Of a stretch of DNA of 41,673 nt, positions 1-41,673 are shown piece after piece. Location of the stretch: IMG/VR virus record IMGVR_UViG_3300031673_000155, positions 1-41,673 of that record; one strand, given 5' to 3'. The stretch comes from a virus. The stretch's first letter is position 1; every line of letters starts with the position of its first letter. The notes beneath the pieces are model-generated. The model was given only the letters and a program-made list of their open reading frames with translations. It made no database searches and was not told where the DNA came from. The translations under genes were made by a program, and so were the position numbers.

Positions 1-142
1 CCAAAGAGTGTCGGGTTTTGTGGGATAGGTGCGCCCACAACATTTTCAATAATCCACACTTTCCCTTGCAACCTATCTTTGACAGCATCAATCAGCATAG
101 GATATTTCCCTTCGGAAACCAACCCCTGAAGATTCATAGAAT
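1..142. repeat. Direct terminal repeat, left copy
   Basis: This stretch recurs at 41532-41673 in the same orientation over 142 bases with one difference, base 16 (t here, c at 41547). An open reading frame (the C5 methyltransferase) continues correctly across the join. The contig ends therefore overlap, and the molecule is circular or circularly permuted with a unit length of about 41,531 bp. Confidence 0.93.
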
Positions 143-338
143 AAGCCTGACACGGTGGACTGGCGTGGTAGGCATCGTAGCCCTCAAGGGGAAACTCCAG
201 CGCATCCGCCTGGTGAAACTCAAACGGATAATGGGGCTGGGGCTTGATGTCCACCCCCACGACCTCAAAGCCTGCGCGGTGATAGCCCATAGAAGCCCCG
301 CCGGCACCGCAGAATAAATCTAAAAGTCTAGGTTTCAC
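1..338 (-). CDS. C5 cytosine DNA methyltransferase, N-terminal part (continues at 41219-41673)
   Basis: This enzyme transfers a methyl group from SAM to carbon 5 of cytosine in DNA. The GTG start at 338-336 overlaps the TGA stop of the preceding gene (GTGA), implying translational coupling. Motif I (DLFCGAGGASMG, residues 7-18) and the catalytic motif IV (PPCQAYS, residues 61-67) are visible. The frame runs off base 1 and joins the C-terminal part through the terminal repeat, giving about 216 residues. That is shorter than the usual 300-400 and leaves room for only a small target-recognition region. In a phage its likely role is protection from host restriction; no cognate endonuclease is adjacent. 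Confidence 0.93.
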   Translation of the reverse strand, partial: MKPRLLDLFCGAGGASMGYHRAGFEVVGVDIKPQPHYPFEFHQADALEFPLEGYDAYHASPPCQAYSMNLQGLVSEGKYPMLIDAVKDRLQGKVWIIENVVGAPIPQNPTLF

Positions 339-586
339 CCTGGCCGTTTCCTCCACTTACTCGGAATCCTTATAAGTTTTCCAATCTCCTCTGTGTTTTC
401 CATAGGGGCATCGGGGCTAGGTTCTTTGATGGCATATTGGACATGGGGTTTTCGGCCCCAGTTTTCCTCTGCTTCGTTTATCTTCCGCTCCAATTCCTTG
501 ACATCGCCGCCGGTCTCACCACACAGCTCTAGCAGCTTCACCTTCTTTTCGTGGGATAGACAGTTAGCGAGTGGGAATAAAGCCAT
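335..586 (-). CDS. Hypothetical protein, 83 aa
   Basis: This small hydrophilic protein is rich in Glu and Lys and has a likely helical segment (ELERKINEAEENW, about residues 32-44). No family is recognised. The ATG is preceded by GAGGAG at about 10 bases, and its first 23 bases overlap the end of the upstream gene. Its stop overlaps the GTG of the C5 methyltransferase, so the three genes at 1-755 look translationally coupled. It could be an accessory factor to the methyltransferase, but only its position suggests so. Confidence 0.7.
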   Translation of the reverse strand: MALFPLANCLSHEKKVKLLELCGETGGDVKELERKINEAEENWGRKPHVQYAIKEPSPDAPMENTEEIGKLIRIPSKWRKRPG

Positions 587-755
587 TGGTCCTACACTCC
601 TCTTTATGATGCTCGAGGCCGCTTTCAGTTACGATATGTTTACAGGTCTTACACCGGAATAGAGCCTGGCGCCGAATTTTGGGGTTAGCGATACTGCGGG
701 GGGTTTCTATACCTTCCCGAATCCGTTGTCTCTGCTCTCGTTTTTGTCTGCCCAT
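564..755 (-). CDS. Small zinc-finger-like protein, 63 aa
   Basis: This basic protein has Cys and His spaced as CKTC then about a dozen residues to HHKEEC, a plausible C2-H-C zinc site. The N-terminus (about 30 residues) is strongly Arg/Lys rich, consistent with nucleic-acid binding. It lies just downstream of a hairpin-plus-T-run at 771-807, so it is expressed either by read-through or from a promoter I cannot identify. The ribosome site is weak (AAAGACGGT before the ATG). No family name can be given. Confidence 0.6.
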   Translation of the reverse strand: MGRQKREQRQRIREGIETPRSIANPKIRRQALFRCKTCKHIVTESGLEHHKEECRTNGFIPTR

Positions 756-770
756 ACCGTCTTTACAATA

Positions 771-807
771 AAAAAAGCGACTTTCACGGTTTCCCGTTAC
801 TTGTCGC
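771..807 (-). terminator. Rho-independent terminator in the early operon
   Basis: Read on the minus strand, outer arms GCGAC and GTCGC enclose a second stem ACGG-GAAA-CCGT closed by a GNRA tetraloop, and six T follow. It sits directly after the DUF2292-like gene and before the methyltransferase group, so it should separate or attenuate the last early genes. Confidence 0.7.
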
Positions 808-832
808 CTTCGGTTGTTCCGTCAGGCCCTAT

Positions 833-982
833 TTAGAGCTTGGTGCTTTTGATACCTTCTTTAATCCTCACTGGTTGCCCCTGTTCAAGGCATACTACTA
901 TTTCAGCATAGCCTATTTGACGACAAAACTCAATAAGGTTGCGCTCTTTTTCAGTTAGTTTTATTTCAGGTCTAGCCGGCAT
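833..982 (-). CDS. DUF2292-like small protein, 49 aa
   Basis: This short gene starts at an ATG preceded by AAGGAG with about 8 bases of spacing. The layout (LTEKERNLIEFCRQIGYAEI, then VVCLEQGQPVRIKEGIKSTK) resembles the DUF2292 family of 45-60 aa proteins common in phages and Gram-positive-like bacteria. These have a helix, a short beta pair with a Gly turn and a basic tail, and their function is unknown. It is the last gene before the terminator at 771-807. Confidence 0.75.
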   Translation of the reverse strand: MPARPEIKLTEKERNLIEFCRQIGYAEIVVCLEQGQPVRIKEGIKSTKL

Positions 983-997
983 TCATCCTCTCCTTAT

Positions 998-1357
998 TCA
1001 GTGGGCACACGCAATCCTCTTTAGTGTTTTCTCCGTAGGTTTCCACACTTTTACTTCACCCGAATACCAGTTAATCTCCAGGAGGTCGCCAGCGGTAACA
1101 AGCACTTCACCCTTTAGCTGTATAGTTTCGTCTCCCAGAGCGGTTGATTTCATAAGACAAAAGTTTTTCATTATCCCATTCGTAGGTATTGTTCTATACT
1201 TGCTTTCATAGAGGCTTAACTCAGAAGCTGTATGCCATTCAACCTGAGAGAAAAAATGCTCCTCATGTTCTGGCTTCAGAGCATAAGAAATAGCATACCG
1301 TTCAGGGACTGGCTGCTTACGGAACACACTTTTTAGTCTAGTTAAAAATCTTGTCAT
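998..1357 (-). CDS. Hypothetical protein, 119 aa
   Basis: The start chosen is the ATG at 1357, which follows GGAGG with 7 bases of spacing; the frame is open 63 bases further upstream but lacks such a site. The N-terminus is basic (MTRFLTRLKSVFRKQP) and could form an amphipathic helix. The rest looks like a mixed beta domain ending in a strand-rich GEVLVTAGDLLEINWYSGEV segment. No family is recognised. The 16-base element at 1365-1380 supplies the ribosome site. Confidence 0.65.
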   Translation of the reverse strand: MTRFLTRLKSVFRKQPVPERYAISYALKPEHEEHFFSQVEWHTASELSLYESKYRTIPTNGIMKNFCLMKSTALGDETIQLKGEVLVTAGDLLEINWYSGEVKVWKPTEKTLKRIACAH

Positions 1358-1364
1358 CCTTGCA

Positions 1365-1380
1365 CCTCCATTATGGGCAG
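1365..1380 (-). repeat. 16-bp intergenic repeat, copy 1 (carries ribosome site)
   Basis: This element is identical to 1606-1621. Read leftward it is CTGCCCATAATGGAGG: it contains the TAA stop of the gene at 1371-1595 and the GGAGG of the gene at 998-1357. Two identical copies upstream of neighbouring genes suggest local duplication of a translation-initiation cassette. Confidence 0.7.
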
Positions 1381-1595
1381 TGGGACTTTGGTTCGAGCGC
1401 TTCTTTATAGGCTTGTTCATCCCGCTTCCTTAAAGTTCTCCAATCACCCGTTTCTTTCAAGTGCCTCCAATCTTCAATCGTAAATTCAGGGATAATAAGC
1501 ATACCTATCTTGGAACGCTTCGGCGGTTGGTATTTTTGGATTGGCACGAACTCCTCAATATATTCTATAAATTCCCTAATATCTTTTTTGCTCAT
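1371..1595 (-). CDS. Hypothetical protein, 74 aa
   Basis: The start at the ATG of MSKKDIREF (1595) is supported by GGAGGGAGAG upstream, which comes from the second copy of the 16-bp repeat. The protein is acidic at the N-terminus (REFIEYIEEF) and basic later (PPKRSK, RTLRKRDEQ), probably mostly helical. No family is recognised. It lies between two other small genes of the early operon. Confidence 0.65.
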   Translation of the reverse strand: MSKKDIREFIEYIEEFVPIQKYQPPKRSKIGMLIIPEFTIEDWRHLKETGDWRTLRKRDEQAYKEALEPKSHCP

Positions 1596-1605
1596 CTTTT
1601 CTCTC

Positions 1606-1621
1606 CCTCCATTATGGGCAG
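1606..1621 (-). repeat. 16-bp intergenic repeat, copy 2
   Basis: This copy is identical to 1365-1380. Here it lies upstream of the gene at 1371-1595 and again supplies its GGAGG ribosome site. Confidence 0.7.
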
Positions 1622-1630
1622 CCACGCCCA

Positions 1631-1933
1631 CTAAGATTTAATCAGCGGCATCCTCTTGCTATGTTCCTCTGCCCAGCTAAAAGCCTTGTCGTAATCATCA
1701 TCCGATTGGTGTTCGGGGCATAGGTAAAAGTCAGCTTGCCGTTCCCTGCCATCTTCGCACCTTGAGGTTATCCCATTCCACGCCCATTTATGCTCTGGTT
1801 TTTCTTTAAGCCACCTTTCGGGACGGCCTCCCTTGTGGTCAAAGCGTTTTCCGCCAAGCATAAATTCCTCTGCCCCCTCCACAGTAGCATCACAAAATAA
1901 ACAAACCGCTTTCACATATTTATAAGCCATCAT
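1631..1933 (-). CDS. Cys/His-containing protein, 100 aa
   Basis: The ATG overlaps the TGA of the previous gene (ATGA). CLFC near residue 11 and a later CPEH (about residues 72-75) could form a zinc site enclosing a Trp-rich centre (RPERWLKEKPEHKWAWNG). No family is recognised. It belongs to the block of small, dispensable-looking early genes between 1 and 4 kb. Confidence 0.65.
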   Translation of the reverse strand: MMAYKYVKAVCLFCDATVEGAEEFMLGGKRFDHKGGRPERWLKEKPEHKWAWNGITSRCEDGRERQADFYLCPEHQSDDDYDKAFSWAEEHSKRMPLIKS

Positions 1934-2259
1934 TCTCCCTCCTTATTTATTTTATCCCCCGGTAGCTCGGACTTGAGGGCTTCATTCCAACAATCAAGGC
2001 AAGTCCCATCTACGGGGCAAGTATCACCAGCGAGCTTGGGGCATATCCCCCTCTCCTCCGCCCATTTTGCTGTCCGTTCCCGTTCCCTCTCCCTCTCATC
2101 CCATTCAATAGCTGGTATCTGGGCTTCGTCTCGAAACCATTGAGCTGTAGCGACATTTCGGGCATATTCTAGCAAGGCCTCTGGCGGCGTTCCTCTTACT
2201 AGCTTCGGCTCATATACATCGTTTTCTATCTCCTCATCCGTTATCCGTGTCAGCTTCAT
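1930..2259 (-). CDS. Hypothetical protein with C-terminal Cys cluster, 109 aa
   Basis: This gene has a good ribosome site (AGGAGG, 8-9 bases before the ATG). A Glu/Arg-rich helix (ERERERTAKWAEERG) precedes CPKLAGDTCPVDGTCLDCW, four Cys that could bind a metal. The last bases overlap the next gene's start by 4. No known family is recognised. Confidence 0.65.
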   Translation of the reverse strand: MKLTRITDEEIENDVYEPKLVRGTPPEALLEYARNVATAQWFRDEAQIPAIEWDERERERERTAKWAEERGICPKLAGDTCPVDGTCLDCWNEALKSELPGDKINKEGE

Positions 2260-2271
2260 TGGTGCGCCTCC

Positions 2272-2415
2272 TCAACGAACTTCCCATTTTATTACCACTG
2301 CAAATCTCCAGAAGCGGAGAGTAGTTCTCCGCCCAAATTGTATTTTCTTATGGAAGCGAAAGTAAAAAGCAGGATATGTCATATATTCAAGGTCAAAACT
2401 TAATGAATATCGCAT
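2272..2415 (-). CDS. Small basic aromatic protein, 47 aa
   Basis: This short gene fills an otherwise empty gap. AAGGAGGGGTGAGAG stands before the ATG and the frame ends 12 bases before the next start. The protein is rich in Phe/Tyr/Trp and Arg (YFRFHKK, TLRFWRFAVV, WEVR) and reads like a run of beta strands. Its tight spacing and strong ribosome site are the main support; no family is recognised. Confidence 0.55.
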   Translation of the reverse strand: MRYSLSFDLEYMTYPAFYFRFHKKIQFGRRTTLRFWRFAVVIKWEVR

Positions 2416-2418
2416 CTC

Positions 2419-2769
2419 TCACCCCTCCTTTACTAGTAGCCCTTTAAGAGTTTCTACCTTGCGGAAACCAGCATTTTTGTATGCCCCGTCCAGTATAAAA
2501 TAGCTACCGTAGCGAGTCTTATCTTGTAGTTCGGGCGGTGTTTGGTCATCAGCCAGCCTCACTACCCCAAGTTTAGAGAGTTTGGAGAGGAGTAAAGATA
2601 CCCCAGCACCTCTCAGCCGTTCAAATGCTTCAGACCTTTCTACAGGATGGTTAATCGGATTCTCGTAGTGAATTGTAACAATGTCAGCCCCGAAATCCTC
2701 TAAAAATACTGCCACCGCCTCCCTTATCTTCTCCGGGGGTGTCAGTTCGGGTGTCGGTTTATCCTTCAT
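2419..2769 (-). CDS. Hypothetical protein, 116 aa
   Basis: The N-terminus is Pro-rich. A helical region (IREAVAVFLEDFGAD) is followed by a basic stretch where two successive Lys-containing helices (LLSKLSKLGVVRL) could form a winged-helix-like unit. The stop codon lies within the ribosome site of the next gene. The ATG overlaps the preceding gene by 11 bases. No family assignment is possible by eye. Confidence 0.65.
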   Translation of the reverse strand: MKDKPTPELTPPEKIREAVAVFLEDFGADIVTIHYENPINHPVERSEAFERLRGAGVSLLLSKLSKLGVVRLADDQTPPELQDKTRYGSYFILDGAYKNAGFRKVETLKGLLVKEG

Positions 2770-3253
2770 TTGAGCCTCCTCGTTTAATCGTCCATATTAA
2801 GTCCTCTACTTCTTGTGGGGATTTATAGCCAGATAGCAAAACGATAATTTCATTCAGAGCCTTTTGACGTTGGAATATTTTGAGGTCGGGGTAGCTTGGG
2901 TTTGACCTTGAGTAGCAGGCGTCAAAAATCTTGTTTAACTCTTTCTTTAATTCCCCCCCTGCCTTGACCTGTCCGTAGCCGAGAGTGTGGAGCTTGGCGA
3001 GGAGTTCTTGCAGCATAGAACGATAATCTATTTCCAACCAAGCCTGCCCTTTTGTAAAGTCAAATTGGGCATCACAGTATTTGATGATTATTTGCTTTAG
3101 TAGTTTCTCTGTCAGCCCCTCTGGTTGCCCGGCTCTACACTTCGGGCATAACATCGGGTCAAGAAATCCATCCTCATCGTAGAAAATCTCCCCACACTTT
3201 ACACAGGTTAAGGTATATGTCGGTTGCTCGGTGGGTTGCTTCTTATTTACCAT
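2759..3253 (-). CDS. Zinc-ribbon protein, 164 aa
   Basis: Residues 17-39 carry CVKCGEIFYDEDGF...CPKC, a rubredoxin-type zinc ribbon of the kind found in many phage regulatory or replication-associated proteins. The remaining 120 residues are predicted helical and have no motif I know. It overlaps both neighbours by about 11 bases, which indicates coupled translation. The N-terminal QPTEQPT segment resembles the NEQPTEEQ start of the gene at 3243-3632, so the two ends may share ancestry. Confidence 0.7.
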   Translation of the reverse strand: MVNKKQPTEQPTYTLTCVKCGEIFYDEDGFLDPMLCPKCRAGQPEGLTEKLLKQIIIKYCDAQFDFTKGQAWLEIDYRSMLQELLAKLHTLGYGQVKAGGELKKELNKIFDACYSRSNPSYPDLKIFQRQKALNEIIVLLSGYKSPQEVEDLIWTIKRGGSNEG

Positions 3254-3632
3254 CTTCAGCCTCCGTTACTTTATAGATTGCCCAGAATAGAGCTAGGGCA
3301 GGGTCTTTATCTTTACCTTCACCCACAATTCTCCAAGTTGGATGGCAGGAAAGCATATCTGTAGCATCATTATGGTGCACTTTCTTTGTGATAATACATT
3401 CTACTAACTCAGCCAAATTAAGCCTAAATTCTATAGACCATTCACCTAGCTTCGGCACAGCATACTTGAATAGATTGTTGAGGTCTAACTCCACAGGTTG
3501 ACAAAAGGGATAGCCCCCTTTTCTTACAACCATATGATTCCGCTCTTTGCAGCTTTTGGGTGGCCGCTCTAATCCGCACCACTCCCAAAACTTCTTTAGC
3601 TGTTCCTCTGTCGGTTGCTCATTCTCTACCAT
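3243..3632 (-). CDS. Hypothetical phage protein, 129 aa
   Basis: This Trp- and Cys-containing protein has a C-terminal segment (SCHPTWRIVGEGKDKDPALALFWAIYKVTE) that resembles the end of small phage 'ABA sandwich' proteins, where a short charged loop precedes an alanine-rich helix. That resemblance is weak and not a firm call. Spacing to the next gene is 14 bases. Confidence 0.6.
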   Translation of the reverse strand: MVENEQPTEEQLKKFWEWCGLERPPKSCKERNHMVVRKGGYPFCQPVELDLNNLFKYAVPKLGEWSIEFRLNLAELVECIITKKVHHNDATDMLSCHPTWRIVGEGKDKDPALALFWAIYKVTEAEDGK

Positions 3633-3646
3633 ATCATTGACCTCCC

Positions 3647-4009
3647 TTAAAGTATCCGTTCTAATTCCGAGACACTTCTAACAATGTGATACTCGGCCCC
3701 CTGAGCTTCAACTAGAGCCTGGAATTCCTTTTGCTCTTTAGACTGTTTACCGGCGGGGGATTTAATCTCTATGAATACGCACATACACGCAAAGAGTTTA
3801 TCTGTAGCGAATAACTCCCCTCCCTCATGTAACACCAGATAGTCAGCCGTTCCTTTGGGGCAGCCCCTTATGCGTCTCCGTGTCTCTCCTCTAGTCTCTA
3901 TGAAGTCCCCAGAGTTCAACCGCAGGAATACCAGTTTGCCCAAGTTTTGTTGATAGGTGAGGAAATCATCCACCGCGCGCTTGATGTCAGCTTCTCTTAA
4001 AGTTGTCAT
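3647..4009 (-). CDS. VRR-NUC (PD-(D/E)XK) nuclease, 120 aa
   Basis: This is a short stand-alone nuclease of the VRR-NUC type, expected to cut structured or Holliday-like DNA. The core runs GTADYLVL (D near residue 56), then IEIKSPAGKQSKEQKEF (E-x-K near residues 81-83), then a helix and the strand AEYHIVRSVSEL. These are the signature elements of the family, whose phage members are about 90-130 aa. It follows the replication genes and overlaps the 50-aa gene upstream by 4 bases, so a role in recombination or replication intermediate processing is likely. Confidence 0.88.
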   Translation of the reverse strand: MTTLREADIKRAVDDFLTYQQNLGKLVFLRLNSGDFIETRGETRRRIRGCPKGTADYLVLHEGGELFATDKLFACMCVFIEIKSPAGKQSKEQKEFQALVEAQGAEYHIVRSVSELERIL

Positions 4010-4158
4010 TCTGGTTTCTCCCCCTTGAAATATGGACAGTCTCGACCATCCTCAGTAAGCGGCTCTAACATACAGGGCCGTACCTTCGGCCTATCACAAT
4101 AAGCGCAGAGTCGGCGCCATGCCTCTGTTAATGCCTTCTCCCGTTCTTCCGGTGTCAT
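4006..4158 (-). CDS. Small Cys-rich protein, 50 aa
   Basis: The start at 4158 overlaps the stop of the replication gene (ATGA) and is preferred over an ATG 60 bases upstream. The sequence contains CAYCDRP...CMLEP...DCPYF, four Cys that may bind zinc. Its stop overlaps the VRR-NUC start. No family is recognised. Confidence 0.65.
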   Translation of the reverse strand: MTPEEREKALTEAWRRLCAYCDRPKVRPCMLEPLTEDGRDCPYFKGEKPE

Positions 4159-4928
4159 TCTTCCGTCCTTTCTTTCCGTAGTTGCTTCCTCTTTTCCAGG
4201 TCCTGCGCCGTTCGACAAACTATATCACCGTATTTTTGCTTAACAAATTTATCGGGGTCGGCTTCTCCCTTTTTCCGGCCGCTTCTCCAGTTGAGTAGTA
4301 TCCCCGCAACATAGCTCCAGTTTCGTTTACCGGCGCGGACTGCAATCTCGAGGGCTTTCTTGAGCTTATCGGCGCCGAATTCTTTTAAGGAAGCCTGTAG
4401 TTCGCTTTCTATCAGAGGGGTCAGCTCCCCGAATTTCTCCTGTTCCCATATCTTGATTAACGATGATAACGATTCGGTAGTAGTTATAGTTTCCTTACTC
4501 CCTACTCCTTTTAACCTACTCCCCTCCCCCCTACTCCCTACGGGTACTGGTGGGTTACTAGTGGGTAACTCCTCTCCCACTGTTAGTAACTGGTGGGGGA
4601 TAGGGGCGAAAGTCCATTTGCTCGGCTTTTTAATCTCTTGGTGTTCCAGGAAGCTCTTGATATAACCGAAGGCATGACCGCTATATTCAAACTTAGCTAT
4701 ATCTTTAGACCCCACTAGAAGACCAAGCCACTTCTCAATATCGGCGGCTGAAATATCATCGTCATAAGGGAATAATTGAATCTTTATGCGGGCTGGTCTC
4801 CACTCAAACACGCCCTGATCATCTGAGAGGTTCCAGAGGCCGATGTAGAGCAGGCGGGCATCCCGGGGTATCTTCCCCAGATTTTCGTCCAGCCAGAATT
4901 GAGGCTTAACGCTTCTTATTCTCGGCAC
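4155..4928 (-). CDS. DnaD-like replication initiator / replisome organizer, 257 aa
   Basis: The N-terminal 80 residues (SVKPQFWLDENLGKIPRDAR, then LYIGLWNLSDDQGVF) match the winged-helix start of phage replisome organizers. These bind the phage origin and help load the helicase. After a low-complexity Ser/Thr/Gly linker, residues 150-225 form a helical DnaD/DnaB_2-like domain ending in NWSYVAGILLNW, the conserved terminal motif of that family. The start is GTG with GGAG seven bases upstream. It lies next to VRR-NUC and a DNA methyltransferase. No helicase or loader gene is visible nearby, so the phage probably borrows the host replisome. Confidence 0.85.
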   Translation of the reverse strand: MPRIRSVKPQFWLDENLGKIPRDARLLYIGLWNLSDDQGVFEWRPARIKIQLFPYDDDISAADIEKWLGLLVGSKDIAKFEYSGHAFGYIKSFLEHQEIKKPSKWTFAPIPHQLLTVGEELPTSNPPVPVGSRGEGSRLKGVGSKETITTTESLSSLIKIWEQEKFGELTPLIESELQASLKEFGADKLKKALEIAVRAGKRNWSYVAGILLNWRSGRKKGEADPDKFVKQKYGDIVCRTAQDLEKRKQLRKERTEE

Positions 4929-5055
4929 GTTTTCTCTCCGTTCTATAAAAGATATGACCGCTAAGGCACTTGTATTGAACTAGTCTCTTATCCATCCCCT
5001 CCGGGGGCTCCCACTTTACTTTGACCGCTGTCCTTCCGCACTTGGGACACTTCAT
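4906..5055 (-). CDS. Small zinc-ribbon protein, 49 aa
   Basis: The start at 5055 overlaps the stop of the methyltransferase (ATGA). CPKCGRTAVKVKW near the N-terminus and CLSGHIF later resemble a short zinc ribbon with Cys/His ligands. It ends in a basic tail. It overlaps the GTG start of the replication protein by 23 bases. Function unknown; nucleic-acid binding is plausible. Confidence 0.65.
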   Translation of the reverse strand: MKCPKCGRTAVKVKWEPPEGMDKRLVQYKCLSGHIFYRTERKRAENKKR

Positions 5056-5783
5056 AGATTTAGCTCCATCACGCTCTGCCTGCACCGATTCGCCGCAATC
5101 TCGCAATACTTCTCCTCTATCTCTATCCCTATGCACTTGCGATTGAGCTTCTTGGCACAGTAGGCCGTTGTCCCTGAACCTAGAAAGGGGTCTAGGATTA
5201 AGTCGCCCTCATCAGAATAGGTTTTAATAAGCCATTCGATTAACTCAGTGGGCTTTTCTGTCCTATGTAAAGCAACTGATGGGTGGGACTTGGCAAATTT
5301 CAAGATACTTGTTGGATGCTTCATATCACCAAGAAGGTCTGCATTGTCAACACGCCCACAATCCCCATAATTATTTTGTTTGTGTATTTTTGTTTTACCT
5401 ACACTATGACTTTTTTGCCCGATAGTTTTTTGTGGGTGATACACAACCTCCCCGAATATTAAAATAATTTCGTGCCTGCGTAGCGGCATACGATTGGCAT
5501 TAAGGAAACCAGAGGTTAGGACCTTATCCCAAACTAAATCATATTTGAATAGACTCCTATGCTGGCTTACTAAATCCGTTGTGTAGGGTTGCTGTGAGAA
5601 AATTACCGCAGGGTATATAAGAAACGGTGACAGGTCAATCGCTATATCGTTATCGTTCTGCGTAACTCCATACGGCGGGTCAGTCAGCACCAAGTCCACG
5701 CTGTTATCAGGTAAGGAAGGCAGTATCTCCCGACAATCAGCGTGATAGATGGTTACTGCACTATCAGAGTAATATGGTTTCAA
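5052..5783 (-). CDS. Beta-class DNA methyltransferase (N6-adenine or N4-cytosine), 243 aa
   Basis: This SAM-dependent methyltransferase shows motif IV DPPYG (about residues 35-39) near the N-terminus. SAM-binding motif I DPFLGSGTTAYCA is near the C-terminus, followed by KCIGIEIEEKYCEIA. That order defines the beta class of amino-methyltransferases, and DPPY favours adenine. The start codon is TTG, overlapping the previous stop, with GGGGAG at 6 bases. There is no partner endonuclease, so it is an orphan enzyme probably used for restriction evasion or regulation. Confidence 0.92.
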   Translation of the reverse strand: MKPYYSDSAVTIYHADCREILPSLPDNSVDLVLTDPPYGVTQNDNDIAIDLSPFLIYPAVIFSQQPYTTDLVSQHRSLFKYDLVWDKVLTSGFLNANRMPLRRHEIILIFGEVVYHPQKTIGQKSHSVGKTKIHKQNNYGDCGRVDNADLLGDMKHPTSILKFAKSHPSVALHRTEKPTELIEWLIKTYSDEGDLILDPFLGSGTTAYCAKKLNRKCIGIEIEEKYCEIAANRCRQSVMELNL

Positions 5784-6133
5784 AGCAATCTCCCCTGTCT
5801 ATTTTCTTCCCAATAATCTTCCACATTATCCACTGCCTTCTTGCGCCGGTGAAACAATGCTAGAGCCCGGGTATTCAACGATTCGGTATGCTCCTCCGCT
5901 TCTTTATGACTGGTGGCTAAGAAGTATCCGGCGGGCGGTTCGGATGTACTGACTATCGGTAAGCCGTCCTCTATTAAATCTTCTAGCATGGCTCTCATCT
6001 GTCTATTCCTCTGGCCGGCCATCCGCGCTAAAGATTCTCCGGTTATCGCACTATCCCGTCCGATATGTCTCTCCAGGATATTACGGAGTTCCCGCTTGAC
6101 TTCGACCTTATTGAGCCTGGTTGCCGTTACCAT
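5780..6133 (-). CDS. Winged-helix DNA-binding protein, 117 aa
   Basis: Residues 22-75 read as a helix-turn-helix followed by a wing (RNRQMRAMLEDLIEDGLPIV, then SEPPAGYFLATS). This arrangement is common in small phage proteins encoded near replication genes. The remainder is a charged helix (REENxAL-like HTESLNTRALALFHRRKKAV). It overlaps the previous gene by 26 bases and the methyltransferase by 4. It may assist replication initiation or act as a regulator; the sequence does not decide. Confidence 0.7.
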   Translation of the reverse strand: MVTATRLNKVEVKRELRNILERHIGRDSAITGESLARMAGQRNRQMRAMLEDLIEDGLPIVSTSEPPAGYFLATSHKEAEEHTESLNTRALALFHRRKKAVDNVEDYWEENRQGRLL

Positions 6134-6551
6134 CTTTTATCACCCAATATAATGTGAGTTTATTTATGCGTTCTTTCTGGCATCGGGAATAACCATAAGT
6201 GTCTATGAAAAATCGGTGCATCTTTTCAATATCTCCCCCGCCGTGCATCCTTATAAATCCATCCTCGGCAGCTTCGGCAAGAGTAACCATATCGGAAGTA
6301 TTGGGACTAGCCGGCCAGGGATAATACTGCCAATGCTTGTTAAGGTCTTTGGGTTGTTTGCGGATTATTCTTACCACGCCTAAAACTTCACGCTGTTTTG
6401 ACCGAGGCTTATAAACAAGCTGTGCTAATTCCTCTACTTCCCAATCCCTATCCTTGCGCTCAAAGCGGAAGGTGGTAAACAAGCCCCGTTCCTCTAGTGG
6501 CTTATTTAATTGGAGCTTCGGCCACTTCTCTGTTACCCCTAATATTCTCAT
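6108..6551 (-). CDS. Possible ASCH/PUA-like domain protein, 147 aa
   Basis: The N-terminal half contains LFTTFRFERKDRDW, VEELAQLVYKPRSKQREVLG and VVRIIRKQPK. This pattern resembles ASCH-type domains, small beta barrels that bind RNA or modified nucleotides: a basic strand, a charged turn, then a strand with Gly before an Arg/Lys-rich strand. The C-terminal part is helical with Cys and aromatic residues. Phage members of this group are of similar length. The family call is moderate; the gene itself is well supported by 4-base coupling to its upstream neighbour. Confidence 0.65.
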   Translation of the reverse strand: MRILGVTEKWPKLQLNKPLEERGLFTTFRFERKDRDWEVEELAQLVYKPRSKQREVLGVVRIIRKQPKDLNKHWQYYPWPASPNTSDMVTLAEAAEDGFIRMHGGGDIEKMHRFFIDTYGYSRCQKERINKLTLYWVIKDGNGNQAQ

Positions 6552-6823
6552 TCTCTCCCCCCTGTTCCGTTACCATTTTTCCTCGCCCTGATAGCCTTAG
6601 TCGCTGCTGCCCTGCCCTTGACACCTGCCCTTGATAGGGTAGCTTTGTATTTGGAGCTTCGCCTATCTTCAAAGAAGGTTACTGACTTTATATCTATACC
6701 TGTAGCTCCACAGTTAGGGTTCATACAATACCACCATCCAGAGCCATCATTCTCGTAGTGCTTCCAGAGATGCGGACATTCAGTAACCTCTAAGGCTGTC
6801 GGCACTCTTTTAGTTTTAAGCAT
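6548..6823 (-). CDS. Zinc-finger-like basic protein, 91 aa
   Basis: Two Cys pairs (TECPHLW..., YCMNPNCGATG) suggest a zinc-binding fold. The C-terminus is a strongly basic helix (KYKATLSRAGVKGRAAATKA, then IRARKNGNG) suited to nucleic-acid binding. The start is preceded by GAGGGATAG. Its leader contains the stable RNA hairpin described at 6833-6889. No named family is recognised. Confidence 0.65.
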   Translation of the reverse strand: MLKTKRVPTALEVTECPHLWKHYENDGSGWWYCMNPNCGATGIDIKSVTFFEDRRSSKYKATLSRAGVKGRAAATKAIRARKNGNGTGGRE

Positions 6824-6832
6824 CTATCCCTC

Positions 6833-6889
6833 GTAGTCCCTTCATTCCTGCCCTCTAACCGAAGCTAAAGGGCAGAGTCAAGGGATTAC
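6833..6889 (-). other. Stable intergenic RNA hairpin
   Basis: On the minus-strand RNA a 12-bp inner stem (CTGCCCTTTAGC / GTTAGAGGGCAG, with G-U pairs) is capped by a UUCG tetraloop. It continues after a small internal loop (gact/gaatg) into a 10-position outer stem with one mismatch. It covers the stop codon of the gene at 6886-7161 and ends 10 bases before the next ATG. There is no T run, so it is not a standard terminator; RNA processing, mRNA stability or translational control are possible roles. Confidence 0.7.
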
Positions 6890-7161
6890 TTCTTCCCGCT
6901 TTGGAGCTTCTCAATAGCAGTAAATAGCTCCACGAAGGCGGCAGGGTTGGTGTTGACCGGGCCGACCAATGGCTCCAGCTCATTCAGGAATACACGCTGG
7001 GGCTTCGAGGCGTCTTTGAGTTTCCCATTCGCCTTTGTTACATCCCCGTCATAGTAAAGCTGGAAGCCCAGAATTTCCTTGCCTCGGCGGGGGAGCCGGA
7101 GTTCTAACCCCTGCTCCTCTGATAGTGGCATTGCGAGATATTTGGGTTTAACTTCTATCAT
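6886..7161 (-). CDS. Hypothetical protein, 91 aa
   Basis: The start at 7161 is preceded by AAGGAGG at 5 bases. An ATG 36 bases upstream lies before that ribosome site and is not favoured. The sequence reads as two beta-rich segments (EQGLELRLPRRGKEILGFQL) and a C-terminal helix (AAFVELFTAIEKLQSGKK). No family is recognised. The stop codon is buried in the stable hairpin 6833-6889. Confidence 0.65.
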   Translation of the reverse strand: MIEVKPKYLAMPLSEEQGLELRLPRRGKEILGFQLYYDGDVTKANGKLKDASKPQRVFLNELEPLVGPVNTNPAAFVELFTAIEKLQSGKK

Positions 7162-7180
7162 ATTTCCTCCTTCTTTAGAT

Positions 7181-7729
7181 TTACGGCGCAGCTTCAAGAG
7201 CCGCTAACCTTGCGTTGATACCAGCCCACCAAGTCGAGTAAGCGGTGTTGACGGCGTAGAGTTGGTCCGTGGTTCGCTGGAACTCTCCGATAGCTACCCC
7301 GTGTGAGTCAAAGCCCTCATCATAGAAGGCATCCCAGACCGCCATAAACTCTTGCCATTCGCCCAGTGCCGCCGTATCAGTATTGTAAAACTTGGTCATC
7401 CAAGCATCAATCGCCAGAATATCAGCTTGAATGATAGCAATGGCGGCATCGGTGTTCTCGGTATAGGTGGCATAGGCTATTAGGTGAGCACCGAGTTGGT
7501 TTGCTAGAATTACAAGTCCTTCTGCGTTGGCGGCAACACCCTCAGCGTTGATACCCACCTGCTCCTGAAGGGCGGCAATCTCTAGGGCTTGGGCTTCATT
7601 CGTATTGTCTATGGCATTCATCGGAAACCCTACCCCACAAGCCGCCAGAGCCACGAGCAAGAAACCTACTATCCCTGCCTTCCCGTGTTCCTTAATCCAG
7701 TCTATGAAACTATTATTACTTCCGAACAT
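7181..7729 (-). CDS. Probable membrane-anchored or lipoprotein, 182 aa
   Basis: The start at 7729 follows AAGGAGG. A hydrophobic segment (AGIVGFLLVALAAC, residues 18-31) ends in LAAC, an acceptable lipobox with Cys at residue 31. The protein could therefore be a lipoprotein or have a single N-terminal anchor. The next 70 residues show heptad-like Ala/Leu repeats (ALEIAALQEQ..., AEGVAANAEGLVILANQLG), suggesting a coiled coil. The C-terminal part is Trp/Tyr rich. Early expression of a surface-exposed coiled-coil protein could indicate superinfection exclusion, but that is inference. Confidence 0.65.
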   Translation of the reverse strand: MFGSNNSFIDWIKEHGKAGIVGFLLVALAACGVGFPMNAIDNTNEAQALEIAALQEQVGINAEGVAANAEGLVILANQLGAHLIAYATYTENTDAAIAIIQADILAIDAWMTKFYNTDTAALGEWQEFMAVWDAFYDEGFDSHGVAIGEFQRTTDQLYAVNTAYSTWWAGINARLAALEAAP

Positions 7730-7739
7730 ATATCCTCCT

Positions 7740-7967
7740 TTAAGGATGCAACTCTGGCGGGCGACACTGGGGGCCACCTGCCGTTGCTTCACTTTCTGTA
7801 GAGAGACGTTGTTCGTCAAACCACTGGGCTTCTATAGGAGAGCCATCTTTAAGTTCTTCGGGTTGTATATGATAGCTTATGCAGCCATTAAGATATTCCG
7901 CCCTCGCAATCACAACCCCTTCAAAGCCTGTAATTTCGTCCCTCGCAAAATCGCCTAGTTTTATCAC
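7740..7967 (-). CDS. Conserved small phage protein (KOW-like), 75 aa
   Basis: The sequence pattern GDFARDEITGFEGVVIAR, then EYLNGC, then SPIEAQWFDEQRL is one I recognise from many phages and prophages: a short SH3-like or KOW-like beta barrel of about 70 aa with unknown function. Start is GTG at 7967, with GAGGAGG upstream. The 50 bases upstream hold two further AGGAG-like sequences but no usable frame. Confidence 0.75.
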   Translation of the reverse strand: MIKLGDFARDEITGFEGVVIARAEYLNGCISYHIQPEELKDGSPIEAQWFDEQRLSTESEATAGGPQCRPPELHP

Positions 7968-8018
7968 ATTCTCCCTCCTCTTTTAGATTAGCTCCTTTAT
8001 GACTTATATCTTCACCTC

Positions 8019-8762
8019 CTAAAAATATGGCTCTACTTCTGCTAATACCTTGTCGGGCTCGGTGTCTATCCGGTCAGACTCTATCCTGCATACATTGGTG
8101 AGCCAGGTTCTAGCAGTCTTTGGGGTCTTAAATTTTTTGGCGGCACATACAGCCTCTATTAGTTTGGCCGTGCCCGTTACATCGGATTGTTCCTTTACTT
8201 CGGCCTGTCGTGGCTGTGGTGTGGTCTGGGGGGCTTTGGGGGCTTCACCACGTGAAGGTATATGGTCGTTACACCAGTCTAAGGCACGTTCCCAAGCTGC
8301 CTCTAGTCCTATGGGCATCATAGGCAATCCAGCAATCCGTAACTGAGTGTAAGCAGTCATTACCAAGTCCGAGGCTTTTTGGGCTTCTATACTGGCTCTG
8401 GTATCGGGGTCGGACTTGTAATCCTTGCCGCCATATCCGCTCGACTGCCGGACATTGACCGGCTGGCCGTCAACATATATCTGGGTCACTTTGCGGTTGG
8501 TGTAGGTGAATGGGCCGTCCTGCCCCTCGACTGTCTTGGTGGTGATATTGATGTCGCAGTCGATTGAAGTGCTGGTCTGGATAGGCTCAAAGAGTTTAGA
8601 GCTGAAAGCCTTATAACTCAGTTCCTTATCTCCGTCCTCCCCCTTCGCCTTGAACTCCAGCATCATAAAGGGCTTGTCCTTGCCGATGTCTTTAGGCTCT
8701 AATACCTCCGTGATTTCTAGTGTTAGCCGTTTGTTAGTTCCCTTGTCTTTTTCAGTTGTCAT
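8019..8762 (-). CDS. OB-fold-like protein, possible ssDNA-binding protein, 247 aa
   Basis: The first 110 residues are beta rich (RLTLEITEVLEPKDIG, FMMLEFKAKGE, RKVTQIYVDGQPV) in the manner of OB-fold ssDNA-binding proteins. They are followed by a helix (SIEAQKASDLVMTAYTQL), a Pro/Gln-rich linker (about residues 175-195) and a C-terminal helical unit with basic residues (AAKKFKTPKTARTWLTNV). It lies in the replication/recombination block and starts by sharing its first base with the stop of the upstream gene. SSB-like function is likely from fold pattern and position, but no diagnostic motif confirms it. Confidence 0.6.
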   Translation of the reverse strand: MTTEKDKGTNKRLTLEITEVLEPKDIGKDKPFMMLEFKAKGEDGDKELSYKAFSSKLFEPIQTSTSIDCDINITTKTVEGQDGPFTYTNRKVTQIYVDGQPVNVRQSSGYGGKDYKSDPDTRASIEAQKASDLVMTAYTQLRIAGLPMMPIGLEAAWERALDWCNDHIPSRGEAPKAPQTTPQPRQAEVKEQSDVTGTAKLIEAVCAAKKFKTPKTARTWLTNVCRIESDRIDTEPDKVLAEVEPYF

Positions 8763-9076
8763 TATTCTGTCTCCTTCCTGGCTTCTTCTTTAGGCGGGAT
8801 TTCCACAATATCAAAGGGTATTCCATCAATGATTTCGGTTCTACGCTTTGCCCCCTCAAAACTGGCACAAATATCTTGAAGGGTAACGCCAGGGTCATCT
8901 TTAAGCAATTCCTCGGCTTGTTCCCAAGAGTCTGCTTTGATAGCCCGATAAACAGGAATGCATTTGGGGCAGAGGTTTCCATGACTCAAACTGCCATCCC
9001 ACTCTTTCCAATAATAGTCCTCCATCCATTCATCGCCCTCAGCTTTATGCCCACAGGTCATATATATTTCGCCCAT
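8762..9076 (-). CDS. Zinc-binding-like protein, 104 aa
   Basis: MTCGHKAEG near the N-terminus and NLCPKCIPVYRAI at residues 34-46 provide Cys and His ligands for one zinc site. The rest is an acidic helix (EQAEELLKDDPGVTLQDIC). Stop and start touch those of both neighbours, showing tight coupling. No family is recognised. Confidence 0.65.
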   Translation of the reverse strand: MGEIYMTCGHKAEGDEWMEDYYWKEWDGSLSHGNLCPKCIPVYRAIKADSWEQAEELLKDDPGVTLQDICASFEGAKRRTEIIDGIPFDIVEIPPKEEARKETE

Positions 9077-9270
9077 CAGTTATCACTTCTCCTTTCTGCC
9101 CGGTCTGCCTTTTCTTTAAGGGGTGCGAGCCCGTCCATAAGAATCCCCGCTAAGGTTTCGTTTCCGTTGGCATTGGTGGTTAAAGTGTCCGAATGCTGCC
9201 AGGGCTCATAGAAGCCCGCCGTTACCTTATCCCCGTTGTCCTTAATGACTGTGATTTCTATTCCTTTCAT
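9076..9270 (-). CDS. Hypothetical protein, 64 aa
   Basis: The start at 9270 (MKGIEITVIKDNGD) is supported by GGGGGAGG with 5-6 bases of spacing; the frame is open 102 bases further upstream without a comparable site. Beta strands (GIEITVIKDN, KVTAGFYE) precede an acidic/basic helix at the C-terminus. No family is recognised. Confidence 0.6.
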   Translation of the reverse strand: MKGIEITVIKDNGDKVTAGFYEPWQHSDTLTTNANGNETLAGILMDGLAPLKEKADRAERRSDN

Positions 9271-9271
9271 A

Positions 9272-9499
9272 TCAACCTCCCCCTTTCCGATGATGATTAC
9301 GGTTAAGCTCGAAGTGCAGCAGGCCGACCAGGTAAGGGGCAGGGTCATCATTCCCCGCGCGGCGTTTGGCAATCGCTAGGTCATCGCGGCTCAATTCGAT
9401 AGTCACCTTGAAATCTTCTACCGGGTGGATAGTGCTTAACCCGAACCGCCTACCGAAACGCTGGGTCTTATGTCCTCTGATACTGGTTATATTGTCCAT
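9272..9499 (-). CDS. Small basic protein, 75 aa
   Basis: A basic N-terminus (RGHKTQRFGRRFG) is followed by VEDFKVTIELSRDDLAIAKR and a helix. The VTIELSRDDLA element looks like a ribbon-helix-helix strand and first helix, so DNA binding is possible though not shown. The gene is in the tightly spaced early operon, one base from the next. Confidence 0.6.
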   Translation of the reverse strand: MDNITSIRGHKTQRFGRRFGLSTIHPVEDFKVTIELSRDDLAIAKRRAGNDDPAPYLVGLLHFELNRNHHRKGGG

Positions 9500-9515
9500 T
9501 ATTTCTGCTCCTTAT

Positions 9516-9962
9516 CTAGCCTTGACTACCAAGGTCGGCTCCTCCCATATGTTTTTTCATGTGTTCAGATTGTGAGAGAATTTCTAAATTGCTTAAATGG
9601 TTATCTCTTCTGTCCCCATTTTTGTGATGTACTACTTCCGATACATTCAAGCAGCGACCCAAGTGCCTTGCCATTACTAGGCGATGTTCCAGTACACGAC
9701 CCCTTGGATTTGCCATCGGATAGAAGAAATCAGTAGAGTCAAGACATACGCTCAAATAGCCATCCGGTCTCTCGCTTTTGCCATTCTTCCAGCGACCATT
9801 GCGAGTACCCTTATGGGCGCATTTCAAACAAAGAGGGTTACCTTTATAAATATCCACCCAGCGTTCTTTACCGCAATCCTCACAAGCTAACCAGACAAAT
9901 ATATGTGAAGCCGGATTTTTCCCGATTTCCCTTCCCCTTCTTTTCATACCTATTTCAGGCAT
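9516..9962 (-). CDS. HNH endonuclease, 148 aa
   Basis: Residues 87-135 contain the phage HNH module: EHRLVMARHLGRCLNVSEVV, then HHKNGDRRDNHLSNLEILS (His-His, Asn, and the downstream His of SEHMKKH). The N-terminal 45 residues have CEDCG and CLKCAHKG, a zinc finger often found in free-standing phage homing endonucleases. It could be an intron-free homing enzyme moving with this region. ATG overlaps the neighbouring stop at 9962. No intron or split gene is visible next to it. Confidence 0.88.
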   Translation of the reverse strand: MPEIGMKRRGREIGKNPASHIFVWLACEDCGKERWVDIYKGNPLCLKCAHKGTRNGRWKNGKSERPDGYLSVCLDSTDFFYPMANPRGRVLEHRLVMARHLGRCLNVSEVVHHKNGDRRDNHLSNLEILSQSEHMKKHMGGADLGSQG

Positions 9963-10600
9963 TATTTTGTAGTCACCCTCAAAGTATCTTCTGTATATAT
10001 CTTCACGCCAGGGATTAAAGGAATCCCTGCTTTCACCACTTTGTTGAGTAAGCTAGTATTCGCAATCTTGTATTGGTCAGGAAGAAGAGCGAAATCTACA
10101 ACTTCATATTTCCTAATTTTCATAATGCCAGTACTCCCCATATCGGTAGATACCCTTTTAGGAACTTCGGGGGCGACCTCTACCAGATTCACCGATTCGC
10201 TTATCTCCCCATTATTAAGAGCCGCTTCCTTTTGGGCGGCTTCCATGCGGAGAGCGTTTATCTTCTCTTGCTCTTGCCGCCTCACTTCCTCTTTGTGCTG
10301 GAACTCAAGGATTTTAACCCGGGTGATATTGTCGGCAGAGAGAATGGGGAGAGTTATGGACTCGAAGGCGGCGTTGATTTCCTTAATCTCTTTCTGCAAT
10401 GGGGTCAATATCTCTTTGCGCCGTTCCTCGAAAGCCTTTTTCAACCGGGATATGATAGTCAGGTCATTGGTCGCCGGGGCCAGGTCGTCCTTGCTACTGA
10501 TAATTCGTTTCTTGGCATAGTCCTCTAACTTGATAGCTTCGCCGTGTAGCTTCTGGATTTCGGGGTCGGCTAGAATTGTTAGGGCAGTTTGGTCTTCCAT
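9962..10600 (-). CDS. Coiled-coil phage protein, 212 aa
   Basis: Residues 25-125 form a long charged helix (for example SRLKKAFEERRKEILTPLQ and LEFQHKEEVRRQEQEKINAL). The C-terminus ends in KAGIPLIPGVKIYTEDTLRV, an ending I know from proteins in phage recombination/ssDNA-binding clusters. No catalytic motif is seen. Its place beside the ssDNA-binding candidate suggests an accessory recombination or replication role. Confidence 0.65.
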   Translation of the reverse strand: MEDQTALTILADPEIQKLHGEAIKLEDYAKKRIISSKDDLAPATNDLTIISRLKKAFEERRKEILTPLQKEIKEINAAFESITLPILSADNITRVKILEFQHKEEVRRQEQEKINALRMEAAQKEAALNNGEISESVNLVEVAPEVPKRVSTDMGSTGIMKIRKYEVVDFALLPDQYKIANTSLLNKVVKAGIPLIPGVKIYTEDTLRVTTK

Positions 10601-10611
10601 TTCTTGCTCCT

Positions 10612-10851
10612 TTACGCCGGCACTAGCTCGGCTGCTTGATTAGTCGCAGATATTGTTTCGGCTTCTACGGGCAGGCATATCACTTCTATCCAGGGGAAAC
10701 GCAGCCCACAATTATGAGACTGGTTATCGCAAAAATCTGGCACATCTCCCTTGCCACCGACATATACCCAAGTGAAAATCGGGTCGTGTGGTTTTTTGTG
10801 TTCACACTTCTTATCGGGGCAGTCTTTGTATTCAGAGCATTGGACTGTCAT
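10612..10851 (-). CDS. Cys-rich small protein, 79 aa
   Basis: Six Cys occur (CSEYKDC, KKCEHKK, DFCDNQSHNCG and one later), the first five suited to zinc coordination. The start overlaps the stop of the 51-aa gene upstream (ATGA). No family is recognised; such Cys-rich proteins are numerous in this early operon. Confidence 0.6.
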   Translation of the reverse strand: MTVQCSEYKDCPDKKCEHKKPHDPIFTWVYVGGKGDVPDFCDNQSHNCGLRFPWIEVICLPVEAETISATNQAAELVPA

Positions 10852-11003
10852 TGGGTTGCTCCTTTATAGCCGAGCCTTTTAGCCCAGCCCTTTACCTTAT
10901 TCCAGTTCATATCAACCGCCCAGAGATACCACGGCTTTGCTCCTGCTCGCCGAAACCGCTCATTAAGGAAATCTATCAAGTCCATAGTTTCTGTGTAGTT
11001 CAT
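10848..11003 (-). CDS. Small Trp-rich protein, 51 aa
   Basis: This short frame starts at the ATG at 11003 with GAGGAATTGAG upstream and ends in a 4-base overlap with the next gene. The protein (MDLIDFLNERFRRAGAKPWY, then LWAVDMNWNKVKGWAKRLGY) is a compact basic, aromatic helical protein. Coding is supported by ribosome site and coupling; function is unknown. Confidence 0.6.
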   Translation of the reverse strand: MNYTETMDLIDFLNERFRRAGAKPWYLWAVDMNWNKVKGWAKRLGYKGATQ

Positions 11004-11034
11004 CTCAATTCCTCACTTCTGGATACTTCTCCTG

Positions 11035-11259
11035 CTACGGGTTTCCATAAGCGCATTGACCACACTTCATTCCGTTCTTTACCCTGTCGTCATCGGGTCT
11101 ATACTCTCCACATTCAGGGCAGATAAGGTAATCGGCGGGGGGAGCGTCTGTCTTGTGAAGCCCCGAGTCTAGCGTATGGAGGGCATCGTGTAGCCCAGCC
11201 TTCTTTAATTCTGCCGCAATTCCTTTTTGGTCGTCATCCGAAATAAGCCACCACTTCAT
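11035..11259 (-). CDS. Zinc-ribbon protein, 74 aa
   Basis: The N-terminal half is a helical domain (MKWWLISDDDQKGIAAELKK). The C-terminal half carries LICPECGEYRPDDDRVKNG and KCGQCAYG, a CxxC...CxxC zinc ribbon. No family name can be assigned. Confidence 0.65.
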   Translation of the reverse strand: MKWWLISDDDQKGIAAELKKAGLHDALHTLDSGLHKTDAPPADYLICPECGEYRPDDDRVKNGMKCGQCAYGNP

Positions 11260-11268
11260 AATGTTCTC

Positions 11269-11496
11269 CTAATTTATAATCTCTGGATACTTCTCATACA
11301 GACTATAGAGGGGGTAGGGCTTTGCATACGGGCTGATAGACTCGACTTGCATGAACGATTTTAACGGCACGAACTCCGAGCTGCGTGTATTTTTAAGGCA
11401 TATCGCGCCCCACTCATGAGCTATGCGTTCACGGGTATAGATGATATAAGCCTCCGAGGAGCTATCTATATACTTATTAAGGTTTAGTGCGTTCAT
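11269..11496 (-). CDS. Hypothetical protein, 75 aa
   Basis: This Tyr/Ser-rich protein of mixed character has no recognisable motif. Its start overlaps the stop of the HNH-like gene upstream by 4 bases, which is the main support for translation. Confidence 0.55.
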   Translation of the reverse strand: MNALNLNKYIDSSSEAYIIYTRERIAHEWGAICLKNTRSSEFVPLKSFMQVESISPYAKPYPLYSLYEKYPEIIN

Positions 11497-11843
11497 TCTC
11501 GACTCCTTAACCAGGCTTCTCTATTAGGGTATTCATTGACATCGATATTGTTGTCATCGATCTCACCGTGACAGGGCGCACGGTGGACCGGATAGCAGAC
11601 TTCTTTTGTGTGGACGTTATAGCGCCGTTTGATGGTATGATGGCCATCAAGGTAGTCAAAGCGAGTGTTATCATTCCGTTGCCCGGGCTGGCCACACCAC
11701 AAGCACATAAAACCGACCTCATAACAGCGTTCAGCCGTGACTCCGTTCCAATGAGCATCTTTGGCCCGTTGTTTGTCGCTCTTGGGGTTGAGCCTCTTTT
11801 GGCGCGTCAATCCTTTGGTGCGTTTAAGCTCAGTCTGTTTCAA
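11493..11843 (-). CDS. HNH/NinG-like protein, 116 aa
   Basis: A very basic N-terminus (RTKGLTRQKRLNPKSDKQR) precedes CLWCGQPG (zinc knuckle) and DGHHTIKRRYNVHTKEVCYP, then CHGEID. The His-His plus CxxC arrangement matches the zinc-dependent HNH or NinG-like family in phage recombination modules. Typical members are 100-200 aa. It is more likely a nuclease or DNA junction protein than a homing enzyme, since no flanking split gene is seen. Confidence 0.7.
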   Translation of the reverse strand: MKQTELKRTKGLTRQKRLNPKSDKQRAKDAHWNGVTAERCYEVGFMCLWCGQPGQRNDNTRFDYLDGHHTIKRRYNVHTKEVCYPVHRAPCHGEIDDNNIDVNEYPNREAWLRSRE

Positions 11844-12079
11844 ATCAACCTCTTTTGCGCTACTACTGCATTGATAAACCCTGGGAAGATTTTATTGACC
11901 GGCACTTCACAGCGTTCATCTACCCACCACCGCTTTTTCTCAGCATCCCACTCTCTTAAAGAAAACGGGATTAACTCTTTTAATCGCTGGATAATGTCGG
12001 CATCATAAGCAAACTCAAGGAAGTAACCTGACTCCCCTTTTGAGTTCCCACCCTTATACCAGGCTTGCAGAGCTGCCAT
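11840..12079 (-). CDS. Small protein resembling a helicase N-terminal extension, 79 aa
   Basis: The ATG at 12079 shares its first base with the stop of the HTH gene (TAATG). The sequence FLEFAYDADIIQRLKELIPF, then SLREWDAEKKRWWVDE resembles the short domain found before SNF2/HARP-type phage helicases (strand, helix, 'R-x-W-D...K-x-W' turn). Here it stands alone and no helicase follows. It may be a remnant or an independent DNA-binding unit. Confidence 0.6.
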   Translation of the reverse strand: MAALQAWYKGGNSKGESGYFLEFAYDADIIQRLKELIPFSLREWDAEKKRWWVDERCEVPVNKIFPGFINAVVAQKRLI

Positions 12080-12294
12080 TATTCGCCTCCATAATAGACC
12101 TGCTGTAGTACGATAAAGAGCTTCGGGGTTCTCGACCGGATGGCATTCCAAGTTGGATTCCCGGGCTTCTGGTCCCCGCTTTTTATCCGGCATACGATAG
12201 ACGGGAACACCCCCCATAATCGAGCTAGGTCAGCATCGGTTAAGGGTGGATTACTCGCCTTCTGATATTTTGTTATTGCTTCTCCGGCGGTCAT
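12079..12294 (-). CDS. Helix-turn-helix protein (Cro/XRE-like), 71 aa
   Basis: Residues 17-45 (PPLTDADLARLWGVFPSIVC, then RIKSGDQKPG) have the length and pattern of an XRE-family helix-turn-helix. As the second gene after the leftward promoter, it is well placed to bind the operator-like palindrome at 12852-12882 as a Cro-type regulator. The ATG overlaps the stop of the first gene in the operon. No second, divergent repressor gene is visible. Confidence 0.7.
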   Translation of the reverse strand: MTAGEAITKYQKASNPPLTDADLARLWGVFPSIVCRIKSGDQKPGNPTWNAIRSRTPKLFIVLQQVYYGGE

Positions 12295-12701
12295 ATATTT
12301 ATCCTCAAATCATAGGACTCACAATCCCCTTCAACTCCCCACGCCAGTTGACTCAAATAGTATCTATGGGATGCTTCTTCAATGCGTTTCTTTTGCCGTT
12401 CAATTCTGGCTTTTATCTTGGCCTCTGCTCTAAGAAGGAGAGACATTCCTTTACACTCAAGCTCAAGCTGCACATCAGGAGCCATAAGATTCTCGGCAAT
12501 GGAGCAACGTTGTCTTTCCACAAACTTGAAATCAAACCTCTTAAGGTTCCTCGCCACCCACCTCCCCCACGCAATATCACATTTGACCCCGTAGTGCTCC
12601 ATCGTCGTAGTGGCATGAACATTACCTCCAAACTTTTCGTTGATTTCCTTGAGCATTGGTAGCTCTTGTCCCTCGAATTTCTTATCTAATGATTGTGGCA
12701 T
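12291..12701 (-). CDS. First gene of the early operon, 136 aa
   Basis: The ribosome site AGGAGGTGAGAA before the ATG is the strongest in the early region. The protein is helical and basic (LLRAEAKIKARIERQKKRIE near the C-terminus), preceded by a central RWVARNLKRFDFKFVERQR segment. No family is recognised. It is the first gene read after the leftward promoter and leader terminator, so it is expressed earliest and may itself be regulatory. Confidence 0.7.
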   Translation of the reverse strand: MPQSLDKKFEGQELPMLKEINEKFGGNVHATTTMEHYGVKCDIAWGRWVARNLKRFDFKFVERQRCSIAENLMAPDVQLELECKGMSLLLRAEAKIKARIERQKKRIEEASHRYYLSQLAWGVEGDCESYDLRINI

Positions 12702-12788
12702 TTCTCACCTCCTGCCCCACTATATTCCGTCCAAAAGGGGACTTATATAGTTCCTTTAAGTAAATAGGGGGAGTTATGTTAAGCAAAG

Positions 12789-12815
12789 AAAAACCCCGCA
12801 TTATGTTATGCGAGG
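12789..12815 (-). terminator. Leader terminator between early promoter and first early gene
   Basis: Read leftward, CCTCGCAT and ATGCGGGG form an 8-bp stem (one T-G) around a 6-base loop and are followed by TTTTTC. It lies about 65 bases after the predicted start point and 88 bases before the first gene, where it would act as an attenuator or antitermination target. Confidence 0.8.
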
Positions 12816-12851
12816 TCAAAGTTTCGTGCCTATATTCTGTTTCAGAGGTTT

Positions 12852-12882
12852 TTATATGATATGTCAAGTGCATATCTTATAT
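12852..12882. promoter_or_regulatory. Operator-like inverted repeat
   Basis: GATATG and CATATC (12858-12863 and 12871-12876) are a perfect inverted pair around a 7-base centre. The symmetry extends imperfectly to 10 of 12 positions per arm. It overlaps the -10 and start site of the leftward promoter, a normal place for a repressor operator. A TTGACA hexamer also occurs inside it but has no good -10 partner. Confidence 0.6.
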
Positions 12883-12909
12883 AATACCGCCTATGTTGAG
12901 CTTCGTCAA
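12881..12909 (-). promoter_or_regulatory. Sigma-70 promoter of the leftward early operon
   Basis: On the minus strand TTGACG (12909-12904), a 17-base spacer and TATTAT (12886-12881) form a near-consensus promoter with a predicted start near 12874. It faces away from the rightward promoter at 12960-12987, defining the control region. Confidence 0.8.
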
Positions 12910-12959
12910 TACCCTTTCAGGCGTGGGGTAAAAGTTTCGCAGGGAAACTCATTGGAAAC

Positions 12960-12987
12960 TTGACTGTTGCTAAGAAAATGCTACAAT
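12960..12987 (+). promoter_or_regulatory. Sigma-70 promoter of the rightward lipoprotein gene
   Basis: TTGACT (12960-12965), a 16-base spacer and TACAAT (12982-12987) precede the lipoprotein gene at 13008. Two direct GGAAACT repeats lie just upstream (about 12945-12960) and could be an activator or repressor site. Confidence 0.75.
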
Positions 12988-13007
12988 GCCGATGAAGGGG
13001 GTGCAAA

Positions 13008-13445
13008 ATGAAAAAGCTATTATTGATTCTAGTGTTGCTCATAACCTTGACATTATCGTTATCCTGCAATAGTACTCCTGACCCTGCCGGGGATTCCGTT
13101 GAGTTACAACGAGTTGTGCAGGAAGGAATGACGCTTAACGAAGTCTATGCTTTGATGACACCTGAATTCAAAAGCAGAGCAACAATAATCTATCCTGCCC
13201 TGAATATTACCCAGCTTCCCGATGGGAGATGGGAATTCACACCTAAAGAGGGTAGCTATCCGGGCGACAAGGATGCTCCCTATCAAGTACTGATAATATA
13301 TTCTCTAATATATTCTCAATCTATAGCTGAAGGCTGCTATATGTTATTCTTCAAAAATGAGAGCCTCATAGAGGATGCCTGGTTTGAATATGAAGCTACT
13401 ATAGATATCGAGAAATTGTTGTGGACCACAGAAATCACAGATTAG
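13008..13445 (+). CDS. Secreted lipoprotein (candidate moron / superinfection exclusion), 145 aa
   Basis: This is one of only three rightward genes. A classical lipoprotein signal (MKKLLLILVLLITLTLSLSC) has its lipobox LSLSC at residues 16-20, so Cys20 should carry the lipid. The mature part (EGMTLNEVYALMTPEF..., YQVLIIYSLIYSQ) has the look of a small SmpA/BamE-type alpha-beta domain, a weak resemblance. It has its own promoter, a good ribosome site (AAGGGGG) and converges on the late operon. Host-membrane proteins expressed independently are typical of lysogenic conversion or exclusion of other phages, an inference here. Confidence 0.85.
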   Translation: MKKLLLILVLLITLTLSLSCNSTPDPAGDSVELQRVVQEGMTLNEVYALMTPEFKSRATIIYPALNITQLPDGRWEFTPKEGSYPGDKDAPYQVLIIYSLIYSQSIAEGCYMLFFKNESLIEDAWFEYEATIDIEKLLWTTEITD

Positions 13446-13467
13446 TTAGATAGAATTCAAGGGGAAT

Positions 13468-13503
13468 AAAAAAACTGCCCCCTCTCCCCGAAGGGAAAGG
13501 GGG
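13468..13503 (-). terminator. Terminator at the end of the late operon
   Basis: On the minus strand CCCCCTTTCCC, a TTCG loop and GGGAGAGGGGG (one internal mismatch) form a stem followed by CAG and seven T. It ends the leftward late transcript before it runs into the rightward lipoprotein gene; in the other direction the T run is poor. Confidence 0.85.
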
Positions 13504-13567
13504 TTATCTAAAAAGTGGGATTGTCCCACCTATTATTCGCTTTCAGATTATTATGTCATGTCGCCCA

Positions 13568-13750
13568 TCAGCCTAGAAACAACTTCGCTATAGAAGCTCC
13601 GAAGATAGCCAATAGTAGAGCAAATTGGGCATTGACCTTTCGATTCAGGTGCTTAAAGTCGTTATGTAGGAACTCGTTGAACTTATCAACCGTTAGATAC
13701 TTTTTGGGTCGCCCTACCCCATTCTTCTCGCCGTTGCCGTTATCACTCAT
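13568..13750 (-). CDS. Small membrane protein of the lysis region, 60 aa
   Basis: The N-terminal 40 residues are hydrophilic (LTVDKFNEFLHNDFKHLNRK, a pattern common in small phage membrane proteins). The C-terminus (FALLLAIFGASIAKLFLG) is one transmembrane segment. It is the last gene before the late terminator and overlaps the previous gene by 8 bases. A holin or antiholin role fits its position. Confidence 0.7.
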   Translation of the reverse strand: MSDNGNGEKNGVGRPKKYLTVDKFNEFLHNDFKHLNRKVNAQFALLLAIFGASIAKLFLG

Positions 13751-13880
13751 CGTTCTGCCCCCTTCTCAATTCATTCAGACTATCTATAAGGTCACATACC
13801 GTATGCGCTAACCACGAAAACATCCCCGCAAATATAGCTGTTATGATTACCCCGATAAAGCACCATGCCATCCACTTCAA
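13743..13880 (-). CDS. Small membrane protein, holin-like, 45 aa
   Basis: The best start is TTG at 13880, overlapping the preceding stop (TTGA) with AAAGG upstream; an ATG three codons later is an alternative. The sequence MAWCFIGVIITAIFAGMFSW is a single strong transmembrane segment, followed by a charged C-terminus (ELRRGQNDE). Size and topology fit a class III-like holin or pinholin, but the family is not recognised. Confidence 0.6.
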   Translation of the reverse strand: MKWMAWCFIGVIITAIFAGMFSWLAHTVCDLIDSLNELRRGQNDE

Positions 13881-13981
13881 TCGAACACCTTTTTCCAGAG
13901 CTTCATTATCCAGACCCCAGTCCTTAGAATTATCCCCGCAAAGAACTGATACCACATTCGCCGGTTATTCTTCGTTATCAT
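13877..13981 (-). CDS. Small amphipathic membrane peptide, 34 aa
   Basis: The start at 13981 overlaps the previous stop (ATGA) and has GAGGCGGAA upstream. A basic start (MITKNNRRMW) precedes YQFFAGIILRTGVWIMKLWK, a hydrophobic helix with two positive residues. Translation is supported by coupling on both sides; function is unknown but the neighbourhood suggests membrane lysis. Confidence 0.5.
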   Translation of the reverse strand: MITKNNRRMWYQFFAGIILRTGVWIMKLWKKVFD

Positions 13982-14088
13982 TTCCGCCTCTGTGATAACC
14001 AGGCCACCAGAACTACCACACCCGCCACAATCCACAAGCACCCAAAGAATAGAATTACGGCTTCCCAATTAGGATATGTTGGTGTCAT
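13978..14088 (-). CDS. Single-span membrane protein, 36 aa
   Basis: The ATG at 14088 lies inside the end of the upstream gene, with AAGGA eight bases before it. The sequence (MTPTYPNWEAVILFFGCLWI, then VAGVVVLVAWLSQRRK) is an out-facing N-terminus, one transmembrane helix and a positive tail. It resembles very small phage holins or antiholins. It is too short for automated gene finding but is well supported by overlap and ribosome site. Confidence 0.6.
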   Translation of the reverse strand: MTPTYPNWEAVILFFGCLWIVAGVVVLVAWLSQRRK

Positions 14089-14281
14089 TTTTCGTTTCCT
14101 TTATGCGCTTATAGGCTCTTTCACCAAAGTATTCAAGGGTCGCTGCATCAAGCCCTATAGTAATAAGGGATAGCTCTAATTCCACGCCCTGAGCCGCGCA
14201 TAGAGTTCTTATCACCAGCCAGAATAACAAGCCTATGGGTCTTATTACTGACTTTATAAGCTCTACTACATTACTTGACAT
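14069..14281 (-). CDS. Membrane protein, possible holin, 70 aa
   Basis: The start at the ATG at 14281 is supported by GGAGG with 8 bases of spacing; upstream TTG codons lack that. A hydrophobic stretch (PIGLLFWLVIRTLCAAQG) and a second weaker one (ELSLITIGLDAATLEYFG) suggest one or two membrane spans, ending in a basic/acidic tail. It follows the tail hub gene, the usual place for holins. Confidence 0.65.
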   Translation of the reverse strand: MSSNVVELIKSVIRPIGLLFWLVIRTLCAAQGVELELSLITIGLDAATLEYFGERAYKRIKETKNDTNIS

Positions 14282-14314
14282 CTTAAAGCCCTCCAATTTC
14301 AATCCTGGTGCGTC

Positions 14315-15778
14315 TTAACCGAACTGCCGGTACATATCAGCCAGTGCATCCGCTATACTCTTGACCTTATTTGACAGCTCTAAGTGCATATCCTGTGGTG
14401 CCCCTTGTAAATTGGGCCTGATTATCTTAGTAACCCGCACCGAGACATCTATCCCCAGCTCCTCATCGATAACCGTTACTATCGAGCCGAGTTGCAATGC
14501 CTCGAAGTCGAAGTCGTCATATACAGACAGATCGGCGGCGTGAATAGTGTAGGTAACTGGCGGGGTTTTCGAGTTGGTCAATTCCGACCGCCCGAGTTCC
14601 AGGAGCGTCCCTGCCGTTCCTATATCCCTATTATTCCAGTTCTTGCTCAACCGTCCATAAGTAGCGATGACATCCCAGGCTATCAGGTAATCTGCCCTCT
14701 CATAAGTAACCGTATAGACTGCGCCTGCATCATAATCTCCTATAGCACAGCGCAGGGTGCGTTCATTTGCGCCTTGATGCCAGACATTATTTATCACATC
14801 GTCTTTATAAACTAAGACGTGGCTCGGCTTGGCATCCCCTGCCGCCGTCCAGTCGTTATAGCAGGAATAGAGGCTTGATAATGTTAGATAGCCGTATGTG
14901 CCATCAAAGGATTCGTCTGCCGTCTCTTTTAATACGGTAATATCGGATAGTTGCACTTCATTGCCGGAAGGGTATAATTTAGTGCAGAGCTGGCCCCAGT
15001 TCGTTTCCTTAGTTATACCTTGCAGGTTTTTACGGTAGCGGATTTGTTGCCCCTTATCCTCTCCGATGTCGTTAAGCCAGTGAAGCACCCGGTCATTGTC
15101 CACATAGATAAAACCAGAGCCGACTATATCGTAGAGCTGTAGGAGCGCCCAAAGAATAGACTGATTGGTTACTTCCAGCTTCCCGCCCTCCACGCCCCAA
15201 AAGTCTACTTCCCTGACAGTGAAATTGCGGGTACCGACACCATCATTAAAAAATCTAAGCTGTAATGCCGTAATTATCTTGGTGTCGCCTACACTTATTT
15301 CCTTCCAACTAGAAGGGTCGGTTGATACATCTGCAAGCCAGATACCATGCCATCCCCCATCATAGTAAACATCCACATCACATTCATAGGCACTAGAACC
15401 GCCTACGGTATAGGGCAATATTCTTATCTTGTCGCATAGAATACCTGCTGCAAATGTCAACTGTAAAAATCCCGTGTAAGTGGCAGAGGGTGTACTTATA
15501 CGCAAAGCACCCTGATAATCTTCTATATCGTCATAAGCAAGGGTTTCCTGTATCCATTCGACAGAAGGGTCATCGTGCCCCGTAGGAGTTATCCAGCCCG
15601 ACAAGTCCTCCCAAGTCGGCTCGATAGTCCCCTTCGTTATGGGGTTAGCATTTTCTTGAAAGTCTAAAAGCTCATCGATAACGGTATCCAAAGTTTTGCC
15701 TGTAGAGTCATAGCTTGAGATTAACTCACCCGCTAACTGGCTCATTAAACCTTCAGCCGTTATCTGTCTTCTTATCAT
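14315..15778 (-). CDS. Tail hub / Tal-like protein, 487 aa
   Basis: This is probably the tip hub of the tail. It starts in a 4-base overlap with the repeat protein whose last 80 residues look like the hub's N-terminal domain, so the normal Tal-type protein may be split across two genes. An early segment (IDELLDFQENANPITKGTI) and a C-terminal segment (LQLGSIVTVIDEELGIDVSV, then RVTKIIRP) are typical of 'prophage endopeptidase tail' hubs. The middle (residues 60-200) looks like a beta-sandwich, possibly carbohydrate-binding. No catalytic peptidase motif is seen. Confidence 0.75.
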   Translation of the reverse strand: MIRRQITAEGLMSQLAGELISSYDSTGKTLDTVIDELLDFQENANPITKGTIEPTWEDLSGWITPTGHDDPSVEWIQETLAYDDIEDYQGALRISTPSATYTGFLQLTFAAGILCDKIRILPYTVGGSSAYECDVDVYYDGGWHGIWLADVSTDPSSWKEISVGDTKIITALQLRFFNDGVGTRNFTVREVDFWGVEGGKLEVTNQSILWALLQLYDIVGSGFIYVDNDRVLHWLNDIGEDKGQQIRYRKNLQGITKETNWGQLCTKLYPSGNEVQLSDITVLKETADESFDGTYGYLTLSSLYSCYNDWTAAGDAKPSHVLVYKDDVINNVWHQGANERTLRCAIGDYDAGAVYTVTYERADYLIAWDVIATYGRLSKNWNNRDIGTAGTLLELGRSELTNSKTPPVTYTIHAADLSVYDDFDFEALQLGSIVTVIDEELGIDVSVRVTKIIRPNLQGAPQDMHLELSNKVKSIADALADMYRQFG

Positions 15779-17856
15779 TCCCTGATTTTCCTTTCAAGAT
15801 AGAGCAGGAATTTCTTTAATAGTGTGCCCGTTTCATAATCCCTAAGCCATAATTCATAAGAACGTGATATGTCGTCTAGTTTATCTTCGTCACCTGGAAT
15901 TTGGAATTCTAAAATAGGGGCTTCGTTAATAGCCTCTGTTAAGGATACGCCGTAAGCCCGTTCAATAATGTCCACCAGTTCCCCCGCGCTGTTGTGGAGT
16001 TCGACGATATAAGGCAGCCCCGGGGGAGCGATGATAACGAACTTGACTGTGGGAGTCCCAAAGGCTTCCTCTGTGCTAATTCCTAGAGGGTAGAGTATGA
16101 AGTTGACCGAAGCCATCCCAAAGGCTTCAGCCGATGGTATGCCAGTGGCCGTTATCGGCCCCGCTATAATCGGCGTCCCAAATGCCTCCAACGAAGTGAT
16201 ACTAGACGGCAACAGGATAAAGTTGACTTGGGGCGTTCCGAAGGCTTCCGCTGTCGCTATGGCTACGGGCTTAATGACCAAGTTTACGCTTGCCGTTCCA
16301 AACGCTTCAGCCGATGCAATGCCCGAAGGATATACAATAAAGTTAAGCTGTGCTGTGCCAAACGCTTCTAAAGAGGCAATCCCTGAAACTGAAATCGGCC
16401 CTGCTATGATAGGAGCGCCGAACGCCTCAGCACTAGCGATAGCCTGGGCTAATATATTCAGATTGACTTGGAGCGCTCCAACAGCCTCTTCGCTGGTTAT
16501 CCCCGAAGGGAATACTATGAGGTTGATTTGGGGAGTGCCGAATGCCTCATCCGAAGTAATCCCTACGGCTATAATCGGGCCTGAAACGATTGGAGTTCCA
16601 AAGGCCTCTAAAGAAGCTATCCCTGTCATAGAAAGGATATAGTTTAACTGTGCTGCGCCGAAAGCCTCAAGGGAAGCTATGGCCGATGCCAGGATTTTAA
16701 GGTTTACCTTTGGGCTTTCAAAGGCTTCTGAGGAAGATATACCAGTAGTGATTATAGGGCCGGTGGTGATAGCATTTCCGAAGGCTTCAACTGATGCTAC
16801 TCCAGAGGGATGAGTCCAGAGATTGACTTGAGAGCCGCCAAAGGCTTCAGCAGAGGCTATACCACCTGCATCTGTTATTGTTAGCGCCGCCGCCGCCCCC
16901 TCCCCATAGAGGGAGATAGTGTATCCCGCAGCGGAACCGAATGTCTCTGAATCAGAGGGGTCAATACATTCGCCCGAAAAAGTCCATAGACCGCTGCCCC
17001 CAGATGAGTCTGCCTCAATAACTGTGGAGCCAGACTCTCTTTTGTCAAAGCTCCCAAAATAATCCCCAGTTTCTACGGTTATATGTAATCCAGAGCCAGT
17101 CTGTTTGCTCCCTGCAGTAATAACTCCGATACTTTCGGAGTCTCGGCAGGTCAGAACATTCCCGCTTGCCGAGTAGGTGCCAAGCCAGACGTCCTCCCCA
17201 TCATAATACGAGTAGAGAAAAATCTCATAAGAGGTTATCTCCCCATCACCGTCTGCTGAGCCCTCTTTCTCCACACAAGTAAAATTTGATATTGTGACAT
17301 TGTCCCCTCTGTCAGTAGCCGCCGCCCCAATAGTAATAGTGCCAGGCTTAATGTCTAGTATCCTGCCCTTGCCATCAAGCTCATCACCCAAGCTCTTAAA
17401 CTTGTTATTAGCTGCGGTGATTAAGCCTTGAGCATTGTAGCCTTTAGGCAGGATTAAGCCGTTTCCGAGCCTCTCCTTATCCGCCATCATCTTGCGATAA
17501 CGGCTAAAGTTCTGGCGGTGGGTCGCACTACGGTCAGATAGGAAGGCATCGGCACTGGTCAGAATGTCGGGGGTGAATATTCTCTGGATTTCCTGCTCTA
17601 GTTGGGTCTTGGTGAAGCTAGGGTCTATCTTGATAAAATGGGTAAAGGCAGGGTTAGTTACCCATACCTTCGGCAAGCTATCAAGCCAAGCACTATAATC
17701 CTCGCCCTCTAATCCTCCGGGTATGCCAGTATCAGGGATTACAGGCTGGAGGATATGTTGAACGGCATAGCTCTTGTCGCTCTCAGAGGGGTAAAAGGCT
17801 ATCCCTACCTTGAGGCAGTCTTTATGTATGTGTGCGCCAGTAAATCTAGCCTGCAT
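15775..17856 (-). CDS. Repeat-containing tail protein B, 693 aa
   Basis: The start is ATG 17856 (AAGGGG upstream). The N-terminal 170 residues (MQARFTGAHIHKDCLK...) are not repeated and have no recognised family. Residues 180-330 form a Ser/Gly-rich beta domain, and residues 333-613 are 14 tandem copies of a 20-residue unit of the form GIASxEAFGTPxxNxxIxPS. The last 80 residues (LPYIVELHNSAGELVDIIER...) match the C-terminus of protein A and look like a hub N-terminal domain. It is likely a fibrous part of the tail tip involved in host contact. Confidence 0.8.
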   Translation of the reverse strand: MQARFTGAHIHKDCLKVGIAFYPSESDKSYAVQHILQPVIPDTGIPGGLEGEDYSAWLDSLPKVWVTNPAFTHFIKIDPSFTKTQLEQEIQRIFTPDILTSADAFLSDRSATHRQNFSRYRKMMADKERLGNGLILPKGYNAQGLITAANNKFKSLGDELDGKGRILDIKPGTITIGAAATDRGDNVTISNFTCVEKEGSADGDGEITSYEIFLYSYYDGEDVWLGTYSASGNVLTCRDSESIGVITAGSKQTGSGLHITVETGDYFGSFDKRESGSTVIEADSSGGSGLWTFSGECIDPSDSETFGSAAGYTISLYGEGAAAALTITDAGGIASAEAFGGSQVNLWTHPSGVASVEAFGNAITTGPIITTGISSSEAFESPKVNLKILASAIASLEAFGAAQLNYILSMTGIASLEAFGTPIVSGPIIAVGITSDEAFGTPQINLIVFPSGITSEEAVGALQVNLNILAQAIASAEAFGAPIIAGPISVSGIASLEAFGTAQLNFIVYPSGIASAEAFGTASVNLVIKPVAIATAEAFGTPQVNFILLPSSITSLEAFGTPIIAGPITATGIPSAEAFGMASVNFILYPLGISTEEAFGTPTVKFVIIAPPGLPYIVELHNSAGELVDIIERAYGVSLTEAINEAPILEFQIPGDEDKLDDISRSYELWLRDYETGTLLKKFLLYLERKIRE
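16021..16863 (-). repeat. 14-copy 60-bp coding repeat
   Basis: These are tandem in-frame units encoding GIASxEAFG-type 20-mers in tail protein B. The central EAFG is nearly invariant and the flanks vary by alternating two unit types (…VNLIIxPS and …IIAGPIIAx). Confidence 0.9.
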
Positions 17857-17886
17857 CAATGCCCCTTATTTGTCCAGCATTTCTTA

Positions 17887-20001
17887 TCATTCCCTGATGT
17901 CCCGTTCAAGATAGAGCAGGAACTTCTTAATCACTGTGCCGGTCTCATAATCTCTCAACCAGAACTCATAGAAGCGACTGATACCGCTTACCTTATCTTC
18001 GTCTCCAGGAACGGCGAACTCCAATATCGGAGCCTCATTGATGGCCTCAGCTAAAGATACGCCGTAGGCGGTTTCGAGGATAGCCACTAACTCACCTGCG
18101 CTGTTGTGAAGTTCAACAATGTAAGGCAACCCCGGGGGAGCGATGATAACAAACTTGACTGTGGGAGTGCCGAAAGCCTCTTCGGATGCTATGCTCACAG
18201 GATAGATGATAAAGTTTAGTTGGGGAGTCCCGAAAGCCTCCTCAGATGCAATACTAGAAGCAATAATCGGCCCCGCTATAATCGGTGTCCCGAATCCTTC
18301 AAGGGAAGTTATACTTGACGGGAATAGGATAAAGTTAAGTTGGGGTATGCCGAAGGCTTCACCCGTTGCAATGGCTACAGGCTCAATGACTAGGTTTATA
18401 CTCGCCGTCCCAAACGCTTCGCCTGATGATACACCTGAAGGATATACGATAAAATTCAGTTTCAGGACACCAAAGGATTCTCCGCTTGCTATGCCCTGAG
18501 CTATAATCGGCCCCGCTATAATCAGAGTCCCGAAGGCCTCAGCCGTTACTATCCCCGAAGCCAATATGAAATAATTGAGCTTGGGAGTCCCGAAGGCTTC
18601 CTCAGACGATATGCCAGTGGTCGTTATCGGCCCTGCTACAATCGCCGCACCGAAATCTTCAGCCGAAGTTACACCGGGGGGGAAGACAACTATGTTTATT
18701 TGAGGCGTTCCTAGAGCCTCAGCCGATGCAATCCCTGTTACACTAATAGGCCCTGCGACTATCGGAGTCCCTAGAGCCTCGGCACTGGCTATAGCCTGAG
18801 CTACTATGTGCTGATTAACGCTTAGTATGCCGATAGCCTCTTCGCTGGTTATGCCCGAAGGGAAGATGATTAGGTTAAGTTGAGGCTCACCTACTGCTTC
18901 AGCCGACTCTATGGCTACGGCGATAATCGGGCCGGTGATGATAGGAGTCCCAAAAGCCTCTTCTGAACTGATAGCATCGGGGAGAATAATCAAGAAATGA
19001 CTAATTAGAGGGCTTCCAAATGCTTCTAAAGAGGTTATACCTGAAGGATATATGATAAAGCTGACTTTCGCTGTGCCGAAGGCTTCACCCGTTGCTATGC
19101 CCTGAGCGATTATTGCTCCACCTATGACGGGACTGCCTAGAGCTTCTAATGATGCTATGCCACTTGGAGATAAAGTAAAGTCGACACTAGCCGTTCCGAA
19201 GGCTTCCGTTGAGGCTATCCCTGTTAAAGAAAGGATATAGTTAAGCTGTGCTGTGCCGAAAGCCTCAAGGGAAGCTATAGCCTGTGCTATGAGTTTAAGG
19301 TTTACCTGCGAAGTCCCGAATGCCTCTAAAGAAGTGATACCAGAGGCGATTAGGGGGCCAGTGGCGATAGGAGTTCCGAACGCTTCAACGGATGCTACCC
19401 CAGAGGGATGTGTCCAGAGGTTGACTTTTGAACCGCCAAAGGCTTCCGCAGAAGCTATACCAGCATCGAGGGTGATTGTTTGTGCTTCTACCCCCTCAGG
19501 ATAGTAGACAGTCATACGGATGAAGTCTACATTTGCTGCTCCATAAGCTCCCCCTATTGTTACGGATAGAACTACCCCAAAATCAGCATCCTCAACCATT
19601 GCCTTTGTGGGAGTAGCCCCCCAAGTGTCTAATGCTCCACCATAACTTATGTTTTCTTCGGAGGTTGACCATTCATCTGCATTTTTCTTGTTATCTCCGA
19701 CTAAAGCACCAGCGGCATCAAGTAATTGGACACGATAATCAAAAACATCGTGTGCTGAGCCACCTTCTAATCTGTTTATCTCAACTAGAATACCGTCAAT
19801 AGTTGCTTCAGCAGGCAGGCTAAAGCCGAAGTTGGTCGCTTTTAGGCGGAAAGTGTATTGATTGGCTTTGACAGAGTAGGTCTGAGCATAACTCCCATCA
19901 TCAGCCTTTATTCTATCGGCGTCAGTCCAATCTCGGTCATCTTCGGGAAGAACCGACTGGGTTGCCGCTGTCCCTGGGTATGTAGCTCCTGTATCAGCCA
20001 T
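17887..20001 (-). CDS. Repeat-containing tail protein A (paralogue of B), 704 aa
   Basis: The first 180 residues are a distinct beta-rich head (MADTGATYPGTAATQSVLPE..., EATIDGILVEINRLEGG), a module often found on phage structural proteins. Residues 181-623 contain 22 copies of the same 20-residue EAFG unit used in protein B, and the last 80 residues match B closely. A and B therefore arose by tandem duplication followed by replacement of one N-terminus. The protein ends in LERDIRE at the exact point where B ends before the hub. A host-range role is likely. Confidence 0.8.
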   Translation of the reverse strand: MADTGATYPGTAATQSVLPEDDRDWTDADRIKADDGSYAQTYSVKANQYTFRLKATNFGFSLPAEATIDGILVEINRLEGGSAHDVFDYRVQLLDAAGALVGDNKKNADEWSTSEENISYGGALDTWGATPTKAMVEDADFGVVLSVTIGGAYGAANVDFIRMTVYYPEGVEAQTITLDAGIASAEAFGGSKVNLWTHPSGVASVEAFGTPIATGPLIASGITSLEAFGTSQVNLKLIAQAIASLEAFGTAQLNYILSLTGIASTEAFGTASVDFTLSPSGIASLEALGSPVIGGAIIAQGIATGEAFGTAKVSFIIYPSGITSLEAFGSPLISHFLIILPDAISSEEAFGTPIITGPIIAVAIESAEAVGEPQLNLIIFPSGITSEEAIGILSVNQHIVAQAIASAEALGTPIVAGPISVTGIASAEALGTPQINIVVFPPGVTSAEDFGAAIVAGPITTTGISSEEAFGTPKLNYFILASGIVTAEAFGTLIIAGPIIAQGIASGESFGVLKLNFIVYPSGVSSGEAFGTASINLVIEPVAIATGEAFGIPQLNFILFPSSITSLEGFGTPIIAGPIIASSIASEEAFGTPQLNFIIYPVSIASEEAFGTPTVKFVIIAPPGLPYIVELHNSAGELVAILETAYGVSLAEAINEAPILEFAVPGDEDKVSGISRFYEFWLRDYETGTVIKKFLLYLERDIRE
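18133..19461 (-). repeat. 22-copy 60-bp coding repeat
   Basis: These are tandem units encoding the 20-residue EAFG repeat of tail protein A; one unit is 22 residues and the last is 21. Copy number differs from protein B (14), indicating expansion or contraction by recombination. Confidence 0.9.
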
Positions 20002-20062
20002 TATCTATCCCCGCTTTGAGGCAGTCTTTATGAATATGTGTGCCAACGAATTTAGCCTGCAT
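19994..20062 (-). pseudogene. 22-codon remnant of the tail protein B 5' end
   Basis: Just upstream of protein A a frame with a good ribosome site (AAGGAG, 5 bases) reads MQAKFVGTHIHKDCLKAGID and ends after two more codons. Protein B begins MQARFTGAHIHKDCLKVGIA. The match shows that protein A's gene replaced the 5' part of a second copy of B; the leftover start still could couple translation into protein A. Confidence 0.75.
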
Positions 20063-20074
20063 CAATGCTCCTTA

Positions 20075-20278
20075 TTAGAGTTTATCTTTGAGCGCAGCCT
20101 TATCTTCCGGGGAGAGTTTATCAGCCATAGCCTGCAACTTTTGGTCGCCCTGTTTGGCTTCCATAAGACGGGCGATTTCCTTAGCAATGCCCCTGAGTTC
20201 CTCTACCTGAGCGGTTATGTTCTGCTTCTCCGCCACCAGTTCCTGATAGCTCATATCCTCATAATTAGTCTTTGCCAT
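20075..20278 (-). CDS. Coiled-coil small tail-region protein, 67 aa
   Basis: The sequence is a charged coiled coil (YQELVAEKQNITAQVEELRG) ending in a short helical hairpin (LSPEDKAALKDKL). It lies between the Dit-proximal genes and the repeat proteins and may be a chaperone or structural adaptor. It overlaps its upstream neighbour by 14 bases. No family is recognised. Confidence 0.65.
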   Translation of the reverse strand: MAKTNYEDMSYQELVAEKQNITAQVEELRGIAKEIARLMEAKQGDQKLQAMADKLSPEDKAALKDKL

Positions 20279-20678
20279 TGTTTTTAACCTCCTTCTTCGG
20301 TGGGTGCTGTATTAGCGAGGGCGTTCCGACCTTTTCTTCAGACGGGATGCCCTTTAACGGAACCTTTTTATGCTTCTCATAACGGGCTTCTTTGTGGGCT
20401 TCTTCGATGATGTCTTTGTTAGTGCTTAGAGCGAGGGGGAAGTTTTGGCTCATAAGAAAGGACTGGTCGCTGATTACCTGTTCGTGCTTGATTATCTCTT
20501 CTATATTCCGAGCTTGCGCCATTATTGCTTTAGAGAAGTAGATAGCAGCTTCCCAGGGTAGGCGCTGAGTTTTATCGGTCCCTATCTGCCATATCACATC
20601 CGTCTTGTCGTGCCCGATTCGCATTGTCCTGATTTTAGGGATAATAATTTCGGGTGCTTTGTTGCCATTATCAGCCAT
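20265..20678 (-). CDS. Hypothetical tail-region protein, 137 aa
   Basis: A basic N-terminal half (PEIIIPKIRTMRIGHDKTDV) precedes a helix with two aromatic clusters (WEAAIYFSKAIMAQARNIEE). The C-terminal 40 residues are Lys/Pro-rich and probably disordered. It is placed between structural genes, so a tail-completion function is plausible but unproven. Confidence 0.6.
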   Translation of the reverse strand: MADNGNKAPEIIIPKIRTMRIGHDKTDVIWQIGTDKTQRLPWEAAIYFSKAIMAQARNIEEIIKHEQVISDQSFLMSQNFPLALSTNKDIIEEAHKEARYEKHKKVPLKGIPSEEKVGTPSLIQHPPKKEVKNNGKD

Positions 20679-20689
20679 TTTTTTGCTCC

Positions 20690-21103
20690 TTATAACTTAA
20701 AGATTTTGTTAGCGCCGGCATCCCAGGCAACGGTAATATCGCCGCCGTTGGGAGTGCAGGGTAGGCCGGTTGCCGTGTCAATGCAGGCGATTAGCCAGCT
20801 CGTTGCATCAGTACCGCTATCCATGTAGATAACGATATACTCGAACTGGTCGCCAGCTACGGTTGCGATAGTGTTATCGTCCGCATCCGCAACGCCGAGT
20901 GTCGAAGTCTTTGTTGCTAGAAACCCTGCGCCGGCTGTGGCCACGATACCCGCATCCGTAAGGTCTACCTGGTCCTCATCGGTGTCAATGTTCAGCGTGT
21001 AGTCAGCCGAGTCCATAAAACAAATCTCGATGTCATTAGTTGTCCAGTCTATGTCCCCGTCTAAAAAGTGCCCCCGTCCTAAACCGTAAAGTGCATTCGC
21101 CAT
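20690..21103 (-). CDS. Beta-rich tail structural protein, 137 aa
   Basis: The sequence ANALYGLGRGHFLDGDIDWT, then FEYIVIYMDSGTDATSWLIA fits a family of small phage structural proteins I have seen next to distal tail genes: beta-sandwich, Asp/Thr rich, one domain. It may decorate the tail tip. Start has AGGAGG upstream. Confidence 0.65.
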   Translation of the reverse strand: MANALYGLGRGHFLDGDIDWTTNDIEICFMDSADYTLNIDTDEDQVDLTDAGIVATAGAGFLATKTSTLGVADADDNTIATVAGDQFEYIVIYMDSGTDATSWLIACIDTATGLPCTPNGGDITVAWDAGANKIFKL

Positions 21104-21123
21104 TTCCTTTTACCTCCTGTTTT

Positions 21124-21900
21124 TTATAGATATGCTGCCCGGTAAACTATATTTAATACCCCTGGGTTAGTGTCCCAGAAGTCCGTAACCTTGATATGGT
21201 TGGTAGCCCCTGGTATCAAGCGGGGGAACTGTCCAGTCACCTTAGCCATAGCCGATACAGCATTGTTGGTCGCATACCAAAGGCTACTGTCTATAACGAA
21301 AAGGTGTCCGTTGCCTACATCATCGCCCGCCACACCAGTACCCCAGGAGAACTCCTCTGTAGTATCGGTATTCTTGACCTTGAGAGCGATACTGGTCAGG
21401 GCATCGCCGGCAGTTAGGGTATAGACAGGCTTTGCATAGGCAGTCCCGCCCACTACAACATCAAAGGTTATATCGCCACTCGTTATAGAATGGGGACCAC
21501 TGGTAGTCGTATTGACGTCATAGGCTAAGGGGTCATCGGCGCTAAAGGTTATCTCTCCTCTAAAGGCATACGGGCTTATCAGTTGCCCGTTAAGGCTCAT
21601 AAACCTAGCTGTCCAATACCTGTCATCGAGAATATCAAGTACAAGCTGCCCTGCTTCCTTCTGACCACATATCCTCTTGATACTGTCGATGTAACTAAGT
21701 AATGTAGCTGTGCTTGCTGCCTTGACCACGACTTCTAGCATGATAATCTTAGCCGGTGAAAGTGAACTTGAAACATACTCTCGGTCTTGAAGCTGGACAG
21801 GATCGGCGCTGAGCAAGGCACTCTGAGATGTCGCGCTCATTACTAGCGTTAGCCCATAGGTACTCAGGTCTATATTGTTATACTTAAAACTCCAGCTCAT
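21124..21900 (-). CDS. Distal tail protein (Dit-like), 258 aa
   Basis: This gene lies immediately after the tape measure (4-base overlap), where Dit is expected. The N-terminus (MSWSFKYNNIDLSTYGLTLV) and the segments DREYVSSSLSPAKIIMLEVV and RFMSLNGQLISPYAFRGEIT match the beta-sandwich ring domain of siphovirus Dit proteins. The second half is a galectin-like beta domain. It forms the hexameric connector between tail tube and tip hub. Confidence 0.8.
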   Translation of the reverse strand: MSWSFKYNNIDLSTYGLTLVMSATSQSALLSADPVQLQDREYVSSSLSPAKIIMLEVVVKAASTATLLSYIDSIKRICGQKEAGQLVLDILDDRYWTARFMSLNGQLISPYAFRGEITFSADDPLAYDVNTTTSGPHSITSGDITFDVVVGGTAYAKPVYTLTAGDALTSIALKVKNTDTTEEFSWGTGVAGDDVGNGHLFVIDSSLWYATNNAVSAMAKVTGQFPRLIPGATNHIKVTDFWDTNPGVLNIVYRAAYL

Positions 21901-24014
21901 GCGCTTATGCCCCTTCCCCGATAAGTTGACTGTTGTTTGCGGTAAAGAACCTCGGCTACTTTGTCGATGTCTGACTCCTGTCTAACGACTAACTCTTTGA
22001 TGTTGAAGTTGTTATGGATAGTCTGTCCCATGTTCTGAGGAGTGGGGCCTACTGGCTCGGGGCCTGCTTCTCCCGCAATTCCCAGAAGGCTTTTTGACCT
22101 CAATCCCCATAGTGCTGTCGGTTCCATAAGCATCGTGCCGTGTTGATACTGCGGGACTTCATATTGAGGAATATCACGTGCCGCCTTAACTCTATTCCAA
22201 TCCGCAACTGTCCCAGAAAAAACGACATTCCCTGCCTCGTCATATTGCGTAATCGTGCTTGGTGCTATCCCTTCCCCAGTAAATGCCCCAAGCTCCTCCA
22301 TAGTCATACCACCCGGGAAGGTCCGAGCATATCCCATAATGTCACCGAGAGCCCGAGCAAGTCCCCTGGCAGCAGAAGCGGACTCAATTATGGCCGAAGT
22401 TGTGGATTTTATTCCCTCGCCCAGTGCGCCTTGTGCATCGGCAGCTCCCATTGTAGCTAATTCGAGATCGCCTAATTCTGAGGTAGCACTACCAACTTGT
22501 GAAGCATAGCTGGAAAGGGCACCCTGCCCAATTTCTAGTGATTCCGAGACATTATTGGCAGCGTTGGCAGTATCATCTAAGCCTGCCGTAGCTTTATCGG
22601 AATACTGCTGGGCTAAGATAACTCCTGCGGTAATCATACCTATACCAGCGACAAGCATACCCCACATCCAGGGCTGGGCAGCTAGAACGGCAAGGTAAGA
22701 GGCGACTAAAGCCCATGTCACTTTAATCAAATTACTTATAGATTTAATAAGTCCTGGGAGGGTAATAGCACTCAGAGAGGCAAAGGCTTTAATAAGCAGA
22801 GGTGATAATCCAGCTAGTAAGATAATCCCGCCACCCAGTAACGCAAACGTGGCTGCAACCGCTAGACCGATAGTTACTACCTTTAAGAGGACAGGGTTAA
22901 GGGTTTTAAGCCACAAGATAAATTCGTTGACCCGCTTGATAACCCAGGTGAGAGGGGGCAAGAGAACATTGCCCATCATAATAGCAAGTCCTAGAAGCCT
23001 CTCTTTCATCATATCGAATTGAACAGAAAAACTCTTGGTCATCTGCTCATAAGCAGCAGTCGAAGCCCCAGCCGCATTGCCCATTGCTTCTAGGTCGGCG
23101 GCGAACATAGCGGCATTGTCACCTGCTAACTGAGTAACAGCCTGCACACCCTCGACAGAGCCGATAAGTTGTCGTAGCATCGACAAATCCCCGCCGGTGG
23201 CTTCATACAGGGCATCCATTTGTCCTGCTAACCCGTTCGTCTCCATAGCCGCAACGCTCATTTCAAGCCCAAGAGCTTCGAGTTTCTTCTGCTGTTCGAG
23301 GGTTGGCGCAGTCATTGCCATTATTGCTTGTCTGAGTTGCGTAGTGGCTACATTGGTAGGGGTACCCTGTTTGGTTATAGTCGCTAGGGCAGCAGCGACT
23401 TCTTCGAAAGAAACGCCTGCTGCCGCAGCCATTGGGGCGACATTGAATAGAGAGGCGGCCAGTTCGTCAAAAGTTGTCCCACCTTTCGAGATAGTCATAA
23501 AGAAAACATCCGCCACATTCTGCACTTCAGATAGGGGTATCTTAAAAGCGTTGATGACTGAAGTCAGACCATTAACTGCTGTTGTGGTATCCGTTACACC
23601 GCCGATAGCAGCCTGTGAAGCGATTGTCATAAATTCAATGACATTTTCTTTTGGCACAGCCTTAGATATAGCTTGATAAAGGGCTTCTGTGGCTGCTACA
23701 GCACTTACTCCCATTTGGAAGGCGAAGTCTCTTACCTCTTCCGAAAAAGAATGGAAGGATTGCTCGGACAGGAGCATCATCGTATTGACTTCTCTCATAC
23801 CCTTCTCAAAGTCAGCGGCTTGTTTGACGGCAGCACCCAATACGGCGGTAATAATCACACCGAAAGCCATAATAGAAGCTCCGGCCACCGTAAAGTTCGC
23901 TGAAATACCGTCAGTGGTTCCCTTGACCGAAGAGTCTACCTTCTTCAGTTCAGCATCTAAATCGCTAGAATCGCCGCCTATCTTTATTATTGCATCGCCC
24001 GCACTAATGGCCAC
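21897..24014 (-). CDS. Tape measure protein, 705 aa
   Basis: The N-terminal 330 residues (SIMAFGVIITAVLGAAVKQA, then DFEKGMREVNTMM; GTPTNVATTQLRQAIMAMTA) match the TP901-type tape measure core. Residues 360-470 hold several hydrophobic segments that can insert in the host membrane. Length of 705 residues predicts, by the usual 0.15 nm per residue, a tail of roughly 105 nm. It is preceded by the frameshifted chaperone genes, as is standard. No lytic transglycosylase or peptidase domain is visible in it. Confidence 0.92.
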   Translation of the reverse strand: MAISAGDAIIKIGGDSSDLDAELKKVDSSVKGTTDGISANFTVAGASIMAFGVIITAVLGAAVKQAADFEKGMREVNTMMLLSEQSFHSFSEEVRDFAFQMGVSAVAATEALYQAISKAVPKENVIEFMTIASQAAIGGVTDTTTAVNGLTSVINAFKIPLSEVQNVADVFFMTISKGGTTFDELAASLFNVAPMAAAAGVSFEEVAAALATITKQGTPTNVATTQLRQAIMAMTAPTLEQQKKLEALGLEMSVAAMETNGLAGQMDALYEATGGDLSMLRQLIGSVEGVQAVTQLAGDNAAMFAADLEAMGNAAGASTAAYEQMTKSFSVQFDMMKERLLGLAIMMGNVLLPPLTWVIKRVNEFILWLKTLNPVLLKVVTIGLAVAATFALLGGGIILLAGLSPLLIKAFASLSAITLPGLIKSISNLIKVTWALVASYLAVLAAQPWMWGMLVAGIGMITAGVILAQQYSDKATAGLDDTANAANNVSESLEIGQGALSSYASQVGSATSELGDLELATMGAADAQGALGEGIKSTTSAIIESASAARGLARALGDIMGYARTFPGGMTMEELGAFTGEGIAPSTITQYDEAGNVVFSGTVADWNRVKAARDIPQYEVPQYQHGTMLMEPTALWGLRSKSLLGIAGEAGPEPVGPTPQNMGQTIHNNFNIKELVVRQESDIDKVAEVLYRKQQSTYRGRGISA

Positions 24015-24279
24015 GTTTCACCTTTATACCTGCCTTACTAAATAAGACTTCCTCGGATACTTTTTCAGGTAATTCCTCGCCCTTCATAATCGCCCGTTCC
24101 CGTTCCCTTCGCTCCACAAGTTTATCTACCATCAAGACAAACTCTTCGTCTGTCCAGTGTGAAATGATATAGTCTTGGGATTTGTGCCATTCGGCCAGTA
24201 GAATCTCGAATACTTGGGCTATTGAGACTGCGCCGCCGGCGGCGCCATCCGCCCCATCGACGTCACTAGCCCTGGTAGT
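24004..24279 (-). CDS. Tail assembly chaperone C-terminal extension (GT, by -1 frameshift)
   Basis: This frame is in the -1 register relative to the upstream chaperone gene and has no convincing start of its own. Ribosomes slipping at C CCT TTA (24285-24279) would join the first 116 residues of G to 91 residues here (ending KAGIKVKRGH), giving a 207-aa GT protein. The extension (VFEILLAEWHKSQDYIISHW, then EEFVLMVDKL) is helical. Its end overlaps the tape measure start by 11 bases. G and GT typically coat the tape measure during assembly. Confidence 0.85.
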   Translation of the reverse strand, partial: TTRASDVDGADGAAGGAVSIAQVFEILLAEWHKSQDYIISHWTDEEFVLMVDKLVERRERERAIMKGEELPEKVSEEVLFSKAGIKVKRGH

Positions 24280-24626
24280 AAAGGGAAGGCAATCGACATC
24301 ACCTGTTGCCAAGCTACTGCCATCTCGGAATCCGTAGCTATTGCCTCAATATCTTCACGGGGCAACTCTCTGGCATACAAGAAAAAGAGGTCGACTATTT
24401 GGTCGGGCATAGATACCAGCATTGACTTTAAGGCTGCCTCAAACTTGTCGCCTTCATCCGATTGAACCCCTGTTACCTTCGGGAGTTCTATCATAATATC
24501 CCAGACTTTTTGCCTAAAAATCCGTGAATCCTTGATGGGCAATGGTTTTATTTCATATTCTTTACCGCCCAAGATGACCATAATAGGGTCGTGGAATATC
24601 TTTTGCTCCTCTGTTCGTTCAGCCAT
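24219..24626 (-). CDS. Tail assembly chaperone G, 135 aa
   Basis: The start is the ATG at 24626, preceded by AAAGGAG; a GTG/ATG 30 bases upstream is less likely. The sequence (DPIMVILGGKEYEIKPLPIK, then DSRIFRQKVW) is characteristic of the short chaperone encoded between the tube protein and the tape measure. It carries the slippery site near codon 115 and ends at 24219. Confidence 0.85.
   Translation of the reverse strand: MAERTEEQKIFHDPIMVILGGKEYEIKPLPIKDSRIFRQKVWDIMIELPKVTGVQSDEGDKFEAALKSMLVSMPDQIVDLFFLYARELPREDIEAIATDSEMAVAWQQVMSIAFPLLPGLVTSMGRMAPPAAQSQ
24279..24285 (-). promoter_or_regulatory. -1 programmed frameshift site
   Basis: Minus-strand heptamer C CCT TTA in the G frame fits X XXY YYZ, so both tRNAs can re-pair one base back. 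A 16-base GC-rich perfect palindrome (GCGCCGCCGGCGGCGC, about 24229-24244), able to form a stem, lies some 35 bases downstream; the distance is long for a classical stimulator. Confidence 0.75.
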
Positions 24627-24639
24627 ATTTGCTCCTTTC

Positions 24640-25719
24640 TTACACAGCGTTATCAACTATAGTGCAGGGGATACCGTTGGCAGGTTTTAATGCCCTGAAG
24701 GTTACGGGTACTATAGTTTTCGAGCCCTTCTTATAAGACATGCCTACCGCGCCGGTAGTCGTAGCCTTCGGTATAATTATCTCGCGGACAAAGCCGGCGG
24801 GATTAACCCCTTTGATTCTGAGGTTCATAGTTTTGTTGACGCCATTGCCGAGCCGAAGGATATTAGCGGATACCGCAGCCCCAGCCATTGCACTGCCGAT
24901 ATTAGCCAGTGAGCTTTCTGCCATGTTGCAGGTAACTTCCAGGGTTTCCTTAGTTATCACCCGGTCGATAGAAAAGGTTTCCTCTTCTACATCGACATCG
25001 GCTTCATCGGCGGTATAGGTCAGGGTTACGCCGTCCTCGGTATAACCCAGGTCGGTAGATGGACTGCCCAATGATATAGCTGGGCCAGTTCCACCCGGCT
25101 CTGTCGTATAGGTGATGCCAAGAACTTCAATGTCGGTAACATAGGAAGTCCTCTCCGGCGTAGCTTCCCAAAGCTCAATCCTAACCCTGGTCAGAACCCA
25201 ATCCGCACAGGTAGCATCGTCGCAGAGAGCGCCGAGAGTAGCCATCTGTGTGCTCAGGTTAGCAAGAGCCCAGTTAAACAGTGAGAGTCCTGATTCGGTT
25301 TCACCGCTTACGCCAGACGGGGTCGTGTCAGCCATCGGGCAATCTTCCCAAGAAGCAATACCCGCATCAGTTTGCAGCGGGACGGCTGTTAGTTCAATCC
25401 AGCCGGGGCTATCCGGGTCTTCAAACCTAAACTCCATTTGAGCCCAGTTAGCAAGCGTAGTTTCGTCAAAGTGATAGAATCCACTGGTTGCCCACCCGTC
25501 ATTCATCTGGGTAAAGGTCAGCGCCCTAGCTGTTACATCTATCTCTACATGGGTGCTGCCGTCATTTCCCGATCCCCCCTTGTAGAGCCTTACCGAATAG
25601 GTATTATCGTCATAAACTTCCCCCTCGGCGGTAGTAACCCATTCAGCCCTAGCATCATTCGGCTGTCTCACAGCCAGGGTCGCCACCCCCGTAAGCACGT
25701 TTGCTATTGTATTCGCCAT
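24640..25719 (-). CDS. Major tail tube protein, 359 aa
   Basis: This gene lies directly upstream of the chaperone pair. The C-terminal domain (DVDVEEETFSIDRVITKETL, then EVTCNMAESSLANI) matches siphovirus tube proteins, whose beta-sandwich ends with a helix. The first 230 residues include an additional beta domain (VEIDVTARALTFTQMNDGWA...), making it about twice the usual 170-200 residues. The extra domain may decorate the tube surface. Confidence 0.8.
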   Translation of the reverse strand: MANTIANVLTGVATLAVRQPNDARAEWVTTAEGEVYDDNTYSVRLYKGGSGNDGSTHVEIDVTARALTFTQMNDGWATSGFYHFDETTLANWAQMEFRFEDPDSPGWIELTAVPLQTDAGIASWEDCPMADTTPSGVSGETESGLSLFNWALANLSTQMATLGALCDDATCADWVLTRVRIELWEATPERTSYVTDIEVLGITYTTEPGGTGPAISLGSPSTDLGYTEDGVTLTYTADEADVDVEEETFSIDRVITKETLEVTCNMAESSLANIGSAMAGAAVSANILRLGNGVNKTMNLRIKGVNPAGFVREIIIPKATTTGAVGMSYKKGSKTIVPVTFRALKPANGIPCTIVDNAV

Positions 25720-25737
25720 GATTTTAACCTCCTCTTT

Positions 25738-26154
25738 TTATATTGGCGTTGCTTGAATAGCTATCTGAAAAAAGGTCAAGACTCGAAAGTAGTTTGGAAT
25801 CTCATTGTCAACCAAGTCCTGCCCTTCGACCTCTTGAATTGCGCTGAGTATCCGATAGGTATCTGCTCCGATAACCACATTGACGTTCTGGATACCCTGT
25901 AGAACATCAAAGAGCGCGAGATAGACTTTCCGGGCTCCGATAGGGTTATCGTCCCAGCAGTCAAATTGAATGCTCGGCATGGGGAGTGATTCTATATGAG
26001 GGTTAGCCACACCGCCTCTAGTAAAGAAGCCCAGAGCTGGCAGAGTGCAGTTTTCGGGCAGTCGAGGACAATAGATTCTGGTCCCGACTACTGCTGTTAG
26101 AGTAGCCTGCCCAACTAAATGCGCACGGACGATAGCGTTACTGTCAGTGTTCAT
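25738..26154 (-). CDS. Tail terminator / completion protein, 138 aa
   Basis: This is a one-domain alpha-beta protein (TLTAVVGTRIYCPRLPENCT, then SIQFDCWDDNPIGARKVYLA) of the DUF3168-like tail completion type, which caps the tail end that joins the head. It fits the order connector - HK97 gp10-like - this protein - tube. Confidence 0.75.
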   Translation of the reverse strand: MNTDSNAIVRAHLVGQATLTAVVGTRIYCPRLPENCTLPALGFFTRGGVANPHIESLPMPSIQFDCWDDNPIGARKVYLALFDVLQGIQNVNVVIGADTYRILSAIQEVEGQDLVDNEIPNYFRVLTFFQIAIQATPI

Positions 26155-26483
26155 TACAGGTTGTCCTTTACCTTCTTAGCGAACTTGTCCTGAGTGAAGT
26201 GCATATCGAGGGCGGGCTTGAAGTAAGGGCGGGCGGGCATCTTTGACGTGCCGATTTCTAACCATCCACCATAGCCCGAAGTAGAATTGACCTGGCCGTT
26301 TAGCCCGTCAGCCATATAATCAATAGAACGGCGGTTATGACCTGTCAGATGGGGAGAACCTTTAACAGCATCTTCAGCAATATCTTTTATAGTATCCTTG
26401 ACCGCCTTCACTGCCGCATCAGTGACTTTGCGTAAGACTTCGGGGGTTTTTATATTTGAAGCTATGTCTATATTTATATTCAT
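26154..26483 (-). CDS. HK97 gp10-like neck/tail completion protein, 109 aa
   Basis: The ending EIGTSKMPARPYFKPALDMH is the signature of HK97 gp10-type proteins at the head-tail interface. The first 50 residues are one helix with basic residues (TDAAVKAVKDTIKDIAEDAV). Its ribosome site overlaps the -35 of the rightward promoter at 26485. The gene is read leftward away from that promoter. Confidence 0.85.
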   Translation of the reverse strand: MNINIDIASNIKTPEVLRKVTDAAVKAVKDTIKDIAEDAVKGSPHLTGHNRRSIDYMADGLNGQVNSTSGYGGWLEIGTSKMPARPYFKPALDMHFTQDKFAKKVKDNL

Positions 26484-26484
26484 C

Positions 26485-26513
26485 TTGACACCTGCCTAAT
26501 ACCATGGTATTAT
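26485..26513 (+). promoter_or_regulatory. Consensus sigma-70 promoter
   Basis: TTGACA (26485-26490), 17 bases, then TATTAT (26508-26513) is one base from the full consensus. It is directed rightward into the 71-aa gene at 26535, opposite to the surrounding late operon. Confidence 0.88.
26497..26512. promoter_or_regulatory. 16-bp perfect palindrome over the -10 (operator candidate)
   Basis: TAATACCATGGTATTA is a complete 16-base palindrome that overlaps the -10 hexamer of the rightward promoter. A dimeric repressor bound here would block initiation. No other copy was noticed in the window. Confidence 0.65.
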
Positions 26514-26534
26514 AGAGAAAAAGAAGCGTGAATT

Positions 26535-26750
26535 ATGGTAAAGAACAAATACCCCCTAGACATTATGTGGGCATTAAGACAACATTTGGGGTTAGGCAAA
26601 GATGATACTTCCTTAGATGCTTCTATTAACAGGACACCTCACAATGTAGTCCTCGATAGAGTCTCCGCTCACAATGGGCTTTACGATTACGGTGGAACTA
26701 TCAGGGGTTGGGTAAAAGACATCTATGGCATTAACCTAGAGGAGCTTTAA
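26535..26750 (+). CDS. Rightward moron protein of the connector cluster, 71 aa
   Basis: This gene exactly fills the gap between two leftward connector genes: it starts 52 bases after the gp10-like start and stops one base before the facing stop. The sequence (YPLDIMWALRQHLGLGKDDT, then GLYDYGGTIRGWVKDIYGIN) resembles a small protein I recall from other phages, with the same DVMWALRQ and GYxIRxWI-DIYG endings. No function is known to me. It has a consensus promoter with palindromic operator, so it is probably expressed in a different phase from the structural genes. Confidence 0.8.
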   Translation: MVKNKYPLDIMWALRQHLGLGKDDTSLDASINRTPHNVVLDRVSAHNGLYDYGGTIRGWVKDIYGINLEEL

Positions 26751-26751
26751 T

Positions 26752-27078
26752 TTACCGAACTACCCTCAAATAACATTCCTTGTGATGCTCCACTGTGCTG
26801 TCCTGTCGAGGAGCTACCAGTAAGACTTCGTAGGTAATAGCGTCAATGACTACCCTGTCCTGCTCGGTAATATCCACATCGGCAATAAAGAGCTTATAGT
26901 CAGCTATCACTAATAAAGCGCCAACCATTACTTCCCTGCCACCAGACGCCATGAGACGGCAATCCTGGGCTGTTAAATGGTCAGCCCATGCCCCAGTAGG
27001 GTTGCCATAAGCATCTGTGCCTGTCGTGCCCCACCTCTTGACCGTGCAGGTGTTTATAAGTAGACTGTCAAAGCTCAT
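26752..27078 (-). CDS. Head-tail stopper / closure protein, 108 aa
   Basis: The layout (LLINTCTVKRWGTTGTDAYG, then CRLMASGGREVMVGALLVIA, then EQDRVVIDAITYEVLLV) follows phage head closure or stopper proteins of about 110 aa that join the connector to the tail. It sits in the matching position. ATG overlaps the previous stop by 4 bases. Confidence 0.75.
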   Translation of the reverse strand: MSFDSLLINTCTVKRWGTTGTDAYGNPTGAWADHLTAQDCRLMASGGREVMVGALLVIADYKLFIADVDITEQDRVVIDAITYEVLLVAPRQDSTVEHHKECYLRVVR

Positions 27079-27428
27079 TCCGACTCCTCTATAGGTTCGC
27101 CTTCTGGGACAGTCACTAAGTCCATAGAAGCAATCTCAAAGACAGGGGTAGAGGCATCAATCGTTCTATACTTGTCGGCCAGAGCCAGTTTGTTATCGAC
27201 ATTCTTTTTGGAGTAGGCGTAATCTCCTATCTTCTCTGAGGTCGCACTATCGGTAATGGAAGCCGCCCACGATTCGAGAGCTGCTGCCGCCGCCGGATAG
27301 ACCGACTCACCGTTAAGGGTTAGGAATACCTGAATTTCCTCATCGGTAAAATGAGATGGCGCAACGGTGTCGGATATTAAGAGGCGCACCTTGCCTATAT
27401 CGGTTGAAAGGTCATAGGTAAAGCTCAT
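27075..27428 (-). CDS. Head-tail connector / adaptor protein, 117 aa
   Basis: The opening (MSFTYDLSTDIGKVRLLISD, then SHFTDEEIQVFLTLNG) is the characteristic start of the helical adaptor that binds under the portal in many siphoviruses. The C-terminal tail is acidic (EGEPIEESE). It overlaps the small gene upstream by 4 bases (ATGA). Confidence 0.75.
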   Translation of the reverse strand: MSFTYDLSTDIGKVRLLISDTVAPSHFTDEEIQVFLTLNGESVYPAAAAALESWAASITDSATSEKIGDYAYSKKNVDNKLALADKYRTIDASTPVFEIASMDLVTVPEGEPIEESE

Positions 27429-27568
27429 TTTGGCTCCTTATATTGAGTCCACCACCTTATCTCTTTGGCGTGGATGCACTTCTCGACAAGGCATTTATTC
27501 CCATGCCTCTGAGGACAATCTATTTCCTTGCAGTATTTAGAGTTGTAGGGCTCATAATCTTGGGACAT
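27425..27568 (-). CDS. Small Cys-rich protein, 47 aa
   Basis: This short gene has AGGAGAAGAT before the ATG. Four Cys are arranged YCKEIDCPQ...KCLVEKCI, which could bind zinc. It ends in a 4-base overlap with the adaptor gene. It would be missed with a 60-codon cut-off. Function unknown. Confidence 0.65.
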   Translation of the reverse strand: MSQDYEPYNSKYCKEIDCPQRHGNKCLVEKCIHAKEIRWWTQYKEPK

Positions 27569-27576
27569 ATCTTCTC

Positions 27577-27879
27577 CTACATATAAGATACAGTCAGGTC
27601 AGCCGCTAGAGCCTGGTCATAGGCAATATAGATGCCTGTCGAAAACGCTATGTCATAGGTAAAGGTTATCGGCTGAACGGATATAGACGTGGTGGGGTCG
27701 AGGTGTAGAACTGCCATTACCGTTCCCGTAGCATCGACGCCATCGTAGACCGTAGCATCGCCCGCCGTAGTTAGACCATTGACTACTATCGTATGCAAGG
27801 CGCATTTCCCCGTATGAACCAATGTAGAAGCGGTAACGTGAGAGCCAGGCCAGGGAAAGTCTATTACAGGATTACTCAT
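27577..27879 (-). CDS. Small beta-rich head protein, 100 aa
   Basis: The start at 27879 has AAGGAGTC upstream. The sequence (FPWPGSHVTASTLVHTGKCA, then TIVVNGLTTAGDATVYDG) is a single beta-sandwich of the type found as minor capsid or decoration proteins next to capsid genes. Position just after the capsid gene supports a decoration or head-completion role. The 84 bases between it and the capsid gene hold no other frame. Confidence 0.65.
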   Translation of the reverse strand: MSNPVIDFPWPGSHVTASTLVHTGKCALHTIVVNGLTTAGDATVYDGVDATGTVMAVLHLDPTTSISVQPITFTYDIAFSTGIYIAYDQALAADLTVSYM

Positions 27880-27963
27880 AGTTGACTCCTTAGTACCAAA
27901 GCCGACCAGGGGAGGGGAAAGGAGCATCAAACCCACTCCCCCGGTCAGCGAATGGCCGTTAGA

Positions 27964-29121
27964 TTAAAGGGCTGCTACAGCGACAGGAAGCCCGCCGGCA
28001 TAAGTGCCGCGCCAGTCTTCCTTGCAGCCGCCGAAGATTAAGCGTATGCGGTAGAAGATGTTGTCAGTAGCAAAGTCGCCACTGAACGGGGACATCAGGG
28101 AACCGCCGCCAACCGCTACCTTGTCGCTGGCCTTCATACAGATTTCGGGGTTTTCGTGGCCAGACATTCGAGCTGCTTCGAGCACCGCAAGCTCTCTGGG
28201 GTCGCTGAATAGATACCACTGAGTATTAGCATCGGTAGTATTCAGGATGGGTAGGTAAGGCTCTACGATAAGCTCTAAGCCCATCTGGGAGACTACGTTG
28301 GTAGTAGGATAAGGGGTAGCTATAGGAGCAGTACCAGCCCTTGTGCCATATTCAACCCACATCTTAGTAGTAGAAGTTAATATCTGGCGTGCAGTCATCT
28401 CAAGAGACGGGGGCACGACCAGATACTTTGCCCGATTCATAATAGGCTCAGTGTTGGCATCGGTGAGAGCCGCCTGATTCTCTAGCGCAGCCTCAAGATT
28501 AGCGATACTCAATAGGGCATTGCTTGCATTGACGCCATTCTCATACAGGTTAGAGGCAGCGTGAGTTCCGAGGTCGCCCGCATAAAGGGCTATAACAACC
28601 CTCTGCTCCGTGCGGTCTGCGGCCAGTGCCATCCTCTGTGGGGTGTCCTTGATAGCTCCCAGGTCGTCATTGATTATGGCTTCGTAGGAAATATCGAACT
28701 GTCGGCCATACTTCTCAACCGCCAGAGTGTACTTCGTGGTTGAGCGGCTGGAGGCAAGGTATTCGCCCTTCTCCGCTACTTTGGCCAGCACCTGGTCGCC
28801 ATCGGTCATACGAAATCGGTAGTTGTCCCTAAAATCCTTGACCGTTGACATCTTGGTATATTTCGGCCAGTTGGCTACCGTGCCCTTATAGGCACCCAGC
28901 ATTTCTCGCCCAAGTACATCGCCAAACAGATAAGGGAAGTCTGAGGTCGTCATAGCTTCCTTTACCAGAAATTCGTGGCGGTGTCGGGGTAGGCGTTCAA
29001 CGTTACCGAGCAGATCATAAGTCTCTTTAATCTGGGCATCGGTAAAGTGTCGCCCTAGCTCCCTATTTGAAAAGAAGCCCCTGGCATCTTTTATAGTTTC
29101 AGCTAAAAGCAATTCTTGCAT
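27964..29121 (-). CDS. Major capsid protein (Mu gpT-like), 385 aa
   Basis: The N-terminal part (ETIKDARGFFSNRELG, RHEFLVKEAMTTSDFPYLFG) and the later LAVEKYGRQFDISYEAIIND are typical of the Mu gpT-like branch of HK97-fold capsid proteins. The order scaffold/protease - decoration - capsid supports it. The ribosome site is AAGGAGGAAGGC. An intrinsic terminator-like hairpin lies 34 bases before its start, so its expression relative to upstream genes may be specially controlled. Confidence 0.9.
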   Translation of the reverse strand: MQELLLAETIKDARGFFSNRELGRHFTDAQIKETYDLLGNVERLPRHRHEFLVKEAMTTSDFPYLFGDVLGREMLGAYKGTVANWPKYTKMSTVKDFRDNYRFRMTDGDQVLAKVAEKGEYLASSRSTTKYTLAVEKYGRQFDISYEAIINDDLGAIKDTPQRMALAADRTEQRVVIALYAGDLGTHAASNLYENGVNASNALLSIANLEAALENQAALTDANTEPIMNRAKYLVVPPSLEMTARQILTSTTKMWVEYGTRAGTAPIATPYPTTNVVSQMGLELIVEPYLPILNTTDANTQWYLFSDPRELAVLEAARMSGHENPEICMKASDKVAVGGGSLMSPFSGDFATDNIFYRIRLIFGGCKEDWRGTYAGGLPVAVAAL

Positions 29122-29154
29122 TGCCTTCCTCCTTGTTATTTATTTTCGGGTAAC

Positions 29155-29176
29155 AAAAAACCCGCCGGAGCGGGTT
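29155..29176 (-). terminator. Intrinsic terminator upstream of the capsid gene
   Basis: On the minus strand AACCCGC-TCCG-GCGGGTT is followed by further T (six in all). It is inside the late operon, between the 114-aa gene and the major capsid gene, not at an operon end. Confidence 0.8.
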
Positions 29177-29201
29177 AAGCTAAGTCGCCCTTCGTGTTAG
29201 C

Positions 29202-29546
29202 TTATTTTTTCGGTTCCACTTCCACAACCGCCGCTTCGTTAATGCGTGTGACTAACTCCACTTCATTACGGCTAAACCCCTTGAAGGTATCTATCGCTCT
29301 TTTAATCCTGCCCCATTCTTCATCTTCGAGTAGGATTTCATCTTCCTTGCATAACTCTAGCTTCATAGCCAGCACGTTCTGCTTAACCAGTTCAGCACCA
29401 GTCAGTTGCAAGTCTGGATGAAACAGCAGATTCAAGATTGAATCCTTGACACGATAGGGATATTCACCTTCTATCATTCGCCCAGGGTTCATCTGGTCAG
29501 GAGCCTTCAGTTTCACCGTGTAATCAGCCATATTTAGTTTACGCAT
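29202..29546 (-). CDS. Hypothetical head-region protein, 114 aa
   Basis: Sequence DYTVKLKAPDQMNPGRMIEG, then DSILNLLFHPDLQLTGAELV is an alpha-beta protein with no motif I recognise. The start ATG at 29546 has AGGAG 10 bases upstream; a second ATG five codons in is an alternative. Between decoration and capsid genes its function is likely in head assembly. The stop is followed within 30 bases by the terminator hairpin. Confidence 0.65.
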   Translation of the reverse strand: MRKLNMADYTVKLKAPDQMNPGRMIEGEYPYRVKDSILNLLFHPDLQLTGAELVKQNVLAMKLELCKEDEILLEDEEWGRIKRAIDTFKGFSRNEVELVTRINEAAVVEVEPKK

Positions 29547-29578
29547 TGTCTTATTACTCCTTTTTTATTTAATTTTTA

Positions 29579-30562
29579 CTAAGCTGGTGCTGTGGTTGTG
29601 CAAAGTATCCAGTAGTAGGTGCCACTCGCAACAAACTTCAGCTTATGGGTAGCAACACAATCTGCGCTGGTAGAGAAGAGATCGTGTATGCCGACGGCGG
29701 CTGGGGTAATGTCGGAGAAGTTAAAGAGGTTGTTCATTTGCTGGCTCCCGCCCGCTAGAACTGATCTCTCCCTGCATTGTATATAGGCACACAGATAGTT
29801 GTTGATTCCGTCTGTGCAAGCATTTGAAAAGTCTAGGCACATAACGGCCATTGTATCTTGTCTCACATCTCCAGCCGTGATTTCTAGTCTAGCCTCTATG
29901 ACAGATGCCCGACCATGTATCCAGTTTCCCGTCGCTGCTATAGTGAGTTTGTTATAGTTGACGCAGGCCGTGACCGCAAAGACAGTAGTTATGGACAACT
30001 CTGTATGTTGGGCTTCAACTATCCCGCCGCCCTGTGCTTCATAGTAGTATTCTCTGAAGCTGATACCGGCACGGGTACTTTCGAACGGAACCCCAGTTAC
30101 GCCGACCAATTCCTCGCTATCGTCGTGCATCCAGTGAACCTTGACCGCGATGACATACGGGGTAGCACCAGCGGGAACGTTACCGAGCGCATACCCAAAT
30201 AGAGTATGGGTGTTCTTGTTGTTGTTCTTGCTGATGAGAGCGGTAGTCCTATCAATATAAAGCTCGTCACCAGCTACTACAGCAACGTTACCGAGTTCAT
30301 CGGTAGCATAGACTTTTAGCGCCCATATGCCCTCAGTGTCTATAGATATGAGTTCATCGGCAACAGTCCCCGTATTAAAAGCCACACCAACAATGTGCTC
30401 ACCGACTACACAAGGGTGCCCCTTTACGATATAGGTATCTTCTTTTCCGGTTATGTCAGTCTCATTAACGGTGATATGTCGCCCCTCATAAGTGGAGCTA
30501 ATCTCATCGTTTTCGGTGAGGACTGCACTCCCTCCATATACTCCAATTCCTGTGCTTGGCAT
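29579..30562 (-). CDS. DUF2190-like capsid decoration / head fibre protein, 327 aa
   Basis: The first 110 residues (YIVKGHPCVVGEHIVGVAFN, DELISIDTEGIWALKVYATD, VVAGDELYIDRTT) match the DUF2190 family of small capsid decoration or head-fibre proteins. The remaining 200 residues form a second beta-rich domain (ELSITTVFAVTACVNYNK...) containing several Cys, which may be the exposed part. The start has GGAGGAAAAT upstream. The central AVKVHWM segment is repeated in another frame upstream (see finding). Confidence 0.75.
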   Translation of the reverse strand: MPSTGIGVYGGSAVLTENDEISSTYEGRHITVNETDITGKEDTYIVKGHPCVVGEHIVGVAFNTGTVADELISIDTEGIWALKVYATDELGNVAVVAGDELYIDRTTALISKNNNKNTHTLFGYALGNVPAGATPYVIAVKVHWMHDDSEELVGVTGVPFESTRAGISFREYYYEAQGGGIVEAQHTELSITTVFAVTACVNYNKLTIAATGNWIHGRASVIEARLEITAGDVRQDTMAVMCLDFSNACTDGINNYLCAYIQCRERSVLAGGSQQMNNLFNFSDITPAAVGIHDLFSTSADCVATHKLKFVASGTYYWILCTTTAPA

Positions 30563-30574
30563 TGTATTTTCCTC

Positions 30575-30736
30575 CTAGTTTATTTTTGTGTTCCTAATTA
30601 TGACTGTCCCCAAAGCGCCCACCAGAACCAAATCCAGGGCACGCCCATCCAGTGAACTTTGACCGCTATGATTTCGGTCCCAGTCCCAGTAATAGTTTGC
30701 AGCTACTTCGGTTTCTTGGGCGGGTTCACCAACCAT
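30575..30736 (-). CDS. Small hypothetical protein, 53 aa (possibly spurious)
   Basis: A frame with GGGAGAATAATT before the ATG encodes an acidic start (MVGEPAQETEVAANYYWDWD) and a hydrophobic segment (ALDLVLVGALGTVIIRN). It fills the space between protease/scaffold and decoration genes. However the same DNA, one base shifted, has a stretch homologous to the AVKVHWM part of the decoration gene, so this region may be decayed duplicated sequence and this frame accidental. Confidence 0.4.
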   Translation of the reverse strand: MVGEPAQETEVAANYYWDWDRNHSGQSSLDGRALDLVLVGALGTVIIRNTKIN

Positions 30737-30747
30737 AATTATTCTCC

Positions 30748-32730
30748 CTATCGGCCATTAACAGCCGCATCGAGTTGCTTGTCTGACCATTCAGGATGGT
30801 CACGCTTAAAGGACTCACGTAGAGCCGCTTTGTCCTTCTCGCCTTCAGGGGGGTCGGTTTTCCCCATACCCGTGACTTTACCGGCCTCTGAAAGCTCGGC
30901 CACATAAGCCTGCTCCGCCTTGATTGCATCTTCCAGCCCGTCCGCAGTCTTTGATTCCTTGAACTGGGCCAGGACACGCTTCTTAGCAGGGTCAGGCAGG
31001 TCGGCCTTACCAACAGCCTCATCGACAGTGGCTTTGGTTTCAGCTATAGCCTTCTCATTCTCAGCCTTCTCAGCAGCTTCCTTGAGAGTCTTATTCTCTT
31101 CGGTCAGGTCGTTGATGGTTTTTTCGTTTTCCTTGATTGTCTCTTCCATCTCCATCTTGTGTTTTACCTCCTTCTGAATTTCCGCCGTTGCCTCAGTCTC
31201 GATAGTCTTAACCAAGTCAGGGCGGCGTTCACGCAGGGCCGTAATTCCTATGAGGTCTATATCGTGTTGACGGTCAGCCTCATAGAAGGTAACGACTCCA
31301 CCGGCACCAGGTTCGGTAACGAAATCTACACTACGGGCAGCTATTAACTTCTCGATTACGGTAGTCTCGACACCATCAACCTTAGACTTAGTGGCCGAGC
31401 CTACTGCGTTGATAGAGATGCCCATGTTATTGAGCAACCCTTTCTCCTGCAATAAGCCGAGCTTCTCTTTAAGCCAGGGTTCGATGATTTCAGCGACTCC
31501 GGTTACGACTCCGCTTTCGTCTACCTGGACGTTACTTAATGTTGCGACCCACGCCCTAATCGACCTTTCGGGCAGCTCCCTATCCTCAGTGGGTGTAGGG
31601 TGGTCGGCATACATCTTGACGCCTTCAAATACCTTGTAGTCCCGTTGCAGCATTTCTTTGGGGTAATATCGGTCTTTTGTAGCATTGAAACCAGGTTGAA
31701 TTATGATTACCTTCGCCTTCCCCTTCGAGTCCATAATGGCTTCGGTCAGGGGCACAAAGGAATTAACCATCTCCCTGGTGGCAGCTTCTTTAACCCATTT
31801 CGGCATATCGTCCTCCTCGACATCTAGCTTTCGATATTCGCCCCTTATTTTTCGTTTAACGGTAGGCAGGTCTTCAGTAGGGATAGCTACCTTTTGTCCT
31901 CTGAAACCGCCGGGGCTTAGAGCCGCAGCAGCCCTTCCGAGTTGAGCCCGGGTGACTTTCTTTTCAGGGTCTTCCCATAATCTCAGTTTCCAGGTTGAGG
32001 GCTTCTCGGCATCGGGCACATAGGCAAAGGCGGCGGCGGGGAATTGAACGCCGTCTTCTGTCTTTGTAACCGCCTGCTCCTGAAGCCACGCCAGGGTCTT
32101 ATCGGCTTCCTTTGTTGCCTTCTCTATCTTGTCGGCATCGACTTCACCCTCAGATGATAAGAGTTCCTGGCAGAGTTGGAGTATTGTCTTTAGACGTTTA
32201 GAGTCGGCTACGGCATTACGCCTTCCTGCCTCTTGGACTATCTCATTGTATTTATCTCTCAGAGCTTCCATAGGCTCATAGGTAGTCTTGCGGGATACCT
32301 TTTCTGGAGCACCGAACTCTATCTTGCCCCCTTCACCCATCGTGTAGCTTGCCTTGTAGGATTGCTGATTGACACGATAGACAAATTCGGCATCCCAAAT
32401 ATCCTCTACATAAATATGGTCGTCATCCGAATGGCCCATTTGACCAACAATAGCCGCCTCAAGTGCCCGCCGTTTATCCTCAGCACTCATATCAGCTTCC
32501 TTAACCTTAGTCTTAACAACCATAGTCGCCTCCTTAGTTTCTTTAGCCACCCACTCATCCCCCACCTTCTCGTATTTTGTTTTGACAGCAGCCCAGGCAG
32601 TAGCGTTAGCCTTAGCCTCGTCTCCGTTGTATTGCTTGAATGCTGAATTGTAGGCAGCTATGAATATCTCTTGAGCGTGTTTGGGGAGTCCCTTAATAGC
32701 ATCGGGGGGATTGTCGATTGTGTAGGGCAT
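30748..32730 (-). CDS. ChaB-domain + prohead protease + scaffold fusion, 660 aa
   Basis: The start is ATG 32730, with GGAG six bases upstream; a TTG four codons earlier is possible. Residues 1-55 (PYTIDNPPDAIKGLPKHAQE, then IFIAAYNSAFKQY) are a ChaB-like domain. Residues 330-500 contain a region like phage prohead proteases (VKMYADHPTPTEDRELPERS, NMGISINAVGS), and residues 535-600 are a Glu/Lys-rich coiled coil typical of scaffolds. Fused protease-scaffold proteins mature themselves during head assembly. Catalytic residues cannot be assigned with certainty; the His of ADHPTP and the Ser of GISINA are candidates. Confidence 0.82.
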   Translation of the reverse strand: MPYTIDNPPDAIKGLPKHAQEIFIAAYNSAFKQYNGDEAKANATAWAAVKTKYEKVGDEWVAKETKEATMVVKTKVKEADMSAEDKRRALEAAIVGQMGHSDDDHIYVEDIWDAEFVYRVNQQSYKASYTMGEGGKIEFGAPEKVSRKTTYEPMEALRDKYNEIVQEAGRRNAVADSKRLKTILQLCQELLSSEGEVDADKIEKATKEADKTLAWLQEQAVTKTEDGVQFPAAAFAYVPDAEKPSTWKLRLWEDPEKKVTRAQLGRAAAALSPGGFRGQKVAIPTEDLPTVKRKIRGEYRKLDVEEDDMPKWVKEAATREMVNSFVPLTEAIMDSKGKAKVIIIQPGFNATKDRYYPKEMLQRDYKVFEGVKMYADHPTPTEDRELPERSIRAWVATLSNVQVDESGVVTGVAEIIEPWLKEKLGLLQEKGLLNNMGISINAVGSATKSKVDGVETTVIEKLIAARSVDFVTEPGAGGVVTFYEADRQHDIDLIGITALRERRPDLVKTIETEATAEIQKEVKHKMEMEETIKENEKTINDLTEENKTLKEAAEKAENEKAIAETKATVDEAVGKADLPDPAKKRVLAQFKESKTADGLEDAIKAEQAYVAELSEAGKVTGMGKTDPPEGEKDKAALRESFKRDHPEWSDKQLDAAVNGR

Positions 32731-32743
32731 AGTCATCTCCAAT

Positions 32744-32777
32744 AAAAAACCGCGGGTTATTTGCAGAAAACCCGCGG
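32744..32777 (-). terminator. Intrinsic terminator between MuF gene and protease/scaffold
   Basis: On the minus strand CCGCGGGTT and AACCCGCGG (9 perfect pairs) around a 10-base loop are followed by TTTTTTATT, which runs straight into the next gene's ribosome site. It is a strong terminator inside the late operon and separates two essential head genes. Confidence 0.85.
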
Positions 32778-32803
32778 CAGATTCTTAATCTATCTATTTA
32801 TTC

Positions 32804-34216
32804 CTACCTGCTCAACCTCGCAGGGGCTAGGGCGCACCTACAATTCTTGACTACGATGTTATTGCCGATGTATAATTGTTCTAAAGACTGGAGGTCGTAG
32901 ACGTGGCCAGAATAATTGAAATCCCTAACCTTGACCAGCTTATCAGGCGCTATCAGGCTGGAGAATCGGAATTGAAATTGTCTTGCGAGTTTGGTATATG
33001 TCGGCGCACAGTCCGAAGGCGTTTGCTCAAAGCGGGCATCACCCCTCGGAATGGTAGCCAAGCCAACATTATCAGAATGAACAGGCTCTCCCCCGCCGAA
33101 CGCTCTGCCTTGACTCATAACGCCCATGAAGCCGTAAGGGGTCGCTGTGTCCCTATAGCCGAGCGGGGGCAAAGAGCCAAGACCAGAGAAATCAAAGGGC
33201 TCAACATTTCTGCAATAGAAGTAGTATTTACCGATATGTTGGAAGCCAAAGGTATTTACAATATCACTCACCAGAAAGCTATCGGGGCTTATAATGTCGA
33301 TATTGCCATCGAATCCCCCCGCATCGCCATAGAAATCTTTGGCGGCGGTTTTCATATGAGCAAGCACCATGCCCTTCTGCACCACAAGCGATTTCCATAT
33401 ATCCTCAATCAAGGCTGGACTGTAGTCATAATTTGGGTCGATGCTAGACGCTATCCTTTGGCTATCGAGGCAACTAATTATGTGGTCGCCCTCATGCAAC
33501 GACTTAGCTCTCATAAAACCGCGCGGAGTGAGTATCATGTGATTAGGGGTAATGGTGAGCTTGTGCCCTCTCTCAGTGGCAATTTCAATTGCCTTCCCGT
33601 TATAGAAAGCCCGACTGCCCGCGATAGTAAGGGGCGCTTCTATTCTAACATCCGGTAGCAAACAGTTAGGATGGGCAGGTGGTCTATCATGCCCGCTACT
33701 AAAGGAATCGTCTATCGGTATCACGCCATCCCCTTCATTGCCAGCACAGATAGGACAAGGGTCGCTTGCTACCCACTCTTTGCCCTCTATATTCATTTCC
33801 TCAGCGCGGTCCAGGAAGGCTTGAGATAGGGCGTCATTGGTTTCGGTGCGGGCGATGGTCTGTGCCCTTCCCTTTGACATATCGGTAAAGGTGTGGCGTA
33901 GGTCTGAGGTTATCCCCGGCACGCCCCTCTTATTGAGTATGCCGTCTGAGATAACTGTCTTCAGCCTCGATATAGTCTCCTGGTTCATATTCTTAATGAG
34001 CCAGCCTGCACGCTCTGAGGCGTACTTGATAGCGGCTGCCATCGGCGGCCCTTCATAAGGCACACCTGCCCATTGCATCATCTGAGCCGAGCCGACCATG
34101 TAAATCATCGCCAGATGCCCGTTCAGCCTGGTAAAGTAGCTCTGGGTAATGACTCTTAGGAACGGCGCCAGTATATCGTCTGTCTCTGTACCTAGTGCCT
34201 CTTTAATCGTAGTCAT
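32804..34216 (-). CDS. MuF/SPP1 gp7-like head morphogenesis protein containing an intein, 470 aa
   Basis: The host protein is the portal-associated minor head protein. Residues 1-184 are its N-extein (SKGRAQTIARTETNDALSQA, then DPCPICAGNEGDG and HDRPPAHPN). Residues 459-470 (CRCALAPARLSR) are its C-extein, and joining them restores the typical HPNCRC ending of a 196-aa protein. Residues 185-458 are an intein: Cys1 at 185, block B TITPNH (221-226), block F HVYDLQSLEQLYIG (438-451), terminal VVKN with Asn458 and Cys+1 at 459. The usual penultimate His is Lys. No LAGLIDADG or HNH motif is in the sense reading. Confidence 0.9.
   Translation of the reverse strand: MTTIKEALGTETDDILAPFLRVITQSYFTRLNGHLAMIYMVGSAQMMQWAGVPYEGPPMAAAIKYASERAGWLIKNMNQETISRLKTVISDGILNKRGVPGITSDLRHTFTDMSKGRAQTIARTETNDALSQAFLDRAEEMNIEGKEWVASDPCPICAGNEGDGVIPIDDSFSSGHDRPPAHPNCLLPDVRIEAPLTIAGSRAFYNGKAIEIATERGHKLTITPNHMILTPRGFMRAKSLHEGDHIISCLDSQRIASSIDPNYDYSPALIEDIWKSLVVQKGMVLAHMKTAAKDFYGDAGGFDGNIDIISPDSFLVSDIVNTFGFQHIGKYYFYCRNVEPFDFSGLGSLPPLGYRDTATPYGFMGVMSQGRAFGGGEPVHSDNVGLATIPRGDARFEQTPSDCAPTYTKLARQFQFRFSSLIAPDKLVKVRDFNYSGHVYDLQSLEQLYIGNNIVVKNCRCALAPARLSR
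32847..32876 (+). promoter_or_regulatory. Sigma-70 promoter for the antisense endonuclease
   Basis: TTGACT (32847-32852), an 18-base spacer and the perfect -10 TATAAT (32871-32876) lie inside the intein's last codons on the opposite strand, 26 bases before the endonuclease GTG. Confidence 0.75.
32903..33658 (+). CDS. HTH + Vsr/DUF559-like homing endonuclease candidate, antisense inside the intein, 251 aa
   Basis: GTG start with GGAGGT at 32890-32895, seven bases upstream. Residues 11-46 form a resolvase-like helix-turn-helix (LKLSCEFGICRRTVRRRLLK). Residues 104-180 follow the Vsr/DUF559 nuclease pattern: AIEVVFTDML (Glu106), AYNVDIAI (Asp133), IAIEIFGGGFH (Glu144, His151), then LNQGWTVVIIWVD. 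The acidic residue often found after the His is replaced (ALLHHKR). It lies wholly within the intein coding segment and reads codon-for-codon opposite it. The Vsr-like EDxHD family is known to include homing endonucleases, some near split inteins. Homing of this intein into intein-free MuF genes is the likely role, by inference. Confidence 0.82.
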   Translation: MARIIEIPNLDQLIRRYQAGESELKLSCEFGICRRTVRRRLLKAGITPRNGSQANIIRMNRLSPAERSALTHNAHEAVRGRCVPIAERGQRAKTREIKGLNISAIEVVFTDMLEAKGIYNITHQKAIGAYNVDIAIESPRIAIEIFGGGFHMSKHHALLHHKRFPYILNQGWTVVIIWVDARRYPLAIEATNYVVALMQRLSSHKTARSEYHVIRGNGELVPSLSGNFNCLPVIESPTARDSKGRFYSNIR

Positions 34217-34443
34217 TTATCTTGACCCCCGAGACATTTGCCATCTGCATCTAGGTGAACATCCATACAGGAGCAAGCATTAGCGGGACTTCTATCAGCG
34301 ATTTTTACATTCCACCTGCAATCCTCATTGTCACAGGACAGAGATACCTTTTTGAGTTTGCATCCACCGCCCTCTAACCAATGAGGGCACTCCCTTGCCA
34401 TACATATATAACGCCCACCCACTTTCACCCAAGTGCAACTCAT
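34213..34443 (-). CDS. Cys-rich protein (DUF1540-like end), 76 aa
   Basis: Ten Cys occur in 76 residues: TWVKVGGRYICMARECPHW, then LSCDNEDCRWNVKIADRS, ACSCMDVHLDADGKCLG. The second half resembles DUF1540, a short repeat of Cys pairs of unknown function. It links the methyltransferase and MuF genes by 4-base overlaps on both sides. Metal binding is likely. Confidence 0.65.
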   Translation of the reverse strand: MSCTWVKVGGRYICMARECPHWLEGGGCKLKKVSLSCDNEDCRWNVKIADRSPANACSCMDVHLDADGKCLGGQDK

Positions 34444-35246
34444 TCCCCCACCTTTTCTAACAACACTACGAAGATGTGGTGTTTTTCACCAAACTTGTCA
34501 TATTCCTTTTCATTATTTATATATGAGTCTAATACCTTAAATCCTAGTGTCTTCAATTGCTTAAGGTAATCTTTCCAAGCTACGGTATCCTCTGTCTTTT
34601 TCCCGTTCTTAAACTGCGTATCTCCATAGATATAAATAAATGCTACTCCGCCATCTGTGAGAACACGGTAAACTTCAGGCAATGACTTTTTTAGATTAGT
34701 CGAATGTAACACCGACAAAGTAAAGACTGCCCCAAAACCTGCATCCTCAAAGGGTAATTTTTCAACGCTGGCAACTTTGAAGGTTATCTCCGCCTTCAAT
34801 TTTTTGGCATTGTTTGTAGCTAACTCAATTGCCTTCGGAACTATATCTATTGAAGTAACATCCAACCCAGACTTAGCAAAGAGAATCGAATCGCGTCCGT
34901 TCCCGCAACCTACTTCAAGAACACTTTTTATCTTATGGGCTTTCATTAAGTCTACAAATTCTTCTGCGAACTGAGATGGTTCAAGGTCTTTTGCCCAATG
35001 AGGAATCCCCTTCTTGTATTCAGCTTTCCAATCAGCAGGGGTCATTACCTCAGTAAATTCGGCATATTTGTTATATAATCGGTTAAGTGCCTTATAAGGG
35101 AAACCATCGGACAGAGCCTTGAAGTAGCCCCGCATATCCTTCTCGAAGTCGTCAGCCAGTTTTAGGTTCTTGGTCGATAGGGGATTACAGGGTAGTTTAT
35201 CTTGAGCCTCTTGGAGTAGTAGGTCTAGTTCATTTGCTAGTGTCAT
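34440..35246 (-). CDS. Class I SAM methyltransferase with N-terminal extension, 268 aa
   Basis: Residues 108-215 are a Rossmann methyltransferase: motif I VLEVGCGNGRDSILFAKSGL, acidic motif II end VTSIDIVP, then FGAVFTLSVLHSTN and LTDGGVAFIYIYG. The substrate could be a small molecule or protein; the DNA-type DPPY or PCQ motifs are absent. The first 95 residues are helical (LDLLLQEAQDKLP, YFKALSDGFPYKALNRLYNK) and do not belong to the enzyme core; they could tether it to the virion. It lies between portal and MuF genes, an unusual place for an enzyme. Confidence 0.85.
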   Translation of the reverse strand: MTLANELDLLLQEAQDKLPCNPLSTKNLKLADDFEKDMRGYFKALSDGFPYKALNRLYNKYAEFTEVMTPADWKAEYKKGIPHWAKDLEPSQFAEEFVDLMKAHKIKSVLEVGCGNGRDSILFAKSGLDVTSIDIVPKAIELATNNAKKLKAEITFKVASVEKLPFEDAGFGAVFTLSVLHSTNLKKSLPEVYRVLTDGGVAFIYIYGDTQFKNGKKTEDTVAWKDYLKQLKTLGFKVLDSYINNEKEYDKFGEKHHIFVVLLEKVGE

Positions 35247-35366
35247 TTACCAGTCCAAAACTACTGAACCATCAAGACGAATAAATCCCAGAATTTTACC
35301 TTTACAAGTTTCCAACCACCCCAACCACCCTGTTCCCTTTGGGTTACTATACAGTTTGACTTTCAT
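35247..35366 (-). CDS. Small hypothetical protein, 39 aa
   Basis: The start at 35366 has AAGGAG with 8 bases of spacing and overlaps the end of the previous gene by 20 bases. The sequence is beta-like and aromatic (VKLYSNPKGTGWLGWLETCK). The stop lies immediately before the methyltransferase ATG, which argues for translation. Function unknown. Confidence 0.5.
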   Translation of the reverse strand: MKVKLYSNPKGTGWLGWLETCKGKILGFIRLDGSVVLDW

Positions 35367-35538
35367 TCTTTGACTCCTTTTCGGGCGGGAATACCCGCCG
35401 TTCCTTTCTGACCTTACCTGTGCCCTTACAGCGTTCACACCTGAGCCGTATCAAACCGTGTTCGTGTTCGATGTAGGTGAGCCCCTTGCAGGCTGGGCAC
35501 GTCTTCTCATAGAATTGGCGCTTATACTTTTTCGGCAT
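35347..35538 (-). CDS. DnaJ-like zinc finger protein, 63 aa
   Basis: CPACKGLTYIEHEHG and CERCKGTGKV are a CxxCxG pair as in DnaJ-type zinc fingers. The whole protein is basic and ends in a charged tail. It lies directly after the portal gene. A role as chaperone-like or RNA-binding accessory is possible, but small phage proteins of this type have no established function. Confidence 0.65.
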   Translation of the reverse strand: MPKKYKRQFYEKTCPACKGLTYIEHEHGLIRLRCERCKGTGKVRKERRVFPPEKESKNESQTV

Positions 35539-35549
35539 CGGCTTGCTCC

Positions 35550-36938
35550 TTATTTTATTGTAGCCTTGCCTATTATCTCTTTTAAGTCTTTAACCGCCCT
35601 AATCAGCTTAGCCGACTCACTTGCCGGGGCTTCCTTCCCGAGCTGGTCTATGACTTCCTGAGTGTCATTGATTCCCAGAGCCATAAGAGCCGCCTGCATA
35701 ACCGCATCGGTTGAGGACAGTTCGGGCATTACAGCTAGAATCTGACTGAGCGCCTGAGCCATTGCAGCCGCCCCGTCTTCTGCTATGGGCGGGAAGTCTC
35801 TATCTACATACCACTTATCGGGGGAGATGTTATTATGAGCCAGGACTGTTTCGTCTATCTCCTGGAAAAACCCCTTCCATGTCTCTTGATATGACTGGAA
35901 CTGCTTAACCATCGGGAGTTCGACTGTCTTAGCGGTGGCGAGATTGCCTATTGATATATCCCCGAAGTACTGCTCAGGGATGCCAACGGCGGCGGCTACC
36001 TGGAGTTTAATCATCCTACCGTCTTGATACGCGCCGGCTGCTCCGGTATCGGTCTTAATCGGGGTCAGGTCGGTGCCTTCATTGTGGACTGCCGTTGAAC
36101 CAGCTGCCGGAGATTGTCCTTGCAGCTTGGCCTTAAACGCATCAACAGCCGCTTGGCCGCCCTTGACCTTAGCATCCCAGGCGAACTTAGCCAGAGCCAG
36201 CATAATAGCTATCCTGGACGCTAAGAAGCGCCTGTAGTAGTCTATCCAGTCGAGGGCAGGTAAGAGTAACGGATTGCCACGCTGTGATATGGTGTTATAG
36301 GTAAGGTGGGCTACCAGAGCTTCCGCATTTTGTTTGACAGACGTATTCATATTGTCAAAACACGCCTCGCCCTTCTTATTGGTGATGCTCCGGTAGATAC
36401 TGACTTCGGGCTTCATTCCCTTAGTCCAGCTACGCTTATAGAACTTGACATCTTCGACATCTTCGGGATTGGTTACTATCTCGGTTATCTCAAGGGGGTC
36501 AATGCTGCGTATTTTCGATTGTTTAGGACCGAGGAAGACAGCCAGGAACACCTCGCCATCCACCAGCAGCTTATCGGAGAGCTTGCGCTGGCCTCTTGGA
36601 GAGAGTATGGCTTTATTCTCGGCTGCATTCCAGAAGCCCTCTAGGATTTCCTGAGTTGCATCTTCCGTTGCTTTGAAGGTTAGGCCTTCTCCGAAAGCAT
36701 AGTCAGTCCAGATTCTTATAGCCTGACGCGCCAACGGGTCCTTCATATAAAAGACCCTTGACTTCTTTAGGTAAGCCTCGCGGTCTTTATCGGGAATAAC
36801 CCAGCCCCCGCCCCCACTGAGATTCACCCAGCCGACATCCTCAAGGGCTAACTGTTGCTCAACCGTTGTAGTAGCTTCACGGATTATGTCAGCTAAGGGC
36901 TGCATTAACTTTTTGGCTTCTGCTTCACTTATCGCCAT
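35550..36938 (-). CDS. Portal protein, 462 aa
   Basis: This gene builds the dodecameric DNA entry ring at one capsid vertex. Recognisable segments are the N-terminal DPLARQAIRIWTDYAFGEGL, the wing region SIDPLEITEIVTNPEDVEDV, the stem/clip stretch RGNPLLLPALDWIDYYRRFL and IPEQYFGDISIGNLATAKTV before the crown. Length fits siphovirus portals. It follows a group of non-structural genes inserted after the terminase. GGAGC is six bases upstream of the ATG. Confidence 0.88.
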   Translation of the reverse strand: MAISEAEAKKLMQPLADIIREATTTVEQQLALEDVGWVNLSGGGGWVIPDKDREAYLKKSRVFYMKDPLARQAIRIWTDYAFGEGLTFKATEDATQEILEGFWNAAENKAILSPRGQRKLSDKLLVDGEVFLAVFLGPKQSKIRSIDPLEITEIVTNPEDVEDVKFYKRSWTKGMKPEVSIYRSITNKKGEACFDNMNTSVKQNAEALVAHLTYNTISQRGNPLLLPALDWIDYYRRFLASRIAIMLALAKFAWDAKVKGGQAAVDAFKAKLQGQSPAAGSTAVHNEGTDLTPIKTDTGAAGAYQDGRMIKLQVAAAVGIPEQYFGDISIGNLATAKTVELPMVKQFQSYQETWKGFFQEIDETVLAHNNISPDKWYVDRDFPPIAEDGAAAMAQALSQILAVMPELSSTDAVMQAALMALGINDTQEVIDQLGKEAPASESAKLIRAVKDLKEIIGKATIK

Positions 36939-36969
36939 CGGTCAGCTCCATACTCTTTTTTGCTTCAAA

Positions 36970-37143
36970 CTAGGCGGGTATCTTATCATCTTTTATCATT
37001 ACGGGCTTGCCACAATAAGGGCATACCACTCCGTCTTGTCGTCCTAAATCCGGGTGGTCGAACTTGCCCTTGACTCCTATGACTTCATCTCTCCCCGCTT
37101 TGACAGAAAGACAGTGGGGGTTGTTGCATTCGTATCTAACCAT
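36970..37143 (-). CDS. Zinc-ribbon protein, 57 aa
   Basis: The start is chosen at 37143 (MVRYECNNPHCLSV), with GGAG seven bases upstream. Two Cys pairs, CNNPHC and CPYCGKP, make a zinc ribbon. It overlaps the upstream gene by 8 bases. Function unknown. Confidence 0.65.
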   Translation of the reverse strand: MVRYECNNPHCLSVKAGRDEVIGVKGKFDHPDLGRQDGVVCPYCGKPVMIKDDKIPA

Positions 37144-37459
37144 CAGAAGACTCCACCACAAGAGGAACTTCATCCAGTCCAAAATAGACGGGCATACCAA
37201 GCTCCTGAGCCATCTTTACTTCTTTATCAGCACCAGGACTCTCACCTGGTAGTCTTAACACCGCATCACAGCGCTCTAGGAAGGCCGCGCCCATCTCCAT
37301 CCAGTCCTCATAGGGTTTAGGGGATATGCCGTGCCAGTGATGGTACAGGTGCGGAATGAAGGGGATATAGCCACGCTCATAAAGTATATCGGCGGCTTCT
37401 AACGCCTTCTTAACATTCTTATCTGGATTACTGGAATAAGGGGCGGCAATATAGACCAT
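37136..37459 (-). CDS. Nucleoside 2-deoxyribosyltransferase-like protein (DUF4406/DUF1937 type), 107 aa
   Basis: The opening VYIAAPYSS, the central YIPFIPHLYHHWHGI and WMEMGAAFLERCDAVLRLPG, then ESPGADKEVKMAQELGMPVY are the signature of small Rossmann-like deoxyribosyltransferase relatives. These proteins contact nucleosides or nucleotide sugars. A TTG three codons upstream, which overlaps the preceding stop, is an alternative start. In phages the family may serve nucleotide salvage or base modification; here it sits in the packaging module. Confidence 0.8.
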   Translation of the reverse strand: MVYIAAPYSSNPDKNVKKALEAADILYERGYIPFIPHLYHHWHGISPKPYEDWMEMGAAFLERCDAVLRLPGESPGADKEVKMAQELGMPVYFGLDEVPLVVESSDG

Positions 37460-37464
37460 TACTT

Positions 37465-37629
37465 TCAAGCGTCTATTATCTCTTTCTTAATCTTCTCTAT
37501 CAGTGCTATTGTCTGGTCAACGTCTTCTTGATGGCGCTGGATTTCAGACTCAAGGAATAGAATAAATATCGGCGCAGTTACCTTGTCTAGTGTGCTGGGT
37601 ATTACTTTATGGTGTGAGTCGAATCGCAC
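37465..37629 (-). CDS. Small helical protein, 54 aa
   Basis: The GTG at 37629 with AAGGTGG before it opens a frame (KVIPSTLDKVTAPIFILFLE, then RHQEDVDQTIALIEKIKKEI) that ends in the exact start region of the deoxyribosyltransferase-like gene. A hydrophobic patch precedes a charged coiled coil. It is too short for usual cut-offs, but ribosome site, spacing and coding-like composition support it. Function unknown. Confidence 0.55.
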   Translation of the reverse strand: MRFDSHHKVIPSTLDKVTAPIFILFLESEIQRHQEDVDQTIALIEKIKKEIIDA

Positions 37630-37766
37630 TTAACCACCTTATGATATGCCTCAATGATATAGGGGAGGTGAGTCTTTTCTACTGCGTGGGTAAGCATAGG
37701 GAACTTCTTATTGATTGCCTTATTAGCTTCGTCTGCTATGCGTTCTAGTTGCTCATCAGTCAGCAT
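37602..37766 (-). CDS. Small helical protein, 54 aa
   Basis: The start at 37766 shares its first base with the preceding TGA (TGATG). The sequence (MLTDEQLERIADEANKAINK, then AYHKVVKCDSTHTIK) is helical and charged. It overlaps the next small frame by 28 bases. No family is recognised. Confidence 0.6.
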   Translation of the reverse strand: MLTDEQLERIADEANKAINKKFPMLTHAVEKTHLPYIIEAYHKVVKCDSTHTIK

Positions 37767-38602
37767 CAGCTTATAATCTCGAACTGGTCTCTCTTTGGGT
37801 CGTTGTAGTTGTCGGGGGTGATACGGATTAAGGGGCAACCTATTCGTGAGGGTTTATAGCCTTTCATCTCTCCGTAGGTGGGGTCTTTTATCTCTCCCCT
37901 GTTAGGCTGGGCGTATGTCTTGAGCCATGAGCCGCATATCGCAGCGGCTAATCTGACGCTCTTAACCCTGCCCGCCCGTTCTACTAATCTATCCGGCGTG
38001 TAGGTGGTGATAGTGTGGAGATGTCCCATAAGGTAAATATCAGCTTCGATGTCGTTTACAAGGCGCATTAACCTGCCGAGCCTAGCCCCTTCTGTCTGTG
38101 CTGCCCCAGCTCCGTGCCAGGAATGTATCTTGACGGTATGTGTTATCTTGCCTGCCCGTCTGAATTTAAGGATATAGAATGTCTGGTAGCCTGCATAGGG
38201 AACGTTTATCTCTGTGCATAAATTACGGATTATATCGTTGTCGTGGAAGAAGTGTATCTGTTCTTCGTGGTTGCCCGTTCCTATACCGAGCCATTGTCTC
38301 TGTTGGGTGATAGGGCTAAAGATTTCTTTCGCCCGTTTTGATTGAGAGTAGACTATATTCGACTTCTCCACCCAGGGGGCAAGCCCGTTCATTCCAAATC
38401 GTTTATCGGTATGGGTTATGGAGTCGTGCCAATCACCGCCGCCCAGAGCCAAGCCTAACCTACCAAGATTAGCACACTCAACTACTTTAGCAGACAGCGC
38501 ATCTTCAGCACTCTCAACCGCCCCTAGATGCGGGTCGAAGAAGGGGTAGAGGGTATAGGTGTCCTTTCTTCCGTAGTTGATTTCCTTGATGATAACTTCC
38601 AT
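37766..38602 (-). CDS. Calcineurin-like metallophosphoesterase, 278 aa
   Basis: All metal-binding motifs of the family are visible: FDPHLGAV (22-29), LGGGDWHD (53-60), GTGNHEEQ (108-115), KIHSWHGAG (about 158-166) and MGHLHT (about 192-197). The enzyme hydrolyses phosphoester bonds, in DNA, nucleotides or proteins. It directly follows the large terminase with a good ribosome site, a position shared by some other phages. Whether it trims DNA ends, acts on nucleotides or counters a host defence cannot be read from the sequence. Confidence 0.88.
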   Translation of the reverse strand: MEVIIKEINYGRKDTYTLYPFFDPHLGAVESAEDALSAKVVECANLGRLGLALGGGDWHDSITHTDKRFGMNGLAPWVEKSNIVYSQSKRAKEIFSPITQQRQWLGIGTGNHEEQIHFFHDNDIIRNLCTEINVPYAGYQTFYILKFRRAGKITHTVKIHSWHGAGAAQTEGARLGRLMRLVNDIEADIYLMGHLHTITTYTPDRLVERAGRVKSVRLAAAICGSWLKTYAQPNRGEIKDPTYGEMKGYKPSRIGCPLIRITPDNYNDPKRDQFEIIS

Positions 38603-38615
38603 AGGTTACTGCTCC

Positions 38616-40085
38616 TTATAGTTCCGCTAACCCTTGCACCAACTGCATAGAGTCATAGACCACCCTAACTGATTCTTCTCGAGCCCCACCCCGCATCCAG
38701 TTAAGAGCCTGAGTAGTCGAGTCTACCTGGTCATCGAAAGCCCCGTTAGGGAAGCTCGATAGTTCCTCCAAGTAGTCATAGAGCCAGGGGGCATTGCGGG
38801 GAAGGAAAACCTTTTTAGCTTCTATCATCGGGGTAATAGACGAAGCCCTGGTTACTTTATCGCTGTCAACCTTTACGGGCAGGACGGGTAATCGAGTGTC
38901 TCTTTGAAGCTCTTGAATAAGCGACTGGCCGGATGCCATATCCTCGACCAGGCAAGCGGAGGGCTTATCCTTCTCGAACATCGCCACTGCCACCGCTTTA
39001 AGCTCCGGGAACTCTACCCGGTTGCGCCATACATTCAAGAGGTAGTAGCCGTTCCTTGCTTCACCCCAGACCGTACATACCGAGAAGTCGTTAGTCTGTT
39101 TTTTCTTGAAGGCGGTATCCCAGCTATGGATGATGCGCTCAAAGGCGGGGGGTTCATCGAAGTACTGCCACCATTCCCGCTTGAATATCTCGCCTACCGC
39201 TATTGAAGGCTCTCCCTGATATAGCGACTCAAAGGAGCGGGACCCGATACTGGACTTAAACTTCTCCAGGGTTTCAAGAGGATAGCGTTCGGGCCATAGA
39301 GCCTTGCCGTCATCGATTGCTTTAAGGTGCAGGACTTCCCATCTATCAGAGTCGGGGTTTTCTTCCTGCTGCTTTATGAGCCTGCCCACTAGGTCGTCAT
39401 GGTGCCACCGGGTCATAACTATTATGATGGCCGCACCCGGGCGTTGGCGTGTATGGAAAACCGTCGTGTACCAGTCCCAGACATTATCACGGTAGGTCTT
39501 ACTTGAGGCTTCGGCGGCGTCCTTTACCGGGTCGTCAATGATACCGATGTTAAAGCCGCGTCCTGTCAGCCCCCCACCCACACCCACCGCATAGTACGAT
39601 CCCCCCTGTTTAGTGCCCCATTCGTGAGCCGCTTGACGCTCTGGTATTATGACTTCTTGACCGGGGCGCTCAGGGCGATGATGTACCCCGGGGAATAAGG
39701 CTCGCATCTCCGAACCAACGAATACGTCTCTGGCCTTGCGTGAATGGAACAGGGCCATCCCCTCTGCATAACCGGCTTGGGCGATATGATCTAAAGGATG
39801 TCGGCCAAGATACCAGCAGGGGAATCTACGGCTTATCATTTCAGACTTGCCATGCTGGGGGGGCATGACTACGATTAGCCGTGTTATCTCGCCCCGTTCT
39901 ACCGCCTCAAGTTTATCCGCAAGGCGTTTAAGGTGTTCAGCAGGTAGGTAGTTAGGGTCGGTATATTGGCAGAAGGGTAGAAGATTATTTCGAGCTTTTA
40001 TGCGGCTTTTCTTTATCTCTAGTAATTCGAGAAAGCTCGGCTTGGATGAGTTGGTCGAGTTCTTCTTCGCTAAGACTTCGGGCAT
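38616..40085 (-). CDS. terL: Terminase large subunit, 489 aa
   Basis: The packaging ATPase and nuclease. Walker A is MPPQHGKSE (about residues 74-82), Walker B with catalytic acid is IGIIDDPVKD (about 181-190), and the coupling motif is near IIVMTRWHHDD. The C-terminal nuclease domain begins HSWDTAFKKK (first Asp), continues CLVEDMASG and ends near AFDDQVDSTTQALNW. Length is normal for the family. The gene overlaps terS by 101 bases, more than usual; no internal start codon with a better ribosome site was found, so the upstream ATG is kept. Confidence 0.95.
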   Translation of the reverse strand: MPEVLAKKNSTNSSKPSFLELLEIKKSRIKARNNLLPFCQYTDPNYLPAEHLKRLADKLEAVERGEITRLIVVMPPQHGKSEMISRRFPCWYLGRHPLDHIAQAGYAEGMALFHSRKARDVFVGSEMRALFPGVHHRPERPGQEVIIPERQAAHEWGTKQGGSYYAVGVGGGLTGRGFNIGIIDDPVKDAAEASSKTYRDNVWDWYTTVFHTRQRPGAAIIIVMTRWHHDDLVGRLIKQQEENPDSDRWEVLHLKAIDDGKALWPERYPLETLEKFKSSIGSRSFESLYQGEPSIAVGEIFKREWWQYFDEPPAFERIIHSWDTAFKKKQTNDFSVCTVWGEARNGYYLLNVWRNRVEFPELKAVAVAMFEKDKPSACLVEDMASGQSLIQELQRDTRLPVLPVKVDSDKVTRASSITPMIEAKKVFLPRNAPWLYDYLEELSSFPNGAFDDQVDSTTQALNWMRGGAREESVRVVYDSMQLVQGLAEL

Positions 40086-40425
40086 CGGTTATCTCGATTC
40101 CCCCTTCTATCGGTTGGGTTACTCTGCCTTCTAAGCGCTCAAGAAGTTCCTTAACCAGTGCGGGGTTTCCAGTTGAAGCTCCCGAAAGAATTGCCCTTGC
40201 TATTGATTCCCGCCAGGTTAGCTTCTCGCCTTCCTTTACAGGCTGGTCGAGCATATCCCTTATGAGTGATGTGATACAGGCGGCTTTCGGAGTCCGGCCT
40301 TTCGGATTCCCCGATTCGCCCTTCTTGAACTTTCTCCCCTTCTGAAGGTTGGCTAGGCTTAGAGGGTTTAGCCCCCGCCTATTCCCACTCTTATTCGTCT
40401 GTTTTGCAGTTGAAAGCTCTGACAT
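39985..40425 (-). CDS. terS: Terminase small subunit candidate (DUF5681-like start), 146 aa
   Basis: Residues 32-48 carry KFKKGESGNPKGRTPKA, the DUF5681 signature found in proteins next to phage large terminases. The central part is helical (ESIARAILSGAS, ALVKELLERLEGRVTQ) with an acidic C-terminal helix (SEEELDQLIQAELSR). Position and size fit the DNA-recognition subunit of the packaging motor. AAGGAAAATT precedes the ATG, right after the terminator at 40440-40462. Confidence 0.82.
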   Translation of the reverse strand: MSELSTAKQTNKSGNRRGLNPLSLANLQKGRKFKKGESGNPKGRTPKAACITSLIRDMLDQPVKEGEKLTWRESIARAILSGASTGNPALVKELLERLEGRVTQPIEGGIEITDARSLSEEELDQLIQAELSRITRDKEKPHKSSK

Positions 40426-40439
40426 AATTTTCCTTAAAG

Positions 40440-40462
40440 AAAAACCCGCCGATTAAAGCGGA
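40440..40462 (-). terminator. Terminator between tRNA and terS
   Basis: On the minus strand TCCGC and GCGGG (one T-G pair) enclose an 8-base loop, followed by five T. It should release the tRNA transcript; the late operon then needs read-through or a promoter I cannot identify. Confidence 0.7.
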
Positions 40463-40473
40463 CTGTGATTTAC

Positions 40474-40547
40474 TGGTAGCGGGGGTTAGAGTCGAACTAA
40501 CAGAGACTGGCTTATGAGACCAGTTTGAATACCGATTCTCCGCCGCT
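40474..40547 (-). tRNA. tRNA-Met (anticodon CAT), divergent D-arm
   Basis: Minus strand, 74 nt including encoded CCA. Acceptor AGCGGCG/CCCCGCT pairs except for one C-C; anticodon stem CTGGT/GCCAG with loop CTCATAA (anticodon CAT); T-arm GTTAG/CTAAC with canonical loop TTCGACT; discriminator A. The D-arm is reduced (GAAT-CGGT-ATTC) and position 8 is G where T is usual, so the tRNA may be weakly functional or decayed. Pairing A1-T72 argues against an initiator tRNA; Ile-CAT is an alternative identity. Confidence 0.72.
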
Positions 40548-40552
40548 AATAA

Positions 40553-40622
40553 GTCGGGGCTAGGGCGTTACACAAGGTTTCATCGGCTAACTAAAAATAT
40601 AGTACCGTGCCCTAACCCCGAC
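40553..40622 (-). ncRNA. 70-nt long-stem hairpin upstream of the tRNA
   Basis: GTCGGGGTTAGGGC and GCCCTAGCCCCGAC pair over 14 positions (one T-G) around a 42-base loop. It begins right before the tRNA. It lacks a T-loop, D-arm or anticodon arm, so it is not a tRNA. A packaging-site element, tRNA-processing element or small RNA are possibilities. Confidence 0.55.
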
Positions 40623-40637
40623 AGACTAAAGGAGAAA

Positions 40638-40661
40638 ATTAAAAGGCATTAAAAAACGCCT
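40638..40661 (-). terminator. Terminator after the early/late boundary gene
   Basis: On the minus strand AGGCGTT and AATGCCT (one G-T pair) close a TTTT loop and are followed by TTTAATTTT. It ends the transcript that carries the regulator-like gene at 40703-41188. Confidence 0.65.
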
Positions 40662-40702
40662 ACACCGCTTAATGGGTATAGACGCAATAATGGACTCTAA
40701 CA

Positions 40703-41188
40703 TTATAGTTTAACCCTCTCTATCTGTTTTGTCAAGGGTTTATGTACCAAACTTCCAATTACTTTACGATACCGCCTGGTTGCCTTCCACTCCTCATAGC
40801 TTAGACCTCCCCGCTTCTGAGTTTCTATCCACCTGGGTTTACTTCCTGAAGCACAGTACCAGAGGACTTTATTTATCCGGCGGCGCACATAGTCTAAATC
40901 CATACAGCGTTCTTTAGCGATCTCTTCTTCTGTTTTGCCGTTTATCTTCTGCTCGACCAGAAAACCATCCAATCCACAGTGCTTGACTCTTATCTCCAAT
41001 TCAGCAATAACTAGGCAAGGATTCTCGAATGGAGCGCGGTTACTGATACCACTTGAAATAGGTGTGTCGAGGTAATCGGAAGGCAGCCCCCCGGGCCAGC
41101 GCCCTTCTCTTAAATCTTGAGCATAGAGTATTATCCATTCCACCCCCGCCCTGTCGTATCTAAGAGTCCGGGGAGTGTAATCTACCAC
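40703..41188 (-). CDS. HTH protein, candidate late-gene regulator, 161 aa
   Basis: Start GTG at 41188 (AGGGA upstream). The segment GFLVEQKINGKTEEEIAKER, then CMDLDYVRRRINKVLW has the look of a sigma-70 region 4-type helix-turn-helix, as in ArpU/RinA-type phage late regulators. These genes normally sit as the last early gene, just before the terminase, exactly as here. The N-terminal 70 residues include an Arg/Asp-rich region. Role as late-transcription activator or antiterminator is inferred from fold pattern and position. Confidence 0.65.
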   Translation of the reverse strand: MVDYTPRTLRYDRAGVEWIILYAQDLREGRWPGGLPSDYLDTPISSGISNRAPFENPCLVIAELEIRVKHCGLDGFLVEQKINGKTEEEIAKERCMDLDYVRRRINKVLWYCASGSKPRWIETQKRGGLSYEEWKATRRYRKVIGSLVHKPLTKQIERVKL

Positions 41189-41218
41189 CAGCGTTCCCTA
41201 TAGCTTTTAAGGGGGGAT

Positions 41219-41673
41219 TTACTCAATATTTAGCTCCATTATAGCCTTCATAAGATACTTCCCTATGTATTCGGTGTAGGCTGGGGGGATGGCTTCACTA
41301 ATTTCTCCCCCCGACATCCACTCAATCCCCATAGCAACGCCATAGTGTTTCATAGCACCCTTTTCTATCCCATCACGCTTTCTTGATGGAGCTTTGTAGG
41401 GATTCAACGGCCATTGGCTATGGTTACAGTCCTTTGCGGGTCTTGGAATAGCAAAGGGGCTTAGAAATAATCGGTGTCTCCATACTCTATCCAAACCCAG
41501 CATAGTCCCACAGAGCATTAGCCCAAATTCACCAAAGAGTGTCGGGCTTTGTGGGATAGGTGCGCCCACAACATTTTCAATAATCCACACTTTCCCTTGC
41601 AACCTATCTTTGACAGCATCAATCAGCATAGGATATTTCCCTTCGGAAACCAACCCCTGAAGATTCATAGAAT
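41219..41673 (-). CDS. C5 cytosine DNA methyltransferase, C-terminal part (continues from 1-338)
   Basis: This is the C-terminal portion of the enzyme that starts at 338. It contains the ENV motif VI (WIIENVVGAP), a motif VIII-like RVWRHRLF segment, and a C-terminal helix region (EISEAIPPAYTEYIGKYL) matching motifs IX/X. Between motifs VIII and IX only about 50 residues are available for target recognition. The gene ends 31 bases before the downstream regulator-like gene at 40703-41188. Reading through the circular join, the full protein is about 216 aa, typical of compact phage C5 methyltransferases. Function is clear from the motifs; the recognition sequence cannot be read from this. Confidence 0.93.
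   Translation of the reverse strand, partial: SMNLQGLVSEGKYPMLIDAVKDRLQGKVWIIENVVGAPIPQSPTLFGEFGLMLCGTMLGLDRVWRHRLFLSPFAIPRPAKDCNHSQWPLNPYKAPSRKRDGIEKGAMKHYGVAMGIEWMSGGEISEAIPPAYTEYIGKYLMKAIMELNIE
41532..41673. repeat. Direct terminal repeat, right copy
   Basis: This is the second copy of the 142-base repeat at 1-142. The single mismatch changes Asn (left copy) to Ser (right copy) in the methyltransferase, so it may be strain variation in the source population or a sequencing error. Short overlaps like this usually come from assembly of a circular or permuted molecule and are not necessarily biological termini. Confidence 0.93.

Follow-up and report, generated by a model that had tools for sequence, protein, structure and literature searches.

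A virus record of 41,673 bases from IMG/VR, the whole stretch of which is called the window here, very probably carries a mobile intein whose homing endonuclease (HE) is encoded by an antisense gene that would be expressed independently of the host gene of the intein. Comparison with related loci makes it probable, though a shade less so, that the element belongs to an undescribed and widespread class of mobile inteins in which splicing and homing are encoded on opposite strands. Such elements are probably present at hundreds of phage and prophage loci in many bacterial phyla. Their host genes would be those of MuF head proteins and of one dCMP-type deaminase subfamily or more, and the nuclease would have its start codon, Shine-Dalgarno site and promoter within the conserved splicing blocks of the intein. 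The phenomenon is larger in extent than was first claimed in the initial annotation, which was made from the window alone.

The HE reading frame lies entirely within the intein, and the two frames are codon-aligned, with position 1 of the sense codon opposite position 3 of the antisense codon. The HE overlaps 92% of the intein and stops two codons short of Cys1. The initial annotation had placed the promoter, the Shine-Dalgarno site, the GTG start and the stop of the nuclease within the intein borders, with about 92% of the element coding on both strands, and the coordinates obtained here agree with this.

Coordinates of the intein, its host gene and the antisense nuclease gene in the window
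Feature	Position	Strand	Evidence or remarks
MuF-like head protein, intein-containing host ORF	32804-34216	-	470 aa
N-extein of the MuF-like head protein, 184 aa	33665..34216	-	Pfam Phage_Mu_F 7e-8; 85% identity over 170 aa to the intein-free MuF of L128
Intein, 274 aa	32843..33664	-	Intein_splicing 8.3e-9; exact empty site in L128; AlphaFold2
C-extein CRCALAPARLSR and stop	32804..32842	-	Translation; matches CRCALAPAKLKK of intein-free L128
Antisense homing endonuclease gene (HE), 251 aa, GTG start opposite the block F His codon	32903..33658	+	Family alignment, Pfam, AlphaFold2, Foldseek
HE domains: helix-turn-helix, about residues 10-61; PD-(D/E)XK, about residues 104-215			
Sigma-70-type promoter TTGACT-N18-TATAAT	32847..32876	+	In the intein block G codons; 11/12 matches
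Shine-Dalgarno GGAGG	32890..32894	+	8 nt 5' of the HE start; opposite the block F Asp-Leu-Gln codons

The element was confirmed, from its sequence, as a complete intein in a MuF head protein, and it is predicted to splice. Translation of 32843-33664 gives the borders PPAHPN|CLLPD...VVKN|CRC, running from Cys1 to Asn274 and followed by Cys+1, and the motifs of a class 1 Hint-fold intein are present (Cys1, TPNH in block B, the terminal Asn274 and Cys+1). Block F reads GHVYDLQ and the intein ends in VVKN, so that the penultimate residue is Lys in the subgroup of the window, not the usual His; HN, SN or KN is found among relatives. The host reading frame matched Phage_Mu_F in Pfam at 7e-8, over the Pfam cut-off, and Intein_splicing at 3.8e-8, and the intein alone matched the latter with 35.9 bits against a cut-off of 35.8. 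In agreement with the initial annotation, no endonuclease domain was found in the sense centre by Pfam profile search, and AlphaFold2 predicted residues 1-131 and 222-274 to be folded and residues 132-221 to be disordered. A mobile intein with an in-frame endonuclease was rejected on the basis of this missing match and of the disordered, nearly neutral stretch 132-221. An RNA intron was also rejected, since no intron family was found by Rfam at the locus (the sole match was a sub-threshold L20 leader, E 0.52) and the element continues the host reading frame without a stop and contains intein motifs.

Upstream of this gene, MuF is apparently split in the window (34213-35246, minus strand). A class I methyltransferase (34440-35246, minus strand; Methyltransf_11 2.5e-20) is fused to about the first 59 residues of an intact MuF as in L128, a Cys-rich ORF of 76 aa (34213-34443, minus strand) follows, and MuF restarts at 34216. 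This order points to an insertion into MuF, about 1 kb in length.

The antisense strand encodes a protein with an N-terminal helix-turn-helix and a Vsr-like PD-(D/E)XK domain. As a single sequence, the HE of the window matched MTES_1575 (7.8e-6) and DUF559 (0.003) in Pfam, both under the curated cut-offs; at the level of the family, MTES_1575 was matched by 55 of 56 members. In the family alignment, E106 and D133 are invariant, E144 and H151 are at least 90% conserved, and Q124 is also conserved. The family profile matched the solved structures 3hrl (3e-5) and Vsr 1cw0 (0.0015), and I-Bth0305I weakly (0.077). The AlphaFold2 model has a pLDDT of 85, with values below 50 at residues 224-251 only, and its top solved matches in Foldseek were Vsr (probability 1.00) and I-Bth0305I (0.99), with modest E-values of 0.007-0.03 (best 0.0068). 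The nuclease fold proposed in the initial annotation was thus recovered by structure prediction, and its description of a 251-aa HTH and Vsr/DUF559-like protein was borne out by the alignment. Fold and conserved acidic residues together support a Vsr-like PD-(D/E)XK homing endonuclease, for which cleavage is predicted.

To date, the same arrangement has been found through several searches. When viral contigs were searched by the conserved HE motifs alone, ignoring the intein, 455 stretches with a relative were obtained, and the best 80 were retrieved. The sense frame opposite the HE was free of stops over the match in all 80 of these best viral loci, and the other two antisense phases contained several to many stops. 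Removal of near-duplicates, with the window and isolated phages counted in, left 64 loci, some with intein borders placed by motif rules, and nearly all had a MuF gene with the insertion at PxHPx|C...N|CxC. Of 55 intact cases, 53 have the HE entirely inside the intein, and the median distance from the HE stop to Cys1 is 2 codons. By tblastn, 123 phage records were matched at E<=1e-3; the matches that were examined are antisense in head-protein inteins, except for a free-standing copy in Acinetobacter phages. Isolated phages with the arrangement infect Salmonella, Pseudomonas, Gordonia and other hosts. A single-sequence query (P0001) gave no match in genome contigs, but the family profile matched 23 contigs, 20 of which have the same arrangement, so that homologous inteins with an open antisense frame were found both in the best 80 viral loci and in 20 genome contigs. 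The prophage hosts are Actinobacteria, Chloroflexi, PVC, Peregrinibacteria, Alpha- and Gammaproteobacteria, Firmicutes, Gemmatimonadota, Cyanobacteria and Bacteroidota. In one subfamily (L155 and L157) the host gene differs: the intein with its antisense HE is inserted in a dCMP-type deaminase (Pfam dCMP_cyt_deam_1), within the PCxxC motif.

Some of these loci have further features. The deaminase protein of L155 (KX853510, locus 1165-2517) carries the annotation "head morphogenesis protein", a label that looks as if it was driven by the intein. A Scytonema contig (L177) contains an ORF of 930 aa with two intein C-terminal motifs, possibly two inteins in one gene, and an antisense HE occurs at only one of them. 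Likewise, one Anaerolineaceae contig (L161 and L176) has two inteins about 3 kb apart, with an antisense HE at the MuF-site one only. None of the intein-bearing phage records examined has an annotated antisense nuclease CDS; in the record of Escherichia phage Snoke the intein is annotated and the nuclease is not.

The nearest MuF gene to that of the window (L128, 85% over the N-extein) is intein-free and has the exact empty site PPAHPN|CRC. The inteins nearest to that of the window have an HE that is 62-73% identical and a host MuF N-extein that is 31-52% identical. In the phages Jersey and LSPA1, the inteins are 96.6% identical in DNA and the N-exteins about 69%, and the Jersey exteins are 93% identical to those of the intein-free HBW_1. 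The intein-containing gene was covered by 69 of 498 records of Jerseyvirus and relatives, and most of the listed others gave a two-piece alignment that skips the intein. The intein-free alleles and the discordance between intein and extein identities show, at the level of sequence, that the element is mobile and has moved horizontally.

Relatives of the HE that stand free adjoin intein-free MuF genes in Acinetobacter phages (L119, 455-1348) and in a Thermoleophilia contig (L137, about 2980-3672), in both cases convergent with MuF and at its 3' end. L119 matched the HE profile with an E of 3e-26 in hhalign, gave no significant domain match in its Pfam search, and has 12 stops in the antiparallel frame over its length. 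These free-standing genes are possible ancestors of the HE or escapees from inteins. Their position beside MuF, like the mobility of the intein, lends indirect support to the predicted specific cleavage of the empty insertion site.

In the proposed mechanism, the two functions of the mobile element are divided between the strands of one DNA segment. Splicing is encoded on the minus strand, by the intein of the MuF head protein, and homing on the plus strand, antiparallel to it and codon-aligned, by a gene for an HTH and Vsr-like PD-(D/E)XK endonuclease with a putative promoter of its own. The nuclease would be produced from this promoter of host type, probably early, and would cleave MuF genes that have no intein, at HPN|CRC or close to it. 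Double-strand-break repair off the intein-bearing copy would then insert the element, and protein splicing would restore the capsid protein. Homing nucleases that are active in competition between phages are known. With this precedent, the HE could instead be a real nuclease that mainly cuts the intein-free genomes of rival phages and homes only secondarily, and the host-type promoter and the free-standing versions beside MuF would suit such a weapon of exclusion. However, the precise confinement of the HE to the intein and the movement of the inteins among divergent MuF genes point to intein homing. Exclusion as the main role is therefore improbable, although the two roles are compatible and not mutually exclusive.

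For an independently expressed homing nuclease, the signals upstream of the HE frame are of interest. The pattern TTGAC-spacer-TATAAT has one match in the 41.7 kb, the HE promoter at 32847-32876 (TTGACT at 32847-32852, N18, TATAAT at 32871-32876), against a chance mean of 0.05. Among the 64 loci, 38 have a sigma-70-like promoter with at least 10 of 12 matches in the 90 nt upstream of the HE, some relatives have no recognisable promoter there, and in 58% the promoter is stronger than under synonymous resampling (P<0.05). The HE start codon lies opposite the block F residue before VYDL, which is His in 51 of 64 loci and Gln in two others; of the 11 that remain, 8 have the His of the intein two residues further upstream, and their start codon has shifted along with it. 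Aligned upstream regions show that GGAGG derives from the codons of Asp-Leu-Gln in block F, and the Shine-Dalgarno leucine codon is CTC in 52 of 56 cases versus a background of 17%. Ordinary inteins of the same bacterial genomes have no His at the HE-start position and no HE similarity. These patterns indicate that the promoter, Shine-Dalgarno site and start codon of the HE, from which the gene would be expressed, are under selection within the intein codons.

The signals also bear on whether the HE was formerly functional and is now inactive in the phage of the window. Decay does occur in the family: the HE frame is broken and the intein open in L043, L044, L046, L049, L058 and L073, and L165, whose intein occupies the MuF site, keeps an open sense frame while its HE has decayed: the antisense frame contains six stops, the residue at the start-codon position is Val, and the start codon is missing from its usual place. 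However, the start, Shine-Dalgarno site, promoter, frame and all conserved catalytic positions are intact in the window, and in the relatives closest to it the HE is under purifying selection. Inactivity in this phage is thus less probable still than a role mainly in exclusion.

The initial annotation had cautioned that long antisense frames often arise by accident in the codon-aligned phase. The caution was fair, as some ordinary inteins from the same bacterial genomes as the relatives have an open antisense frame, albeit without HE similarity. To estimate the contribution of chance, the intein protein was held fixed while synonymous codons were resampled by phage usage (2000 samples), and an HE profile built without close relatives was used for scoring. 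The mean was 10.7 antisense stops, none of the 2000 samples was stop-free, and the maximum HE-profile score was 195 versus 358 observed. In the reverse null, with the HE fixed, a mean of 9.4 sense stops was obtained, again with 0 of 2000 stop-free, and the intein score reached a maximum of 232 versus 317 observed. Across 55 loci, the median expectation was 7.3 antisense stops, and the frame could be open by chance in a few.

Substitutions were also classed by whether they change the HE, the intein, both or neither, using six gapless relatives and 19 disjoint pairs. In the centre of the intein, the ratio of HE-silent, intein-changing substitutions to the converse was 1.73 (95% 1.60-1.87; 19 disjoint pairs, counts uncorrected for saturation). 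The same ratio was 0.50 (0.36-0.65) at the C-terminal end of the intein and 0.67 (0.58-0.80) at its N-terminus (last 55 codons). Sense residues 132-221, which are predicted to be disordered, are unconstrained among HE-changing substitutions (1.02) and give 0.71 among HE-silent ones. Sense residues 66-131, predicted to be folded, are under partial constraint (0.59-0.66); opposite them is the catalytic core of the HE (0.32-0.36). In the tail of the HE (residues 224-251, predicted to be disordered), there is hardly any constraint among intein-changing substitutions (0.84). The DNA is shared out between the two proteins: the intein ends constrain the sense strand, and the centre constrains the HE. 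Purifying selection on a conserved plus-strand frame, another expectation of the initial annotation, is seen in these classes. All three conditions that the initial annotation had set for its own refutation, on homologous inteins, nuclease fold and the sense reading of the centre, were checked, and none of them applied. That the antisense ORF is a mere by-product of the codon-aligned phase, the one that opens most easily by accident, with the intein as the only real coding constraint, is very improbable and was rejected by codon resampling and substitution classes, despite the open frames of some ordinary inteins and the sizeable chance in a few relatives; central substitutions spare the HE and not the intein, its expression signals are under selection, and free-standing relatives exist.

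An antisense nuclease in a mobile intein can be compared with several known systems. Standard mobile inteins, with LAGLIDADG or HNH endonucleases, likewise have terminal splicing domains with the endonuclease between them, a conserved site in an essential gene and intein-free alleles. However, their endonuclease is part of the spliced polypeptide, whereas here a distinct opposite-strand gene encodes it, with a putative promoter and ribosome site of its own. Nuclear group I introns carry antisense homing endonuclease genes, e.g., L2066 of Didymium squamulosum, for which expression of I-DsqI and its cutting of the intron-free site have been shown (PMC9548176). The likeness lies in a homing endonuclease gene antisense to a self-splicing host element; the host there is a ribozyme intron in rDNA without protein-coding constraint, whereas here both strands are coding and conserved. 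The ShiLan domain is a hidden HNH endonuclease in phage methylases, out of frame and without splicing domains (PMC11855218). It shares the in-frame insertion in a phage gene and an endonuclease in another reading frame, but is HNH, on the same strand and without a detectable ribosome site; the present nuclease is antisense, Vsr-like and within a true intein, with a promoter and Shine-Dalgarno site. An insertion of the ShiLan type was rejected, as the nuclease is on the opposite strand and splicing domains are present. The PD-(D/E)XK fold of the HE nuclease domain is common to I-Bth0305I (PDB 3r3p) and Vsr (1cw0, 1vsr); I-Bth0305I is listed as the protein of a mobile intron, whereas the present family, with helix-turn-helix repeats at the N-terminus, is encoded inside inteins in antisense. 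A literature search, with preprints and most subscription journals outside its scope, returned no description of an antisense nuclease in an intein, and its nearest published cases were ShiLan and the antisense endonucleases of group I introns.

In bacteria and phages there are few documented cases of long, fully nested antisense genes that encode two conserved proteins, and such pairs are usually dropped by annotation pipelines. Across very divergent sequences, these inteins pair a known function (splicing) on one strand with a predicted one (homing) on the other, which makes them a good natural test system for dual-strand coding, its limits and its origin. The arrangement would decouple the expression of the nuclease of a homing element from that of its capsid host gene. 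The HE family also constitutes a large pool of candidate site-specific nucleases. Finally, the findings suggest that some inteins thought to be endonuclease-free may carry an endonuclease in antisense.
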